Source of the DNA: Winogradskyella luteola
Lineage (GTDB): Bacteria > Bacteroidota > Bacteroidia > Flavobacteriales > Flavobacteriaceae
Length of the DNA: 64,000 nt
Reading direction: 5' to 3'
NCBI RefSeq assembly: GCF_019203985.1
Contig: NZ_JAGSPD010000009.1
Location: 62,001-126,000 of the forward strand
The notes beneath the pieces were generated by a model. The model did no database searches. It was not told the DNA's origin and worked only from the letters and a program-made list of their open reading frames with translations. This document shows positions 1 to 64,000 of the stretch, one piece after another. Positions within the stretch are counted from its first letter, which is position 1, and each line of letters starts with the position of its first letter. The translations under genes and the position numbers were made by a program.

Positions 1-107
1 GAATATATATAGGCGCACAAGGCGGAAAATGTAAGCTATACGTTTTAGGTCGAAATGACATACGTGAAACTCACACTATAGATCACAAAAGTAATGCCAA
101 AAATTAA
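1..107 (+). CDS. C-terminal end of an unidentified protein (truncated by window edge)
   Basis: An open frame with codons starting at base 3 runs from the window edge to a TAA at 105-107 and gives about 34 residues ending in DHKSNAKN. It looks coding: it is rich in charged residues, contains a GAQGGKCKLYVLG segment, and stops just before the convergent lipoprotein gene. Too little is present to name a family. I infer it is the tail of a plus-strand gene lying to the left. Confidence 0.45.
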   Translation, partial: IYIGAQGGKCKLYVLGRNDIRETHTIDHKSNAKN

Positions 108-115
108 ATTTAGTG

Positions 116-796
116 TTACTCTAATGTTATGCTAACATCTGTAAAGTTTAAATTCCAGTTGCCATCATCTTTTTTGTGGTCAATTGCGATTTTAATGCCA
201 TTAAAATCTTTATAGTTTTCGAAGGTGTTGGCTAATGATGGTTCTGCTGAATTTCCTTGTCTAAACACCCATTCTTTAATCATGTAATTTCCATCATAAT
301 AAATATCATAAGCATCACCTGGGGTATAACCTCCTTCGTTTGGGTAGGTTATGGTAATCATGTCTAACTGTTCTTTGTTAATTGGTGATTCTGCTTTTTC
401 AGGCTCTGAGATTGTAGCAGATGTATCCCAAACTAATTGAAATGGTACCAATAGCCAAAACTTGTCATTAATAAAGCCTCTGTCCACCCTAATATGTGTG
501 CTATCCATTTGGCTTCTAATATATTCTACAGAAGTCTCACCAGCCGTCATTTTTATTTTATCTTGCTTAGGGTTCCATACCCATGATCTGCCTTTTTCTT
601 TTATGGTATCTCTATCGACTTTAAAAGTGAACTTTACTTCCGATACATTTTTCCAATGTTCGTAACCATGTGCATTTGCTATTTTTTCGGCAATGGTTAA
701 TTCATTTTTTTCTTCATCAATTACGATGTCTTCCTTTTCGGATTTACAAGCTGAGACTAATAGCAAGCAAATCAAACCGAGATATAATGACTTCAT
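116..796 (-). CDS. Lipoprotein of DUF6503-like family
   Basis: About 226 residues. An N-terminal lipoprotein signal (MKSLYLGLICLLLVSAC) places it in the envelope. I take the ATG at 796 because it starts directly at the signal peptide; the open frame extends 13 codons further up but that part does not look like a signal sequence. The body has many Trp and Tyr residues and the phrase HGYEHW near the start of the mature part, as in the uncharacterised DUF6503 family, whose members seem to form a beta-rich lipid- or ligand-binding fold (family recall, not tested). The 41-bp gap to the divergent methyltransferase gene must hold both promoters. No biochemical role is known to me. Confidence 0.7.
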   Translation of the reverse strand: MKSLYLGLICLLLVSACKSEKEDIVIDEEKNELTIAEKIANAHGYEHWKNVSEVKFTFKVDRDTIKEKGRSWVWNPKQDKIKMTAGETSVEYIRSQMDSTHIRVDRGFINDKFWLLVPFQLVWDTSATISEPEKAESPINKEQLDMITITYPNEGGYTPGDAYDIYYDGNYMIKEWVFRQGNSAEPSLANTFENYKDFNGIKIAIDHKKDDGNWNLNFTDVSITLE

Positions 797-837
797 ATTA
801 AAAAGTTGTTTTAAATTACATGCAAAATTAACCAAGG

Positions 838-1638
838 ATGGAAGAGCGCGCTAATTATTTCAAGGTAAATAAAGATACTTGGAATAAAAAAGTAGATATA
901 CATGCCAAAAGCAAGATGTATAAAATGGAGGCTTTCAAAGCTGGAGAAACGTCTTTAATGCCTTACGAATTAAAGGCGCTTGGTAATGTTAGCGGAAAAT
1001 CGTTATTGCATCTCCAATGCCATTTTGGACAAGATACCTTGAGTTGGAGTAGAATGGGGGCAAAGTGTGTTGGTGTAGACCTAAGCGATGAAGGTATAAA
1101 ACTTGCTAAACAATTAAATGCCGAATTAAAGCTTGACGCTGATTTTATATGCTGTAACGTATTAGATACATCACAGTATGTTCCACAAAATTTTGATATT
1201 ATTTATACGAGTTATGGTGTTATTGGCTGGTTGCCAGATTTAAAACCTTGGGCAAAAATGATTTCAGAACGTCTTAAACCAGGTGGTGTGTTTTACATCG
1301 TTGAGTTTCACCCTATTCTATGGATGTTTGATTATGTTAATGGCAAGCCAAAAATGAAATACCATTACAATCAAGAAGAAGTTATTTATGATGAGTATGA
1401 AGGAACGTATGCCAACCAATCGTCAAAAATGGTAAGCAAGGAATATGGTTGGAATCATGGTTTAAGCGAAGTTGTCAATGCACTTATTGAAGCCGGATTG
1501 CAAGTAGAATACTTAAATGAATATGACGAAAGCCCCTACGATGTATTTCCTGATTTACTACAGCAGGAAAATGGCATGTTTAAGATGAAAAATCAGTTGT
1601 TTCCTATGATTTTTGAGATAAAGGCATGTAAATTATAG
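838..1638 (+). CDS. Class I SAM-dependent methyltransferase
   Basis: 266 residues with a Rossmann-type methyltransferase core. Motif I is visible at about residues 55-62 (LLHLQCHFGQDT, a variant of the usual GxGxG loop), followed by the acidic end of strand 2 (VGVDLS, residues 77-82) and motif IV near YTSYGVIGWLPDL. Later comes LKPGGVFYIVEFHP, typical of small-molecule methyltransferases of the UbiE/Coq5 type. It is soluble, with no signal peptide. The substrate cannot be told from sequence. It stands alone, divergent from the lipoprotein gene and convergent with msrA. Confidence 0.82.
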   Translation: MEERANYFKVNKDTWNKKVDIHAKSKMYKMEAFKAGETSLMPYELKALGNVSGKSLLHLQCHFGQDTLSWSRMGAKCVGVDLSDEGIKLAKQLNAELKLDADFICCNVLDTSQYVPQNFDIIYTSYGVIGWLPDLKPWAKMISERLKPGGVFYIVEFHPILWMFDYVNGKPKMKYHYNQEEVIYDEYEGTYANQSSKMVSKEYGWNHGLSEVVNALIEAGLQVEYLNEYDESPYDVFPDLLQQENGMFKMKNQLFPMIFEIKACKL

Positions 1639-1639
1639 G

Positions 1640-1671
1640 AGACCTGTTAGGTTTAAAAACCTGATAGGTCT
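1640..1671. repeat. Imperfect inverted repeat between convergent genes
   Basis: The arms GACCTGTTAGGTTT and AAACCTGATAGGTC pair over 14 bases with two mismatches around a 2-base centre. It fills the gap between the methyltransferase stop and the msrA stop. Similar GACCTG..CAGGTC hairpins are, as I recall, dispersed through flavobacterial genomes, and here it may also act as a two-way terminator. Confidence 0.6.
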
Positions 1672-1676
1672 AATAG

Positions 1677-2339
1677 TCAATGCTTTTCTTCATCCTTTAA
1701 CAACTCGGGAAACTTAGCTTTAAAACGATTTAGCCTTGGAATAGAAACCGCTCTAACATAGCTTTGGTTCGGGTTGCGTTTTTCAAAATCTTGATGATAC
1801 GCTTCGCCTTTATAAAACTTTTGAAACGGATATACTTCTGCAGCAATTTTAGCATCTAATTTTTTAGCCAGTGCGGCTTTTTTCTCTTCAATGATTTTCT
1901 TTTGCTCATCGTTTTGATAAAAAATAATGGAGCGGTATTGAGAACCTCTATCTGGCCCTTGTCCATTAACTTGTGTAGGGTTTTGAGAGCCGAAATAGAC
2001 GTCAACTAAAGTGGCAAAGCTCACAACTTCTGGGTCGTAAATAACCTCTACAGCTTCTGCATGGCCTGTGCTACCTGTATTGCTTTTCTCGTAAGTAATA
2101 TCATCAGTATGTCCGCCAGCATAACCATTAATCACTTCGTCAACACCTTTGACACTTTCGTAAATGGCTTCAACACACCAAAAACAACCACTCGCAAAAT
2201 AAGCTCTTGCTTTTCCGTCCTCTAAAGGAACAACAACAGGTTCTGCTTCAATAACTTCTTTTTGCTTTGGATTGGTTTGTGCCTGGTTGTGGCAACTAAA
2301 AAATAATGCAATACTAAACATGTATAATATTTTTTTCAT
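1677..2339 (-). CDS. msrA: Peptide-methionine (S)-S-oxide reductase, exported lipoprotein form
   Basis: 220 residues. MsrA reduces methionine-S-sulfoxide in damaged proteins. The catalytic motif GCFWC lies at residues 51-55 with the nucleophile at Cys52, followed by the family hallmarks GYAGGH, the TGHAEAV block and the YRSIIFY strand. Residues 1-16 form a lipoprotein signal ending in FFSC, so this copy repairs envelope proteins rather than cytoplasmic ones (inference from the signal). There is no fused MsrB domain. The gene is monocistronic and convergent with the methyltransferase. Confidence 0.95.
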   Translation of the reverse strand: MKKILYMFSIALFFSCHNQAQTNPKQKEVIEAEPVVVPLEDGKARAYFASGCFWCVEAIYESVKGVDEVINGYAGGHTDDITYEKSNTGSTGHAEAVEVIYDPEVVSFATLVDVYFGSQNPTQVNGQGPDRGSQYRSIIFYQNDEQKKIIEEKKAALAKKLDAKIAAEVYPFQKFYKGEAYHQDFEKRNPNQSYVRAVSIPRLNRFKAKFPELLKDEEKH

Positions 2340-4844
<2,505 letters not shown>

Positions 4845-4864
4845 TAAATTTTCTATAAAGCCAA

Positions 4865-4891
4865 AACCGCATAGATTCTATGCGGTTTTTT
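4865..4891 (+). terminator. Rho-independent terminator after gyrB
   Basis: The stem AACCGCATA / TATGCGGTT closes over a short loop and is followed by a run of T. It separates gyrB from the xrtF pair. Confidence 0.85.
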
Positions 4892-4993
4892 AGTTTAAAA
4901 TAATTGATTTAGTACCTATCTTAGCAAAAAAAACAAAAGATTAGAGAACTTATAACTAAATACAAACTCGTTATCCGTTTCATAGTAACCTTC

Positions 4994-5491
4994 TTGTTGG
5001 TCTATGGAGTACTGACACTTGGGTATTATTTGTATTTAAATTTATCTGACGGTTCTAAGTTCTACCCAGATTACATGACCAACCTGGTGGCTCATCAAAC
5101 AGATGCTTTAATCAACAGTGTAGGTTATGAATCTAAAGTGATACCACATTCCAAAGAGCCTTCAATGAAAGTTATTATAAATGGAAAATTTGTTGCACGG
5201 GTTATCGAAGGTTGTAATGCTGTAAGTGTAATCATTTTGTTTTTGTCATTTATTATGGCTTTTGCAGGCAAACTTAAAACCACATTACTCTATTGCTTTG
5301 CAGGCAGTATTATTATTTATACGTTCAACCTTCTACGTATTGTAGTTTTGTCTGTTGGCTTGTACCATTACCCATGGAGACGAGAGCTGTTGCACGAAAT
5401 CATATTTCCATTATTCATATACGGAACAGTATTTTTACTTTGGATGGTTTGGGTTAATCGTTTTTCAAAATCCATAAAAGCTAATGCCTAA
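4994..5491 (+). CDS. xrtF: Exosortase family protein XrtF
   Basis: 165 residues from a TTG start. It is a polytopic membrane protein of the exosortase/archaeosortase family, transpeptidase-like enzymes that process C-terminal sorting signals. The expected Cys-Arg-His set is present: Cys74 in IEGCNAV, Arg115 in NLLRIVV and His134 in ELLHEII, each beside a membrane segment. The next gene is the usual XrtF partner, which supports the name. The start is uncertain: the frame stays open upstream to 4925 and encodes a plausible continuation of the first membrane helix (KLVIRFIVTFLLVYGVL), but offers no ATG or GTG. Initiation at an ATT near 4940 is possible. Confidence 0.85.
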   Translation: MLVYGVLTLGYYLYLNLSDGSKFYPDYMTNLVAHQTDALINSVGYESKVIPHSKEPSMKVIINGKFVARVIEGCNAVSVIILFLSFIMAFAGKLKTTLLYCFAGSIIIYTFNLLRIVVLSVGLYHYPWRRELLHEIIFPLFIYGTVFLLWMVWVNRFSKSIKANA

Positions 5492-5912
5492 GCTAACACG
5501 ATACATATTAGTTTTTCTGTTATTCCTTGTTTTGGTTGCCATACGTGGTTTTGAAGACTATCTGTTCTACGATCCCTATTTAGAATTTTTTGAAAGCGAT
5601 TATTTGTATATGGACAATCCCAGACGCGAAATTGCCAAGCTAGTCTTTTATACTAGCTTCAGATATGTGTTGAATACTTTAGCGTCTTTAGGTATTCTTT
5701 ATCTTATTTTTAATGATAAACCAATGCTAAAGTTCTCTGTTTTGCTTTATGGTATCGCTTATGTGTTATTGCTCATTCCATTTCTCTATTTTGTGATTCA
5801 TCATAAGCAAGAAGATTACTATTTGTTTTTCAATATTAGACGATTTTTAATTCAGCCAATTGGGTTACTATTGCTGTTACCGGCTTTTTATTATTACAAA
5901 CTCAATCGTTAA
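5484..5912 (+). CDS. Exosortase F system-associated membrane protein
   Basis: 142 residues with four predicted membrane segments (about 7-22, 52-75, 82-105 and 118-137). The first loop carries the FEDYLFYDPYLEFF segment that I recall as typical of the family always found next to XrtF. Its ATG overlaps the end of xrtF by 8 bases, so the two are translationally coupled. It presumably works with XrtF in the inner membrane; its biochemical role is not known to me. Confidence 0.85.
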   Translation: MPKLTRYILVFLLFLVLVAIRGFEDYLFYDPYLEFFESDYLYMDNPRREIAKLVFYTSFRYVLNTLASLGILYLIFNDKPMLKFSVLLYGIAYVLLLIPFLYFVIHHKQEDYYLFFNIRRFLIQPIGLLLLLPAFYYYKLNR

Positions 5913-5961
5913 GTATTTTATAATTTCTCGTTTAATTTTGGGAATTTTGTAATTTTGTAAT

Positions 5962-6375
5962 GTGAAAAGTTCTACATCACATAAAAGTTTTTCAATTCTA
6001 TTGTCACTGTTGGTTTTAGTGTCGACGCTGTCATTGACCATAGAAAAACATTTCTGTGGAGGTGTGTTGGTTGATATTGCTATATTTACAGAAGTTGAGA
6101 AATGCTCAGATGATGTTACAGGCACTACTGAAAATAATATCGCCAAAAAGTCTTGTTGCAAGGATGAAGTCGATGTCTTTAAAGGTTTAGATAAAGTCAC
6201 CACAAATTCGTTTGAAGATTTAGACGATATTCAAAAACAGATTTTATTAGCTTACAGTTTTTCATATATCAATCTTTTTGAAGGCCTTCCGAATTTAATA
6301 ATTCCGCATAAAAATTATAAACCTCCAATACTCTTCAAAGACATACAGGTCTTAGATGAAACTTACCTTATTTGA
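5962..6375 (+). CDS. HYC_CC_PP family protein, likely metal-associated
   Basis: 137 residues from a GTG start. One N-terminal membrane or signal segment (about 10-26) is followed by the family's defining marks: an aromatic/His-Cys pair (His30, Cys32, here KHFCGG), a Cys-Cys pair (Cys65-Cys66 in KSCCKDE), and a Pro-Pro near 128. The family function is unknown. It stands 70 bp ahead of a TonB-dependent receptor and an HMA-domain protein, so I infer a part in metal uptake or sensing at the envelope. The start could instead be a slightly later codon, because the ATG overlapping this GTG is out of frame. Confidence 0.75.
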   Translation: MKSSTSHKSFSILLSLLVLVSTLSLTIEKHFCGGVLVDIAIFTEVEKCSDDVTGTTENNIAKKSCCKDEVDVFKGLDKVTTNSFEDLDDIQKQILLAYSFSYINLFEGLPNLIIPHKNYKPPILFKDIQVLDETYLI

Positions 6376-6400
6376 TTTAGTATAGCTTTTATTAGAAAGT

Positions 6401-6418
6401 GCACATACTCATATGTGC
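6401..6418. promoter_or_regulatory. Perfect palindrome upstream of the TonB receptor
   Basis: GCACATA and TATGTGC form a perfect 7-bp inverted repeat around CTCA, 27 bp before the receptor start. There is no T-run after it, so it does not look like a terminator. An operator for a dimeric regulator or a leader hairpin fits better. This is inference from position and symmetry only. Confidence 0.4.
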
Positions 6419-6445
6419 TAAATGTTATACCTAAAAATCAAATAA

Positions 6446-8704
6446 ATGAAAAAATATTTAATAATAATTTTTTTGTTCTTGTCACTTGTTATATCTGCGC
6501 AAGAACAGCTTAAAGGCATTGTTTTAGAAACAAGTACGTCTAAAGAAAGTCCGTTGCCTGGGGCTAATGTCTATTGGTTAGGCTCAACAATAGGCGCTAT
6601 AACAAATGAGGATGGTACATTTTCTTTACCCTATAAGTTCTCGTTTAATAAACTGGTTATAAGCTATGTTGGTTTTAAAACGGATACTTTAGTGGTAACC
6701 GAAAACAAGTATATAAAGCATGTATTGCAGGCATCAGATGAGTTGGATGCTATAACTGTAACCTCTCGGAAAAAAGCAACTGCAAGATCGTATTTAAAAG
6801 CAGAAAACACGCTTTTTGTTAGTAGTGACGAGCTATTAAAAGCGGCTTGTTGTAACCTTTCCGAAAGTTTTGAAACCAATCCGTCAATCGATGTTAATTT
6901 TGCTGATGCTGTTTCGGGTACACGCCAAATAAAAATGTTGGGGCTTAACTCGCCCTATATTTTAATAGCTACGGAAAATATACCTGCCATTCGTGGGGCA
7001 TCTCAGGCTTATGGCTTAAGTTTTATACCTGGTACTTGGGTAGAGAGTATTCAAATTACCAAAGGCGCTGGTAGTGTGGTTAATGGTTTTGAGAGTATTG
7101 CAGGTCAGATTAACGCCGAACTTGTTAAACCCAGCACAGATAATAAGTTGTTTGTAAACCTTTATGGAGCTTCAAATGAGCGTTTGGAGTTGAATACACA
7201 TTTTAATACTAAGGTGTCAGATAAGTGGAGTACAGGGTTATATATACATGGTAATACACATCAACAAAAGCACGATGTTAATGACGATGGTTTTTTGGAT
7301 ATGCCATTATACAATCAAATTAATGTAATGAACCGTTGGCAATATACCAATACGGAAAAAGGAGTAGTGAGCTTTATCAATTTAAGATATCTAAATGATG
7401 AAAAGCAAGCTGGTCAGCTGAGTTTTAATCCAGATAATTTTGATCCAAGAAATACTGGGCCGCTGAACGAAGTCGAAGCGTGGGGAAGTGAAATTAATAC
7501 CGAACGTTTTGAAGTCACTACTAAGTTAGGCTATGTAAATCCTGAAATTCCGTATCAGAGTTTAGGGTTTCAAACTGCGTTTAGCCATCACAGTCAAGAT
7601 TCATATTTTGGTCTGAATTTATACGATATTCAGCATAATAGCTTTTATTCAAATTTAGTATATAACAGTATTATCTCAGATTCGCGCCATAAAGTAAAAA
7701 CAGGATTAAGTTTTACATACGATCACTATGATGAGCTGGTAAACACCCAAGAGTTTGAACGAACCGAAAATTCTGTGGGAGCGTTTTTTGAATATGCTTA
7801 CGATAACTTAGATAAGTTGACGATGACTGTTGGCGTACGAGTTGATCAGCATAACAGATTGGGCTTTTTTGTAACGCCAAGATTGCATGTTCGATATACC
7901 CCGTGGGAAAAATCAGCACTTAGAGCATCTGTGGGAAGAGGAAAGCGAAGTGCCAATATTTTTGCTGAAAACCAGAATCTATTTTCTAGCTCTAGGCAAA
8001 TAAATATCTTAAATTCAGGTGGAAAAATTTACGGCTTGGATCCAGAAATTGCCTGGAACTATGGCGTAAGCTACCTACAGGGTTTTAATTTGTTTGGTCG
8101 ATCTGCTGATGTAACTTTTGATTTTTATAGAACCGATTTTCAAAATCAGGTTGTGGTCGATTGGGAAAATCCTTTTGAAATTAATTTTTACAATTTGGAA
8201 GGGGAGAGCTACGCCAATAGTTTTCAGTTCGAATTTAATTACAATGCTTTTGAAGGTTTTGATTTAAGGACAGCCTACAAGTATTACGATATAAAAACAG
8301 ATTATAATTCTGGTAAATTAGAAAAACCGTTGATTCCAAAAAATCGAATATTTGCTAACGCATCTTACGAAACAAATCAAAATGAGAATGGAAGCCAATG
8401 GAAATTTGATACCACATATAATTGGTTAGATTCGCAACGTTATCCTAGTACAGCTTTGAGTGCGCCAGAATTTCAATTAGATGAGTACTCACCGACAGTG
8501 GGAACACTAAATGTACAAATCACAAAAGTGTTTTCTCCCAAATTTGAAGTATATTTAGGTGGTGAGAATGTAACTAATGTTAGGCAACCGAATCCTATTA
8601 TTAGTCCAGATGATCCGTTTGGTTCAAATTTTGATAGTAATTTTGTGTATGGTCCAATTTTTGGAAGTCTGTATTATGCAGGATTGCGATATAAAATACA
8701 ATAA
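6446..8704 (+). CDS. TonB-dependent outer-membrane receptor with carboxypeptidase-like N-terminal domain
   Basis: 752 residues. A signal peptide ends at ISAQ (about 19). A carboxypeptidase-regulatory-like beta-sandwich (22-95) is followed by a plug domain (about 120-225, with IQITKGAGSVVNGFESIAGQIN) and a 22-strand-type barrel that ends on an aromatic-rich last strand (LYYAGLRYKIQ). Such receptors import substrates over the outer membrane with energy from TonB-ExbBD. A Cys135-Cys136 pair at the plug entry is unusual and matches Cys pairs in both neighbours. With an HMA protein next door, a copper or other thiophilic metal is the most likely cargo, but that is inference. No SusD partner is present, which argues against glycans. 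Confidence 0.88.
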   Translation: MKKYLIIIFLFLSLVISAQEQLKGIVLETSTSKESPLPGANVYWLGSTIGAITNEDGTFSLPYKFSFNKLVISYVGFKTDTLVVTENKYIKHVLQASDELDAITVTSRKKATARSYLKAENTLFVSSDELLKAACCNLSESFETNPSIDVNFADAVSGTRQIKMLGLNSPYILIATENIPAIRGASQAYGLSFIPGTWVESIQITKGAGSVVNGFESIAGQINAELVKPSTDNKLFVNLYGASNERLELNTHFNTKVSDKWSTGLYIHGNTHQQKHDVNDDGFLDMPLYNQINVMNRWQYTNTEKGVVSFINLRYLNDEKQAGQLSFNPDNFDPRNTGPLNEVEAWGSEINTERFEVTTKLGYVNPEIPYQSLGFQTAFSHHSQDSYFGLNLYDIQHNSFYSNLVYNSIISDSRHKVKTGLSFTYDHYDELVNTQEFERTENSVGAFFEYAYDNLDKLTMTVGVRVDQHNRLGFFVTPRLHVRYTPWEKSALRASVGRGKRSANIFAENQNLFSSSRQINILNSGGKIYGLDPEIAWNYGVSYLQGFNLFGRSADVTFDFYRTDFQNQVVVDWENPFEINFYNLEGESYANSFQFEFNYNAFEGFDLRTAYKYYDIKTDYNSGKLEKPLIPKNRIFANASYETNQNENGSQWKFDTTYNWLDSQRYPSTALSAPEFQLDEYSPTVGTLNVQITKVFSPKFEVYLGGENVTNVRQPNPIISPDDPFGSNFDSNFVYGPIFGSLYYAGLRYKIQ

Positions 8705-8710
8705 ACCCGT

Positions 8711-8730
8711 ATTTCTGCGAAAGTAGGAAT
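8711..8730. repeat. REP-like palindrome (degenerate copy)
   Basis: ATTTCTGC-GAAA-GTAGGAAT is an imperfect copy of the palindrome seen intact at 11015-11034. It sits between the receptor and the HMA gene. Confidence 0.6.
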
Positions 8731-8750
8731 CTGAAAAAACGAATAGTAAT

Positions 8751-8770
8751 ATTCCCATTTTTATGGGAAT
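8751..8770. repeat. Palindrome with ATTCC/GGAAT ends
   Basis: ATTCCCAT and ATGGGAAT form a perfect 8-bp stem around four T. It lies 20 bp after the repeat at 8711-8730 and shares its ATTCC/GGAAT ends, so the two may form one composite repeat unit. Confidence 0.55.
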
Positions 8771-8785
8771 GAAAATAAATTTTCA

Positions 8786-9163
8786 ATGAAACAAATAATT
8801 TTAATAGTTACGTTATTAATAACTACAATAACTTTTTCACAAAACAAAAATGCTAAAACCATCATTGAAGTCGATGGTATTTGTGGTATGTGTAAAGAGC
8901 GCATAGAAAAAGCCGCCATTAGAACCAAAGGTGTAAAATCAGCCGTTTGGAATGTAGATACACATGAGCTAAAATTGATTTATGATGAACGTAAAACAGA
9001 TTTAAAAACCATATCGCAAAAAATAGCTTCTGTAGGTCACGACACTAAAGACGTAAAAGCCACTGACGAGCAATATGCATCGGTTCATCCCTGTTGCAAG
9101 TATCGTGATAAAGATGTGGTAGAAGACCACGAAGGAGAAAAGAAATCGGATAATGAAAACTAA
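8786..9163 (+). CDS. Exported heavy-metal-associated (HMA) domain protein
   Basis: 125 residues with a signal peptide ending about residue 19. The HMA ferredoxin-like domain spans about 24-92 and carries the metal-binding pair Cys33 and Cys36 (GICGMCKER). A second possible site, His101-Pro-Cys103-Cys104, follows, and the tail is rich in Asp, Glu and His. In the periplasm it probably takes or delivers a soft metal such as copper, working with the TonB receptor just upstream. A strong terminator follows, so this closes the metal locus. Confidence 0.85.
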   Translation: MKQIILIVTLLITTITFSQNKNAKTIIEVDGICGMCKERIEKAAIRTKGVKSAVWNVDTHELKLIYDERKTDLKTISQKIASVGHDTKDVKATDEQYASVHPCCKYRDKDVVEDHEGEKKSDNEN

Positions 9164-9167
9164 ATTA

Positions 9168-9198
9168 AAAGCCCTTGATAAAAATCAAGGGCTTTTTT
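9168..9198. terminator. Terminator, probably two-way, between HMA gene and groEL
   Basis: The stem AAGCCCTTGAT / ATCAAGGGCTT has a 4-A loop and T-rich flank on one side and A-rich flank on the other. It can therefore end transcripts from both the HMA gene and groEL. Confidence 0.8.
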
Positions 9199-9264
9199 CA
9201 TAATATTTATACTCATTAGTTATTATTCAATAAAAATGAGTTTGTTGCTTGTCCGTGCTACGGA

Positions 9265-10911
<1,647 letters not shown>

Positions 10912-11014
10912 TTAAATTTTAAAATCTCAAAAACCAAATACTAAATCCCAATAGGGAATAAGCATTTCAATTTTTATTGATTTTGGAATTTGTTTTTTAG
11001 TTTTTATTTATGAG

Positions 11015-11034
11015 ATTCCTGCTTGCGCAGGAAT
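11015..11034. repeat. REP-like palindrome between groES and groEL
   Basis: ATTCCTGC-TTGC-GCAGGAAT is a perfect 8-bp inverted repeat followed by GACAAT. It lies in the groES-groEL gap and could affect processing or the ratio of the two messages. A degenerate relative is at 8711-8730. Confidence 0.65.
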
Positions 11035-11040
11035 GACAAT

Positions 11041-11316
11041 CTAGATTATTGCCAAGATGTCACTCTCTCGCATCATTAAATAGTCTTTACCTTCAAGTTT
11101 AAGTTCTGTGCCTCCATACTTTCCATATAGTACAGTGTCACCAACGTTTACAGTTAAAGGTTCATCTTTTTTTCCGTTGCCAACAGCAACAACAGTTCCC
11201 TTTTGCGGTTTTTCTTTTGCATTATCTGGAATGATAATACCAGAAGCTGTTTTTGTTTCAGCTTCCATAGGTTCTACTAGAACGCGGTCTGCTAAAGGTT
11301 TAATGTTTAAAGCCAT
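11041..11316 (-). CDS. groES: Co-chaperonin GroES (Cpn10)
   Basis: 91 residues. It caps the GroEL ring. The family signature [13 protein letters not shown] begins at residue 7, the mobile loop ([15 protein letters not shown]) is at about 23-37, and the [27 protein letters not shown] end is typical (shown in part). It is first in the groES-groEL unit and is preceded by an elaborate promoter region. Confidence 0.97.
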
Positions 11317-11369
11317 TTTTTAATATATTTTTTAGTTGTTTAATTAAAGATTACGCTAAAGCGTATTTC

Positions 11370-11471
11370 GAAAATTATGCCAATGAATGCCAACTGACAA
11401 AGTTTCAGATTTATTTGGCATTGCCATGGTATATTATTGTGAAAGATTCTGAAACATTGAGACGGTTTCAG
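11370..11471 (-). promoter_or_regulatory. groESL promoter with repeated putative operators
   Basis: On the minus strand, TTTG (complement of 11398-11401) and TAATTTTC (complement of 11370-11377) are 20 bp apart, matching the Bacteroidota promoter with one mismatch. Two TTGGCAT elements stand 10 bp apart in the spacer (11377-11383 and 11387-11393), with an inverted copy at 11415-11421. A perfect inverted repeat CTGAAAC-N9-GTTTCAG spans 11449-11471, and a further half site at 11402-11408 touches the -33 element. No CIRCE sequence is present. Confidence 0.5.
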
Positions 11472-11488
11472 CACAAGAAAATTCATAA

Positions 11489-11517
11489 TAAAAAAAGCCA
11501 ACCATTAGGTTGACTTT
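11489..11517 (-). terminator. Terminator after secG
   Basis: On the minus strand, GTCAACC-TAAT-GGTTGGC is followed by a T-run. It ends the long miaB-to-secG unit just before the groESL promoter. Confidence 0.75.
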
Positions 11518-11544
11518 AAATTATATAACTAAAAGGATCGATTA

Positions 11545-11895
11545 TTACCCTCCTATTGAATCATTTAAATTTGTTGTGTTATCATCCGTAGATTGAGGTA
11601 ATGTTGCAGGTACGTTAGTAGCATCGTCTTCATCATAGGCTTTTGACTCAACTACTGCTCCAGAGTCTATAGTAAGATTAGAAGCTAGTATTAACAAAAT
11701 AAGTGCTGTTGCCAAAAACCAAGTACTTTTATCTAAAAAATCACTTGTTTTCTTTACACCACCTAATTGTTGTGTGCCACCACCACCAAATGATGACGAT
11801 AAACCTCCACCTTTAGGATTTTGTACCATAATCACTACTACTAGCAAAAAGGCTACTATGACAATTAGTATTAAAAATATTGTAAATGCACTCAT
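11545..11895 (-). CDS. secG: Protein translocase subunit SecG
   Basis: 116 residues. SecG is the small accessory part of the SecYEG channel in the inner membrane. Two membrane helices are visible (about 3-24 and 54-73), joined by the hallmark NPKGGGLSSSFGGGG loop. The acidic, Asn/Thr-rich tail of about 40 residues is longer than in enterobacteria but usual in Bacteroidota. It starts one base after the stop of the TPR gene upstream. Confidence 0.93.
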   Translation of the reverse strand: MSAFTIFLILIVIVAFLLVVVIMVQNPKGGGLSSSFGGGGTQQLGGVKKTSDFLDKSTWFLATALILLILASNLTIDSGAVVESKAYDEDDATNVPATLPQSTDDNTTNLNDSIGG

Positions 11896-11896
11896 T

Positions 11897-12820
11897 TTAT
11901 ATTGTATTATTATCTTTTAATTCTTGCACCAATTTTATTTGGTCTGCAAAGAAACTACTTTTTTCTGGATATTTCAAACTTAAAATCTTGTAAGATTGAA
12001 TGGCTTTATCGTAATTTTTTTGTTCCAAGTAAATACGTGCTAAAGTTTCTGTCATTAAGCTATCAGAAACAGCATCTTTATTATTTACCAACTTAGGTTT
12101 CGGTGTGTTATTGGAAACTGGCTTTATTTTTGGGTTCTCACTTATAAATTTGTCTATAATGGCAAGCTTACTTTTAAGAGAATTTGTGTTTTCTTTTTCT
12201 GAAGATGTATGCTGAGACTCATCTTCCACTTCAGTTTTGTCACGCACAATAGGTTTAAAACTCGTGATTTTTAACCATTCGGTAAACGAATGATTTTCAG
12301 ATTTGTCAAACTCAAGAGGTTTACCAATGTTTAATTTATTTTCTGGTGTAATGTTGTCCACATCTACGGCAATGATGGTATTTTCGACCTTTGGTAAAGG
12401 CGTGTTCTTTGCCTTGAATAAATTAGGGTCTAAAACACCTTCGGTAGCTTTGATGTGTTCTTTTAGGGCATCGTCAATAGTAACGCTTTTATTGACTGAA
12501 ATATCATCAACCCCACTCACTTCAATAGACTTAATGTATTCAGAGTTTTGTTTGATTTGATTAGATATTTCATTTTGATTAAATTCTTCAGAGGTAATAT
12601 AATCGAACAATACACTTCGATCTGCTGTGTGAGCTGCTGTAACTTTTAGGGCGTTGTTATATTTGTAGCTTTCCTTTTGTTTAAGGCCTTTGAGGTATAA
12701 AGCTCTTAAGGATTGAAAATAAGGGTATTCTTTTATTTTGGTATAAAGCGCATCGGACTGTGATGCTGTAACCGCTTCAGGATGCTGTAAAAGATATATG
12801 AATTGTTGAAGCTGCATCAA
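11897..12820 (-). CDS. TPR-like protein of the lptE-secG operon
   Basis: 307 residues, cytoplasmic as far as can be seen, with no signal peptide. The N-terminal 100 residues are helical and Leu/Tyr-rich (YPYFQSLRALYLKGLK). A long polar linker with many Lys, Glu, Asn and Ser follows, and then a C-terminal TPR-like pair of helices (ETLARIYLEQKNYDKAIQSY, about 258-300). I recognise it as a conserved flavobacterial neighbour of lptE and secG but know no function. Tight packing between lptE and secG suggests an envelope-biogenesis role. Confidence 0.75.
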   Translation of the reverse strand: MMQLQQFIYLLQHPEAVTASQSDALYTKIKEYPYFQSLRALYLKGLKQKESYKYNNALKVTAAHTADRSVLFDYITSEEFNQNEISNQIKQNSEYIKSIEVSGVDDISVNKSVTIDDALKEHIKATEGVLDPNLFKAKNTPLPKVENTIIAVDVDNITPENKLNIGKPLEFDKSENHSFTEWLKITSFKPIVRDKTEVEDESQHTSSEKENTNSLKSKLAIIDKFISENPKIKPVSNNTPKPKLVNNKDAVSDSLMTETLARIYLEQKNYDKAIQSYKILSLKYPEKSSFFADQIKLVQELKDNNTI

Positions 12821-13324
12821 TTACCAATTTGCTAATGAAGCATTAAAAATGTCTTGTGTTAAACGTTCAAAAATAACTTCGAAGGCTTCGTCTTTTGTTC
12901 CACCTATTAATTGTGCGTTTGCATCAAAATCGAAAAAGAACGAAAAACGCTGCTCAAAATCTTTCTCCTCATCTAATGTATTAAAATAGCGTACGTTAAC
13001 ACTGATTGTTAATCGGTTTTGTGCCGCTGTATTTTGAGCTGTAGCTGTCATGGGCGCAATACGATATTCAGTAATTTCCCCTTCAAAAATTAAGTCGCCA
13101 CCAGTATTTACTAAACTTAAATTAGTTTGGTTTTGAATCAAATCTTGAAGTGCATTAGTGAAATCTATATCCAAACCTGGCTCTACCAAATCCGCATTGT
13201 TTTGAAAGAAATTAACCTGAAATGTTTTAGCATTACCTGTGTCTGCACCAGTAAATGAGTAAATGCCACAACTTATATAAGTTGAGAAAAGAAAGATGAA
13301 AAAGAGATATTTTAATATTTTCAT
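12821..13324 (-). CDS. lptE: LPS assembly lipoprotein LptE
   Basis: 167 residues with a lipoprotein signal ending in STYISC (Cys19), then GIYSFTGAD, which is typical of Bacteroidota LptE. LptE plugs the LptD barrel and helps place LPS in the outer leaflet. The domain is an alpha/beta sandwich in which GEITEYRIAPM and RLTISVNVRYFN are recognisable strands. It abuts its neighbours on both sides without gaps. Confidence 0.88.
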   Translation of the reverse strand: MKILKYLFFIFLFSTYISCGIYSFTGADTGNAKTFQVNFFQNNADLVEPGLDIDFTNALQDLIQNQTNLSLVNTGGDLIFEGEITEYRIAPMTATAQNTAAQNRLTISVNVRYFNTLDEEKDFEQRFSFFFDFDANAQLIGGTKDEAFEVIFERLTQDIFNASLANW

Positions 13325-13522
13325 TTAATAGGTATTAGGTCGTTTCATAGTTACAAAAGCATAGATATAACCAGCATTATCAGCGACATCAAAATCTACA
13401 TTAATGAGACGATAGCCTTTATAGTGCTTTTCGTTAATTAAATCCTCGGCTTCCTGCCTTATAGCTTCCGAGCTGTTTCTGGTAAACGACTTCCTTATCA
13501 TAAATATTTCTACCGCTTTCAT
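13325..13522 (-). CDS. Small conserved protein upstream of lptE
   Basis: 65 residues, no signal peptide or membrane helix. It has a short alpha/beta pattern (EAIRQEAEDLINEKHYKGY then INVDFDVAD and YIYAFVTMKR). The stop touches the lptE start, so it is cotranscribed. The tight packing supports a real gene, but I do not recognise the family. A later start at Met8 is possible. Confidence 0.55.
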   Translation of the reverse strand: MKAVEIFMIRKSFTRNSSEAIRQEAEDLINEKHYKGYRLINVDFDVADNAGYIYAFVTMKRPNTY

Positions 13523-13618
13523 TCGCTAATTTCTATTTATTTTATTGGTCTCATGGAATCAACATTACATTAAACTTTTAGAAGAATAAATTGTTTTGGT
13601 AGATTTCATAAACTTTTC

Positions 13619-14887
13619 TTAAAGATCGTATTGCTTTATTTTTCTGTAGAGCGTACGCTCACTAATACCTAATTCTGCAGCGGCTAACTTACGCTTTCCG
13701 TTATGACGTTCTAATGATTTCTTTATCAATTCTAGTTCCTTGTCTTGTAAAGATAAGGTTTCTTCTTCTTCGATTTCTTCAGCAAAATGGTATTTATCTT
13801 CAATCTCTGTGGTGACCGCATCATCATTGTCGTTGTGTTGAGGTATGGATAATACTTCTAGGTCCTCTACTGTTGTGGTTTCAAAATCTTCATCTTTATC
13901 GTCGCCATAAATTTTCTGAATGAGGTGTTCGTTATCTTTTTGCACATCTGAAGCACTGCCGTTTTTCATCAGTTCCATAGTGAGTTTCTTGAGATCGTTG
14001 AGATCACTTTTCATATCAAACAAAACTTTATACAAGATTTCGCGCTCACTACTAAAATCACTTTCAGATTTGGAGTTATTGACTACCGCAGGTAAATTAT
14101 TTCCCGTATTTGGTAAATAATGTTGAAGTGTAGCAATATTAATAGTACGATTGTGTTCTAAAACAGAAATTTGTTCAGCCACGTTTCGTAATTGCCTAAT
14201 ATTACCATTCCAACGGTATTTTAATAGTAGGTTAACCGCATCGTCGGTTAACTTTACGGTTGGCATTTTATATTTTAAGGCAAAATCGCTAGCAAACTTT
14301 CTAAATAATAAATGAATATCGTCCTTACGCTCACGTAATGCAGGCAAGTTGATCTCTATTGTGCTTAAGCGATAGTAAAGATCTTCACGAAACCTTTCCT
14401 TTTTAATAGCCTCAAACATATTAACGTTTGTGGCTGCCACTATCCTTACCTCTGTTTTTTGAACCTTACTAGAACCTACTTTTATAAATTCGCCATTTTC
14501 TAAAACACGTAATAAACGGACTTGTGTGGTTAAGGGTAGTTCTCCAACTTCATCTAAAAATATGGTGCCACCATCAGCGACCTCAAAATATCCTGAGCGT
14601 GTTTGTGTTGCACCTGTAAATGCTCCTTTTTCATGACCAAACAATTCACTATCAATCGTCCCTTCAGGAATGGCACCACAGTTAACAGCAATGTATTTGC
14701 CATGTTTACGATGCGATAGTTGATGTATGATTTTTGGGATGCTCTCTTTTCCCACACCACTCTCACCAGTGACCAATACCGAAATATCCGTTGGTGCCAC
14801 TTGTATCGCTTTTTCTATGGCGCGATTAAGTTTTGGGTCATTCCCAATAATACCGAAGCGTTGTTTTATGGCTTGTATGGATTCCAT
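13619..14887 (-). CDS. Sigma-54-dependent transcriptional activator (AAA+ and Fis-type HTH)
   Basis: 422 residues. It remodels sigma-54 RNA polymerase with ATP. The AAA+ domain starts almost at once: Walker A GESGVGKE at 41-48, the sigma-54 contact loop GAFTGA at 88-93, Walker B GTIFLDE at 107-113. There is no receiver, GAF or PAS domain, so control must act by expression level, by a partner, or through the acidic linker at about 290-375. A Fis-type HTH (RKLAAAELGISERTLYRKI) ends the protein. It lies in the miaB-lptE operon, as in related genomes, which suggests a link to envelope stress; targets are not visible here. Confidence 0.92.
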   Translation of the reverse strand: MESIQAIKQRFGIIGNDPKLNRAIEKAIQVAPTDISVLVTGESGVGKESIPKIIHQLSHRKHGKYIAVNCGAIPEGTIDSELFGHEKGAFTGATQTRSGYFEVADGGTIFLDEVGELPLTTQVRLLRVLENGEFIKVGSSKVQKTEVRIVAATNVNMFEAIKKERFREDLYYRLSTIEINLPALRERKDDIHLLFRKFASDFALKYKMPTVKLTDDAVNLLLKYRWNGNIRQLRNVAEQISVLEHNRTINIATLQHYLPNTGNNLPAVVNNSKSESDFSSEREILYKVLFDMKSDLNDLKKLTMELMKNGSASDVQKDNEHLIQKIYGDDKDEDFETTTVEDLEVLSIPQHNDNDDAVTTEIEDKYHFAEEIEEEETLSLQDKELELIKKSLERHNGKRKLAAAELGISERTLYRKIKQYDL

Positions 14888-14896
14888 TTTTTTGAT

Positions 14897-16348
14897 TTAT
14901 TCATAATAATATTGTAGCCTATGTGTAGCGTTACTATCTGTACCATAATCTAGAATAAGGTTTAATGGCAATCCATTATCTTGATTTATAAAGTCTGAAT
15001 AAAAAGTAAAATTACTATTATTAAGTGCCTCACTTGATGATGCAATTCGTGAAACATGATTATTTGAGAACTTATCGTCTGATATTAATGTATAATAGCC
15101 CACCGTACCTGATAGAATACGATTTAAATAAACTGAATTATAAACATCGTTCATGGGATTAAATGAACTATCTGTGTATTGGTAGCCAGTAGAAAATCCA
15201 GAATCAAATATGACCTCTCCATTAGCATAATACTTATAGTACTGAACATCAGTTAATTCAGATAAGGAATTATAAAAATATGTTTGTTCAGAATATCTTG
15301 GTGGGTTGAAGTCATAATCGAAAGTAACCATAGACTCGATTTTACCATTTGCATTAAATTGATATTCGATAATTAATGTATTTGTTTCATCAAAAGCACT
15401 TATTAAATTGCCTGTGTGTTGATATGTTATTGTTGAGCTTATTTCACCATCTACACTTACTATTCTTGAAGTGATTTGATTATTAGAATTATAACTGAAT
15501 GTTGTTACATTGGTAAAATCATTAGTATAATTAGTAACACTTATCAAATTATTATTACTATCATATTCAAACATTGTTTTCAGATTACCAGATGCATCTT
15601 CAGAATGGTCAAAAAGTCTCTCACCGTTAATTGTTGAATAAAAATATCTAGTTAGTAGTATATCTTCATAACCTTGAACACTACTCACGATTGAATTTTC
15701 AAGTACTTCAGTAACATAATAATAGTCCACTGCAAAAAACCTCACTTCTTTTAGGACATTTCCTCCACCATAAAAATCATTTGGGTCTAAAGGATCTGTG
15801 TTGTCATTAATTTCATGTAGATTATTTCTGCCATCACGATCACAATCTTGACTATTCCATGGTATAGAAGTTTCAGACGAAATATTAGAAAGTAAAAAGC
15901 TACATATATCTAATGTATCTGTACCATCAACTAATTCTTGACCATTAGCTACACTATCACCATCGCAATCAAATTCGTTCCATGATTCCTTTGGCTGAAC
16001 ACTTTGCCTGTCTTGAATGTAGTCACATTTATCTAATGGTGAAGTGAAATTATCATCTAAATTTTCATCGCCATCAAAATCTAGTTCATCTTTATTTTTA
16101 ACACCGTCTCCGTCGCAATCTGCATTTCTCCATGTATTAGAAGTGTCTGGATAATATTGGTGTTCCAAAACAAAATTGCACTTAATTTCAGGATCAGTAC
16201 CATCAATAATTTCTTGCTGATTGGTAACTCCGTCTCCATCCACATCGTTTGGATTAACTTGCTCGGTTTGGTCATTTGAAGCTTCATCATCATTAGCACA
16301 AGAGAATGCTAAAAACAATGTCATTATACAAAAAATAAAGTTTTTCAT
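14897..16348 (-). CDS. Lipoprotein with thrombospondin type 3 calcium repeats and YD-like repeats
   Basis: 483 residues with a lipoprotein signal ending in LAFSC (Cys17). Residues about 30-190 hold four Asp-rich calcium-binding TSP3-like repeats (DVDGDGVTNQQE, DCDGDGVKNKDE, DCDGDSVANGQE, DCDRDGRNNLHE), each with nearby Cys. The C-terminal half carries strand repeats such as FEYDSNNNLISVTNY and YQFNANGKIESM, like the YD repeats of RHS proteins. It is probably surface-exposed. It sits with 10-bp gaps between miaB and the sigma-54 activator, two genes I would expect to be adjacent, so it may be an inserted accessory gene. Confidence 0.8.
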   Translation of the reverse strand: MKNFIFCIMTLFLAFSCANDDEASNDQTEQVNPNDVDGDGVTNQQEIIDGTDPEIKCNFVLEHQYYPDTSNTWRNADCDGDGVKNKDELDFDGDENLDDNFTSPLDKCDYIQDRQSVQPKESWNEFDCDGDSVANGQELVDGTDTLDICSFLLSNISSETSIPWNSQDCDRDGRNNLHEINDNTDPLDPNDFYGGGNVLKEVRFFAVDYYYVTEVLENSIVSSVQGYEDILLTRYFYSTINGERLFDHSEDASGNLKTMFEYDSNNNLISVTNYTNDFTNVTTFSYNSNNQITSRIVSVDGEISSTITYQHTGNLISAFDETNTLIIEYQFNANGKIESMVTFDYDFNPPRYSEQTYFYNSLSELTDVQYYKYYANGEVIFDSGFSTGYQYTDSSFNPMNDVYNSVYLNRILSGTVGYYTLISDDKFSNNHVSRIASSSEALNNSNFTFYSDFINQDNGLPLNLILDYGTDSNATHRLQYYYE

Positions 16349-16358
16349 GATTTATATT

Positions 16359-17804
16359 TTAATTATTATCTGAATAGCCAACTGCCTCACCAAGCAGAGT
16401 AGCACTGGTGCAATCTGTTATTTTTACATTAACAAAATCACCGGGCTTATAGTGCTCTTTCGGGAAAACAGCAACAACGTTCTGGCTGTTTCTGCCTGCC
16501 CAATGAGCATCGGATTTTTTTGAGGATTTTTCAATTAAAATTTCTTCAACTTTGCCAACATGCTGTTGCGTTCTGTAGAGGCTATGACGACGTTGCAATG
16601 CTTGTATTTCATTAAGACGACGTTGTTTAACATCTGCTGGAATATCATCTTCCATTTTACGACCAGCCAAAGTTCCTGGTCTTTCGGAATAGGCAAACAT
16701 AAAACCATAATCGTACTTAACGTACTCCATAAGGCTTAAGGTATCTTGATGGTCTTCTTCTGTTTCTGTTGGGAAACCAGCAATCATATCTTGGCTAATA
16801 CCAACATTTGGAATGAGTCTTCGAATATTATCAATAAGCTCAAAGTATTCTTCTCGTGTGTGCAAGCGGTTCATCTCCTTTAAAATACGATTACTTCCAC
16901 TCTGTACAGGTAAATGGATATAGTTACAGATGTTTTTGTAAGCTGCCATAGTTTCTATGACATCTAAGGTCATATCCTGTGGATTAGAGGTAGAAAAACG
17001 AAAGCGCATTTTTGGTTGTGCTTTTGCACAAAGCTCTAAGAGTTTTGCAAAGTTAACAGCCGTAGCTTTTTGTAATTCTGAAGCTTTTTCAAAATCTTTT
17101 TTCAAACCGCCCCCATACCACAAATAACTATCTACATTTTGTCCTAAAAGCGTTATTTCTTTAAAGCCTTTAGACCATAGGTCGTTAACTTCTTCTATAA
17201 TACTTTGCGGGTCTCTACTGCGTTCTCTACCACGAGTAAAAGGGACTACACAAAACGTACACATATTATCACAACCACGAGTTATGGACACAAAAGCACT
17301 GATGCCGTTACTGTTTAATCGCACAGGTGAAATATCTCCATAGGTTTCTTCTTTAGAAAGAATCACATTAATGGCTTCCCTGCCTTCTTCGACTTCCGCC
17401 AAAAGATTGGGTAGGTCTTTGTATGCGTCTGGTCCCACCACCAAATCCACAATCTTTTCCTCTTCTAAAAATTTGGTTTTTAAACGTTCTGCCATACAAC
17501 CCAATACACCTACTTTCATGCTTGGATTACGCTTTTTAACCTTGTTGTAATAGGTTAAACGCTTTCTAACGGTTTGTTCTGCCTTATCTCTAATAGAACA
17601 GGTATTCACCAAGACCAAATCTGCGTCTTCAATACTTTTAGTGGTGTTAAAACCTTGTTCCGATAAGATTGAAGCCACAATCTCACTGTCACTAAAGTTC
17701 ATTTGGCAACCATAGCTCTCAATAAAGAGTTTTTTTTCGTTACCCTCTTTTTGGTCTAAAACTAAAGATTTACCTTGTTTATTTTCGTCTATTATCTTTT
17801 CCAT
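16359..17804 (-). CDS. miaB: tRNA-2-methylthio-N6-isopentenyladenosine synthase MiaB
   Basis: 481 residues from the ATG at 17804; the frame opens at 17816 but [10 protein letters not shown] is the usual family start. MiaB adds a methylthio group to i6A37 of tRNAs. The N-terminal cluster domain has Cys33, Cys69 and Cys103 (GCQMNF, NTCSIRD, LGCMAER). The radical-SAM motif CDNMCTFC gives Cys178, Cys182 and Cys185, which bind the second 4Fe-4S cluster. A TRAM domain closes the protein. It is first in the minus-strand operon that runs to secG. Confidence 0.97.
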
Positions 17805-17914
17805 AATATATCCCATGAAAATGGAAATCTTACCTTAATTAATTTTTGTCAATAAGCATGCAAAGATAAGATTATTTTAGACTTTGTGACAAAGTGACAG
17901 TCATAAATAGTTGT

Positions 17915-17946
17915 TTTGAGTAGGTCTGAAAAAAGATTTACTTTTG
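17915..17946 (+). promoter_or_regulatory. Bacteroidota-type promoter for the membrane protein gene
   Basis: TTTG at 17915-17918 and TACTTTTG at 17939-17946 stand 20 bp apart, a textbook match. The predicted transcript starts near 17953, some 20 bases before the ATG. Confidence 0.7.
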
Positions 17947-17974
17947 AGGCACTAACTAAATAATCGCAGTTAAA

Positions 17975-18763
17975 ATGAATATTACGGAAATACAACACCG
18001 TATACAAAATGCAAAAGTTTTAGATTTCGGAACATTATTTAATCAATCTATTGAATTATTTAAGAAAACATGGGTTCAAGGTTTGGTTACTCTCCTTTTA
18101 AATATTGTATTGGCAATACCATTAGTAATGGTTATATACATACCACTCATATTTATGGGGCTAGCAGATGCCTATTCGAGTTCGTACGATACCTATGATA
18201 CATATGCTCAACCTGAATTTAACCCTATTGCATTGGTTGTAATGTTTATACTTTATCTATTTGCGATTTTTGCAATGAGTACCATTGGTCTTGGCCTTAA
18301 ATCAGCATTTTATAGAATTTGTAAGCTAAAAGACCTCGAACAAATGGGTAGGGAGGATTACTTCTATTTTTTTAAGAAACAATATTTAGGAAAGACCATA
18401 AAGCTTAGTTTGGCATATATAGGTATAAATTTAGTAGGTATTTTACTATGTGTAGTACCTCTAATTTATGCTATCGTACCGTTATCTTATGTGTTTGTTG
18501 TATATGCTTTCAATCCGGATAAATCTGTTTCAGAAATTGTCAAATTAAGTTTTGAGATAGGAAACAAAAAATGGTTTATTACTTTTGGTCTTGTAATTAT
18601 TGCAGGCTTTTTGGCAGCTATAGTGGGGATGCTTATGTGTGGTATTGGTATCTATGTAACAGCGTCATTTGCATTTTTGCCAATGTATTTTGTTTACAAA
18701 GAAATTGTGGGTTTTGATGACGAAATTGAAAGTCTTAGTCTAGAAAAAAACACAACACCTTAA
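17975..18763 (+). CDS. Integral membrane protein of unknown function
   Basis: 262 residues with five or six hydrophobic segments (about 30-60, 84-108, 139-160, 160-178 and 197-230). The soluble start includes LFNQSIELFKKTWVQG, a pattern shared with glycerophosphoryl-type or DUF4013-like membrane proteins in which an amphipathic helix leads into the bilayer. A Tyr/Asp-rich loop lies at about 66-78. No catalytic motif is visible. It is followed 44 bp later by a small lipoprotein gene, and the two may be cotranscribed. Confidence 0.7.
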   Translation: MNITEIQHRIQNAKVLDFGTLFNQSIELFKKTWVQGLVTLLLNIVLAIPLVMVIYIPLIFMGLADAYSSSYDTYDTYAQPEFNPIALVVMFILYLFAIFAMSTIGLGLKSAFYRICKLKDLEQMGREDYFYFFKKQYLGKTIKLSLAYIGINLVGILLCVVPLIYAIVPLSYVFVVYAFNPDKSVSEIVKLSFEIGNKKWFITFGLVIIAGFLAAIVGMLMCGIGIYVTASFAFLPMYFVYKEIVGFDDEIESLSLEKNTTP

Positions 18764-18807
18764 CGCAACCATTTGGGATTTTTTGCATCTTATTATAAAT
18801 ACAAGCC

Positions 18808-19245
18808 ATGAAAATTCATAAACTAAGTGTAATATTGCTATTCGCAGCATCATTATTATGTATGCAATGCGATGACGATGACGACCAACCATCTATGGTA
18901 TGTGATTTCACCACTATTATAGATAATGAACTTTACCAAAATGCACAATCTGCTTTTTACAGCTTGGTTAGTGCTCAAATAGATGAAGACTGTTTAAATA
19001 TTAAAATTTCTTCAAGTGGATGCAGTGGTGAGACCTGGGTTTTAGAATTGGTGGACTCAGGTGGTGTTTTAGATTCAGATCCTCCACAGCGAAATTTAAA
19101 ATTTGTTTTAACTAACAATGAAGCCTGTTTGGCTATATTTGAACAAGAGCGGTCTTTCGATTTAACTTCTTTGCAAGTTGAAGACACCAACGAAGTAATC
19201 TTAAATGTCGAAGATTTTCCTGAGCCAATAACATATTCGTATTAA
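18808..19245 (+). CDS. Small lipoprotein of unknown function
   Basis: 145 residues. A signal peptide ends in LLCMQC, followed by an Asp-rich stretch (DDDDDQP), which as a +2/+3 acidic sequence is common on Bacteroidota lipoproteins. The mature part has four Cys (for example in DEDCLNIKISSSGCSGETW), likely paired in disulphides, and a beta-sandwich look. I do not recognise a family. A terminator follows. Confidence 0.65.
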   Translation: MKIHKLSVILLFAASLLCMQCDDDDDQPSMVCDFTTIIDNELYQNAQSAFYSLVSAQIDEDCLNIKISSSGCSGETWVLELVDSGGVLDSDPPQRNLKFVLTNNEACLAIFEQERSFDLTSLQVEDTNEVILNVEDFPEPITYSY

Positions 19246-19271
19246 TTTTTAAGAGTCTACTAAACATATTT

Positions 19272-19299
19272 AAGGCCTTGCACAATGCAGGGCTTTTTT
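19272..19299 (+). terminator. Terminator after the small lipoprotein gene
   Basis: GCCTTGC-ACAAT-GCAGGGC with one wobble pair is followed by six T. Confidence 0.7.
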
Positions 19300-19357
19300 A
19301 GTTTTATTAATTGTTAAAACCACTATAAAATGTATGGTATTTTAGACCAAATTAGGA

Positions 19358-19384
19358 TTGTAACTTAATTTTCATATACATTTG
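19358..19384 (+). promoter_or_regulatory. Putative topA promoter
   Basis: TACATTTG at 19377-19384 fits the -7 box. A TTG at 19358-19360 is 16 bp upstream, slightly short of the usual spacing. The predicted start is about 10-15 bases before the topA ATG. Confidence 0.5.
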
Positions 19385-19404
19385 TAACCTCAAAAAAATA
19401 AATA

Positions 19405-21900
19405 ATGCCGAAGAATCTAGTCATAGTTGAGTCACCTGCAAAGGCAAAAACCATAGAAAAATTTTTAGGAAAAGATTACAAGGTAGAGTCTAGTTTTGGT
19501 CATATTGCGGACTTACCTTCAAAGGAACTTGGAGTAGATGTCGAAGGCGACTTTAAGCCCAAATACCAAGTTTCTAAGGATAAAAAAGATGTGGTTAAAA
19601 AGCTAAAGGAACTGGCCGAGAAAGCAGAAACGGTTTGGTTGGCAAGTGATGAGGATCGAGAAGGAGAGGCTATAGCTTGGCATTTGGCAGAGACTTTAAA
19701 ATTAGACAAGGAGAAGACAAAGCGTATTGTATTCCATGAGATCACAAAAAGTGCCATTAATAAAGCAATCGATAACCCTCGAAGTATAGATTACAATTTG
19801 GTTGATGCACAACAGGCGAGACGTGTATTGGACAGAATTGTAGGCTACGAATTATCACCGGTTTTATGGAGAAAAGTAAAAGGGGGCTTATCTGCGGGAA
19901 GAGTACAGTCTGTTTCGGTGAGATTGATTGTTGAGCGCGAGCGTGAGATTCAAGAATTTAATCCACTCGCATCCTATAGAGTAGATGCTGAGTTTACTAC
20001 TGCAGATGGTTCTACTTTTAAAGCAAAGCTGCCAAAAAACTTTGGTTCAAAGGCAGAAGCTGAAGCGTTTTTAAATAAAAATCTTCAGGCAACTTACCAA
20101 GTTGCAGACTTGGAGAAAAAACCTGTAAAAAAATCACCAGCACCTCCATTTACGACTTCTACTTTACAACAAGAAGCATCAAGAAAATTAGGTTTCTCTG
20201 TAGGTAGAACAATGAGTAATGCACAGCGATTATATGAGGCGGGTCTTATTACTTATATGAGAACCGACAGTGTCAATTTATCTGATGAGGCTAAAAAAGG
20301 TGCAGAAAACGAAATCGTTTCGGCTTACGGTTCAGAATATAGTAAGCCAAGAAATTACAAAGGCAAATCCAAAGGAGCGCAAGAAGCTCACGAGGCCATA
20401 AGACCTACGAATTTTGCAAATCATTCTGTGGGTGCAGAACGTGACCAATCAAGGTTATATGATTTAATATGGAAACGAGCCATCGCATCACAAATGAGCG
20501 AAGCAAAGTTAGAACGTACTAACGTTAAGATTAAGATAAATGCTTCAGAAGCTGTAAATGAACAATTCACAGCCAATGGAGAAATTATAACCTTTGATGG
20601 CTTTTTAAAAGTCTATTTAGAAGGTACGGATGATGAAGATACAGAACAATCAGGTTTATTGCCAGACTTAAAAGTATCTGATGATTTAGATAACAATTAC
20701 ATTACGGCTACCCAACGTTTCACCAGACCACCAGCAAGGTATACAGAAGCATCTTTGGTTAAAAAGTTAGAAGAGCTAGGTATTGGTCGTCCATCTACTT
20801 ATGCACCTACTATTTCTACGATTCAAAATAGAAATTATGTAGAAAAAGGTAGTGTTGATGGTGCTGAACGTAGTTATACTCAACTCATTTTAGAAGCTAA
20901 TAAAGTTGCTGAAAAAACCTTAATGGAACGTGTAGGTTCTGATAAAGGCAAGTTAGTGCCTACTGATATAGGTATGATTGTTACCGATTTTTTGGTCAAT
21001 CATTTTGAAAACATTCTCGATTACAACTTTACAGCTAGAGTAGAGGAAAGCTTTGATGATATTGCTGAAGGTAAAGAAGACTGGCGTGCAATGATGAAAG
21101 ATTTCTACAAAGGCTTTCATCCACAGGTAGAAGATGTACAAGAAAATGCTGAGCGCGAATCTGGCGAGCGTATTTTGGGAACCGACCCAAAGTCTGGCCG
21201 CCAAGTTAGTGTACGTCTGGGTAAATTTGGTCCTATGGTACAAGTTGGTACAATAGACGACGAGGAAAAACCTAAGTTTGCAAGTTTGTCACCAGAGCAA
21301 CAACTAAGTTCCATCACTTTTGAAGAAGCTATGGACTTATTTAAACTGCCGAAAGCTCTAGGACATTACAAAGATGATGAGGTTGAAGTTAATAACGGTC
21401 GTTTTGGGCCATATGTGCGTTTTGGCAAAAAGTTTGTATCGCTACCAAAAGGAGTCGACCCTCTAAGTGTGGAGTTAGAAGAGGCCATAGTATATATTAA
21501 GGAGAAAGAAAAAGCAGATGCTCCTATATATAATTACCAAGGGTTAGAGGTTACAAAAGGCAAAGGACGTTTTGGGCCGTTTATTAAATGGAACAATATG
21601 TTTATAAACGTGAATAAAAAATACGATTGGGACAATTTATCTGAAGAAGACGTTGTAACTTTGATCGAAGACAAAATCCAAAAGGAAAAAGATAAGCTTA
21701 TTCATGTTTGGGAAGATGAAGGCATACGTGTAGAGAAAGCAAGATGGGGAAGACATAATGTTATAAAAGGTAAGCAGAAAGTTGAGCTAGCTAAGACAGT
21801 TGATGTCTCTGATATGACTTTAGAAGAAGCCAAAGCGATACTAGAAAAAAACGCTCCAAAAAAGAAAACCAGAAAGAAAGCTACGACTAAAAAGAAGTAA
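19405..21900 (+). CDS. topA: DNA topoisomerase I
   Basis: 831 residues. It relaxes negative supercoils, balancing gyrase. The TOPRIM domain begins at VIVESPAKAKTIEKFLG and includes the acidic SDEDREGEAIAWH. The catalytic Tyr284 is in YMRTDSV. The C-terminus replaces classic zinc fingers with repeated small domains (GKFGPMVQVG, GRFGPYVRFG, GRFGPFIKWN, ARWGRHNVIKG), followed by a Lys-rich tail (KKKTRKKATTKKK). This layout is normal in Bacteroidota. The arginase-fold gene begins 7 bp after it, so they share a transcript. Confidence 0.97.
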   Translation: MPKNLVIVESPAKAKTIEKFLGKDYKVESSFGHIADLPSKELGVDVEGDFKPKYQVSKDKKDVVKKLKELAEKAETVWLASDEDREGEAIAWHLAETLKLDKEKTKRIVFHEITKSAINKAIDNPRSIDYNLVDAQQARRVLDRIVGYELSPVLWRKVKGGLSAGRVQSVSVRLIVEREREIQEFNPLASYRVDAEFTTADGSTFKAKLPKNFGSKAEAEAFLNKNLQATYQVADLEKKPVKKSPAPPFTTSTLQQEASRKLGFSVGRTMSNAQRLYEAGLITYMRTDSVNLSDEAKKGAENEIVSAYGSEYSKPRNYKGKSKGAQEAHEAIRPTNFANHSVGAERDQSRLYDLIWKRAIASQMSEAKLERTNVKIKINASEAVNEQFTANGEIITFDGFLKVYLEGTDDEDTEQSGLLPDLKVSDDLDNNYITATQRFTRPPARYTEASLVKKLEELGIGRPSTYAPTISTIQNRNYVEKGSVDGAERSYTQLILEANKVAEKTLMERVGSDKGKLVPTDIGMIVTDFLVNHFENILDYNFTARVEESFDDIAEGKEDWRAMMKDFYKGFHPQVEDVQENAERESGERILGTDPKSGRQVSVRLGKFGPMVQVGTIDDEEKPKFASLSPEQQLSSITFEEAMDLFKLPKALGHYKDDEVEVNNGRFGPYVRFGKKFVSLPKGVDPLSVELEEAIVYIKEKEKADAPIYNYQGLEVTKGKGRFGPFIKWNNMFINVNKKYDWDNLSEEDVVTLIEDKIQKEKDKLIHVWEDEGIRVEKARWGRHNVIKGKQKVELAKTVDVSDMTLEEAKAILEKNAPKKKTRKKATTKKK

Positions 21901-21906
21901 TACTTT

Positions 21907-23073
21907 ATGAATTTTAATTTTTTAACGCCTGTTTCAGATGCAGTTTTAGCTCATACAGAACTAATAGCGCAACAAGCTCTAGGCAAAAAAATTAAAATTC
22001 ACTCTAGGCAAAATGGCATTCCAGATTTAGAAAATGTGCAATTAGCAATCATTGGTGTTCAAGAAACCCGAAATGATGTTAATTATATGGGTGCCAATAT
22101 TAACTTTGAATCTGTTAGAAAAACATTTTACACACTGTTTCCTGGCAATTGGCATACAACAATGGCTGATTTGGGTAACATAGAACCTGGTGAGACAGTT
22201 GAGGATACCTATTTTGCAATCAGAACTGCAATTACGGTTTTGGTAGAAAAAAATATCATACCTATAGTACTTGGCGGGAGTCAAGATTTAACTTACGCTA
22301 ATTACCGTGCTTACGATTCTGTAATGCCGATGGTTAACATTGTCAATATAGACACTAATTTTGATTTGGGAGATGCCAATCTTCCAATAAAAAACAATAG
22401 CTATGTCGGTAAAATTATTGTTGAAGAACCTTACAATCTGTTTAACTATTCAACGATTGGATATCAGACCTATTTCAATTCGCAAGAGGAAATAGACCTT
22501 ATGGAAAAGCTTTATTTTGAAGCTTATCGCCTTGGTGAGATTTCTGGAGATATAAATAGAGTTGAGCCATTACTTAGGGATGCTCATATTGTATCTGTGG
22601 ATTTAAAATCGGTAAGAGCAGCAGAAGTCAGTGATAATCAGAAATATTCGCCTAATGGTTTTTCAGGTAAAGAGATATGTGCTATTACACGTTATGCAGG
22701 TATAAGTAATAAGGTGTCGTCAATTGGGATTTACGAATATCACAAATCAAAAAACGACAGTGCCACTTCAATGTTAATGGCACAAATGATCTGGTATTTT
22801 GTAGAAGGAGTAAATTGCCGTGTAGGAGATGATGATTTTACTAATGAAAAACAGTATCAAAAGTATAATGTATTGGTAGAAGATGATGAACTTATTTTTT
22901 ATAAAAGTTTAAAAACGGGGAGGTGGTGGATAGAGATTCCTTTTTTACCAAATGTTAATAATAAATTAAAAAAGCATACGTTATTACCTTGCATGCATTC
23001 CGATTACGTGTTAGCTACTCAGGGTGAAATACCAGAACGATGGTATAAAGCATATCGGAAGAATAGCTTTTAA
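21907..23073 (+). CDS. Arginase/formimidoylglutamase-fold protein, probably catalytically inactive
   Basis: 388 residues. The ureohydrolase fold is recognisable (IPIVLGGSQD, NIVNIDTNFDLG, AHIVSVDLKSVR), and homologues are often annotated as formimidoylglutamase. The two-manganese site needs three Asp/His sets: GGxH, DxHxD and DxD. Here the first His is Gln126, the second is Asn151 and the last Asp is Lys234; only Asp149, Asp153 and Asp232 remain. I infer that it no longer hydrolyses a guanidino substrate. It is cotranscribed with topA, and a terminator separates it from gldK 160 bp on. Conserved placement beside gldKLMN hints at a structural or regulatory role. Confidence 0.78.
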   Translation: MNFNFLTPVSDAVLAHTELIAQQALGKKIKIHSRQNGIPDLENVQLAIIGVQETRNDVNYMGANINFESVRKTFYTLFPGNWHTTMADLGNIEPGETVEDTYFAIRTAITVLVEKNIIPIVLGGSQDLTYANYRAYDSVMPMVNIVNIDTNFDLGDANLPIKNNSYVGKIIVEEPYNLFNYSTIGYQTYFNSQEEIDLMEKLYFEAYRLGEISGDINRVEPLLRDAHIVSVDLKSVRAAEVSDNQKYSPNGFSGKEICAITRYAGISNKVSSIGIYEYHKSKNDSATSMLMAQMIWYFVEGVNCRVGDDDFTNEKQYQKYNVLVEDDELIFYKSLKTGRWWIEIPFLPNVNNKLKKHTLLPCMHSDYVLATQGEIPERWYKAYRKNSF

Positions 23074-23080
23074 AATACGT

Positions 23081-23126
23081 ACTTCATCGATATTTAACAT
23101 ATTCTTTGTCGATGAAGTGCATTTTT
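23081..23126 (+). terminator. Terminator between the arginase-fold gene and gldK
   Basis: ACTTCATCGA and TCGATGAAGT form a perfect 10-bp stem with an 18-base loop, then GC and six T. It makes gldKLMN a separate transcription unit. Confidence 0.7.
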
Positions 23127-23232
23127 TAAGGGTGAAATGCAAAATAAATAAGAAAAAAGTTGTATTTTAAAAAATATATAAATATGTTTACGACCTTAAA
23201 ATTAAGGACGACTAATTTAACCTCGAGTTACT

Positions 23233-24585
23233 ATGAATATTAAGAAGTTTATTTTACTAACCACTGTATTGGTTTTGGTAGCCAGTTGTAACTCTGGAGA
23301 CCGTGGACAATTGGTAGGTGTTAAAGGTAAAAAATGGCACCCAGAGAAGCCTTATGGTATGACATTAGTACCTGGAGGAGCTTTCATTATGGGTAAATCT
23401 GATGATGATATTGCAGGTGTACAAGATGCTCCTACAAAAACAGCAACAGTTCGTGCTTTTTACATGGATGAAACTGAAATTACAAATAGCGAATACCGTC
23501 AATTTGTATTTTGGGTACGTGATTCTATCTTAAGAAAAAATCTAGCTGAAATGGCTGATTTGGAAGGAAAAACTCCTGGCAATGGCGATATTGGTGAGTT
23601 TGCTTATGTAGATGCAAACCCTGATGAGATGAACGCTTACGAAAGTTACATGCTTAATACTTATGGTAATGAGCAAAGAAAAATTAATCGTGAGGCAGAG
23701 TTGTATTTTGATACGGATGATTACCCTGATGAATTATACGCTGAGGTAATGGATGGTATGTACTTACCATTGGAAGAGTCTTATAATGGACAACGCACTT
23801 GGGATGTAAAACAATTCAAGTTTCAATATACGTATATGGATATTGCCAAAGCTGCAAGAGATAGAAACTTAAAGCGATCTGAGGTTATTCAACAGGAAGA
23901 AGTTGAGGTTTATCCAGATACTACAGCTTGGATTAGAGATTTTGCATATTCTTATAATGAGCCTATGCACAATGATTACTTTTGGCATGACGCTTATGGT
24001 GAATATCCAGTAGTTGGTGTGTCTTGGAAACAAGCAAGAGCATTTTGTCAATGGAGAACATTATACCATAACGGTTACCAAAAAAGTAAAGGAAGACAAC
24101 CTGTAAACTCTTACAGATTACCATCTGAAGCAGAATGGGAGTATGCTGCTCGCGGTGGGCTTCAAGGAGCATCTTATCCTTGGGGAGGTCCTTACACTAA
24201 AAATGATAGAGGATGTTTTATGGCTAACTTTAAGCCGTTACGAGGAGATTATGCAGCTGACCAAGCACTGTATACTGTTGAAGCAGATGCTTACGACCCT
24301 AATGACTTTAACCTATACAACATGGCAGGTAATGTGTCAGAATGGGTAGCAGGTTCATACGATCCTTCATCCTATGAATTTTCTTCAACAATCAATCCAA
24401 ATGTAAACGACCCTGATAATACACGTAAGGTTGTAAGAGGTGGATCTTGGAAAGATGTTGCCTATTTCTTACAAGTAAGTTCTAGAGATTATGAATATGC
24501 AGATTCTGCTAGAAGTTACATCGGATTTAGAACAGTTCAGGACTATATGGGTACTGAAGTGACTAAAAACGCAGCTACGAATTAA
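23233..24585 (+). CDS. gldK: Gliding motility / T9SS lipoprotein GldK
   Basis: 450 residues with a lipoprotein signal ending in LVASC (Cys19). The rest is a formylglycine-generating-enzyme-like (SUMF1) domain, seen in TLVPGGAFIMGKS, DETEITNSEYRQF, YRLPSEAEWEYAARGG and NVSEWVAG...VVRGGSWKD. GldK and GldN form the periplasmic ring attached to the outer membrane in the type IX secretion system. It is the first gene of gldKLMN. Confidence 0.96.
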   Translation: MNIKKFILLTTVLVLVASCNSGDRGQLVGVKGKKWHPEKPYGMTLVPGGAFIMGKSDDDIAGVQDAPTKTATVRAFYMDETEITNSEYRQFVFWVRDSILRKNLAEMADLEGKTPGNGDIGEFAYVDANPDEMNAYESYMLNTYGNEQRKINREAELYFDTDDYPDELYAEVMDGMYLPLEESYNGQRTWDVKQFKFQYTYMDIAKAARDRNLKRSEVIQQEEVEVYPDTTAWIRDFAYSYNEPMHNDYFWHDAYGEYPVVGVSWKQARAFCQWRTLYHNGYQKSKGRQPVNSYRLPSEAEWEYAARGGLQGASYPWGGPYTKNDRGCFMANFKPLRGDYAADQALYTVEADAYDPNDFNLYNMAGNVSEWVAGSYDPSSYEFSSTINPNVNDPDNTRKVVRGGSWKDVAYFLQVSSRDYEYADSARSYIGFRTVQDYMGTEVTKNAATN

Positions 24586-24668
24586 TAATATTAAAAAATA
24601 CAAACCCAATTAAATTAACCTACTTAAGTTATTTATCCATTAACTTAAACTAAAAAACTAAACAAATT

Positions 24669-25304
24669 ATGGCACAGAAAGGTAAAATGACAATCACTAA
24701 CATGATCTACGGATTAGGAGCAGCAATCGTAATCGTTGGAGCATTATTTAAAATACAACACTGGCCATACGGTTCAGAGATCTTAACTATAGGTATGATT
24801 GTTGAAGCCCTAGTATTTACTTACTCTGCTTTTGAAAGACAGCAATCAGAATTGGACTGGTCTTTGGTATATCCTGAATTAGCCGGCGGAAATTCATTGG
24901 GGGGCAAAAAGAAAAAAGAAGAGCCAAAAGATGCTGAAGGTCTATTATCTAAAAAACTAGATAATTTATTAAAAGAAGCTAAAATCGATGGTGAGCTTAT
25001 GGCTAGCCTTGGTGATAGCATCAAAAATTTTGAAGGTGCTGCTAAGAATATCAGCCCAACAGTAGATTCAATGACAGCTCAAAAGAAATATAGTGAAGAA
25101 CTATCTTTAGCGGCTGCACAAATGGAGTCTTTAAACAGTCTTTACAAAGTACAGATGGAAAGCGCTAATCGCCAAGCAGCTATTAACGAAGAAGCAGTAG
25201 AAAATGCGACGAAGCTAAAAGAACAAATGCAATCTTTAGCATCTAACCTTTCGTCATTAAATGGTGTATACGGTGGTATGTTATCTGCAATGAACAAAAA
25301 CTAA
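24669..25304 (+). CDS. gldL: Gliding motility / T9SS motor protein GldL
   Basis: 211 residues. Two inner-membrane helices (about 10-27 and 36-54) surround the conserved FKIQHWPYGSE segment; the Glu there is the residue linked to proton-driven rotation in the family. A long cytoplasmic coiled coil (about 85-205) follows. With GldM it makes the T9SS and gliding motor. Confidence 0.96.
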   Translation: MAQKGKMTITNMIYGLGAAIVIVGALFKIQHWPYGSEILTIGMIVEALVFTYSAFERQQSELDWSLVYPELAGGNSLGGKKKKEEPKDAEGLLSKKLDNLLKEAKIDGELMASLGDSIKNFEGAAKNISPTVDSMTAQKKYSEELSLAAAQMESLNSLYKVQMESANRQAAINEEAVENATKLKEQMQSLASNLSSLNGVYGGMLSAMNKN

Positions 25305-25357
25305 TTAGTTTTTAGAGTAATCAATTTAATTAATTAACATTTAAAAACTAAATTACA

Positions 25358-26935
25358 ATGGCAGGAGGAAAATTATCTGCAAGGCAGAAAATGATTAACT
25401 TAATGTACTTAGTATTTATTGCTATGATGGCGATGAATATGTCTAAGGAAGTACTATCCGCTTTCGGATTGATGGAAGCCAAATTTGCTGATGCGAACGC
25501 TTCTACAGCTGATAGAAATGAATTGCTATTAGCAGATCTGAAAGAAAAAAGTAGTGAAAAACCAAAAGAATTTTCAGTACCAGCAGCGCGAGCTCAACAA
25601 ACTGAAATTGCTTCTGATAAGTTTTACAAATACATTGAAACTTTAAAGCAAGACCTTTTAAGAGAAGGGAATTATAAAATAGATCCTGAAACAGGTAAGT
25701 TGCCATTTGAGCAAATGGATAAAACGGATATCTTAGATGAAGCATGGTTCACAGGAGATCGTCTCACAAAAAAAGGACAAGAAGTAATTTCTCAGATTGA
25801 AGCCTACAAAACTTCAATATTAGAAGTGTTATCAAAAGACGAATCTTACAGAGGAACAGCTGAAGATTTTAAGAAGACGTTTAGTATAGATAAAGTAGAA
25901 AATAAAGATGGAAAGAAAATTGACTGGTTGAATTATCATTTTCAAGGTTTTCCTGCGATTGCTTCTTATACTAAACTAACTGCAATGCAAAATGATGTAA
26001 GAGTTGCTCAAGCAAATATGCTTAACCTGTTTTTGGGTAAGGTTGTTACAGAAGCTACAACTTTAAATAATTATAAAGCTATTGTTTTAGCGGACAAATC
26101 TGCATTTTTTGCAGGTGAAAAATTCCAAGGTAGAGTAGTTATTGGTAAATATGCCAATGTTCCACCAGTAAAATTAATGGTTCAAGGTCAAGAAGTAGAC
26201 TTATCTAAAGCTATAGACTCTAGTGGTGCTGCTACATTAGATTTTAATGTTGGTAATGTAGGAGAACATGAAATTAAAGGAGAATTTACGTTTATAGAAA
26301 ATGGTAAGGAATTACCAATTCCTATCCAAGCTAATTACGTTGTAGTACCTAGACCAAACTCAGCTACGATATCAGCAGATAAGATGAATGTTGTTTATCG
26401 TGGTGTTGCAAATCCTATGACCATTTCCTTTGCAGGTGTACCAGACAATAAGGTAAGTGCCAGTGGGCAAGGTTTATCGAAAGTTGGAGGTCAAGGAAAA
26501 TATGTAGTAAATGCAGGATCAGGTAAGGAAATGACAATTAATGTTACTGCTACTCTTGATGATGGATCTAAAGCTAGTGATAGTAAAACATTCAGAATTA
26601 AGGATATACCTGCACCAACAGGTAAAATTGCTGGCCAAATAGGTGTTGTGAAATTACCAAAGCGTAATGTTGAAATAGGTACTGTAGGTGCCGAATTAAA
26701 AGATTTTGTTTTTGATTTACCAATTGTTGTAACTTCATTCAAAATAAAAGTACCTGGACAACCAACAGTAAACGTTGCTGGTACAAAAATGAATGCTCAA
26801 GCTAAATCAGCAATTAAGAAGGCAAGAAGAGGTGATAACATTACAATATTTGATATCAGTGCAAAAATACAAGGCAATGCAAAATATAGATTGCAAAATG
26901 TATCTCCAGTAGTCGTTGAGGTTACAAGCAACTAA
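25358..26935 (+). CDS. gldM: Gliding motility / T9SS motor protein GldM
   Basis: 525 residues. It opens with AGGKLSARQKMINLMYLVF; a single membrane helix (about 12-32) enters the GldL bundle, and the large periplasmic part spans four domains to contact the GldK/GldN ring. Length and the NSATISADKMNVVYRGV region match the family. It lies 53 bp after gldL. Confidence 0.96.
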   Translation: MAGGKLSARQKMINLMYLVFIAMMAMNMSKEVLSAFGLMEAKFADANASTADRNELLLADLKEKSSEKPKEFSVPAARAQQTEIASDKFYKYIETLKQDLLREGNYKIDPETGKLPFEQMDKTDILDEAWFTGDRLTKKGQEVISQIEAYKTSILEVLSKDESYRGTAEDFKKTFSIDKVENKDGKKIDWLNYHFQGFPAIASYTKLTAMQNDVRVAQANMLNLFLGKVVTEATTLNNYKAIVLADKSAFFAGEKFQGRVVIGKYANVPPVKLMVQGQEVDLSKAIDSSGAATLDFNVGNVGEHEIKGEFTFIENGKELPIPIQANYVVVPRPNSATISADKMNVVYRGVANPMTISFAGVPDNKVSASGQGLSKVGGQGKYVVNAGSGKEMTINVTATLDDGSKASDSKTFRIKDIPAPTGKIAGQIGVVKLPKRNVEIGTVGAELKDFVFDLPIVVTSFKIKVPGQPTVNVAGTKMNAQAKSAIKKARRGDNITIFDISAKIQGNAKYRLQNVSPVVVEVTSN

Positions 26936-26994
26936 CATAACATCTATTAAGTAATTAGATTTATAAGTCCAAATTAATATTAATACAAAGTAAG

Positions 26995-27903
26995 ATGAAA
27001 TTGAAGAGTTTTATATATGTAGGATTAGCATTTTTCGCAATACAAACAACTTTTGCACAAGCTAATGTCCTTAATGCCAAAATCCCTGAGGAGATTGGTA
27101 TGAAAACTGAAGCGGAGTTACTCCTAGACAATGACAAACCATTAGAGTATGGTTATGTTGGTGATAGAGACATCTTATTTTCTAAAATGGTTTGGGAAAA
27201 AGTTGTTTTAGACGAGCGTGTTAACTTTCCTTTATATTTTCCTGTTGAAGGTAATTTAGGGGATGACAGGAAATCATTATACCAAGTTTTAAAAGAAAAT
27301 ATGGATAATGGCATGATCTCTAAGGTATATGCAGATTCATATTTTACTGAAGAACGTACATTAAAGGATATGGAAGCTTCGTTGAGTATGAGGAAAATCA
27401 CTGATGCAGGTATACGATATATGAATGAAAATGGAGTAGGTGAAGATGAGGTGCCAGAAGAGTATATAATTGAACGAAATATTGAAGCAGCTGACATTAA
27501 CTCATATTTGATTAAAGGGCTTTGGTATTTTGATAAGCGCCAAGGGGAATTAAAGTATCGCATTCTTGGGATTGCTCCAGCAGCACCAGATGTTAACTTC
27601 ATTGATTCAGAAGATTCTGAAAACAGTGAACCTATCCCTATGTTTTGGGTGTTTTTTCCAGAAGTAAGAGAGATATTACACGAAGCTAAAGCATTTAATA
27701 ATAGTAATAGTGCATCACCTATATCTTTCGATCATTTATTGAATAGCCGTCGTTTTCATGGTGTAATATATAAAGAGGAAAATGTGTACGGTGATAGAGA
27801 GATTACTGAATATGTAGCAGAAAATGCATTGATGCAACTTTTAGAATCAGAACGTATCAAAGATAAAATTAGAAACTTTGAACAAGATATGTGGAGTTAC
27901 TAA
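26995..27903 (+). CDS. gldN: Gliding motility / T9SS ring protein GldN
   Basis: 302 residues with a signal peptide ending at TFAQ (about 21). The mature protein contains DILFSKMVWEKVVLDERVNFPLYFP (seen around 60-85) and IPMFWVFFPEVREIL, both typical of GldN/PorN. It associates with GldK in the periplasmic ring. A terminator follows directly, ending the operon. Confidence 0.96.
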   Translation: MKLKSFIYVGLAFFAIQTTFAQANVLNAKIPEEIGMKTEAELLLDNDKPLEYGYVGDRDILFSKMVWEKVVLDERVNFPLYFPVEGNLGDDRKSLYQVLKENMDNGMISKVYADSYFTEERTLKDMEASLSMRKITDAGIRYMNENGVGEDEVPEEYIIERNIEAADINSYLIKGLWYFDKRQGELKYRILGIAPAAPDVNFIDSEDSENSEPIPMFWVFFPEVREILHEAKAFNNSNSASPISFDHLLNSRRFHGVIYKEENVYGDREITEYVAENALMQLLESERIKDKIRNFEQDMWSY

Positions 27904-27927
27904 TCAACTCGCATCATAAATTATCTA

Positions 27928-27956
27928 AACGCCCACTTAAAAAGTGGGCGTTTTTT
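27928..27956 (+). terminator. Terminator after gldN
   Basis: AACGCCCACTT / AAGTGGGCGTT is a perfect stem with a 3-A loop and a T-run. Confidence 0.88.
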
Positions 27957-28035
27957 ATATCTAAATATCATGTTGAATTTAGGCTGAGATGTATTAAAAA
28001 CTGCATGATTTATAAAATGAGATTATTTCGTTGCT

Positions 28036-28043
28036 TACTTTTG
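28036..28043 (+). promoter_or_regulatory. -7 box very close to the oxidoreductase start
   Basis: TACTTTTG fits TAnnTTTG and ends only 5 bases before the ATG at 28049. The transcript would therefore start at or next to the start codon. No good -33 box is visible. Confidence 0.5.
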
Positions 28044-28048
28044 CAATA

Positions 28049-29095
28049 ATGAAAGAAGTGGATTATATTATAGTTGGATGCGGGCTAGCAAGCATCACTT
28101 TTTGTGAGCAATTAATAACAAACCATAAAACCTTTGTGGTATTTGATGATAGTTCCCAAAAATCCTCAATAGTTGCCGCTGGGCTTTACAATCCTGTAAT
28201 TCTTAAACGTTTCTCTGAAGTTTGGAAAGCCAAAGAACAACTAAACATTGCTTTACCGGTTTACAAAAAAATTGAATCGGACTTAAATATTAAGATAGAT
28301 TATAAACTTCAACTCTTAAGACGATTTACCTCTATTGAAGAACAAAACCTTTGGTTTAATGCCACGGACAAACCAAAATTAGAACCTTATCTTTCTACTC
28401 AAATTATAAAAAATGAAAATATATGCATTGATGCTCCTTTTGGGTATGGAGAAGTACTACATGCTGGTCGATTGGATACTAAAACACTAATAACAGCCTA
28501 CAAGAACTTTTTAAGACAAAATGATAGTTTAGAGGAACAGCAACTTCGATATGAAAAGCTTAAAATTAAAGCAACTTCAATACAATATGAAGATATAAAA
28601 GGCAAGCATATCGTATTTGCTGAAGGCTTTGGAGTAATAAAGAACCCTTATTTTAATCATATTCCACTCAACGGTACAAAAGGGGAGGTGCTAACTATTA
28701 AAGCTCCAGATTTACTGATAGACTTTGGTATTAAATCTTCTGTATTTATAATCCCAATTGATAACGATACATATTATGTTGGTGCTACTTATAATTGGAA
28801 AGACAAAACACATTTACCTACTGAAGAAGGAAAAAGTGAGTTGATTACCAAATTAAAAACTTTTGTTAAATGCGATTTTGAAGTTGTTAATCATGTTGCA
28901 GGCATAAGACCAACAGTAAAAGATAGGCGACCGTTAATTGGTAGACATCATAAACATCAAAATTTATATGTTTTAAACGGCTTAGGTACAAGAGGAGTCA
29001 TGATTGCGCCCTATGTTGCAGAAAAACTTTTTGATTTCATTGAAAACGATGTCCCTTTAGACCATGAAATAGACATTCGTCGTTTCTTAGTGTAA
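28049..29095 (+). CDS. FAD-dependent oxidoreductase of the DAO (glycine/D-amino-acid oxidase) family
   Basis: 348 residues from the ATG at 28049; six upstream codons that are also open are unlikely to be used. The N-terminal dinucleotide fold is VDYIIVGCGLASITF with a GxGxxS variant. The C-terminal FAD-contact region GIRPTVKDRRPLIGRH and NGLGTRGVMIAPYVAEKL is well preserved. The substrate is unknown; related enzymes oxidise amines or amino acids. It stands alone after gldKLMN and is convergent with the DUF983 gene. Confidence 0.85.
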   Translation: MKEVDYIIVGCGLASITFCEQLITNHKTFVVFDDSSQKSSIVAAGLYNPVILKRFSEVWKAKEQLNIALPVYKKIESDLNIKIDYKLQLLRRFTSIEEQNLWFNATDKPKLEPYLSTQIIKNENICIDAPFGYGEVLHAGRLDTKTLITAYKNFLRQNDSLEEQQLRYEKLKIKATSIQYEDIKGKHIVFAEGFGVIKNPYFNHIPLNGTKGEVLTIKAPDLLIDFGIKSSVFIIPIDNDTYYVGATYNWKDKTHLPTEEGKSELITKLKTFVKCDFEVVNHVAGIRPTVKDRRPLIGRHHKHQNLYVLNGLGTRGVMIAPYVAEKLFDFIENDVPLDHEIDIRRFLV

Positions 29096-29136
29096 AAGTA
29101 AAAAGTTACTTTCTTTTGTAAGCTTAGTATGCTTTG

Positions 29137-29520
29137 TTACTTTTTAGCCAACTCCTTATCATAACTCATAAAAAGGTTAATCCAAATATTACGGGATAAA
29201 CGCATTATAACAGGCATAAAACCAATTAAGGTCAGTATAATGGAAATAAAGGCTACTGTAATTGAAGACTCAAACATTAAATAACTAATTACAAAGGCAG
29301 CGACAGCAAAGGCAATACCTACAGCATAGCTCACATACATAGAACCATAGAAAAACGAAGGTTCCATTCGATATTTAGTGTTACAATGCGAACAATTATC
29401 ATTGATCTTTAATGTATCGGAAAGTACATAAGGATTTTTAACGGTGTACATAGATTCTTTGTGGCATTTGGGACATGCGCCAAAAAGAATACTATAAAGT
29501 TTCATTCCTTTTCTTATCAT
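29137..29520 (-). CDS. DUF983 family zinc-ribbon membrane protein
   Basis: 127 residues from the ATG at 29520; the frame is open to 29640, but that part does not match the family start. Cys16-x2-Cys19 (GACPKCH) and Cys43-x2-Cys46 (DNCSHC) form a zinc ribbon, followed by two membrane helices (about 61-80 and 85-105). Function is unknown. A minus-strand -7 box TATCTTTG (complement of 29557-29564) fits the chosen start. It is divergent from the ABC-F gene. Confidence 0.85.
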   Translation of the reverse strand: MIRKGMKLYSILFGACPKCHKESMYTVKNPYVLSDTLKINDNCSHCNTKYRMEPSFFYGSMYVSYAVGIAFAVAAFVISYLMFESSITVAFISIILTLIGFMPVIMRLSRNIWINLFMSYDKELAKK

Positions 29521-29629
29521 ATTGAAAACCTTTACTTTTGCGTTTTTAAAACAATACAAAGATAATTTTTTACAATTCTTATATTGTAACAATTGTAACT
29601 TTATTGCAATCGTGTGATTCAAAATATTT

Positions 29630-31540
29630 ATGCTAAACATTCATAATTTATCAATTTCCTTTCAAGGCGAATATCTGTTCGAAGATATTACCTTTAAACT
29701 TGGCGCAGGCGATCGTATAGGGCTAATCGGAAAGAATGGAGCTGGTAAATCTACAATGCTCAGAATCTTATCTAAAGAACAGGAAGCAGACACAGGGCAA
29801 ATTGCAGCAGACAAAGATTTAAAGATTGGGTTCTTAAAACAAGATATTGATTTTGACTTTGGAAAGACAGTTTTGGAAGAGTCTTACGAAGCTTTTAAAG
29901 ATATTAAAGCATGTGAAGCAAAACTCGAAGAGATTAACATTCAATTAGCTGAACGAACAGATTACGAAAGTGAATCGTACAATCAATTGATGATAGATTT
30001 AAATGAGATTCAACATCAATACGAAATCTTAGGGGGCTACAATTATCAAGGTGAGACTGAAAAAATTCTTCAAGGTTTAGGGTTTAAACGTAATGACTTT
30101 AATAAGCTTACGGACACCTTTTCTGGTGGTTGGAGAATGCGAATAGAATTGGCAAAGCTCTTACTTCAAAATAATGATCTCTTACTTTTAGATGAGCCTA
30201 CCAACCACTTAGATATTGAATCGATTATTTGGTTAGAGAATTTTTTAAAAAATTATAGAGGAGCTGTAGTTATTGTATCTCACGATAAAATGTTTTTAGA
30301 TAATGTTACCAATCGTACAATAGAAATTTCCTTAGGACGCATCTATGATTATAACAAGCCTTACACTAAGTTTTTAGAGCTCAGAAAGGAAATGAAAGTA
30401 CAACAGTTATCGGCGCAAAAAAACCAAGAGAAGCAGATACAACACACAGAAAAACTAATTGAGAAATTTAGGGCAAAAGCCTCTAAAGCCACAATGGCAC
30501 AATCTTTAATCAAAAAACTAGATCGTATTGACAGAATTGAGGTAGATGAAGACGATAATAGTGTAATGACCTTAAATTTTCCGGTTTCCATAACGCCAGG
30601 AAAAGTTGTGGTAGAAATGGATAATGTTTCTAAAAATTATGGAGATTTACAAGTTTTGCATGGTGTGGATTTATCAATTCCCAGAGATACAAAAACGGCT
30701 TTTGTTGGTCAAAACGGTCAAGGCAAATCGACATTAGCAAAGATTATAGTAGGTGAAATAGAATACCAAGGACAACTCACTTTGGGGCATAATGTACAAA
30801 TCGGTTATTTTGCACAGAATCAGGCTGAGTATTTAGACGGAAGTAAAACGGTTTTAGATACTATGATTGATGCTGCTAATGAAACCAACAGAAGTAAAGT
30901 TCGTGATATTTTAGGTTCATTTTTGTTTAGAGGAGAGGAAGTCGAGAAATATGTTAGAGTACTTTCTGGTGGTGAACGTAATAGATTGGCATTAGCAAAA
31001 TTATTATTGCAACCACTCAATGTTTTAATAATGGATGAGCCTACAAATCATCTGGATATTAAATCTAAAAACGTACTAAAAGAGGCTTTAAAAAAGTTTG
31101 AAGGAACTTTGATTTTGGTTTCACACGATAGAGATTTTCTACAAGGGTTGACAAATACGGTTTACGAGTTTAAAGACCAAAACATTAAAGAATATTTAGG
31201 AGATATAGATTACTATTTAGGGCAACGCAACCTGGAAAACATGAGGGAAGCAGAGAAACGAACGATTGTTGCAAAACAGCCTAAGGCAAATAGTAGTAAA
31301 AAGAGCTACGAAGATTTGAAAAAACTAAAATCCCTAAATAATAAATTGAGCAATGTTGAATCTAAAATCAACCAGCTCGAAAAGGACATAAAAAATGATG
31401 ATGTTGCACTTGCAACCAATTATGATGAAACAGTTTCCGATCCTATTTTTTTTGATTCCTATCAAGCTAAAAAAATAGATTTAGAAAAGCTTATGACCGA
31501 TTGGGAAACTATTCAAGAACAAATTGAGCGTTTAAACTAA
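29630..31540 (+). CDS. ABC-F family ATPase (ribosome-associated type)
   Basis: 636 residues with two ABC domains and no membrane part. Walker A motifs are GKNGAGKST at 34-42 and GQNGQGKST near 363. Signature and Walker B are DTFSGGW...LLLLDEPTNHLD and LSGGERNR...LIMDEPTNHLD. The charged interdomain linker (about 245-300) would reach the ribosomal P-tRNA, and a C-terminal coiled coil (about 555-636) resembles Uup/YheS. Such proteins act on stalled or special translation states; some give antibiotic resistance. Which subfamily this is cannot be settled by eye. The next ORF overlaps its stop. Confidence 0.92.
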   Translation: MLNIHNLSISFQGEYLFEDITFKLGAGDRIGLIGKNGAGKSTMLRILSKEQEADTGQIAADKDLKIGFLKQDIDFDFGKTVLEESYEAFKDIKACEAKLEEINIQLAERTDYESESYNQLMIDLNEIQHQYEILGGYNYQGETEKILQGLGFKRNDFNKLTDTFSGGWRMRIELAKLLLQNNDLLLLDEPTNHLDIESIIWLENFLKNYRGAVVIVSHDKMFLDNVTNRTIEISLGRIYDYNKPYTKFLELRKEMKVQQLSAQKNQEKQIQHTEKLIEKFRAKASKATMAQSLIKKLDRIDRIEVDEDDNSVMTLNFPVSITPGKVVVEMDNVSKNYGDLQVLHGVDLSIPRDTKTAFVGQNGQGKSTLAKIIVGEIEYQGQLTLGHNVQIGYFAQNQAEYLDGSKTVLDTMIDAANETNRSKVRDILGSFLFRGEEVEKYVRVLSGGERNRLALAKLLLQPLNVLIMDEPTNHLDIKSKNVLKEALKKFEGTLILVSHDRDFLQGLTNTVYEFKDQNIKEYLGDIDYYLGQRNLENMREAEKRTIVAKQPKANSSKKSYEDLKKLKSLNNKLSNVESKINQLEKDIKNDDVALATNYDETVSDPIFFDSYQAKKIDLEKLMTDWETIQEQIERLN

Positions 31541-31722
31541 TGGAAGAATATTTCTTTCAATGTCCTTATTGTTGGGAGCAAATATCAATGCTTATCGATA
31601 TGTCCCAAAATCATCAAAAATACATTGAAGATTGTGAGATTTGTTGCAATCCCATTCAGATTTCAGTGACTACGGAAGGTCAAGAAATTATTGATTTTCA
31701 AGCAGAAAGCATAGAACAGTGA
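31540..31722 (+). CDS. CPXCG-motif cysteine-rich protein
   Basis: 60 residues. Cys8-Pro-Tyr-Cys11 and Cys32/Cys35/Cys36 would bind one zinc ion. The family is small and uncharacterised. The start codon shares a base with the ABC-F stop (TAATG), so translation is coupled. Confidence 0.85.
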   Translation: MEEYFFQCPYCWEQISMLIDMSQNHQKYIEDCEICCNPIQISVTTEGQEIIDFQAESIEQ

Positions 31723-31851
31723 AAATATTAAGTATTTGAAAATCAAATATTTATTTTCAAACATATGCGTTTCGTCGAAAAAATTTGCAGTTTATGGAAA
31801 TAGGTTTTATATTCGATAAATTATTGTGTCCCTCCACAAAATCTAGCTATT

Positions 31852-32697
31852 ATGAAAACTTTAAAATTAACCCTACTATGTTGCTTGCTTTCTGCATTTA
31901 CATTTGCCGACGTATCCCAAAGCGAAAAAGATGCACTGGTTGCGCTTTACAATGCAACTAATGGTAAATCTTGGAACACTTCTTGGAATATGGATCAACC
32001 AGTTTCAGATTGGTATGGTCTAACAATTGAAAATGATAAGGTTACGGCTGTTAACCTCAGCTTTAATAATCTTAGCGGTAATTTACCTAGTGAAATCTCT
32101 GAGTTAAAATCTCTAAAAGTATTAAATCTTTCATTCAATAAATTAGAAGGAGAATTGCCGAGTGAGTTGACAAGCATGTTAACTCTTGAAGAGTTGAAGT
32201 TGTTTTCAAATAATTTCAGCGGTGCTATCCCTTCAGATATTGGTAAGTTAGCAAACCTTAGAACATTAGAATTATACAATAATAATTTCTTAGGTGAGAT
32301 TCCTTCCTCAATTGGAAATCTTACCAAATTAGATACTTTAATACTTAGTAGCAACCGATTAATGGGGAAATTACCTTCTAGTATTTCTCATTTAAAATCT
32401 TTGAAAGTATTAAGTCTTTTTGATAATAATTTGTTAGGTACAATTCCTTCGTCTATTGGTAAATTGGGACAATTAGAAGAATTAATATTATCCAATAATG
32501 CTTTCTACGGTAATTTACCAGGCGAATTGGCACAACTAACTAACCTTAAGACCTTACTTTTAAGTAACAATGGCTTTAAAGGTAACTATGCAGCCTTAAA
32601 AGGAAAGTTGCCTAATATTATAGATTTTGATTTAGATGAAGTTAATATAAAAGGATCTTTAGCAACCTTAGACGCAGAAGATGATAATGATGATTAA
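31852..32697 (+). CDS. Secreted leucine-rich-repeat protein (plant-like LRR)
   Basis: 281 residues with a signal peptide ending at TFA (about 19). The cap (about 20-60, with NGKSWNTSWN and WYGLT) resembles that of plant LRR receptor proteins. About seven 24-residue repeats with the LxxLxLxxNxLxGxIPxxIGxL pattern follow. The C-terminal tail is acidic (AEDDNDD) and no T9SS sorting domain is seen. Probably periplasmic or exported, with a protein- or glycan-binding role. It has its own terminator. Confidence 0.82.
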   Translation: MKTLKLTLLCCLLSAFTFADVSQSEKDALVALYNATNGKSWNTSWNMDQPVSDWYGLTIENDKVTAVNLSFNNLSGNLPSEISELKSLKVLNLSFNKLEGELPSELTSMLTLEELKLFSNNFSGAIPSDIGKLANLRTLELYNNNFLGEIPSSIGNLTKLDTLILSSNRLMGKLPSSISHLKSLKVLSLFDNNLLGTIPSSIGKLGQLEELILSNNAFYGNLPGELAQLTNLKTLLLSNNGFKGNYAALKGKLPNIIDFDLDEVNIKGSLATLDAEDDNDD

Positions 32698-32730
32698 AAC
32701 AATACTTAAGTTTTAATTAAATTGATACTA

Positions 32731-32763
32731 TAGCGTTTAATAAATTTTAAACGCTATTTTTTT
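32731..32763 (+). terminator. Terminator after the LRR gene
   Basis: TAGCGTTTA / TAAACGCTA is a perfect 9-bp stem followed by seven T. Confidence 0.85.
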
Positions 32764-32773
32764 GCTTTAATGC

Positions 32774-32803
32774 TTGTTAAAATTAAAAAGCATTGTATAT
32801 TTG
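32774..32803 (+). promoter_or_regulatory. Promoter of the tRNA-fMet gene
   Basis: TTG at 32774-32776 and TATATTTG at 32796-32803 are 19 bp apart, a good Bacteroidota promoter. It would give a 5' leader of about 60 bases to be removed by RNase P. Confidence 0.7.
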
Positions 32804-32870
32804 CAGTCCAATATTTCTGTCGGCATTATGAACCGAAAGTTAAAAGCTAAGTGAAATTAGGAAATTATAT

Positions 32871-32943
<73 letters not shown>

Positions 32944-32954
32944 CTAGTAAAGAT

Positions 32955-32984
32955 AAGGGTTTCAATTTATTGAAACCCTTTTTT
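32955..32984 (+). terminator. Terminator after tRNA-fMet
   Basis: AAGGGTTTCA / TGAAACCCTT with a 6-base loop and T-run. Confidence 0.85.
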
Positions 32985-33032
32985 ATTTTCATGTACAACA
33001 TATGTACACAACAAATTAATTGTTAAGGTTCA

Positions 33033-33829
33033 TCAAATATCATAATTAATTTCTTTTTCTATTGTTTCAATCAGTTGTTTTATGTACTGTACTATGTTTT
33101 TATGTATGCCAGCCAGATAACCATTATTCATAAAAGCGAGTCTTAAGCCATTTTTAAAGATATTGCTGTTGCACTGCCATTTGGCATGTTCTATAAGTTG
33201 AGTCTGAATGTTATCTGTAATATTGTCTACATTTAATCTTAACGAAAGGCCAATAGAAGGTTTGCTTATATCAAAAACAACCTACGTTAGTCACATTTTC
33301 AGCTTGTGGATCATATATATAGGCCTCATATTCTCTTCTCATGTGTTCTTCGCCAGTTTTGATGGCTGCATATAGCTTATCTAATTCTAATAGACCATTC
33401 TTTACCGAATCGCTTTTTATTAAGCTTAAATTATCTGAACTTAATAATTCCTTATATGTATTTTGATTTGGCACAAAGGTATTCCAGATAAAAACAGCCC
33501 CGAAGGTTTCAGTATATGTTTTAACCTCTTCAATAGAAGTAGGGGCATAACCATTTATAAGCTCTGAATAAGCTTTTGCTTTATGATATTTATAATTAAC
33601 AAACTCTTCGTTGTTTTTTATTTCACTAACCAAATCTGCCTTCAAATTCTTAAGATAATTAACCTCCTTGTTTCGTTCTTTCCTTGCTTTATTCCAATTA
33701 TTAATTTGAAGCGCAATGAGAACACCAATCACTACAAGAATGATTTCGCCTAGGGCATAAAGCAGAAACTTTTTTGGTTCTGTTTTGGTTAATCATTGAC
33801 TGACGTATATGGCGGAAGAATTTTATCAT
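33033..33829 (-). pseudogene. DUF6090 family membrane protein, two single-base frameshifts
   Basis: Read in three frames, the minus strand gives one continuous DUF6090 protein of about 264 residues. The ATG at 33829 starts MIKFFRHIRQSMINQNRT. A six-A run (complement of T-run ending near 33774) carries one base too many and breaks the frame before the membrane segment (LLYALGEIILVVIGVLIA). Reading resumes in the main frame with LQINNWNKARKERNKE. A second break at a five-T run near 33276 truncates it at VGCF; one base fewer restores DISKPSIGL and a good C-terminus to the stop at 33033. Both lesions are +1 changes in homopolymers, so sequencing error or slippage-based phase variation are alternatives to decay. 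The family, with one helix and a coiled periplasmic part, has no known function. Confidence 0.8.
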
Positions 33830-33885
33830 AGCAACCTAAAAAACTACGGTGACACCACTTAGATCTCTTCGTGTGTATTCTATTA

Positions 33886-34752
33886 TTACTCAGTTTCAGC
33901 GAGTTTCTTAGTATCAGCATACTGTTGAAAAGCTGTTATTTTACCATCCTTTAATGACCAATGGTGAGCAGCCTGCACCTTATAATGTTTACCGTCTTTA
34001 GTATCAATCATATAATAAAGTGTAGCCAAAACTTGATTACCACTCATCTCATGTAATTTTATATCACTTAGCGAAAACGACTTGTACATACCACCAATAG
34101 GCGCAAAGATATTATCAAGAACCGCTTGTGGACCAATATACGGATTGCCTTTAGCTAAAGAATTACTCTCGGCTTCGTTCCAAACAATATTCTCATCAAA
34201 AAGAGCGAGCACACTTGGCACATCACCTTTTGAGAATAATCCATAAAGTGAATTGATTATACCTACATTATCAGGATTAGACATGACACCCAACTGCTGC
34301 ATCATTACAGAGCTATCAAAAAAGTCTTGCTCTTGGGCAATCTTTCCGTTTTTCATTTTAACTATAGTTGTTCCTTCAACATCCACGGAATTTCCTGTCG
34401 CTGGCATACCAAAGAAATCACCTATATGCTTTCCCTTAAATCTCCAGTGCTTTACAATTTGGTCGCCTTGACCAAACGAATTAACAATGGTAAATTTCCT
34501 ATCGCTAAATCCCGTGATGAAATTTTGATAATAGGCTTTTAAAGCATCTATGCCCACAATATTTTCGGATTGCATTAGTACGGTAATGTTTTCATCGAAA
34601 TATTTGGTGTTAAAATAGCTCATATCACCTTTGTTAACGATGTTATCCCAGACCACACTGTACATTTTTAGGTCTTTGTCTATATTGCTTTTTTGGGCCA
34701 TTATATTAAGGCTTAAAAAAGCGATTGTGATTAGTAAGATTGATTTTTTCAT
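33886..34752 (-). CDS. Exported protein with two tandem SnoaL/NTF2-like domains
   Basis: 288 residues. The signal peptide ends at IMAQ (about 19). Two NTF2-like units follow: about 25-150 (VGIDALKAYYQNFITGFSDRKF... and VEGTTIVKMKNGKIAQEQDFFD) and 160-280 (YIGPQAVLDNIFAPIGG, HHWSLKDGKITAFQQYADT). Similar single-domain proteins are ester cyclases or small-molecule binders of the SnoaL type; a fused pair is less common. It is the last full gene of the island operon, 20 bp after the alcohol dehydrogenase. Role inferred only: a periplasmic carrier or cyclase/isomerase. Confidence 0.82.
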   Translation of the reverse strand: MKKSILLITIAFLSLNIMAQKSNIDKDLKMYSVVWDNIVNKGDMSYFNTKYFDENITVLMQSENIVGIDALKAYYQNFITGFSDRKFTIVNSFGQGDQIVKHWRFKGKHIGDFFGMPATGNSVDVEGTTIVKMKNGKIAQEQDFFDSSVMMQQLGVMSNPDNVGIINSLYGLFSKGDVPSVLALFDENIVWNEAESNSLAKGNPYIGPQAVLDNIFAPIGGMYKSFSLSDIKLHEMSGNQVLATLYYMIDTKDGKHYKVQAAHHWSLKDGKITAFQQYADTKKLAETE

Positions 34753-34772
34753 TTTGTTTATGTTTTAGATTA

Positions 34773-35777
34773 TTAATTTTTAAGAACAATGCGGTATCGT
34801 GCTTTTCCCGATTTTAAATGTGCAATGGCCTCATTTACATCTGTCATAGCGTATTCTTCAGTAATCGGATAAATGTTATGTCTCACACAGAATTGTAACA
34901 TTGTACTAGTCAGTGCAGGACTACCGAGAGGACTTCCTCCTACCGATTTTTCTCCAGTTAGAAGCGTAAAAGCTGGAATCGCCATAGGTTCTAATACTGC
35001 GCCTACATTATGAAACTTTCCTTTTGGGGCAAGTGCCACGAGATAAGAATTCCAGTCTAAAGTGACATTAGCCGTATTGAGAATAAAATTTAATGAACCA
35101 GCAATTTTTTCTAATTCCTCTGGATTCGTAGAATCTACCACCTTGGTGGCTCCCATTTCTAAAATAGATTCCTTTTTACTTGGGTTGGAACTAAAAGCAA
35201 TAACCTCACAACCCCATTTGTTGAGAAATTTTAAAGCCATGTGCCCCAATCCACCTATTCCTATAACACCAACCTTGTCCGTTGGTTTTACTCCTGATAA
35301 AATAATTGGATTAAATACGGTTATACCACCACAAAGTAAAGGTCCAGCTTTATCCATATTTATACCTTCTGGTAATGGGATAGCCCAAGACCAATGGCTA
35401 CGTACATAATCAGCAAAGCCACCATGACGACCACCAATAGTGTATTCTGCACTAGCACAAAGATGATGTGATCCGTCCATACATTCATGGCAAGACATAC
35501 ACGATGCAGAAAACCATCCTAAACCTACTTTGTCTCCTACGTTAATATTTTTAACGGCATCACCTTTGGCGATTACTTCACCAATAATTTCATGGCCTGG
35601 TACAATAGGGTACGCACTCATTCCCCAATCATCGTTCATCATGCTGATGTCTGAATGGCAAATGCCACAATTGTGTATTTTAATATCTACTTGTTCTGAT
35701 CCAAGTGTTCCTAATTCATAAGAAAACGGCTCTAGAGGTTGATTAGGGCCTGGGGATGCAAATGCTGAAACTTTCAT
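34773..35777 (-). CDS. Zinc-dependent NAD(P) alcohol dehydrogenase (CAD/YahK type)
   Basis: 334 residues, cytoplasmic MDR-family enzyme interconverting alcohols and aldehydes. Catalytic zinc ligands are Cys40 (CGICHSD), His62 in GHEIIGEV, and a Cys near 148 (LLCGGIT). Structural zinc is held by Cys93, Cys96, Cys99 and Cys107. The nucleotide-binding loop is IGIGGLGHMALKF. The pattern matches the cinnamyl-alcohol/YahK group, which is usually NADPH-linked. It lies 13 bp after the RidA-like gene in the same operon. Confidence 0.92.
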   Translation of the reverse strand: MKVSAFASPGPNQPLEPFSYELGTLGSEQVDIKIHNCGICHSDISMMNDDWGMSAYPIVPGHEIIGEVIAKGDAVKNINVGDKVGLGWFSASCMSCHECMDGSHHLCASAEYTIGGRHGGFADYVRSHWSWAIPLPEGINMDKAGPLLCGGITVFNPIILSGVKPTDKVGVIGIGGLGHMALKFLNKWGCEVIAFSSNPSKKESILEMGATKVVDSTNPEELEKIAGSLNFILNTANVTLDWNSYLVALAPKGKFHNVGAVLEPMAIPAFTLLTGEKSVGGSPLGSPALTSTMLQFCVRHNIYPITEEYAMTDVNEAIAHLKSGKARYRIVLKN

Positions 35778-35790
35778 AAGTTATTTGGTT

Positions 35791-36321
35791 TTAATTGGTT
35801 TTATATACTTCCATTTCTATTTCGATTAAAAATTCTGGTAAAGCCAAAGTTTTTACTCCTAACCACGTTCCTGTTGGGAAATGGTTTTTATAGATTTCAG
35901 CTCTGTAGCCTGCCACTTCCAACATTTTTGGCATGTTGGTAGTAAAAATATCCTCTTTTACCACATCGTCAAAAGTGCAGCCGTAATGCTTTAAGATTTT
36001 CTCTAAATCGGCATAGCAATTTTTCATTTGCTGCTCCAAATCACCGATAGCGGTTGGATTCCCTTCATTGTCCATGCTTACTGCTCCAGAAATTGTAATA
36101 TGATTACCGATTTTTACGGCATGTGAATAGCCATAGGCTTTTTCAACTTCTGGTCGTAATAGGAAATAGTCTGGTTTCTGAATTATAATTTTAGTTTCTT
36201 TAACGTCTATTTCTTTAGTAAGCGTTTCGTCTTTTGGACCTTGATTGCAACTATTGAAAATTGAAGCCAAAAGAAGGCAAACAAGTGCTTGTCTTACTGT
36301 TTTTAATGGTTGTAATTTCAT
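35791..36321 (-). CDS. RidA/YjgF-like protein carried as a lipoprotein
   Basis: 176 residues. The C-terminal 125 residues are a Rid fold (VKIGNHITISGAVSMDNEG, LEQQMKNCYADLEKIL, LPEFLIEIEMEVY). Classical RidA enzymes are cytosolic trimers that hydrolyse reactive imines with an Arg in the sequence PxRxxxxV. Here the equivalent stretch is FPTGTWLGV, with Gly151 in place of Arg, so imine deaminase activity is not expected. The N-terminus is a lipoprotein signal ending in FNSC (Cys25), which puts the protein in the envelope, unusual for this family. It lies in the five-gene island operon. Confidence 0.8.
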   Translation of the reverse strand: MKLQPLKTVRQALVCLLLASIFNSCNQGPKDETLTKEIDVKETKIIIQKPDYFLLRPEVEKAYGYSHAVKIGNHITISGAVSMDNEGNPTAIGDLEQQMKNCYADLEKILKHYGCTFDDVVKEDIFTTNMPKMLEVAGYRAEIYKNHFPTGTWLGVKTLALPEFLIEIEMEVYKTN

Positions 36322-36371
36322 AATATTTGATTAGTAATGTTTATTTTAATTTTTATTAATTTGATACCATT

Positions 36372-37241
36372 TTAGTTTTTCACCTTTGGCCCATCCCAAT
36401 CCGTAATTTCAAAAGCTTCCAATAAACCTTGCCTAATCGGTTCGGTCACTTCATTTACGGTTTGCAGACCAAAATCTATCCCAACCACAGTGCGAATCGG
36501 TCGTTTGCCATGTGGCATATCAATCAAATTCTCAAAGGTCTTAACCACTAGCATTGGATCTGCATTTGGGTCTTCATAGATTGAACTAATTTGGCTAATA
36601 AGACCTTCACCAAAATCGTTAATATGTTGATACGCTTTGGCAATTTCTTCGTCTTCTGATGAGATAATACCGTTAATAAAATCTGTCGAAAAAGGACCCG
36701 GTTGCACTATTACCGTATCAATGCCCAAAGGCGACAACTCATAGCGCATGGTTTCGCTCAAGCATTCCAATCCCCATTTACTGGTATGGTAAAGGCCATA
36801 GCCAGGCAAACAGAAACGACCTGCAACAGATGTTACCTGAATAATAAGTCCGTCGTTTTGCGCACGCATTTTTGGCAGAACAGCTTTTGCTACTCTAAAG
36901 GTGCCGACGATGTTTAAATCCAACTGGTCTAAAAACTGTTGAGAGGAAAATGACTCAATAGGACCACCATAGCCACAACCTGCGTTGTTAATGAGCACAT
37001 CCACTTGACCAATTTGCGAAACCCCTTTGCCAACACTCTCATCTGATGTGACATCGATTTCAACAACCTCTATGTTAAGGTTATTTGAGCTTGCATAATT
37101 TTTCAACTCTGATGCTTTATCAGCATTTTTTCCGTTAACATTTCGCATTGTGGCATATATGTGATGCCCTTTCTTTGCCAAATGCTTGGCAGCCATAAGT
37201 CCAAAGCCCGAACTGCAACCTGTGATTAGAATGTGTTTCAT
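36372..37241 (-). CDS. Short-chain dehydrogenase/reductase (SDR)
   Basis: 289 residues, cytoplasmic. The cofactor motif TGCSSGFG is at residues 7-14, NNAG at 85-88, and the catalytic set Ser138, Tyr151 and Lys155 (YHTSK) is complete. The length and the C-terminal extension after 190 fit classical SDRs close to those acting on ketosteroid or retinol-like substrates. The actual substrate is unknown. The ATG overlaps the esterase stop by 4 bases, so they are coupled. Confidence 0.9.
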   Translation of the reverse strand: MKHILITGCSSGFGLMAAKHLAKKGHHIYATMRNVNGKNADKASELKNYASSNNLNIEVVEIDVTSDESVGKGVSQIGQVDVLINNAGCGYGGPIESFSSQQFLDQLDLNIVGTFRVAKAVLPKMRAQNDGLIIQVTSVAGRFCLPGYGLYHTSKWGLECLSETMRYELSPLGIDTVIVQPGPFSTDFINGIISSEDEEIAKAYQHINDFGEGLISQISSIYEDPNADPMLVVKTFENLIDMPHGKRPIRTVVGIDFGLQTVNEVTEPIRQGLLEAFEITDWDGPKVKN

Positions 37242-38050
37242 TTTTTTTTGTTAATCATTTGTTCTGAGATATATTTCATGCCATCATATAAACCTGAATA
37301 AGGCACATGACCTGCATTTTCATAAGTTTTGTATTGAAAATTTATGCGGTCTGCCAAGGCAGATTTCAATGTCTTTGAAGAATTAATGACGGATTGATGT
37401 ATTTCTCCTTTTGGGTCTAATGGATCTGACAAGGAATTGGCGACAAATAACGTCTTACCCTTAAAGTTATCTTTATCCTTAAAGGCTTCGTCTGCCAATT
37501 CGGAAAAATAATCGTCCATATCTTTAAACCAGCCTGCACAAGTGCCAACGTAGTTATCGAATAATGTTGGTTTTGATAAAAACGCATACATTACAAATAG
37601 TCCGCTCAAAGACCTGCCACGTATGGTTCTAGTCTTGTTAGTACGATAGTTTTTGTCGATATGCGGAACCAATTCCTTTTCAAGGAACAGAAGGAAATTT
37701 TCAGCCTGTGGGTTTTTTACTTCATACGACGGTCTGCTCAAGGGCATCATATCCCTATCGCGATCTGTATTAGCTATGGCTACGATAATCGTTTCCATCT
37801 TTAGGTTACGGGTAACCGACCGTGCATCTATAAGGCTGATTTCCACTCCATCCAAAAGATATAAAACCGGATAATCCTTATTTGATGTTTCATAACCCTT
37901 GGGCAACGAAACAATCAATTTCCTATTCTCGTTCAATATTTTGGAAGCGACACTGTCCCTTTGACCAATCTTGACCATCACATCTTGCGAATACACAAAA
38001 TTAGGAAGCAACATAATTAGACCTAGAGATAAAAGAACAGCGATTTTCAT
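37238..38050 (-). CDS. Exported alpha/beta-hydrolase (esterase D / BesA-like)
   Basis: 270 residues from the ATG at 38050, which begins at the signal peptide (MKIAVLLSLGLIMLLPNFVYSQ, cut near 22); the frame opens 12 codons earlier. The fold is the esterase D type: YPVLYLLDGVE, then the nucleophile Ser147 in GRSLSGLF, an Asp in the SLSDPLDP region, and the catalytic His in ENAGHVPYSG. Family members cleave esters, including siderophore esters. It is first in the operon, so cleavage of an exported ester may feed alcohol or aldehyde to the two dehydrogenases (inference). Confidence 0.85.
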   Translation of the reverse strand: MKIAVLLSLGLIMLLPNFVYSQDVMVKIGQRDSVASKILNENRKLIVSLPKGYETSNKDYPVLYLLDGVEISLIDARSVTRNLKMETIIVAIANTDRDRDMMPLSRPSYEVKNPQAENFLLFLEKELVPHIDKNYRTNKTRTIRGRSLSGLFVMYAFLSKPTLFDNYVGTCAGWFKDMDDYFSELADEAFKDKDNFKGKTLFVANSLSDPLDPKGEIHQSVINSSKTLKSALADRINFQYKTYENAGHVPYSGLYDGMKYISEQMINKKK

Positions 38051-38112
38051 AATGGCTTGGATGGTCAAGGTTTTTAACAACAGCAAGGTAAGATGTTATA
38101 TAAAGGCATTCA

Positions 38113-38128
38113 ATCACATCTTAATGTG
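38113..38128. promoter_or_regulatory. Palindromic putative operator in the divergent esterase/sensor promoter region
   Basis: ATCACATCTTAATGTG contains the inverted repeat CACAT-N4-ATGTG. It lies 62 bp from the esterase start and just upstream of the sensor gene's promoter. The same 16 bases recur before the response regulator at 41226-41241, so it is a strong candidate for the binding site of that regulator. Confidence 0.65.
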
Positions 38129-38149
38129 GTTTTAGCTCTTTTCATTTTG

Positions 38150-38157
38150 TATATTTG
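38150..38157 (+). promoter_or_regulatory. -7 box of the sensor kinase gene
   Basis: TATATTTG, an exact TAnnTTTG match, lies 21 bp after the palindrome, which therefore overlaps the -33 position. Confidence 0.6.
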
Positions 38158-38185
38158 GTATTAGCTATTAATTAAAACCAATTTC

Positions 38186-41100
38186 TTGAGGTCATCCATA
38201 CGTTTGCACTGCCTTTTGGTTAGCCTTTTCCTGTGTGTTGTGGCAACAACTATTTATGCGCAGAATCCATCTCAAATAGATGTATTAACTACAGAAGATG
38301 GCCTGTTGTTCCGTGATGTATCTAATACTGTTCAGGATAACAAAGGGCTACTATGGATTGGAACTTCACAAGGTCTTAATCGCTATGATGGTGACCATTT
38401 TAAAGCCTATACCAACGACCCGCAAAATCCGTTTTTTATTGAAGAGGATTTCATAAAATCCAATATGCTTTATGACGAGAAGGACAACTCCGTTTGGTTT
38501 ATGGCGAACGATAAATTGTTTCAGCTTGAAATATCCACGGATTCCATTACTTCTTATAATGAGAACCATAAACTCAAAGGTCAGGTATTAGATATTATTA
38601 AAGCACCAGACAATTCTGTTTGGATCGTTACAGATGATTATTGGAATGTTGAAAAAGGGATCGCTAAACAATACCTTCAAAAGTTTGAAAATGGCACCTT
38701 TAAAGTTATGGTTTCTATGGATCGGTATAAACGTGGTTTTAATAAATTGACTACTGATGCCGAAGGTTTTATATGGTGGACAACCACAAGAGGTACAGGT
38801 AAATACACGGTTGAAGGCGAATTACTGGAAACTCACATCTTGGACACTTATAATTGGAATGGTGATGTCATCCATTATGTGCCTTATTTTTTTGATAGTA
38901 ACAATACACATTACTACTTTCCTTCTTCACGAGGTGGTATAGCAGTTTACGATGCCGAAACCAAAACGTCTTCTATTGTCTTTGATACCGATGATATTAT
39001 AAGACGTGCTATAGAAGATGATGAAGGAAATATATGGTTTGCTGGCGACGATACCTTGTTTCGAATGGATGTGAATAGGAATTTTACCGATTACACCTCC
39101 TTGCTCAAATCTAAAATGGACTACTCAACCATCAACAATCTGTTTTTGGATAAAAACGGATTGCTTTGGGTAGCAACAGACAACGGTTTGTTTAAGGTAA
39201 GAACACAAAAGCAATTGTTTTCAAACCTTTTTAAATCCGAAAAGGAAGGTTGGGGAAATTCTATTCGTGGCATTTTTGAGGATGCCGAAGGACGAATATT
39301 CTCCCTTTGCGAAAGCAATCATCAACTCTGGTTTAAAGCTAAAGATGGAACGGTAGATTCGCTCCCTTTAAAAACCACTTTAGGAAAACCCATCAATTTA
39401 ATGTACGACACAAGCTTTTTGGTAACCAATGACGCCAAGACCAAAGTCTATGCCGTGGGAAAAGGCATCAATGAAATTGATTTAAAAACAGGAATTACAA
39501 AGGTGTATAGTCAATTCAGCAAAAACAATAAAATTTATGGTCCAAATGCGTTATTAAAACTGAAAGATGGACGCTTACTATTTGGTTACACCTTAGAATT
39601 ACTTACCCTTTTCAACCCTAAAACAGAAGAAAGTCAAATTGTTTTTAAAAATCTCAACGAGCAAACTAATATTACAGATCTTCAATTTTTTGAAGAAAGT
39701 AAAGACCCAAATTGTGTTTGGGTTGGCACCAAGAACGACGGCGTTCTGAAAATAGACTTAAGCGGAACTATTCTGAAATCTTACAACATTAATACAATAC
39801 CTCAGTTAGGCAAACACCATATCTTATGTATCAAAGAGGATAGCGATAAAAGTCTGTGGATAGGTAGCTATGGTGGTGGTTTGAATCATATTTCTGCGGA
39901 CGGAAAGACCGTGAAAAACTATACGAAAATTCATGGTTTGCCAGACGACAATGTTGTTGGTATTCTGCAAGATGGTGAGGAAAAGCTTTGGGTCAGTACT
40001 TATAACAGTTTGGCATTGTACAATAAAACCACCAAGGAATTCCAAAATTTTTATACCGAAGATGGTTTGTCGCACAATGAGTTTAACTATTCATCTTTTT
40101 TTAAGGACAGTCAAGGCCTGTACTATTTTGGTGGCATGAATGGTGTTAACGTTTTTGATTCAGACGCCTTACAGGAATCCGTGAGACCACCAGATATACA
40201 ATTCTTGGGGATTGAAGGTTATAACAGCCAAACGAAGAATTATTTTAAAACCGATTTTGCCCAAACCCAGTTTTCTAGATTGGAGGTTTCGCCTTATGAT
40301 CAATATTTTGAGGTCAGTTGGCTTTTGCCAAGTTTTTTTCAGAATGAAAAAAATACGTTTAGTACCAACCTCGAAGGTTTTGAAGACCGATGGTTTTATC
40401 AGGGCAATGCTACATCCATTCGCTACAACCAATTGCCTGCTGGCGATTATGTGCTTAAGGTAAAAGGGAATGATTCTAGAGGAAACCAAAGTGCATCGGT
40501 ATTGTCAATTCCGATTACCGTAAGACAGATTTTTTATAAACAATGGTGGTTTATCGTTTTGATGGTCTTGACCATTTCAGGATTGGTATATGCTGTGTTT
40601 AGATATCGTTTGCAACAAGCTCTGGCAATGGAGCGTTTGCGAACGAAAATCTCAAGTGATTTGCACGATCATGTAGGTTCATTACTTTCAGGATTGGCTA
40701 TGCAAACCGAACTTTTGGAAGCAAATGCCAGTGAAGCTGATAAAACTAGGTTGCATAAAATAGCAGCCATAAGTAGAAATGCAGTATCACAAATGCGTGA
40801 TTTGGTTTGGAGTATTGATAGCAGACGAGAAACTATAGCTGATTTAATAGAACGCATGAGAGAAATAGCTGAAGAATTGTTGTTGCCGAAAGATATTGTC
40901 TTTGAGATAGATACCACAGGCGTTAAAAATTTTGATAAAAAATTACCTGCACAAACCAAGCAAGATATTTTTCTCATTTTTAAAGAGGCGATCACTAATA
41001 TTGTAAGACACTCTGATGCTGATTTAGTCGAAATCAATTTAACTAATAGTTCTAATGGTTGCCAACTTATTATTAAGGATAATGGCAGTAAAAAAGCGTC

Positions 41101-41224
41101 ATATAAATCTTCTGGATTGGGCTTATCTAATATGCTAATGCGAGCCAAAAAACTTAAAGGAAAGCTAAATTTTAAGAACGATAATGGTTTTAAGGTTTAC
41201 TTGGATTTACCCTTTAATATGTAA
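38186..41224 (+). CDS. Sensor histidine kinase with two-component-regulator propeller and Y_Y_Y domain
   Basis: 1012 residues from a TTG; the frame closes at 38162 and offers no ATG, and the TTG directly precedes a signal peptide ending at IYAQ (about 25). The periplasmic sensor has repeated propeller blades (LLWIGTSQGLNRYDG, SVWFMANDKLFQLE, LLWVATDNGLFKV, SLWIGSYGGGLNHI) and then a Y_Y_Y domain. One helix crosses the membrane at about 786-806. The kinase core is the HisKA_3 type with His827 in DLHDHVGS, and a HATPase with EAITNIVRHS and GLGLSNM. Unlike classical Bacteroidota hybrid systems there is no fused receiver; a separate LuxR-type regulator follows. Confidence 0.92.
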   Translation: MRSSIRLHCLLVSLFLCVVATTIYAQNPSQIDVLTTEDGLLFRDVSNTVQDNKGLLWIGTSQGLNRYDGDHFKAYTNDPQNPFFIEEDFIKSNMLYDEKDNSVWFMANDKLFQLEISTDSITSYNENHKLKGQVLDIIKAPDNSVWIVTDDYWNVEKGIAKQYLQKFENGTFKVMVSMDRYKRGFNKLTTDAEGFIWWTTTRGTGKYTVEGELLETHILDTYNWNGDVIHYVPYFFDSNNTHYYFPSSRGGIAVYDAETKTSSIVFDTDDIIRRAIEDDEGNIWFAGDDTLFRMDVNRNFTDYTSLLKSKMDYSTINNLFLDKNGLLWVATDNGLFKVRTQKQLFSNLFKSEKEGWGNSIRGIFEDAEGRIFSLCESNHQLWFKAKDGTVDSLPLKTTLGKPINLMYDTSFLVTNDAKTKVYAVGKGINEIDLKTGITKVYSQFSKNNKIYGPNALLKLKDGRLLFGYTLELLTLFNPKTEESQIVFKNLNEQTNITDLQFFEESKDPNCVWVGTKNDGVLKIDLSGTILKSYNINTIPQLGKHHILCIKEDSDKSLWIGSYGGGLNHISADGKTVKNYTKIHGLPDDNVVGILQDGEEKLWVSTYNSLALYNKTTKEFQNFYTEDGLSHNEFNYSSFFKDSQGLYYFGGMNGVNVFDSDALQESVRPPDIQFLGIEGYNSQTKNYFKTDFAQTQFSRLEVSPYDQYFEVSWLLPSFFQNEKNTFSTNLEGFEDRWFYQGNATSIRYNQLPAGDYVLKVKGNDSRGNQSASVLSIPITVRQIFYKQWWFIVLMVLTISGLVYAVFRYRLQQALAMERLRTKISSDLHDHVGSLLSGLAMQTELLEANASEADKTRLHKIAAISRNAVSQMRDLVWSIDSRRETIADLIERMREIAEELLLPKDIVFEIDTTGVKNFDKKLPAQTKQDIFLIFKEAITNIVRHSDADLVEINLTNSSNGCQLIIKDNGSKKASYKSSGLGLSNMLMRAKKLKGKLNFKNDNGFKVYLDLPFNM

Positions 41225-41225
41225 T

Positions 41226-41241
41226 ATCACATCTTAATGTG
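41226..41241. promoter_or_regulatory. Second copy of the palindromic putative operator
   Basis: Exact copy of the 16 bases at 38113-38128. It is followed by TTTG (41243-41246), 18 bp, and TAACTTTA (41265-41272), so it touches the -33 element of a likely response-regulator promoter, the same layout as at the sensor gene. Confidence 0.65.
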
Positions 41242-41343
41242 ATTTGAAGTCATACATAATACCTTAACTTTACATCATAACTATTTTACGCTTTCAAACT
41301 GAAAGTGATGTTCAAAAGATTCTAGCTTTCTTGGAAAATAGAT

Positions 41344-41970
41344 ATGATACGATTAGCACTAATAGAAGATGATTTACTGATTCAAGAAAGCTTGAATGAC
41401 TTTTTTAGCACACAAGAAAACACCGATTGTATGCTTACTTCGGCTTCTGTTGAGCATTTTTTGGAATCTATTTCAAATGTTGAACAGTATCCAGAGATTA
41501 TCCTTTTGGATATCAATTTATTAGGTATTTCAGGTATTGAAGGCATTCCGTTGCTATTAGAAAGTCTGCCTAATGTAGATATCATTATGCTGACAACCTT
41601 TGAGGATAATGATAGTATTTTTAAAGCTTTGTGTGCTGGCGCATGTTCTTACCTATCCAAAAAGACATCGTTGAAAAAAATCCAGGAAGCTATTACCATT
41701 GTACATGCTGGTGGTTCGTATATGTCACCTTCGATAGCTCGGAAAATTGTTAATAAGTTTGCGCCTAATCGCAACAAAAAACAGCTATTGACTTCACGAC
41801 AAAAAGATATTGTTAGTGGTATTGTAGCAGGTAAAAGCTATAAAATGATTGCAGATGATTTGTTTGTATCACTTGATACTGTACGTAGTCATATCAAGAA
41901 TATTTATAAAAAATTAGAAATCAACAGCAAAGCTGAACTGATTAGAAAATCATATGACAATGAAATTTGA
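41344..41970 (+). CDS. LuxR/NarL-type response regulator
   Basis: 208 residues. The receiver domain has the acidic pocket EDD (8-10), phosphoacceptor Asp56 (LLDINLLG), Thr84 and Lys106. The C-terminal HTH (about 145-205, LTSRQKDIVSGIVAGKSYKMIADDL and VRSHIKNIYKKL in part) is of the LuxR type. HisKA_3 kinases pair with such regulators, so this is the partner of the upstream kinase. It has its own promoter with a palindrome and ends 30 bp before the right tRNA fragment. Confidence 0.94.
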   Translation: MIRLALIEDDLLIQESLNDFFSTQENTDCMLTSASVEHFLESISNVEQYPEIILLDINLLGISGIEGIPLLLESLPNVDIIMLTTFEDNDSIFKALCAGACSYLSKKTSLKKIQEAITIVHAGGSYMSPSIARKIVNKFAPNRNKKQLLTSRQKDIVSGIVAGKSYKMIADDLFVSLDTVRSHIKNIYKKLEINSKAELIRKSYDNEI

Positions 41971-42000
41971 TTATAGATTGATAAGAAATAGGATATTATA

Positions 42001-42045
42001 CTCATAACCCGAAGGTCACTGGTTCGAGTCCAGTTCCCGATACTA
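42001..42045 (+). repeat. attR-like tRNA-fMet 3' fragment
   Basis: Matches tRNA positions 32-76 of the gene at 32871 in 44 of 45 bases; the first 39 are identical. The 5' half of a tRNA is absent, so it is not a gene. The one mismatch (A for C at tRNA position 71) would break the acceptor stem, consistent with drift in a non-functional copy. Confidence 0.9.
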
Positions 42046-42052
42046 ATAAGTA

Positions 42053-42088
42053 AAGGGCTTCCAAGAAATTAGAGGCCCTTCTTTTTTA
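42053..42088 (+). terminator. Terminator downstream of the tRNA fragment
   Basis: AAGGGCTTC / GAGGCCCTT with wobble pairs, then C and T-run. It is probably the original terminator of the tRNA gene before integration. The remainder up to 42305 shows nothing I can name. Confidence 0.65.
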
Positions 42089-42305
42089 TCTGGTATAGAA
42101 TAAGTAATAGTCTTCCTTAATCTTTAGTAGAGGCTTAGTGTTAATTTAAACTTAGGTTAATACTTAGTTAAGTTGCTTTTTATTATTTCATCAAATACCT
42201 TCTTGTGTTATTATAAAAGTCATAATAATGGTTGGGGTGTTTTGATAATTTTACAGAAGCATTTCTTTGCTAACCTTTCAGTAGTATAACAGCTAGCTTT
42301 TTTGG

Positions 42306-42836
42306 TTACACCTGTTTCTTTTCAATGGCCTTTGTTTCCTTTTCTTTCATTTTCTTTTCTTCAGGTGGAATAATATACCTGTGATTATCATTGAAAAACT
42401 GCTGCCTCATAGCTTCCATACGTTTTATCATATCGTCCATATTAGGAAAACTTGATGGTGCCCCGTTAGAAAAGAAATCATCTTTAAAAAAATCATCCGA
42501 AAAGAACTGTTTCATAATAGAGTCATGTTCAGCAAATCCATTCATTCCTGGAGATTGAAACATAGAGAAACGCTTTTGCATCATGGATTGTACCTTGTTG
42601 AACATGCTGTCTTTAGCCATATCTTTTAGATTGCCAAAGGAAGACCGAGAATAAATAGAATCATAACGAATAATATTTCCATTCTCATCAACTTCCTTAT
42701 TTACTTTCCAACTTTCTTTGGGTTGGTCGAGACTGTCTGATTGTGTTTCAGCTTTAGAAATTTCGTCTTTAGAACTTTGTGCATTACAGCCTGTAGCTAA
42801 AATTGCTACAAACAAAAAGAGCATTACTTTTTTCAT
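42306..42836 (-). CDS. Lipoprotein of unknown function
   Basis: 176 residues with a lipoprotein signal ending in LATGC (Cys17). The mature part is rich in Met, Phe, Asp and Lys, with FSDDFFKDDFFSNG and a helical C-terminus ending in Lys/Glu repeats (EEKKMKEKETKAIEKKQ). No domain is recognised. It is a single gene, divergent from the methyltransferase. Confidence 0.65.
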   Translation of the reverse strand: MKKVMLFLFVAILATGCNAQSSKDEISKAETQSDSLDQPKESWKVNKEVDENGNIIRYDSIYSRSSFGNLKDMAKDSMFNKVQSMMQKRFSMFQSPGMNGFAEHDSIMKQFFSDDFFKDDFFSNGAPSSFPNMDDMIKRMEAMRQQFFNDNHRYIIPPEEKKMKEKETKAIEKKQV

Positions 42837-42939
42837 TTTTACAATTTTAAATTAAACTATTATGTAATTGCAATTTCAAAAAAAATGCCAATTTTTATAT
42901 TCGTAACATTTTGTCAGATAGTTTATTTTTGCTCCTAAG

Positions 42940-43395
42940 ATGAATAATTTGACAAACGAATTTTTCGGTATAGGCATCCAAAATGGCAAGACACCAGAAA
43001 ATCTTGGTGTACTTTGGCGTTCTGCTCAAAATCTTGGTGCCAGCTTTATTTTTACCATAGGCAACCGTTACTCTAAACAAGCTTGTGATACACATAATGC
43101 CGTAAAATCAATGCCATATTTTCATTATGATACTTTTGAAGATTTCTTCAATAACCTACCAAAGGGGGCAAGACTGGTGGGAGTTGAACTGACCGAAGAA
43201 GCCGAAAATTTAGAAAGCTTTCATCATCCTCGACGTTGTGTATACTTACTCGGAGCTGAAGACCATGGTTTATCTAAACAAGCCATACAAAAGAGCCACT
43301 TTTTGGTAAAGTTTAAATCACAGTTAAGTCTCAATGTCTCTGTTGCTGGCAGTATTGTTATGTACGATAGAGGACTTGCCAAGCCTAGATCGTGA
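42940..43395 (+). CDS. SpoU/TrmH-type RNA 2'-O-methyltransferase
   Basis: 151 residues, a single SPOUT domain. The three SpoU motifs are in order: KTPENLGVLWRSAQNLG (about 17-33), YLLGAEDHGLS (about 106-116) and LSLNVSVAGSIVMYDR (about 130-145), which make the SAM-binding knot. With no RNA-binding extension it resembles TrmL-sized enzymes that modify tRNA, but the target is not certain. A TATTTTTG -7 box is at 42924-42931. The last 72 bases overlap the end of the convergent CHAT gene. Confidence 0.88.
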   Translation: MNNLTNEFFGIGIQNGKTPENLGVLWRSAQNLGASFIFTIGNRYSKQACDTHNAVKSMPYFHYDTFEDFFNNLPKGARLVGVELTEEAENLESFHHPRRCVYLLGAEDHGLSKQAIQKSHFLVKFKSQLSLNVSVAGSIVMYDRGLAKPRS

Positions 43396-46300
43396 TTTTA
43401 TTCTATTTCTAATAAAAAAGTATAAAGCCAAAAAGATAACAAGAATAAGTGTTGCCCAAACCCACCACAAATTATCTGGGGATAAATCTATTGGGCTAGA
43501 ATCTCCAATTAAAACTAAACCTGCCCAATACTGAGGAGAACGTGTTCTTCCTTCTGCATTAGCAATGTAATCTAGTTTTGCTTTTTGTAGTGCTTCGTCT
43601 TTAGGTAATCCATTTTTAAGATAACCATAAAAATTATCGATAATCGTTGTACTGGATTGCTCATCAATTTTCCATAGACTTGTTAATATACTCTCGCTAC
43701 CAGCATAGTTAAATGCGTGCGCCAAAGAAATCATACCTTCTCCAGATTGGTAAGAAGGTTTGCCAGTTTCGCAAGCTGTTAAAATCGCCAAGTTAGAAGA
43801 TAGGTTTTGGTTATAGATTTCATAGGTATATAAAGAATTATCATCTGTTGCGGATTCATCATTTAAATTTTTGGCGAAAATGAGTCGAGATAACTCTGGC
43901 GATATATTATTGGATTCTGCATGCGTACCGATATGTATAATCTTATGCTCTTTTGCCTGAGAGGTGAAAACTTGTTTGGAAGCATTTTCGTTTATAAAAG
44001 ATTCCCCGTTGAATAATCTGGAGTATTCACTGGCTAAATCTACAGTAAAAGGCTGTGGCAATAAGGTTAAATAAGTGCGATCAATGTTTAAGGAATCTGT
44101 AATTGATATTTTGTAGTTTTCTTTCATTTCACGATTAAACTCTGGTGCAAAAGCAATAAAATCATTAGAGTAATCAATGGTTTTTCTTTGTTCTTCTAAT
44201 AGTAAGAGACTGTAGTTGTAAGATATAGTATGCATTGAGAGTAAACTGTTGGATGAAAATTCTTTTAAGGACTGGTTCTTTTTTCGGGTCATCATCTCAA
44301 AGCTAAGATTAAACAATTCACCATCTGGGATAATTATTACCCTTTTACTTACTACTTTGTCTTCTATTGGAAACCATAAACTATTATAAAGTTCATGGAG
44401 CGTATTGTTAATTTCATCTGTATTGGTTACATTATTATTTAATGAATTGATGAGTTCTGAAATTCCGTCGGAACTTAGCGCTACTAAACTGTTTTGGGTT
44501 TTGGAGTACACATAGGCGTACAATTTACCATCTATTTTTAAATAGCGAACTACAGTGGTTTCTGTTGGTAATTTAGATTGTAGCTGATTAATATCGGCTT
44601 CAATTTTAGCATAGCGCATCTTGTAATAATCCGGATAGGAAATTTTTAACGAATCAATAAAAATCTCCCAAGATTTTTCAGCTTTGAAAAAGGCATCAAT
44701 TTTAGCATCCTTTTTTGAAAGGCTACTGGTCAGTTCTTTTTTCAATTCTTTTTCACGCTCAAAAATTGATTTCGGAATGTTTGCAAAATTTACATCAAAC
44801 TTTAAACTTAATCGTGTTCTAATTTTGTTGTAAATACCAGCTTCGTGTAACTCTATTATTTTGCTGAGGTATGCCGGTTTTGAGGTTAGATTATAAAGCT
44901 CTAAATATAATAGTTTACCAAAGTCTGAAACGGTCTTGCTCTCGGAGAGTAATGTGGAAACATCATCAGCATCAAATGTTATTGCTTTTCTCTTTTCTAG
45001 AATTGTAAAGGCTTGGTTGAGTTTATGTGCCAATTTTAAAAGAAAATCTTCATCTCGTGATGATGTGGAATGGTATTTCGATTTTGCTTCAAAAAGTATA
45101 AATGTAGGTTGCCTAAATTCAACCTGTAGAGAATCCATTGCAAACGAAGCTTCTTTGATTCTGTTATCGAGATATGTATTTCCTTTTTCTGCCCACTCGT
45201 AAGCCTTTTGATAATCTTTAGCTAAAAAATAAATATTTGCAAGTGTCCCATATTCTTTTAATAAGGGAAAGTTATCATTGCCACCGTTTTCTCTAACATA
45301 ATTATAGGATTTTTTTGCTGTGGCTACAGCCTTTTCCTTTTCTCCATTTTCAGCAAGAAATAGAGCATAATCTCTTAAGAAAATTAGATAAGCTCTACTG
45401 TATTCCGTTGGATAGACTTGGCTGTATAGCTCCTCGCTCTCTTCATAGATTCTTGTTGCAGTTAAAGCGTCTCCTTTTTCGGCATAAGCTCGTGCTTTTA
45501 ACTGTAGAAACTCCGCTTCTAGAGAGGTGTATTTGTTAGATGAGCTTTTAAGCTGAGCTAATGCCTTGTTGATGCTTTCTATGCCTTTGTCTAAATCCTT
45601 AAGTTCAATTTCTGCCGTTGCAATCTGGTATAGTGCGGTAGCCAACCTTGGACTGGTAGGCTCATAGACCAATTTCTTTTTTTTGTAAGCATACGTTAAC
45701 ATATCGTAGGCTTTGGAAACAAAACCGATATCGTTGTAAAATGCCGCTAAATTTGAAAAGGCAGAAGACTGTAAACGTTCGGATTCTTGTACTAATTCTT
45801 CGTCTTTTGAATTGTCAATAATATTACTAAGGTTTTTTATAATATCTTTTTTCATTTCGATGGCTTCACCAACGTTTCCTGAATCGTCCAATACCAAAGC
45901 TAGGTTAAACTTAAACGCATTGATATAATATAGTTTGTCAAAACCTTTAAGTTCACTTTCTTCGGCAAATTTAATAGCCTTATTGAAAGCTATTTTAGCA
46001 CTGTCTAGCTTGTTTAATGTCCAATAAGAAACAGCTATGCCATTGTGGGCATCGGATACCTTAGATTTTTTGGCATCTTTGGATTTTTCGTAAGCAGAGA
46101 CAGCTTGTTTAAAATACCTTAGGGCATTGCTTAAATCATATAATGCGTAATAGTTACTACCAATGACGTAATTTATATGTCCCAGTTCCTTAGGCTTAAC
46201 ATCCGCTAACGACTCGGCATATTCCAATGCTTTTTTTGAGGCAATAACACAGTTGTCGTCATCTCCCAAATAAAGGTAAAGTTGATCCATACTCAAATAA

Positions 46301-46626
46301 GTTCTGAACAATGTTCTTTTATTAGGGGTAAGCGACTTTAAATTGTCAACAAATTTTTTGGCTTCCTTTACAGCATCGGTAGCGTTTTTTTTTTGAAGTG
46401 TTATTTTCCCAATGTACAGCGGATAATGATAAAGAGAGTCGTATAACTTTAAGCGCATTAATTGGTTTATTTGCGTGTTTAGCGCAGAATCAGCTTTTTT
46501 AATTTGATTTGCGTCTAAAAAGTTATCAATTTGTTCAAGTTTTAAGCTTGAATCTTGTTGCGCAAACAATGGTAGTGCAATGAAAAAATATAATATGTAT
46601 AGACTATTTCGTAATGTCACAACCAT
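43324..46626 (-). CDS. TPR-CHAT peptidase, membrane-anchored, probably periplasmic
   Basis: 1100 residues. A signal peptide ends at LFAQQ (about 23). About 35-500 is built of TPR-type helical repeats (for example LGHINYVIGSNYYALYDLSN and AYAEKGDALTATRIYEES). A coiled linker leads to a CHAT (caspase-HetF/TPR) peptidase at about 760-1030, with catalytic His902 in HIGTHAE and Cys952 in LTACETG, followed by GEGMISLAHAF and the SLWKIDE segment. A C-terminal helix (about 1053-1072) is followed by Arg/Lys residues. Signal plus stop-transfer puts both TPRs and CHAT in the periplasm, whereas most CHAT enzymes I know are cytosolic. It is the last gene of the sigma factor operon. Confidence 0.88.
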   Translation of the reverse strand: MVVTLRNSLYILYFFIALPLFAQQDSSLKLEQIDNFLDANQIKKADSALNTQINQLMRLKLYDSLYHYPLYIGKITLQKKNATDAVKEAKKFVDNLKSLTPNKRTLFRTYLSMDQLYLYLGDDDNCVIASKKALEYAESLADVKPKELGHINYVIGSNYYALYDLSNALRYFKQAVSAYEKSKDAKKSKVSDAHNGIAVSYWTLNKLDSAKIAFNKAIKFAEESELKGFDKLYYINAFKFNLALVLDDSGNVGEAIEMKKDIIKNLSNIIDNSKDEELVQESERLQSSAFSNLAAFYNDIGFVSKAYDMLTYAYKKKKLVYEPTSPRLATALYQIATAEIELKDLDKGIESINKALAQLKSSSNKYTSLEAEFLQLKARAYAEKGDALTATRIYEESEELYSQVYPTEYSRAYLIFLRDYALFLAENGEKEKAVATAKKSYNYVRENGGNDNFPLLKEYGTLANIYFLAKDYQKAYEWAEKGNTYLDNRIKEASFAMDSLQVEFRQPTFILFEAKSKYHSTSSRDEDFLLKLAHKLNQAFTILEKRKAITFDADDVSTLLSESKTVSDFGKLLYLELYNLTSKPAYLSKIIELHEAGIYNKIRTRLSLKFDVNFANIPKSIFEREKELKKELTSSLSKKDAKIDAFFKAEKSWEIFIDSLKISYPDYYKMRYAKIEADINQLQSKLPTETTVVRYLKIDGKLYAYVYSKTQNSLVALSSDGISELINSLNNNVTNTDEINNTLHELYNSLWFPIEDKVVSKRVIIIPDGELFNLSFEMMTRKKNQSLKEFSSNSLLSMHTISYNYSLLLLEEQRKTIDYSNDFIAFAPEFNREMKENYKISITDSLNIDRTYLTLLPQPFTVDLASEYSRLFNGESFINENASKQVFTSQAKEHKIIHIGTHAESNNISPELSRLIFAKNLNDESATDDNSLYTYEIYNQNLSSNLAILTACETGKPSYQSGEGMISLAHAFNYAGSESILTSLWKIDEQSSTTIIDNFYGYLKNGLPKDEALQKAKLDYIANAEGRTRSPQYWAGLVLIGDSSPIDLSPDNLWWVWATLILVIFLALYFFIRNRIKSRSRLGKSSIVHNNTASNRDIET

Positions 46627-46643
46627 GTTAAAAAGGTTTTTAG

Positions 46644-47378
46644 TTATTCTATTTTAGCTAATATTTCTTTGCTGTTTTCTGAAGATGATTTTTTAAGATT
46701 CACTTTAGCTTGCTTAGTATTTCCAGCTTTTAAATAGGCCAGTCCGAGGTAATAATGTGCATCGTTTTTTAATGCGAATTCAGGGTTTTTGGAAGCGTCC
46801 TCCAAAAAGGAAATAGCGATTTTCTCGTTTTTGCTAGCTAAATGTGCAACACCAATAAAATAATTTAAGGTATCACTTTGAGGCTTCAAATTTCTTAATG
46901 ATTCCCATTTTGAGATTGCACCTTTGTAGTCGCCTTGTTTGTAATCTACCATAGCTTCATAGAACTCATAATTGTCGTTACTGCCCATTGTTGTCGGCAA
47001 ACCTGGGTCTGGTGTAAAGTATTTAGCATACAAACGTTCATTAGAGCTACCACCGAAAAGCCAAAAACTTCCTAGACCTATAATTAAGATCGCAGCAACA
47101 GCGATTCTCTTCCAGTTGAATCTTCTAACTTTAGGTTGATTTACAACGGTTTTATCTTGATTGCTCGATAATTCATTATGAAACTCATCTAATTGTTCTT
47201 TCATGGTTTGGGTTTCTAAACCAGTTAAAACAATTTTTATGTCTTCAACTTTAGTTGCAAGATGGTTTTCATTTTTTAGTCTATTTTCAAATTCTAGCAA
47301 ATCTTCGTTAGAAAGCTGACCATTAATGTAGGCTTCGATCTTTTCAAATTCTTCTTGTGAAATATCATTTATATCCAT
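46644..47378 (-). CDS. Single-pass TPR protein, probable anti-sigma factor
   Basis: 244 residues. The cytoplasmic N-terminus (1-88) is short, acidic and helical (EEFEKIEAYINGQLSNEDLLEFE), like the sigma-binding part of Bacteroidota anti-sigma proteins but without zinc-finger residues. One membrane helix lies at about 91-106 (IAVAAILIIGLGSFWLF). The C-terminal 130 residues are periplasmic TPR repeats (AMVDYKQGDYKGAISKWESL, YYLGLAYLKAGNTKQAKVNL). It lies between the sigma factor and the CHAT peptidase, with gaps of 9 and 17 bp. The anti-sigma role is inferred from layout and topology. Confidence 0.75.
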   Translation of the reverse strand: MDINDISQEEFEKIEAYINGQLSNEDLLEFENRLKNENHLATKVEDIKIVLTGLETQTMKEQLDEFHNELSSNQDKTVVNQPKVRRFNWKRIAVAAILIIGLGSFWLFGGSSNERLYAKYFTPDPGLPTTMGSNDNYEFYEAMVDYKQGDYKGAISKWESLRNLKPQSDTLNYFIGVAHLASKNEKIAISFLEDASKNPEFALKNDAHYYLGLAYLKAGNTKQAKVNLKKSSSENSKEILAKIE

Positions 47379-47387
47379 TGCTATTAA

Positions 47388-47963
47388 CTATTTATTCAGG
47401 GCTATTTGTCTTAATTTTTGCATACAACGGTATTTTTTATTTCTGGTAGAAGCCGAATCTAAGGCTAATTCTTCTGCAATGAGATTCATGGGCTTTTTTT
47501 CAAAATAAAACTTACGTAGTAAGCGTTTACATGCGTCGCCTAAATCTTTAAAGGCTAGCATTACATCTTCTAATCGTTTGTCTTTTAAAATGTCATCATC
47601 TATACCGTTGTTTTCTTCATCTTTTATTTCAAAATGATGTAACTGGGATGCTACAATAGTTTTTTTAAAGCCTTGTGAACGAAGTACATCCATCCATTTG
47701 TTCTTTGCAATGGTGTAGAGATAACCATGTATTGACGATTCGCTTTTAGGTATAAATTTATTTTGCTTAATGTTCTGCCAAAGTGCTAAAAATGCTTCCT
47801 GATATACATCTTTTGCGTGTTCTTTTGTGCCGCTGTTTTTTAGAATCAGTGCTTCAATTTTTGGATAGTTACTTCTATAGATACTATTTAAAGTCTCAGA
47901 ATCATTAGCCTTAATTGCACTAATAACTTGCAGTTTATGGTCGGTTTGGTATGCTTTCCTCAT
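47388..47963 (-). CDS. ECF-like RNA polymerase sigma factor
   Basis: 191 residues from the ATG at 47963; the frame opens 16 codons earlier, but a promoter is placed so that the transcript starts just ahead of this ATG. Region 2 is seen in VYQEAFLALWQNIKQ and YLYTIAKNKWMDVLR; region 4 in FYFEKKPMNLIAEELALDSASTRNKKYRCMQKL. It is of the SigE/ECF type found with TPR proteins in Bacteroidota. It heads the operon with the TPR membrane protein and the CHAT peptidase. Confidence 0.88.
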   Translation of the reverse strand: MRKAYQTDHKLQVISAIKANDSETLNSIYRSNYPKIEALILKNSGTKEHAKDVYQEAFLALWQNIKQNKFIPKSESSIHGYLYTIAKNKWMDVLRSQGFKKTIVASQLHHFEIKDEENNGIDDDILKDKRLEDVMLAFKDLGDACKRLLRKFYFEKKPMNLIAEELALDSASTRNKKYRCMQKLRQIALNK

Positions 47964-47981
47964 GTTAATAGCTAAACACAA

Positions 47982-48012
47982 GAAAGATACAATTAATTCA
48001 TTTTTCTGCAAA
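47982..48012 (-). promoter_or_regulatory. Promoter of the sigma-CHAT operon
   Basis: On the minus strand TTTG (complement of 48009-48012) and TATCTTTC (complement of 47982-47989) are 19 bp apart. Only the last base of the -7 box differs from the general consensus. Expression from a housekeeping-like promoter is suggested. Confidence 0.6.
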
Positions 48013-48097
48013 TAACCAGTCGTTAAATGACTTTATAAACGGATGAATGTAATTATTCACCTAAAAAATAGTCTTTGTATACTATATTTAAAATTCA

Positions 48098-48812
48098 CTA
48101 ATCTTCATTACCTACTACTACAGTTAATCTGGCTGTGCCTACACCGGCTTCGGCATTATCTATAGCTTCATCTAGATATATTAACGAACCAATTGCTGTA
48201 CTTGTATTGGTATGGTAGACACCTGATGTATATTCAGTAAGATGGCTTGCGCCAGAACCAACATTATTATCTGTTGGTAAAACCGTATCTGGAGTCCAAG
48301 TATATGTTCTTCCAACATTCGATGGAATAGGATCTGGTTTATACTCCAAAATTTATAAGTGATAACTAATGGCATCTTCTACGGCATTAATCTCAAAATA
48401 GGTAACGATACCATAGCCTCCACCACCTTCCCGCCACCTATATTCAATATTTAAGGTTTGAATTATGACTTCTGGCTCTGTGGTAAAGAAGAATGTAGTT
48501 TGGGAAGTTCCACCATTTCCGTCTCTAGCCTCAACATAACCTTCGTAATTTGTCTCAGGTTCTAATCCTGAAAAACTGTAGCTTAGGGTCGTACCACCAG
48601 AAGCAATTTCTTGTATCTAGTATTATTGCATAAGTAACTTCATCGTTATCAGGATCCAAGGCTTCTGTCCAGCCAATCGTAGCACCATCAAATCTGGTCT
48701 CCGTTGTATTGGCCGAAAAAATTCAAGGATCATTGTTGTTCGGGTCATCGCTATTGGAACAGTTCATAACTGTAAGTATCTATAATACAATTAAGTAAAT
48801 GTAATTTTTCAT
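48098..48812 (-). pseudogene. Degenerate fibronectin-type lipoprotein gene
   Basis: The minus strand from the ATG at 48812 reads MKNYIYLIVL, a TAG stop, then ILTVMNCSNSDDPNNNDP with a plausible lipobox, then a TGA stop. The frame continues with a fibronectin-III-like stretch (FDGATIGWTEALDPDNDEVTYAI in part), shifts by one frame near 48612, continues as LSYSFSGLEPETNYEGYV, meets a TAA near 48355, and ends in a plausible C-terminus at 48098. Three stops and one frameshift show clear decay. The remaining open part, 83 codons from 48349, is unlikely to be made as a useful protein. Confidence 0.8.
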
Positions 48813-48870
48813 AATTATCTTATTTATAATTTGTTTTTTTAGTTAATGGGATGGTTATAAAATGTCATCA

Positions 48871-49488
48871 TTATTTTTTTGAAAAAGCGTTTTTTCTGGC
48901 CCAGCCACCACCAATAACAATCAAAAGTATTCCTGCCCAACGCATCATATTAAATCCAGAGGATGGAGGTTCCATGTCAAACTCGAATACAGATTTCCCA
49001 AAGGCATCTTTATCGATTTTTATATTTTTGGCGTCTTGAGGTAGTTCTATAATATAAGTTTGCTGCAAATTACCCCCGTATTCTGGCGGACTGCTTACCA
49101 ACATATATTTGTTATCTGCCAATTCCGTCAATTGCGCATTTTTTTGCTCGGTATCTACCATCCACTTACCGCGCTTATTTATCTCGCAAACTCCGTAAGC
49201 ATTTAAACTAAGATTATAAGATCGGTTCATATCATCTTTCTCCAATTTAAAATCGTCGAGAAAGTATGCGGGCATACCACGTTCTATATCCCGTTTCAAT
49301 GCAGAAGGGTTGTTACCATAATTACCATTCCAAATTTGCCATTCTTGTGCATTCATGGTCATGGATATATTGAGTTTTGCATTGCCAATAGAATCGATAC
49401 GCATTTCTATTTTTTGTTGAGATTGGGCTGTGATCATTCCGCTGAATGGTAACGCAAATGACAGTATAAGTTTTGTTATTGTCTTCAT
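48871..49488 (-). CDS. Exported protein with C-terminal membrane anchor, unknown function
   Basis: 205 residues. A signal peptide ends at MITAQ (about 21). A single helix near 180-196 (MMRWAGILLIVIGGGWA) precedes a basic tail (RKNAFSKK), which fits a periplasmic domain anchored in the inner membrane. The body has Trp-rich strands (MNAQEWQIWNGNYGNNP). I do not recognise the family. The 11-bp gap after the transglutaminase-like gene suggests they work together. Confidence 0.65.
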   Translation of the reverse strand: MKTITKLILSFALPFSGMITAQSQQKIEMRIDSIGNAKLNISMTMNAQEWQIWNGNYGNNPSALKRDIERGMPAYFLDDFKLEKDDMNRSYNLSLNAYGVCEINKRGKWMVDTEQKNAQLTELADNKYMLVSSPPEYGGNLQQTYIIELPQDAKNIKIDKDAFGKSVFEFDMEPPSSGFNMMRWAGILLIVIGGGWARKNAFSKK

Positions 49489-49499
49489 GACCTTGAATT

Positions 49500-51116
49500 T
49501 TATTTTATGCTATTATAGACTTGATTTATGATACCTGAATTTTGATTGTACAAATAATCGGGTGCTCCCACGGCAACAATCCTAATGCCGTTTTGCTTCA
49601 TCAGCGATTTACCAATCCAGTTAAAATTACCGTTAGCTGAATACGTTTGTCCTGCTAAAGTATTTCCATTAATTTGATATTGTACTTCCATCCCATAACC
49701 TGATAGGTATTGATTTACGGTTGCCATAGCCTGTTGCACATTAGAAACTGGTACATCATAAATTGTAACCGTTGTCATCTGATCTGGTGCAATAACCTGA
49801 GCTGTCATAATTGGCATTTGGGGAACTGGTCGCATCATGGTTTGCCATCCTGTTGGAATAGAGAAGGAAAGTGCATTGTTACTCGTACGGATACGATTAT
49901 CAGGAATTCTTATATTATTATTCTTTGGGTTATTTGGTTGTACTTGTTGTCCTCCAGACCAAGAAGCTACAATTTCATCTACTTTTTTACGCATAAAATC
50001 ATTATCCTTTAAGTCCATTGATGTTACACCTTGGGCATTGACATTGTGTATATCCACTAAAGTATATCTAGGGTCACCTGCTTGCGCACGTTGCATAAAC
50101 TCTTGGAGTTGTTTTTGACCTTGTTTGTAGGCATCTTCAACACTGGAGATACCACCCATACCTTCGCCACCAATACCAGTGGCTTCAATAGCGTAATATT
50201 GTCCATTCATCCTAAAACCAGGATACGCATGGCCAGGTACCATATATATTATCGGATCAATCCCAGCGGAAGAAAGGACACTTGCATATAGACAACTAAG
50301 TTCTATACATAGTCCTGTGTTGCCTGTAATGACCTCGCGAGGTAAACGCACTTGCTGAACAATGCTCTGTACATCTTCGGTAGATTTTGGTATGCCTTTA
50401 GTGCCACTGTAGACCATGTGCGATTTTCGTGTAGCTTCATAAATGCCCGCCAAAAAACGAACGGCATCCTCAGGTTTACGAGTGATAGAAGCTGCTTCGC
50501 CTTTCAGTAATTTTTCCTGAAGGTTTTGAGTATAGTATTTTACCACAGGATCATTAGGGGTAACAAAGCAAGCAATAAGCGCATCGTTATCGTACATGTC
50601 TGCCCAAGAGCTAATTTCTTCAGATTTTATACCTGTATAGACATATTCATTTCGGTTGGTAAACTTAAAGGTGAAATCTTCTTCAATAATATCATCGTCT
50701 TCAGCACCGTCCCAAGAAATTTCAATTTCTGTTTTCTCAATGGATTCTGTAGTTTTTTCGGTTATGTCATTTTTGAACTTTGGATAACAAGGCACAACTA
50801 AGGTTTGTCCTGGGAACATCTCGCCAGAAACCGTAAGTTCTGTCCAATCAATATAATTAGGAATACGATATTTAACAGTTACATCCTCTAAAGTTTCAGA
50901 TGAATTATTGGTGATTTTAGCCTTAAAGAGATAATATTTTCCGTCCATGGCATCAGGGTTTGCGTACACTCTATGCGCAGCAGGCATAATAAAAGAGGTT
51001 TTGTCAATACTAATGTCTATATCATCGGCATCACTCTGTTTTATGCCCATAAAGCTTAATGCAGTTAAGGCAAGTCCTATAACGCATATTGCTATAGGGA
51101 TGGCTACTTTTTTCAT
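49500..51116 (-). CDS. Membrane-anchored transglutaminase-like protein
   Basis: 538 residues. An N-terminal helix (about 5-24) anchors it. About 30-150 looks like an immunoglobulin-type beta domain (KITNNSSETLEDVTVKYRIP). The transglutaminase/papain-like core has Cys270 (TGNTGLCIELS), His296 (VPGHAYPG) and Glu311 (YAIEATG) where an Asp is more usual. A Gly/Asn/Gln-rich linker leads to a small C-terminal domain (about 400-535). Prokaryotic members act as peptidases or crosslinkers; which applies here cannot be told. It sits between a TM protein and a lipoprotein, all on the minus strand. Confidence 0.8.
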   Translation of the reverse strand: MKKVAIPIAICVIGLALTALSFMGIKQSDADDIDISIDKTSFIMPAAHRVYANPDAMDGKYYLFKAKITNNSSETLEDVTVKYRIPNYIDWTELTVSGEMFPGQTLVVPCYPKFKNDITEKTTESIEKTEIEISWDGAEDDDIIEEDFTFKFTNRNEYVYTGIKSEEISSWADMYDNDALIACFVTPNDPVVKYYTQNLQEKLLKGEAASITRKPEDAVRFLAGIYEATRKSHMVYSGTKGIPKSTEDVQSIVQQVRLPREVITGNTGLCIELSCLYASVLSSAGIDPIIYMVPGHAYPGFRMNGQYYAIEATGIGGEGMGGISSVEDAYKQGQKQLQEFMQRAQAGDPRYTLVDIHNVNAQGVTSMDLKDNDFMRKKVDEIVASWSGGQQVQPNNPKNNNIRIPDNRIRTSNNALSFSIPTGWQTMMRPVPQMPIMTAQVIAPDQMTTVTIYDVPVSNVQQAMATVNQYLSGYGMEVQYQINGNTLAGQTYSANGNFNWIGKSLMKQNGIRIVAVGAPDYLYNQNSGIINQVYNSIK

Positions 51117-51150
51117 AATTTAGATGTTGTTTTTAGAGTTCTTTTTTGTT

Positions 51151-51909
51151 TTAAGGTACATTAGGATTGTTGTCATCAGGGTCTCTTAAGATGTCAAAAC
51201 CATCCATGTCGTTATCTACAATACCGCCACTTTCGTTGACGTAAAGCTGAAAATTTATAGGTAAAAAGGTATTGGCAACTTGGGTATCATATTCGGCTTC
51301 TGGTGCAGTTGTAACGGAGGTAGTGATAAAAGTAGAACCAGCTGTATAAGTGGTAATTACCCAAACCTGTGCTATCCTTCCGTTAAAGCGAAGCATTCTT
51401 GCATTAAATTCCATAGGAATAGTCGCAAAGACTTGTTGCTTAAATTCAGAACATAATACTTCTGGAGTGCCATTAAATTCGTAAAACGCAAAAAGATTAT
51501 TGATCTCATTAGCAATAAAATTTTGTGAAGGTATCTGTTGGCCAATAGCTGTGCTAGATGGAATCCACCGAAATAAAACAGCATTATCGTCTCTAAAAAC
51601 ATTAACACCTATAGTTTGAGTTTGCGGATCTGTAAGTTCAAAAGCCGTAAATCCTTGTGGAATTGTAAACCCTAATAAGGGCTGTAAACTATGAATAAAC
51701 TGTTGTCCAGGATTTTGTATAACAGGAACCTGGGATAAACCAGTCGGTCTCGCATTTGCAAAATCCCAATAAAGACCGGTATAGCCAACTGCGTTATCAC
51801 AGCTAGACTGACGATTGCTTATATCTTGCTCATTGTTATCGTCTTCAGAAGAACATGACAACATAGTAATAGTAAAAATTAAGAGCATTAAGATTCTGTT
51901 GGATTTCAT
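51151..51909 (-). CDS. Lipoprotein of unknown function
   Basis: 252 residues with a lipoprotein signal ending in ITMLSC (Cys19) and an acidic stretch right after it (SSEDDNNEQD). The mature part has beta-rich character and ends with an Asp-rich segment (DNDMDGFDILRDPDDNNPNVP in part) resembling a calcium-binding TSP3 unit. Probably cotranscribed with the transglutaminase-like gene 34 bp downstream. No family recognised. Confidence 0.65.
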   Translation of the reverse strand: MKSNRILMLLIFTITMLSCSSEDDNNEQDISNRQSSCDNAVGYTGLYWDFANARPTGLSQVPVIQNPGQQFIHSLQPLLGFTIPQGFTAFELTDPQTQTIGVNVFRDDNAVLFRWIPSSTAIGQQIPSQNFIANEINNLFAFYEFNGTPEVLCSEFKQQVFATIPMEFNARMLRFNGRIAQVWVITTYTAGSTFITTSVTTAPEAEYDTQVANTFLPINFQLYVNESGGIVDNDMDGFDILRDPDDNNPNVP

Positions 51910-51948
51910 AAATAAGAGTTTTGGTTATTTCCCTTATATCGAAAAGGT

Positions 51949-51981
51949 TTTGTAATGTCATCATTTAAACTATTACCTTTG
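51949..51981 (+). promoter_or_regulatory. Promoter of era
   Basis: TTTG at 51949-51952 and TACCTTTG at 51974-51981, 21 bp apart. The predicted start is within about 10 bases of the ATG at 51996. Confidence 0.65.
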
Positions 51982-51995
51982 TAAAAAAATAGTGA

Positions 51996-52877
51996 ATGCA
52001 TAAGGCAGGTTTTGTAAATATTATTGGTAATCCCAATGTTGGTAAATCAACATTGATGAATGCGTTTATTGGCGAAAAACTATCTATTATAACATCTAAA
52101 GCGCAAACAACGAGACATCGCATTTTAGGTATTGTTAACGGAGATGATTTTCAAGTGGTGTTGTCTGATACACCAGGGATTATAAAGCCAGCTTATGAGC
52201 TTCAAACTTCTATGATGGATTTTGTGAAATCTGCCTTTGAAGATGCCGATGTTTTAATTTATATGGTAGAAATCGGTGAAAAGGAATTAAAGGATGAAGC
52301 GTTTTTCAAGAAAATCACAAATTCTAAAATTCCTGTTTTACTATTATTGAATAAAATAGATAATTCTAACCAAGAACAACTTGAAGCTCAGGCTGAACTT
52401 TGGCAACAAAAAGTGCCCAATGCTGAGTTTTACCCCATATCTGCACTAAAAGGATTTAATGTTCAGAATGTATTTAATAGGATTATAGAATTACTTCCAG
52501 AATCTCCGCCTTTTTATCCTAAAGATCAGTTAACCGATAAACCAGAACGTTTTTTTGTTAACGAAGCTATTAGGGAAAAGATCTTAATGCACTACAAAAA
52601 AGAGATCCCTTATGCCGTAGAAGTTGATACTGAAGAATTTTTTGAAGAAGAAAATATTATTAGGATGCGCTCTGTAATTATGGTTGAGCGCGAAACCCAA
52701 AAAGGTATCATTATTGGTCACAAGGGTTCTGCACTAAAACGTGTGGGTGTTGAAGCTCGAAAAGATTTAGAGAAGTTTTTTGGCAAACAAGTGCACTTAG
52801 AACTGTATGTTAAAGTAAACAAAAATTGGAGAAGCGACCAAAGGCAACTGAAGCGTTTTGGCTATAACCAAAAATAG
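51996..52877 (+). CDS. era: GTPase Era
   Basis: 293 residues. Era is a GTPase that binds the 3' end of 16S rRNA and helps 30S assembly. G1 is GNPNVGKST (about 9-17), G3 is DTPGI near 56, G4 is NKID near 121. The C-terminal KH domain has VIMVERETQKGIIIGHKGS in part, with the expected GxxG. Length is normal. Confidence 0.97.
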   Translation: MHKAGFVNIIGNPNVGKSTLMNAFIGEKLSIITSKAQTTRHRILGIVNGDDFQVVLSDTPGIIKPAYELQTSMMDFVKSAFEDADVLIYMVEIGEKELKDEAFFKKITNSKIPVLLLLNKIDNSNQEQLEAQAELWQQKVPNAEFYPISALKGFNVQNVFNRIIELLPESPPFYPKDQLTDKPERFFVNEAIREKILMHYKKEIPYAVEVDTEEFFEEENIIRMRSVIMVERETQKGIIIGHKGSALKRVGVEARKDLEKFFGKQVHLELYVKVNKNWRSDQRQLKRFGYNQK

Positions 52878-53405
52878 TTAAGACATAGCGCTAATATCTT
52901 TGTTACGTAATGTATCTCTCATAAAATGGTGCAACTCGTGCATCTGTCCCATGCCAGCCTTTTTGCCCAAACGCCCACTAAAATATAAAGCAAACCAAAT
53001 AACTATCATTAAGATGGTTAAAAACAATTGAATGGCATAACTACTTTCTAAAGACCAATTTACATAAGCCCAAATAGCAAACCCTATAAAAAGAGCGGCG
53101 ACTATAAAGTGAAAAAACATAAACATTGTCCACACCGTAGGGTTTGGTCCAAAAAGGCCATAAATGGTACTTCTATCGTTTTTTTCATAATCTTCATTAA
53201 TTTCAAGATGTAGTTGTGGAGACCAAAAATGTTGTTTGTCTTTTGGGATTTTAATAAATACATGATCATCGACTCGGGTTACTATAAAATCTGACTGCTT
53301 TTTACCCTCACTTTCAAATAGAGATAATAGCGATTCATTATCATGGTTGACATTGAATTTAAATCGCGGTCTTAAAACTATATCATTGCTTACGATCATA
53401 GGCAC
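52878..53405 (-). CDS. Two-helix membrane protein of unknown function
   Basis: 175 residues. The soluble N-terminal 85 residues have strand-like pattern (VTRVDDHVFIKIPKDKQHFWSPQLHLE in part). Two membrane helices lie at about 93-115 and 123-142. The C-terminus is His/Met-rich (MGQMHELHHFMRD). It is convergent with era, with adjacent stop codons. A start at Met3 is possible. No family recognised. Confidence 0.65.
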   Translation of the reverse strand: MPMIVSNDIVLRPRFKFNVNHDNESLLSLFESEGKKQSDFIVTRVDDHVFIKIPKDKQHFWSPQLHLEINEDYEKNDRSTIYGLFGPNPTVWTMFMFFHFIVAALFIGFAIWAYVNWSLESSYAIQLFLTILMIVIWFALYFSGRLGKKAGMGQMHELHHFMRDTLRNKDISAMS

Positions 53406-53545
53406 TAATTTAATAAACTTTATTTAAGCTATAGGTCGGTGCTTCACACAAAGGTGTATTTTATTCGATGTTTATTGGTTTTTCTCTGTAATAAGCTCTA
53501 TTGATTTAAATTTTAGACCATTAGTAAATATATTCGTTGAACTAA

Positions 53546-53576
53546 TTTGTAGCTTTTTTCTTTAGTACTATTTTTG
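53546..53576 (+). promoter_or_regulatory. Promoter of the fibrinogen-domain gene
   Basis: TTTG at 53546-53549 and TATTTTTG at 53569-53576 are 19 bp apart, a full consensus match. The leader to the ATG at 53594 would be about 10 bases. Confidence 0.75.
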
Positions 53577-53593
53577 CCCCAAAATTGCTTCAA

Positions 53594-55192
53594 ATGAAAA
53601 ATTACATATTCTTATTGGCATTATTTGTAATAGGAGGTATAACAGCGCAAGTTGGTGTAGGTACAACGACACCAGATCCTTCTGCTGCTTTAGACATTGA
53701 TGTAAATAATGCTGGATTACTGATACCGAGACTAACTACTGAACAAAGAAATACAATTCAAAATCCAGCTGACGGATTGTTAATTGTCAATACTACTTTG
53801 GAGGCATTTCAATATCATTATGATGGAACTTGGTTTACCTTAAGCTCTTCGCAAGACTGTGGTTTTGCTAATTTCCCAAATTCTTTTGATGTGTTTATGG
53901 ACAAAGGAACATCAGAAAGCATAGAAACCCGTTTGCAGCAAACGGTGGGTTCACCAGGTAATCTTACCACTGCTTTGGTATTTGCTGATGCTGGCTTTGA
54001 TATTAGTGTAAACAGTATCACTCCCAATGGTGCAACTGTAGCACAAGCTCCAAATACCACCACACAAGCCATTACATTTACTCTAGATAATTCCTCTACA
54101 GCTACGGTAGGTGATACGGGTCAAGCTATATTTCAAATTGTATCAGATTGTGGCGAAGTTGCTTTTGTTACTGTGAATATAAATATAACAGGATGCGAGT
54201 TTTCTACTATTGATAATGAAGGTTTGGTACAATATGTTACAAAACCAGCTTCTGGTTCGGTACCTGTTAATTTTAGCTTTTCTATGGTACAGGAAGGTAC
54301 AAATCCAGGCAATGTGAGTATGGCCTACACTACTGCTACTCTTTCGGGAATAACGGAAGTGGGTAGTCCAGCATCTGTATCGTATGGGGGCACTATAAAT
54401 TTTGATTTGGATGTGCCTAGCACAGTAAATTCAGGTACCTATGAATATGAGTTGACATTTACCTCCGATTGTGCTTTTACCGTTGCGAAGAATATTCAAG
54501 TCATAGTTGAAGCTGATCCAAGAGATTGTAAGCAAATTAAGACTGAAAATCCTTCTGCTACTGATGGTGTGTATCAGATTGATCCAGATGGAGTTGGTGG
54601 ATTGAATCCGTTTGATTGTTACTGTGATATGACTACTGATGGAGGAGGTTGGACGATGGTAATGAATTACGTGCAGCAAGGTAACCCAAGTTGGTCTACA
54701 AGAAATGCATCACTACCACTTCTAAATACGGAGAGTTTAACAAGACTTCCTAATGGGGATGTAGATACCAGTGTAAATCATAATGAAGGTGGAAGTGGTA
54801 CTTTTTGGGGTCATGCAGGCATAACTATTATGGGTAAGTTTGATTTTAGCGAAGTTCGTTTTTATGGGGAATCTTCTATGCATACCAGAATTTTACATTT
54901 TAAACACGAGCAAGAAGAAATGGTCGATTACTTTAAGACAGGTGTTGGACAGGTCAATATTCCAGATCTAAGGAATAATTTCTCTGCCTTTACAGATCAT
55001 ACTGCAGGATTACCCTTTTTAGCAACCAACGGGCAAAGTAATCGTGGAGATTTATCAATGATAAATGGTCCATTTGGTAATAACAACGGTGGAGACAGAC
55101 GTCAATGGCAAATAACCAATAATTACCGAATGGATAGTAACGGTCTAAATAATGCATTGCATACCACAATTCATCGCGTTTGGATTAGATAA
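53594..55192 (+). CDS. Secreted protein with C-terminal fibrinogen-like domain
   Basis: 532 residues from the ATG at 53594. The signal peptide ends at ITAQ (about 19). The VGVGTTTPDPSAALDI segment right after it is a frequent N-terminal module of flavobacterial secreted proteins. Two beta-sandwich regions follow (about 85-300). The last 225 residues begin with RDCKQI and contain FDCYCDMTTDGGGWTMVM, the hallmark of fibrinogen C-terminal (FReD) domains, which bind glycans in animals. No T9SS tail is seen. Probably surface or secreted, with an adhesive role (inference). It lies between era and der. Confidence 0.82.
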   Translation: MKNYIFLLALFVIGGITAQVGVGTTTPDPSAALDIDVNNAGLLIPRLTTEQRNTIQNPADGLLIVNTTLEAFQYHYDGTWFTLSSSQDCGFANFPNSFDVFMDKGTSESIETRLQQTVGSPGNLTTALVFADAGFDISVNSITPNGATVAQAPNTTTQAITFTLDNSSTATVGDTGQAIFQIVSDCGEVAFVTVNINITGCEFSTIDNEGLVQYVTKPASGSVPVNFSFSMVQEGTNPGNVSMAYTTATLSGITEVGSPASVSYGGTINFDLDVPSTVNSGTYEYELTFTSDCAFTVAKNIQVIVEADPRDCKQIKTENPSATDGVYQIDPDGVGGLNPFDCYCDMTTDGGGWTMVMNYVQQGNPSWSTRNASLPLLNTESLTRLPNGDVDTSVNHNEGGSGTFWGHAGITIMGKFDFSEVRFYGESSMHTRILHFKHEQEEMVDYFKTGVGQVNIPDLRNNFSAFTDHTAGLPFLATNGQSNRGDLSMINGPFGNNNGGDRRQWQITNNYRMDSNGLNNALHTTIHRVWIR

Positions 55193-55213
55193 CTATATTA
55201 TTAGCTCTTATAG

Positions 55214-55242
55214 TTGGCTATGAGGTTAATTTCGTAACTTTG
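55214..55242 (+). promoter_or_regulatory. Promoter of der
   Basis: TTG at 55214-55216 and TAACTTTG at 55235-55242, 18 bp apart. Confidence 0.6.
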
Positions 55243-55258
55243 TAGCCAATTTTTTTGT

Positions 55259-56563
55259 ATGGGAAACATTGTAGCAATTGTCGGGAGACCTAATGTTGGT
55301 AAATCAACTTTTTTTAATCGCTTAATTAAAAGGAGGGAGGCTATTGTTGATGCCGTTAGTGGTGTCACTAGAGATCGTCACTATGGTAAAACCGATTGGA
55401 ATGGAAGAGAATTTTCCTTAATTGATACCGGAGGTTATGTCGTTGGGAGTGATGATATATTTGAAGCCGAAATCGATAAGCAGGTTGAACTGGCCATAGA
55501 TGAAGCAGATGCCATTGTGTTTATGGTAGATGTTGAGACTGGCATTACTGGTATGGATCAAGATGTGGCTAATTTACTTCGTAAGGTAGAAAAACCAGTG
55601 TTTTTGGTAGTTAACAAAGTAGATAATAACAAGCGTGCCGAAGATGCTGTTGAATTTTATTCCCTTGGATTGGGAGACTATTTTACTATTGCAAGTATTA
55701 ACGGAAGTGGTACTGGGGATTTGTTAGATGCTGTTGTTGATGCATTGCCAGAAAAAGAAGAAGTAGAAGAACAGCAGCTGCCACGTTTTGCTGTAGTGGG
55801 ACGACCAAATGCAGGAAAATCGTCATTCATTAATGCACTTATAGGAGAAGAGCGCTACATTGTAACAGACATTGCTGGTACAACAAGAGATGCTATAGAT
55901 ACTAAATACAATCGTTTTGGTTTTGAATTTAATTTGGTGGACACAGCTGGTATTCGTCGCAAATCTAAAGTAAAGGAAGACCTAGAGTTTTATTCCGTAA
56001 TGCGAAGCGTAAGAGCTATAGAGCATAGTGATGTATGTCTTTTGGTAATTGATGCTACACGTGGTTTCGATGGGCAAGTACAGAATATCTTTTGGCTAGC
56101 GGAACGTAACAGAAAAGGTATTGTAATCTTAGTAAATAAATGGGATTTGGTAGAAAAAGAAACCAAAACCGCAAAGGAATTTGAAAAACATATCAGAAAG
56201 GAAATTGCACCCTTTACCGATGTACCAATTATCTTTATTTCTGTATTAAATAAGCAACGCATCTTTAAAGCTATTGAAACTGCTGTTGAGGTCTATAAAA
56301 ATAGAACGAAACGTATTAAAACAAGTGTGCTAAATGATGTGTTACTACCAATAATTGAGCATAATCCACCACCAGCATATAAAGGTAAATATGTTAAGAT
56401 TAAGTACATTATGCAATTGCCAACACCACAGCCACAATTTGCATTTTTCTGCAACTTACCACAATATATCAAAGAGCCTTACAAACGTTTTTTAGAAAAC
56501 CAGTTAAGAAATCATTTTGATTTTCATGGTGTGCCAGTTAGTGTGTACATGCGGAAAAAGTAG
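55259..56563 (+). CDS. der: GTPase Der (EngA), 50S assembly
   Basis: 434 residues with two GTPase domains in tandem and a KH-like C-terminus. The G1 loops are GRPNVGKST (residues 8-16) and GRPNAGKSS (about 181-189); G3 are DTGGY and DTAGI; G4 are NKVD and NKWD. Der is needed for late 50S subunit assembly. Length and layout are standard. Confidence 0.97.
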
Positions 56564-56579
56564 TATTTTTATAACTGCT

Positions 56580-59018
56580 ATGTTAAAGTTAAGACTACAT
56601 ATATTTTATTTGGTCTGTATTTTCGTGGGGTACTTGGGTTTGGCTCAAAGCCCACCCAATATATCTGCAACAGGAAATCAGTTGTATTGCGGAGAGTCGC
56701 CTATGCCAATTGTTACAGATGTATCCATATCAAATTCCTCTGGTAATAATATGCTAGACGAAGTTTTTGTGCAGATAGCAACGGGTTACACAGTTGGTTT
56801 TGATATCTTATCATTAAGTGGCGATCATCCAGATATTTCGACATCTTGGTCTATTGGTGAAGGCTTACTAACTCTTATTGGTCCAGCTAGTACGGATGCT
56901 TTTGAAGATGCTATAAGAGCTATTAGGTTTCAAACCAATGCTAGCAATTTTACCCAAGACAAATTTTTTTCGATAAATTTAGGTAATGCTAACTTTCTTC
57001 CTGTTACAGGGCATTATTATATCTATGTTGCTGATGATGGTATAACTTGGACCCAGGCCAGACAAGAAGCATCAGAACAAACCTATTTTGGCCTACAGGG
57101 CTATTTGGCTACAATCACTACAGAGGAAGAAGTACAGTTGACAGGAGAACAAGCCTTGGGTACTGGTTGGATTGGTGGATCTGACCAGGCCGTTGAAGGT
57201 ATTTGGAGATGGGAAACTGGCCCTGAAGCAGGACAAGTGTTTTGGGAAGGGTTGGCAAATGGAAGTGCACCAGATGGAATGTTTGCATTTTGGAATACGG
57301 GCGAGCCCAACAGTTCTGGTGATGAAGATTATGCGCATATTACCGCACCTAATATAGGTATTTTAGGATCTTGGAATGATTTACCAGATCAAGGAAATGA
57401 AGATCCAGATAGTGATTACCATCCAAAAGGCTATGTTGTTGAATTTGGAGGTATGTCTGGTGATCCCAATATCAATGTGTCAGCTAGTGTAGCTATAGTA
57501 ATGCCAAAAACCAATATTTCTAAAAACAGTTTGTGTGGCGAAGGCACAGCACAAATTGATTTGATAACCAATACGGACGATGTACTGTGGTATGAAACTT
57601 CTACATCAACAGAAGTCATTAATACAGGCCTTTCATACGAAAGCTTTATAGATACCAGTACAACCTATTATGTATTGCCTTTATTTTCTGGTTGTACAGA
57701 TGGCAACAGAATTCCTATAACGGTAGATGTATTTGAATTACCAGTGGCTAACGATGTTACAATTATACAATGTGACGATGAAGAAGTAGATGGCATTTCA
57801 ACTTTTAATCTTAATAATTATACGGATGATATTATTAGGGACGAGCTAGGGCAAGTAAACCCAAATTGGAATATTACATTTTATGAGGATGAAAACCTTA
57901 CAGTCCCAATTAATGGTGGTAATTATATAAACACAAGTAATTTTCAAGTTGTTTATGTTCAGGTTTTTGATGAGCTTACAAATTGTTTAAGTACGTCTGA
58001 AGTAACTTTACAAGTCAATACTTCTAATGGTATTGTTGCCAATCTCGAAGTGTGTGACGACTTTATTGTTGATGGTTTTGTTTTTTTTGATTTAACCGAA
58101 GCAGATAATCAAATACTTGATAGTGCGCCTGTCAATGCTACTATTCAATATTATGTAACTTATAACGAAGCCTTATTAAGAATTAATGAGATTACAGAAG
58201 ACTATTTTAACGAAGTTGCCTATAATCAAACGGTATATGCAAGAGTGGATATTGATAACACATGTTACTCTATCAATCCAGTCAATTTAACAGTAAAAGA
58301 GCTGCCTAATGTAACACAATATGAGGAGGTCTATTATTGTCTCAATAGTTTTCCAGAATCCATTACTTTAGATGGTGGAATTATTAATGACATTCCCAAT
58401 AATTATGCTTATGATTGGTCAACAGGTGACACAACAATACATATAGATGTCAATGAAATAGGAACTTATGAGGTCTTTGTAACCAGACCTACAGGCTGTG
58501 CCAATAGGAGAACGATTGTTGTTAAACCATCGAGTACAGCTACAATTGAAACAATTGAAGTAGCGGACATATCCGATAACAACACAATTACAGTTTTGGT
58601 TTCTGGTGAAGGGGAATACGTTTATGCACTTAATAATGAAAATGGCATCTACCAAGAGTCCAATACTTTCGAAAATGTTTTACCTGGAATACACACGGTT
58701 TATGTAAAAGATATAAAAGCAGACTGTGGTATTGTTTCTGAAGTGATCTCTGTATTAGGTTTCCCTAAGTTTTTTACCCCAAATGGAGATATGGTAAATG
58801 ATACTTGGCAAATCTTAGGGTTTTCAACTCAGTTTCCAGTAACTGCCAGAGTTGAGATTTTTAACCGTTATGGTAAAATTATCACAATACTCACAGAGAA
58901 TAATCAAAAATGGGATGGTAAGTACAATGGTAAATTATTGCCTACTGACGACTATTGGTTTATAGCCACACTTTTAGATGGTAGAACAATTAAAGGTCAT
59001 TTTACGTTAAAACGTTAG
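56580..59018 (+). CDS. T9SS type B substrate with C-type lectin domain
   Basis: 812 residues from the ATG at 56580; an upstream frame that overlaps der is not used, because this ATG begins the signal peptide (ending at GLAQ, about 23). About 140-280 is a C-type-lectin-like domain (WTQARQEA, GYLATITTEEE, GWIGGSDQ, WNTGEPNSSGDEDYAHI). Several Ig/PKD-like regions follow. The C-terminal 80 residues are the gliding-associated CHU_C / type B sorting domain (FPKFFTPNGDMVNDTW, VEIFNRYGK, WDGKYNGKLLPTDDYW). It is therefore exported by the T9SS whose gldKLMN lies at 23-28 kb. Likely an adhesin. Confidence 0.9.
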   Translation: MLKLRLHIFYLVCIFVGYLGLAQSPPNISATGNQLYCGESPMPIVTDVSISNSSGNNMLDEVFVQIATGYTVGFDILSLSGDHPDISTSWSIGEGLLTLIGPASTDAFEDAIRAIRFQTNASNFTQDKFFSINLGNANFLPVTGHYYIYVADDGITWTQARQEASEQTYFGLQGYLATITTEEEVQLTGEQALGTGWIGGSDQAVEGIWRWETGPEAGQVFWEGLANGSAPDGMFAFWNTGEPNSSGDEDYAHITAPNIGILGSWNDLPDQGNEDPDSDYHPKGYVVEFGGMSGDPNINVSASVAIVMPKTNISKNSLCGEGTAQIDLITNTDDVLWYETSTSTEVINTGLSYESFIDTSTTYYVLPLFSGCTDGNRIPITVDVFELPVANDVTIIQCDDEEVDGISTFNLNNYTDDIIRDELGQVNPNWNITFYEDENLTVPINGGNYINTSNFQVVYVQVFDELTNCLSTSEVTLQVNTSNGIVANLEVCDDFIVDGFVFFDLTEADNQILDSAPVNATIQYYVTYNEALLRINEITEDYFNEVAYNQTVYARVDIDNTCYSINPVNLTVKELPNVTQYEEVYYCLNSFPESITLDGGIINDIPNNYAYDWSTGDTTIHIDVNEIGTYEVFVTRPTGCANRRTIVVKPSSTATIETIEVADISDNNTITVLVSGEGEYVYALNNENGIYQESNTFENVLPGIHTVYVKDIKADCGIVSEVISVLGFPKFFTPNGDMVNDTWQILGFSTQFPVTARVEIFNRYGKIITILTENNQKWDGKYNGKLLPTDDYWFIATLLDGRTIKGHFTLKR

Positions 59019-59078
59019 TTTTATCCTATTACTTTGCAATAATTAATAAGAGCTATTCTTTTCTTAAACAAGTTCTAA

Positions 59079-59711
59079 TTATAATGAGTTGTTTACTGTA
59101 ACCTTTTTCCCTTTTATTTTAGATAATATGGTCCATGTACTATCTCGTAATACTTTATAATTCCAATCAAAACTATTTGCACTGATATTATAAAAAGTGA
59201 TTTTCCAATTTAACGACTCATCGTGCATTACTATTTCTTCTGAAGAGCTATTATAATTGGCTTGCCAAATAGGGGACATCGTGTTTTTTCTATTATCTAG
59301 CCAAATACATTGCCATTTTTCTAACTGAGGATTAAACAATCTCATATTAATTCCGTTGAAATCTCTGCCAAGAGTGATTGTGTTATTGGTACTATCTGTA
59401 ACTTTTTCCGTCCATGTATCTTCAATAGCATAGCCATCTAATGTATATTTAAATACCCATTTGGCCTTACTTTTATGCCAAGTTGAGTCTGGTAATAAAT
59501 CGTAGGATGTACAATCCCATTGTCCTACTAATTGACCAAATTGAAGCGTTTCTGGCGGAGCATTTGGGTTGAGCTCACCAAAAGTAATTTCGTTTTTGGT
59601 TTCGGTTGTTGCGTCGTGAGAGTTTGAAGTTTTCTTCTGAATAAATAGTACGTAGCATAGCACTGATAAGGTCAGTAGAAATAAGGTTGCAAAAATAGGT
59701 TTTGATTTCAT
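59079..59711 (-). CDS. Membrane-anchored or exported DUF1579-like protein
   Basis: 210 residues. A hydrophobic segment (about 7-24) at the N-terminus is a signal or anchor. The rest has a lipocalin-like strand series: LVGQWDCTSYDLLPD, KAKWVFKYTLDGYAIED, RDFNGINMRLFNPQLEKW, which fits DUF1579-type proteins. Function unknown. It is monocistronic and convergent with the lectin gene. Confidence 0.7.
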   Translation of the reverse strand: MKSKPIFATLFLLTLSVLCYVLFIQKKTSNSHDATTETKNEITFGELNPNAPPETLQFGQLVGQWDCTSYDLLPDSTWHKSKAKWVFKYTLDGYAIEDTWTEKVTDSTNNTITLGRDFNGINMRLFNPQLEKWQCIWLDNRKNTMSPIWQANYNSSSEEIVMHDESLNWKITFYNISANSFDWNYKVLRDSTWTILSKIKGKKVTVNNSL

Positions 59712-59816
59712 TTAGAAATAGTTTTCAACAAGTAACTCATAAAACTTATAAATAGGGTAAGCATTTACAATTATTAACTTTTGGAGAAATTGAAAATTTG
59801 AAAAGTAAACTTTCCA

Positions 59817-60317
59817 TTAATCCCAAAGTACAAATAATGAATCCAGAGCTTTCTTAGTGCCAGTATAATAATCTTCAGTTTTTAAATTGGGTAAGATGAT
59901 GCGCTCAATAATTACTTTACACTCATAATCCGAAATTGTTTTTTCTGTTCCTAGACCTGTTGTTATGGCAACTTTTCTGTCATGTTTAGAAATTGTGATC
60001 AATAAACCATTATTTTTTTCTTTTGTACCAATTCCCCAAGATTCTGCAACTTTAGTACTGAAATATTGAATATCCATATTCCCCGGAATTGAATCTAAAG
60101 TTAAAATCGCAGCTTGGTTTGTGGTATGGTTTTCATATTGAACTATTGTTTTTACCAATGAATCATGTTCAATTGGGGAGAATAAATTTGAAGTATCATA
60201 AACAACACTTTGATTAGTATTTATAGGAATATAAGATGGAGTAGTAGAAGTGTTAGTTTTTTTACAGCCAAAACAAAAAACCAAAATAATGACAGGAAAG
60301 CACAACAGATTTTTCAT
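59817..60317 (-). CDS. TPM-domain lipoprotein
   Basis: 166 residues. The lipoprotein signal ends in VFCFGC (Cys18). A TPM domain follows: VVYDTSNLFSPIEHDSL, AAILTLDSIPG, AESWGIGTKEKNNGLLI, KVAITTGLGTEKTISD. TPM domains occur in proteins of photosystem repair and in the LemA-linked group of bacteria. There is no Gly-rich tail. It is the third TPM protein in a row, separated by 77 bp from the next. Confidence 0.83.
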   Translation of the reverse strand: MKNLLCFPVIILVFCFGCKKTNTSTTPSYIPINTNQSVVYDTSNLFSPIEHDSLVKTIVQYENHTTNQAAILTLDSIPGNMDIQYFSTKVAESWGIGTKEKNNGLLITISKHDRKVAITTGLGTEKTISDYECKVIIERIILPNLKTEDYYTGTKKALDSLFVLWD

Positions 60318-60394
60318 TTTATATTTTTGGTTTGAAATTTAAAACTTAGAATTTTAAAAGCTACATATCGCCAATTGAATGCTCAAAACTAAAA

Positions 60395-61225
60395 TCACCA
60401 TCCGCCTGAAGCTCCACCACCTCCAAAGCTTCCACCGCCGAAGCCGCCACCAAAACCACCTCCGCCAAAACTTCCACCACCAGAACTACCGCCAAAGCCA
60501 CCAGAAGATGATCCTCTAGAATAACTACCTCTTCCCATGTTGCTTAGAATGATAGCTTCAAGAATACTTTTAGCGCTATCGGAACGATTGCCGCGATTTC
60601 CACCTTTTCCACCTCCTCTTCGGCTTTTGGAAATGGCTATGATAAAAATGATAAAAATGATGAATAAGAAAAACAAGATTCCAAAAGGAAAGTTAGTGCC
60701 ATTACTCTGTCGTGAACCTTGATATTCTCCAGTCATAACTTCAAATATGGCATCAGTTGCACGATTCAACCCTCCATAGTAATCATTGCGTTTAAAATAG
60801 GGAATTATATCTCTATTGATAATCCGTTTGCTCATGGCATCAGTAAGTAAATGCTCAACGCCTTTGCCTGTGTTAATGCCAATCTTTCGATCGTCTTTAG
60901 CAAGCAGTATAAAAATGCCATTGTCTTTGTCGGCTTGACCAATACCCCATTTTTCTGCCCATTGCGCACCTAGATAATTGATGTATTCTCCGTTTGTAGA
61001 GCTTATGGTTGCGATTACAATTTGTGTTGATGTTGTATCTGAATATCGTATAAGTTTTTGCTCTAAGCTGTTTTTTTGAGATGGAGACAACAAGCCAATT
61101 TCATCATAAACACTTGTTTGTTCTTTTGGTACAGGAGGAATTTTATATTGTGCATAGACACTTAATGTGCCTGCTAGAAAAAGTATAAGGCTTAACTTAA
61201 AAATTATATGTCGTATACCTTGCAT
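60395..61225 (-). CDS. TPM-domain membrane protein with Gly-rich tail
   Basis: 276 residues. A signal peptide ends at VYAQ (about 26). The TPM domain (about 35-165) has the expected TSVYDEIGLLSPSQK, AQWAEKWGIGQADKDNGIFIL and KIGINTGKGVEHLLTD. A membrane helix (about 181-198) and a long Gly/Ser-rich tail (GGSFGGGGFGGGFGG) follow, as in YgcG-type proteins. Its start overlaps the stop of the previous gene by one base. It is in the lemA cluster. Confidence 0.88.
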   Translation of the reverse strand: MQGIRHIIFKLSLILFLAGTLSVYAQYKIPPVPKEQTSVYDEIGLLSPSQKNSLEQKLIRYSDTTSTQIVIATISSTNGEYINYLGAQWAEKWGIGQADKDNGIFILLAKDDRKIGINTGKGVEHLLTDAMSKRIINRDIIPYFKRNDYYGGLNRATDAIFEVMTGEYQGSRQSNGTNFPFGILFFLFIIFIIFIIAISKSRRGGGKGGNRGNRSDSAKSILEAIILSNMGRGSYSRGSSSGGFGGSSGGGSFGGGGFGGGFGGGSFGGGGASGGW

Positions 61226-61662
61226 CAGCCTTTAGAAATTGTGTTGTCTAATTCATCCCTATCTCCATGGCGCCAAGGGAAATGTTTAGATAGTACATTG
61301 CCAGCTTCTTCAATTCCGTCGATAATACCCTGCTTAAAATTACCAGACTTGAATTGCAGAGCGATTTTATCGCGCGTAGAATTCCAAAAATCGCCATCGA
61401 CTTTGTTGTTGATGCCTTGATCTCCGAAAATCACAAAAGCTTTGTTATCGACCGCAACATAGATGAGTACACCATTTTGCTGTTTGGTATTGTCCATTTT
61501 GAGAATATAAAATATATCGAGCGCACGTTCGTATACATCGATGTCGCACTGCTGTTCTATATGTACGCGAATTTCGCCCGAAGTCTCAAGCTCGGCATTA
61601 CGTATGGCTGCAACGATTTCCTGTTCTTCTGCTGTTGTAAGGAAATCTTCAATATGTGGCAT
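61225..61662 (-). CDS. TPM-domain protein, soluble
   Basis: 145 residues with no signal peptide or helix. The TPM domain covers nearly all of it: DFLTTAEEQEIVAAIRNAE, SGEIRVHIEQ, GVLIYVAVDNKAFVIFGDQGIN, and ends near FPWRHGDRDELDN. It lies 11 bp after lemA and overlaps the next TPM gene by one base. It represents the short cytoplasmic type of the family. Confidence 0.85.
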   Translation of the reverse strand: MPHIEDFLTTAEEQEIVAAIRNAELETSGEIRVHIEQQCDIDVYERALDIFYILKMDNTKQQNGVLIYVAVDNKAFVIFGDQGINNKVDGDFWNSTRDKIALQFKSGNFKQGIIDGIEEAGNVLSKHFPWRHGDRDELDNTISKG

Positions 61663-61673
61663 GCTGCAATTTA

Positions 61674-62267
61674 TTAAAAATTGAATTCTACGTCAGGTGC
61701 ATTTTCGCTTCCAGCGTCCGCTTTATAATAACCCATTTCATCGAAACCTAAAATACCGGCTATAAGTTTGTTGGGAAAAGTTCTAACATGGTTATTATAA
61801 GGCTCAACAGCTTGGTTAAAACGATCTCTTGCAATATTGATTCGGTTTTCTGTACCTTCTAGTTGACTTTGCAGTTCAATGAAATTTTGATTGGCTTTCA
61901 ATTCTGGATAGCGTTCAACTGTGACCAGTAAACGTGATAGTGCACTACTCAATCCACTTTGGGCTTGTTGAAATCTTGCTAGATTTTCAGCATTCAAATC
62001 TTCTGTGTTACTAATGTTTATTTCTGGTTTTGACGCTTCTGCACGTGCTTTGATTACAGCTTCTAGTGTGCCTTTTTCAAAATCTGCGGCACCTTGTACA
62101 GTTTTAACTAGATTACCAATGAGATCATTACGTCTTTGATAACTACTTTCAACATTAGACCATGATTTCTTTGCAGATTCTTCAAGCTCAACAGCTTTAT
62201 TGTTTACATTCATTCCCCAGAATGCTGCTAATAATATGAGAATAATTGGAATTATCCATTTTTTCAT
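61674..62267 (-). CDS. lemA: LemA family protein
   Basis: 197 residues. One N-terminal helix (about 4-18) is followed by a helical bundle with the family marks KSWSNVESSYQRRNDLIGNLV, TVERYPELKANQNF and RFNQAVEPYNNHVRTFPN (parts shown), ending near PDVEF. LemA proteins are inner-membrane proteins of unknown biochemistry that are usually cotranscribed with TPM proteins, as here. Confidence 0.93.
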   Translation of the reverse strand: MKKWIIPIILILLAAFWGMNVNNKAVELEESAKKSWSNVESSYQRRNDLIGNLVKTVQGAADFEKGTLEAVIKARAEASKPEINISNTEDLNAENLARFQQAQSGLSSALSRLLVTVERYPELKANQNFIELQSQLEGTENRINIARDRFNQAVEPYNNHVRTFPNKLIAGILGFDEMGYYKADAGSENAPDVEFNF

Positions 62268-62279
62268 AATAAGTTGGTT

Positions 62280-62609
62280 TTAAAGTTGTGTTTTTATTTT
62301 AATAAGTTGTGCTTTAATACTTTCGAGTTTTTCTATAATTTCAAACTTTTCCAAGGATTGTTTCTTTTCTTCCTTTAAATGGGTTTTTGCACCTTCTAAG
62401 GTAAAACCACGCTCCTTGACTAAATGATAAATAAACTTAAGATTCTTAATGTCCTCTGGCGTAAATTTTCGGTTGCCCTTGGTATTCTTTTTTGGTTTAA
62501 TAACGTCAAACTCCTTTTCCCAAAAACGAATTAAGGATGCGTTGACGTTAAAAGCCTTGGCAACTTCACCAATGCCGTAATAGCGCTTATCGGGTAATTC
62601 TATTTGCAT
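62280..62609 (-). CDS. MerR family transcriptional regulator
   Basis: 109 residues. The winged HTH is YGIGEVAKAFNVNASLIRFWEKEF (part) with RKFTPEDIKNLKFIYHLVKERG. A short coiled C-terminus (EKFEIIEKLESIKAQLIKIK) dimerises it. No Cys/His effector pocket is seen, so it is not a metal sensor. It is one base from the M23 gene and 12 bp from lemA, probably controlling this cluster. Confidence 0.9.
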   Translation of the reverse strand: MQIELPDKRYYGIGEVAKAFNVNASLIRFWEKEFDVIKPKKNTKGNRKFTPEDIKNLKFIYHLVKERGFTLEGAKTHLKEEKKQSLEKFEIIEKLESIKAQLIKIKTQL

Positions 62610-62610
62610 G

Positions 62611-63582
62611 TTAATCGAGAGATTGGTTTTCTAATGACGCTTTTTTGAGCAGTATATCAAATTCTAGAGGTGATAAATTACCGTAGTAAAAATTAATAGG
62701 GTTGATACGTTCACCATCCTTAAAAATCTCGTAATGTAAATGCGGAGCTTCTGAACGCCCTGTACTACCAACATATCCAATTAAATCGCCTCGTTTTACA
62801 CGCTGATTAACACGGACATTGTATTTGTACAAGTGAGCATAGAGTGACATATAGCCATAGCCATGATCGATACGTATATGTTTCCCATAACCTGATGAAC
62901 TATTGTCTGCACGTTTTATTATACCATCCCCAGTAGCATAAACAGGTGTGCCGCGTGGTGCTGTAAAATCCATACCAAAATGAAATTTTCTGGCTTTTGT
63001 AAATGGATCGGTTCTGTAACCATAACCTGATGCCATTCGTGTTAGGTTTTCATTATTTACAGGTTGTATAGCAGGTATAGCTTCCAAGAATTTTTCTTTG
63101 TCTTCTGCCAATTTTGCAATTTCGTCCAAGGATTTGGATTGTACTACAATAGCTTTTTCGAGCATGTCCAAGCGCTTATTACTTTCCGCTATCAATTGCG
63201 AATTGTCAAAACCTTCAAACTTTTTGTAGCGGTTTATCCCACCAAAACCAGCACGTCGTTGCTCTTCTGGTATCGGGTTGGCTTCAAAATATAATCTGTA
63301 TATGGCATTGTCGCGTTCTTCAACATTCTCTAAAGCAGCAATGGCATCGTCCATACGCTTGTTCAACAATTCGTATTGCAATTCCATATTCTGCAATTCT
63401 CTTGCTAATTGACGCTCTTTGGGAGATTCAATATAACTGCTTGCTATGGCAAAACAAAGAAAACCAAACAATGCGGCAGCTAAAAGAAAGACAGTGGCAT
63501 ACTTAAATGTCGTCCTTTTTTTTCGCTTTATTTTGCGGTAAGAAAGCGTTTCCGAATCGTAATAATATTTTACTTTAGCCAT
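62611..63582 (-). CDS. M23 family metallopeptidase (LytM type)
   Basis: 323 residues. A basic cytoplasmic start, one membrane helix (about 28-50) and a coiled coil (about 55-90) precede the peptidase. The zinc site is complete: His201 and Asp205 (HFGMD), and His281-x-His283 (HLHYE). It cleaves peptidoglycan crosslinks or activates amidases at the septum, depending on subtype. It is divergent from alaS, a layout I expect in Flavobacteriaceae. Confidence 0.93.
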   Translation of the reverse strand: MAKVKYYYDSETLSYRKIKRKKRTTFKYATVFLLAAALFGFLCFAIASSYIESPKERQLARELQNMELQYELLNKRMDDAIAALENVEERDNAIYRLYFEANPIPEEQRRAGFGGINRYKKFEGFDNSQLIAESNKRLDMLEKAIVVQSKSLDEIAKLAEDKEKFLEAIPAIQPVNNENLTRMASGYGYRTDPFTKARKFHFGMDFTAPRGTPVYATGDGIIKRADNSSSGYGKHIRIDHGYGYMSLYAHLYKYNVRVNQRVKRGDLIGYVGSTGRSEAPHLHYEIFKDGERINPINFYYGNLSPLEFDILLKKASLENQSLD

Positions 63583-63596
63583 GTTTTAATTTATGC

Positions 63597-63604
63597 TATT
63601 TTTG
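63597..63604 (+). promoter_or_regulatory. -7 box of alaS
   Basis: TATTTTTG matches the consensus; TTTA at 63574-63577 stands 19 bp upstream. A leader of about 100 bases would precede the ATG at 63712. Confidence 0.55.
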
Positions 63605-63711
63605 CAGCCAAAGACTCATTAAGAGCCTTGATTTTATTTGCAAAACAACCAAAGATAAAAATTGTTTTGCAATTGTGGTAATTTAAACGGAACAAGCTAT
63701 AATTTCAGTAT

Positions 63712-64000
63712 ATGACGTCTCAAGAAATTCGTACTAAATTTTTAGAATTCTTTAAAGAAAAAGAACACCTTATTGTGCCATCGGCACCAATGGTGTTAAA
63801 AGATGACCCAACCTTAATGTTTGTAAACTCTGGTATGGCACCTTTTAAAGAGTATTTTCTCGGTAATGCTGAGCCTAAAAGAAATAGAATTGCAGACTCT
63901 CAAAAATGCCTTAGAGTTTCGGGTAAGCATAATGATTTAGAAGAAGTGGGCTATGATACTTATCATCACACACTTTTTGAAATGTTGGGCAACTGGAGTT
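63712..64000 (+). CDS. alaS: Alanine-tRNA ligase, N-terminal part (truncated by window edge)
   Basis: The first 96 codons read [14 protein letters not shown], then [11 protein letters not shown] and [19 protein letters not shown] (part), ending at [12 protein letters not shown]. These are the class II aminoacyl-tRNA synthetase features of AlaRS (motif 1 and motif 2 regions). The rest lies outside the window. Confidence 0.97.

Follow-up and report, generated by a model that had tools for sequence, protein, structure and literature searches.

Three adjacent genes on the minus strand of the window (the whole 64,000-nucleotide stretch of Winogradskyella luteola DNA that was analysed) form an operon encoding an ECF-type sigma factor, a membrane TPR protein and a TPR-CHAT protein. 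The operon probably encodes an envelope switch in which a protease gates transcription. On the best reading, the CHAT protein would act as a dedicated periplasmic site-1 protease of the middle protein, a putative anti-sigma factor. The evidence from comparison consists of the association of the genes across genomes, topology signals, an invariant catalytic dyad, a motif of the TPR protein that changes when the CHAT gene is lost in class I (the window's type), and covariation between the residue before the proposed cut (P1) and the S1 pocket of the CHAT domain.

We infer that the N-terminal cytosolic domain of the middle protein binds the sigma factor and holds it at the inner membrane. The third protein, predicted to be a caspase-like protease, would be exported to the periplasm and anchored there by its C terminus. 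On a signal, the CHAT domain would cut the short stretch of the middle protein that links its membrane helix to its TPRs. The cut would follow Met131 in the window and, in sister systems, Arg, Lys or possibly Gln. The remaining stub would probably be cut within the membrane by an RseP-like M50 protease, releasing the sigma factor. The genome does encode an M50 protease (PF02163, at G000:C3), but so do all 14 control genomes, and this is thus weak evidence. Few known routes carry envelope signals to ECF sigma factors. If the reading is correct, caspase-like proteases on the outer side of the membrane would add a new one. None of the open PMC papers listed by the searches describes the trio in its title or the start of its abstract.

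Features of the operon

The features are as follows (positions are those of the window).

47388..48011, minus strand: ECF-type sigma factor; likely ATG start at 47963 (191 aa), longest frame from a TTG at 48011
46644..47378, minus strand: membrane TPR protein, putative anti-sigma, 244 aa; N-terminal helices 8-75, transmembrane segment ~92-110, TPR helices 134-243
47049..47105, minus strand: predicted transmembrane segment of the TPR protein, residues 92-110, from hydropathy (helix 89-108 in the structure model)
46983..47012, minus strand: motif PDPGLPTTMG, residues 123-132 of the TPR protein, with the proposed cut after Met131 (codon 46986-46988); coil 121-133 in the model
43324..46626, minus strand: secreted, C-terminally anchored TPR-CHAT protein, 1100 aa, as predicted from sequence
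46561..46626, minus strand: residues 1-22 of the TPR-CHAT protein, predicted signal peptide, read by eye from the sequence and the N termini of relatives
43501..44403, minus strand: CHAT peptidase domain, residues 742-1042 (PF12770)
44035..44037, minus strand: Leu864, S1-wall position in helix 859-871 (Glu in Arg-type relatives)
43927..43929, minus strand: Gly900 (His902 minus 2), S1-wall position
43921..43923, minus strand: catalytic His902, invariant
43777..43779, minus strand: Thr950 (Cys952 minus 2), S1-wall position
43771..43773, minus strand: catalytic Cys952, invariant
43660..43662, minus strand: Glu989, after strand 979-983 (Asp in all 94 Arg-type pairs)
43411..43467, minus strand: C-terminal membrane anchor of the TPR-CHAT protein, residues 1054-1072, hydrophobic

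The sigma gene is separated from the TPR gene by 9 bp, and the TPR gene from the TPR-CHAT gene by 17 bp. The sigma factor scores 66.5 bits against the NCBIfam sigma70-ECF model TIGR02937 (cut-off 42.9) and is also matched by Pfam region 2. Alignments with its orthologues mostly begin at residue 17-30 of the TTG-started frame (at residue 10 in L037), which makes the ATG at 47963 a likelier start than the TTG. Beyond the operon, a SpoU-type methylase gene on the plus strand (42940-43395) overlaps the CHAT gene tail to tail by 72 bp.

The N terminus of the TPR-CHAT protein reads MVVTLRNSLYILYFFIALPLFAQQ, and its hydrophobic segment 1054-1072 is followed by RNRIKSRSR. A hydrophobic segment near the C terminus was likewise picked up in 39 of 42 CHAT frames of related loci; the exceptions are L064, L070 and the N-terminal fragment of L056. 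The CHAT domain matches PF12770 with an E value of 4e-42 (145 bits, curated cut-off 24), and the best fold matches of its model include Csx29/TPR-CHAT and separase. Both His902 and Cys952 are present in all 40 aligned CHAT proteins. An earlier note on this DNA had described the tight packing of the trio, read these two residues as a caspase-like dyad, and placed the CHAT domain, like the TPRs of the middle protein, in the periplasm. All three descriptions held, the peptidase activity and the sequence-based topology as predictions.

Association of the genes across genomes

Across 199 genomes of the family there are 130 CHAT hits, and 114 of them have a homologue of the TPR protein within 12 kb, in several layouts. 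This count excludes TPR-protein rows weaker than E 1.6e-16, and the query alignment (A1) was itself made from CHAT neighbours. Both proteins are encoded in 77 of these genomes, CHAT only in 8, the TPR protein only in 5 and neither in 109. The same-strand trio is present in 22 of the 24 class I loci fetched besides that of the window. The supposition that the three genes belong together is borne out by these counts. A peptide-pattern search of the genome contigs for homologues returned 68 stretches with no relative among them.

A juxtamembrane motif that changes upon CHAT loss

A short motif of the TPR protein lies immediately outside the membrane; it reads GLPTTM followed by Gly or Ser in class I, and mostly Arg followed by Gly or Ser elsewhere. 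In the model of the TPR protein the proposed site is a coil between helices. All 57 class I TPR proteins whose genome has a class I CHAT match the pattern G[L/I][P/A]xxM[G/S], including two that are unlinked to CHAT and that of L056, which lies beside a CHAT frame broken by stops. Among class I TPR proteins from genomes lacking a class I CHAT, the motif is altered in six of six, representing three independent losses. Most TPR columns remain conserved after the loss, and some columns outside the motif fall too. In L114 the Met itself is retained, the changes being confined to the residue after it and to the PDP part. One genome in which no CHAT was found (G003, 80 percent complete) retains an Arg-Gly site.

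Covariation of P1 with the S1 pocket

P1 was assigned by eye, with hand-set tags for 12 first-batch and 34 second-batch loci, and loci without CHAT or without the TPR protein were left out of the pair counts. Among 147 pairs, Arg at P1 is matched by Asp at CHAT position 989 in 94 of 94 cases, and Met by Glu in 34 of 34. Lys pairs with Glu989 in 13 cases and with Asp989 in two, and Gln is divided between Gln (two) and Glu (two). The Met site of class I was equated with the Arg site by motif and distance; automatic alignment keeps them in separate columns.

When class I is left out (113 pairs), columns 989, 864, 950 and 900 rank at the top of 349 CHAT columns by normalised mutual information with P1. 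An Arg-type pocket has Glu864, Ala or Ser at 900, Ser950 and Asp989. Columns with more than 20 percent gaps were dropped from the mutual-information analysis and, in some analyses of the first batch, so were CHAT domains with more than 200 of 406 columns gapped. Column 864 of L201 was read by motif, the alignment being shifted there (D in one alignment, Y in another). Of sites P4 to P3', only P1 brings the four columns together on top. Column 864 also heads the ranking for P2' and takes second place for P3 and P1', and is thus not specific to P1. By unnormalised mutual information (Arg versus the rest, class I again excluded), 989 ranks first and 900 fifth, with 864 and 950 outside the top 12. 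An alignment of the TPR proteins made blind to CHAT (113 pairs) places the Arg/Lys/Gln column at the top of the list for each of the four CHAT columns. Independent switches are few, with two or three supported independent pairs for the pocket columns and three for CHAT loss, so that no sign test is able to reach 0.05.

The four columns correspond to S1-wall elements described for clan CD peptidases (excerpt of PMC4357240), and the S1 interpretation uses only these general elements. Two narrower assignments were discarded. Column 864 alone is too weak a candidate for the specificity residue, with few changes on the tree and Lys and Gln pairs that may keep the acid. Column 989 does not coincide with D2151 of separase, which an excerpt of PMC9729208 aligns with Csx29 K670; by our count on the alignment K670 lies at Trp plus 8, whereas 989 lies at Trp plus 4. 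The earlier note had proposed that the CHAT peptidase cuts the periplasmic side of the TPR protein; the covariation with the pocket and the change on class I CHAT loss now point, in silico, to a specific site there.

The CHAT protein could instead be an output of the circuit and not its trigger. The sigma factor, freed by another periplasmic protease, would then induce CHAT, which would cut unrelated envelope or incoming proteins, and the motif would be a docking site. The position of the class I CHAT gene, last in the sigma operon, fits such a role, as do the layouts in which CHAT is a separate unit. In L104 the separate CHAT gene lies amid genes for secreted proteins (a PKD/DUF7849 protein, a lipoprotein assigned by eye and an aspartyl protease). 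However, covariation of P1 with S1-wall columns is expected of a substrate more than of a docking site. In a test for promoter dyads that is too crude to rely on, some dyads upstream of the sigma genes exceed shuffles (class I best 10 of 42, shuffles at most 4; others best 18 of 102, shuffles at most 11). The same kind of test, applied upstream of 102 separate CHAT genes, gives no dyad that exceeds shuffles (best 5, shuffles up to 6), which also speaks, as far as so crude a test goes, against an induced output. We consider this explanation unlikely, and favour the CHAT protein as the site-1 protease.

The TPR protein as a putative anti-sigma factor

Membrane anti-sigma factors usually consist of a cytosolic N terminus and one transmembrane segment. 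The predicted topology of the TPR protein has this layout, with an N-terminal domain, one transmembrane segment, an outer part and a sigma gene adjacent. A single internal hydrophobic segment was flagged in 27 of 30 TPR proteins of related loci. The protein scores 23.4 bits against the curated anti-sigma profile NF052375, far under its cut-off of 100, and is for this reason termed a putative anti-sigma. A fold search returned TPR domains, with no anti-sigma fold among the matches listed, which does not imply exclusion, and PDB searches with alignments A2 and A4 ranked TPR proteins first.

The weak profile match would also suit a chaperone or an assembly factor that CHAT processes for some other purpose, its gene simply accompanying that of the sigma factor. 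L117, L118 and L119 have neither a sigma nor a class I CHAT gene beside the TPR gene and keep the TPRs, which suggests that the TPR protein may have another role. Nevertheless, a homologue of the same sigma factor adjoins the TPR gene in most loci (none was found beside it in L065, L117-L119, L165 and L175), and the layout is that usual for anti-sigma factors. A chaperone therefore seems improbable, and an anti-sigma function is the preferred reading. It is very improbable that CHAT is catalytically idle, with the TPR domains forming a structural sensor complex with the anti-sigma and the covariation reflecting shared ancestry: independent switches are few and related rows dominate the counts, but the dyad is invariant, P1 alone of P4 to P3' brings the four pocket columns together, and the motif is altered after three separate CHAT losses.

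Comparison with known systems

The proposed logic is that of DegS/RseA/RseP of Escherichia coli, in which a periplasmic cut of a membrane anti-sigma is followed by an M50 cut in the membrane. DegS is a PDZ serine protease, whereas the candidate site-1 protease of the window is a caspase-like cysteine protease with TPRs.

The Craspase/CASP system of type III-E CRISPR (Csx29 TPR-CHAT, Csx30 and CASP-sigma/RpoE) is among the closest precedents. The Craspase protease is cytosolic and works with Cas7-11, with target RNA as the trigger. Unlike it, the TPR-CHAT protein of the window has a signal-like N terminus and a C-terminal anchor and is not predicted to be cytosolic, and its proposed substrate is a one-pass membrane protein. 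Craspase cut sites are not conserved, whereas conservation and covariation with the pocket mark the site proposed here. For ten neighbouring proteins of the window, the PADLOC matches name no Cas7-11, only weak CARF3, Leo, mad8 and Csx3, and a Cas7-11 model is possibly absent from the library. In Craspase/Csx30, a CHAT protease acts on a sigma-factor inhibitor (excerpt of PMC10028731).

The entries for DdvA of Myxococcus xanthus (PDB 8rot, 8rw5) are titled "transmembrane anti-sigma factor" and call the molecule a "CHAT domain-containing protein", and its His and Cys occupy the catalytic columns of the CHAT alignment. The ECF sigma DdvS is active once DdvA is inactivated (excerpt of PMC4374960). 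In DdvA, anti-sigma and CHAT apparently form one chain, whereas in the window two separate genes encode the proposed substrate-protease pair. A periplasmic CHAT peptidase wired to a sigma factor had been thought new in the earlier note. The periplasmic location is still predicted, but for a CHAT protease that targets an inhibitor of a sigma factor there are precedents in Craspase/Csx30 and DdvA.

In CalpL/CalpT/CalpS of type III CRISPR, a protease cuts an anti-sigma bound to an ECF sigma (excerpt of PMC11417357); unlike the CHAT of the window, CalpL is a Lon-type protease gated by cyclic oligoadenylate. Separase (C50) is eukaryotic, and its P1 reader, D2151 (excerpt of PMC9729208), differs by count from the position that covaries here.

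With modest confidence, we lean towards a broader proposal, that Bacteroidia carry a large undescribed family of envelope circuits in which periplasmic CHAT proteins are the site-1 proteases of ECF anti-sigmas. Coevolution of pocket and P1 (Arg, Lys, Gln and Met types) would insulate parallel circuits within one genome, such as G195 with its nine CHAT domains. One candidate cut site per system, together with a pocket code, makes the function testable by single residue changes. By the same proposal, an older envelope switch would have given rise to a cousin captured by CRISPR, the RNA-guided Craspase, which offers a possible non-CRISPR setting for the origin of its sigma circuit.

Gene organization and predicted topology

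The three genes are packed as closely as the earlier note had described, all on the minus strand with gaps of 9 bp (sigma/TPR) and 17 bp (TPR/TPR-CHAT).

47388–48011, minus strand: sigma factor gene, ECF sigma family match
46644–47378, minus strand: membrane TPR protein (244 residues; putative anti-sigma protein), TPR matches
43324–46626, minus strand: TPR-CHAT protein (1100 residues; CHAT at 742–1042), TPR and CHAT family matches

The TPR-CHAT protein has a signal-like stretch at its N terminus; at the other end a hydrophobic anchor precedes basic residues. A C-terminal hydrophobic segment is flagged in 39 of 42 related CHAT frames, and a single hydrophobic segment in 27 of 30 related TPR proteins. 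Based on these features the TPRs and the CHAT domain are predicted to be periplasmic, and the earlier proposal to this effect stands as a sequence prediction. The predicted model of the CHAT protein (mean pLDDT 86) gives good matches to Csx29/TPR-CHAT and separase, with TPR-only proteins scoring equally high. The CHAT gene overlaps a SpoU-type methylase gene (42940–43395) tail-to-tail by 72 bp.

The same genome carries a second TPR-CHAT gene (locus L033, contig C7, 4522–7341; 939 aa) with Glu at column 864 (CHAT columns follow the numbering of the window protein). Its frame stops one residue past the CHAT domain and thus has no anchor, and its upstream neighbour encodes a 492-aa protein with no Pfam match. 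No sigma or TPR-protein homologue is present at either L033 or L183.

Distribution and layouts

A CHAT-like match occurs in 85 of 199 genomes of the family. Matches were paired by genomic place, and a TPR-protein homologue, found with a query itself built from genes neighbouring CHAT, lies within the 12 kb limit of 114 of 130 CHAT matches. The TPR-protein gene is directly upstream on the same strand within 300 bp in 24 pairs (class I, the window's type), convergent within 300 bp in 38 (class II), and upstream on the opposite strand at 3–12 kb in 34 (class III). A further 18 pairs follow other arrangements, and 16 CHAT matches have no partner. Per genome, both are found in 77, CHAT alone in 8, the TPR protein alone in 5 and neither in 109, with misses possible because only three CHAT candidates were scored per genome; some of the CHAT-only matches are fragments or lie at contig ends. 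The three-gene order, which the earlier note had proposed to search for among relatives, is intact in 22 of the 24 fetched class I loci (window not counted); at L040 a contig end cuts the locus and at L045 CHAT stands alone. A wider search, reaching beyond the family to 295 genomes from the class, revealed class I operons (L186–L189, L191–L193, L196, L197, L200, L201) and convergent operons (L185, L194, L195, L212, L213), while L190, L198 and L202–L210 have no such neighbour within the flank of up to 1.5 kb examined.

Several loci are more complex. In the class III locus L104, the sigma and TPR-protein genes are divergent from a set that places a lipoprotein-like protein (called by eye) and a 650-aa PKD/DUF7619/DUF7849 protein between the pair and CHAT, with a small 149-aa retroviral-type aspartyl protease behind CHAT. 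The gene order of L105–L108 and L113 is similar (the Pfam scan covers L104 only). Two tandem CHAT genes follow one sigma/TPR pair in L049 (6146–12702, same strand) and L234 (8459–14464, opposite strand). Genome G195 (L111, L160, L169, L176–L180) contains nine CHAT domains and many sigma/TPR pairs in which P1, the residue just ahead of the proposed cut, is Arg, Lys or Gln, possibly a set of insulated parallel circuits. Upstream of the sigma genes (e.g. L035, L036), TGATGACA...CGATGT dyads occur in 9 of 42 class I regions (shuffle maximum 4), and 18 of 102 non-class-I regions carry GTTAA...TTAAA dyads (shuffle maximum 11). These are possible self-promoters.

A juxtamembrane motif and its fate without class I CHAT

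Class I TPR proteins carry PDPGLPTTM(G/S) or a near variant immediately after the membrane segment. In the predicted model (mean pLDDT 90) the motif is a coil (121–133) that links a short helix to the TPRs. Classes II and III have R or K, rarely Q, at a similar distance from the membrane, and the next residue is mostly G, S, D or N.

The motif was compared across 63 class I TPR proteins. It is matched in all 57 whose genome has a class I CHAT gene, including two with a distant one (L116, with CHAT at L045; L276, with CHAT at L277), and in none of the six without (L114, L115, L117, L118, L119, L274), although L114 retains the Met. On the tree, CHAT presence switches at three points, and the three independent pairs with support all change in the same direction (p 0.25, too few for significance). 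Within the family, agreement without class I CHAT falls from 1.00 to 0.17 at Met131 (P1 in the window), 0.33 at Asp124 and 0.50 at Pro128, while positions in the TPRs (Asp169, Gly176 and Tyr210, for example) remain near 1. Positions outside the motif also drop (Val144, Lys147, Lys157, Phe at 203, Ala95, His67). At L274 the loss is recent: what is left of CHAT is 113 residues long, the sigma frame is split in two, and the Met has become Ile. Its sister L037 is intact, as is L275, sister of L118. A PF12770 match is absent altogether from genomes G132 and G175, CHAT genes of other classes are present in G036, G049 and G121, and G637 (the genome of L274) was screened with the class I CHAT and A4 profiles only. 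There are two counter-cases: in L056 the motif persists next to a CHAT frame interrupted by stops, and G003 keeps an R|G site with CHAT not found in a genome 80 percent complete. In L117, L118 and L119 the TPRs are conserved even though class I CHAT is gone together with the neighbouring sigma gene, a hint that this part of the protein has a second role.

Covariation of P1 with the CHAT pocket

In 147 TPR-protein/CHAT pairs, column 989 is Asp wherever P1 is Arg (94/94) and Glu wherever P1 is Met (34/34). Lys is paired with Glu (13) or Asp (2), and Gln with Gln (2) or Glu (2). Column 864 is acidic in 94/94 Arg pairs versus 13/53 others, P1 having been assigned by eye with this column already seen; columns 989, 900 and 950 were tabulated afterwards. 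The pairs are not independent events, and Fisher values for these columns ignore kinship. There are two (column 864 test) or three (plain-ranking test) supported independent pairs, so that a sign test cannot reach 0.05; in the latter test P1 changed the same way in two of three and the opposite way in none.

When mutual information with P1 is divided by column entropy across 349 CHAT columns, 989, 864, 950 and 900 lead without class I (113 pairs), and the order with class I is 989, 858, 950, 957, 900, 864. The plain ranking (Arg versus rest) places 989, 900, 864 and 950 on top with class I and 989, 904, 1040, 993, 900 and 986 without it, where 864 and 950 fall outside the top 12. At control sites without class I, column 864 leads for P2' and comes second for both P3 and P1', columns 951 and 950 third and fifth for P2, and 989 eighth for P4; among the sites compared in this normalised ranking, all four columns are on top for P1 only. 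In the reverse direction, using a TPR-protein alignment built without CHAT (238 usable columns in the whole set), each of the four CHAT columns is matched best by the Arg/Lys/Gln column without class I; with class I this holds for 989, 950 and 900, and for 864 that column ranks second. Because the class I Met falls outside this column, the case for treating it as equivalent is built on motif, distance, the CHAT-loss cases and pocket covariation.

Proposed mechanism and comparison with known systems

In the window protein, columns 900 and 950 lie two positions before the catalytic His902 and Cys952. In its predicted model, column 864 is on helix 859–871 and column 989 comes after strand 979–983. 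Ser156 and Asp211 of TbMCA2 presumably also lie two positions before its His and Cys. A review of clan CD peptidases (PMC4357240) describes the S1 wall as helix alpha1, loops L3 and L4 (bearing the catalytic His and Cys) and L5, with wall residues Asp365, Asp462 and Glu500 in MALT1 and Asp95, Ser156 and Asp211 in TbMCA2; MARTX-CPD has Ala47 on alpha1 and cuts after Leu. The four covarying columns match these elements, which suggests that the TPR protein is cut by CHAT. The best reading, and in our judgement a probable one, is that CHAT would serve as a dedicated periplasmic site-1 protease of the putative membrane anti-sigma factor. The second cut may fall to an M50 protease, a gene for which adjoins the sigma pair at both L116 and L276.

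The logic of protease, inhibitor and sigma factor is already known from Craspase (PMC10028731) and CalpL (PMC11417357). For DdvA, a PDB entry is titled anti-sigma factor and the molecule is named CHAT domain protein. As far as searches of the open PMC literature can tell, there is no earlier description of an exported version made of two proteins, of how far it has spread in the class, or of the proposed site and pocket code.
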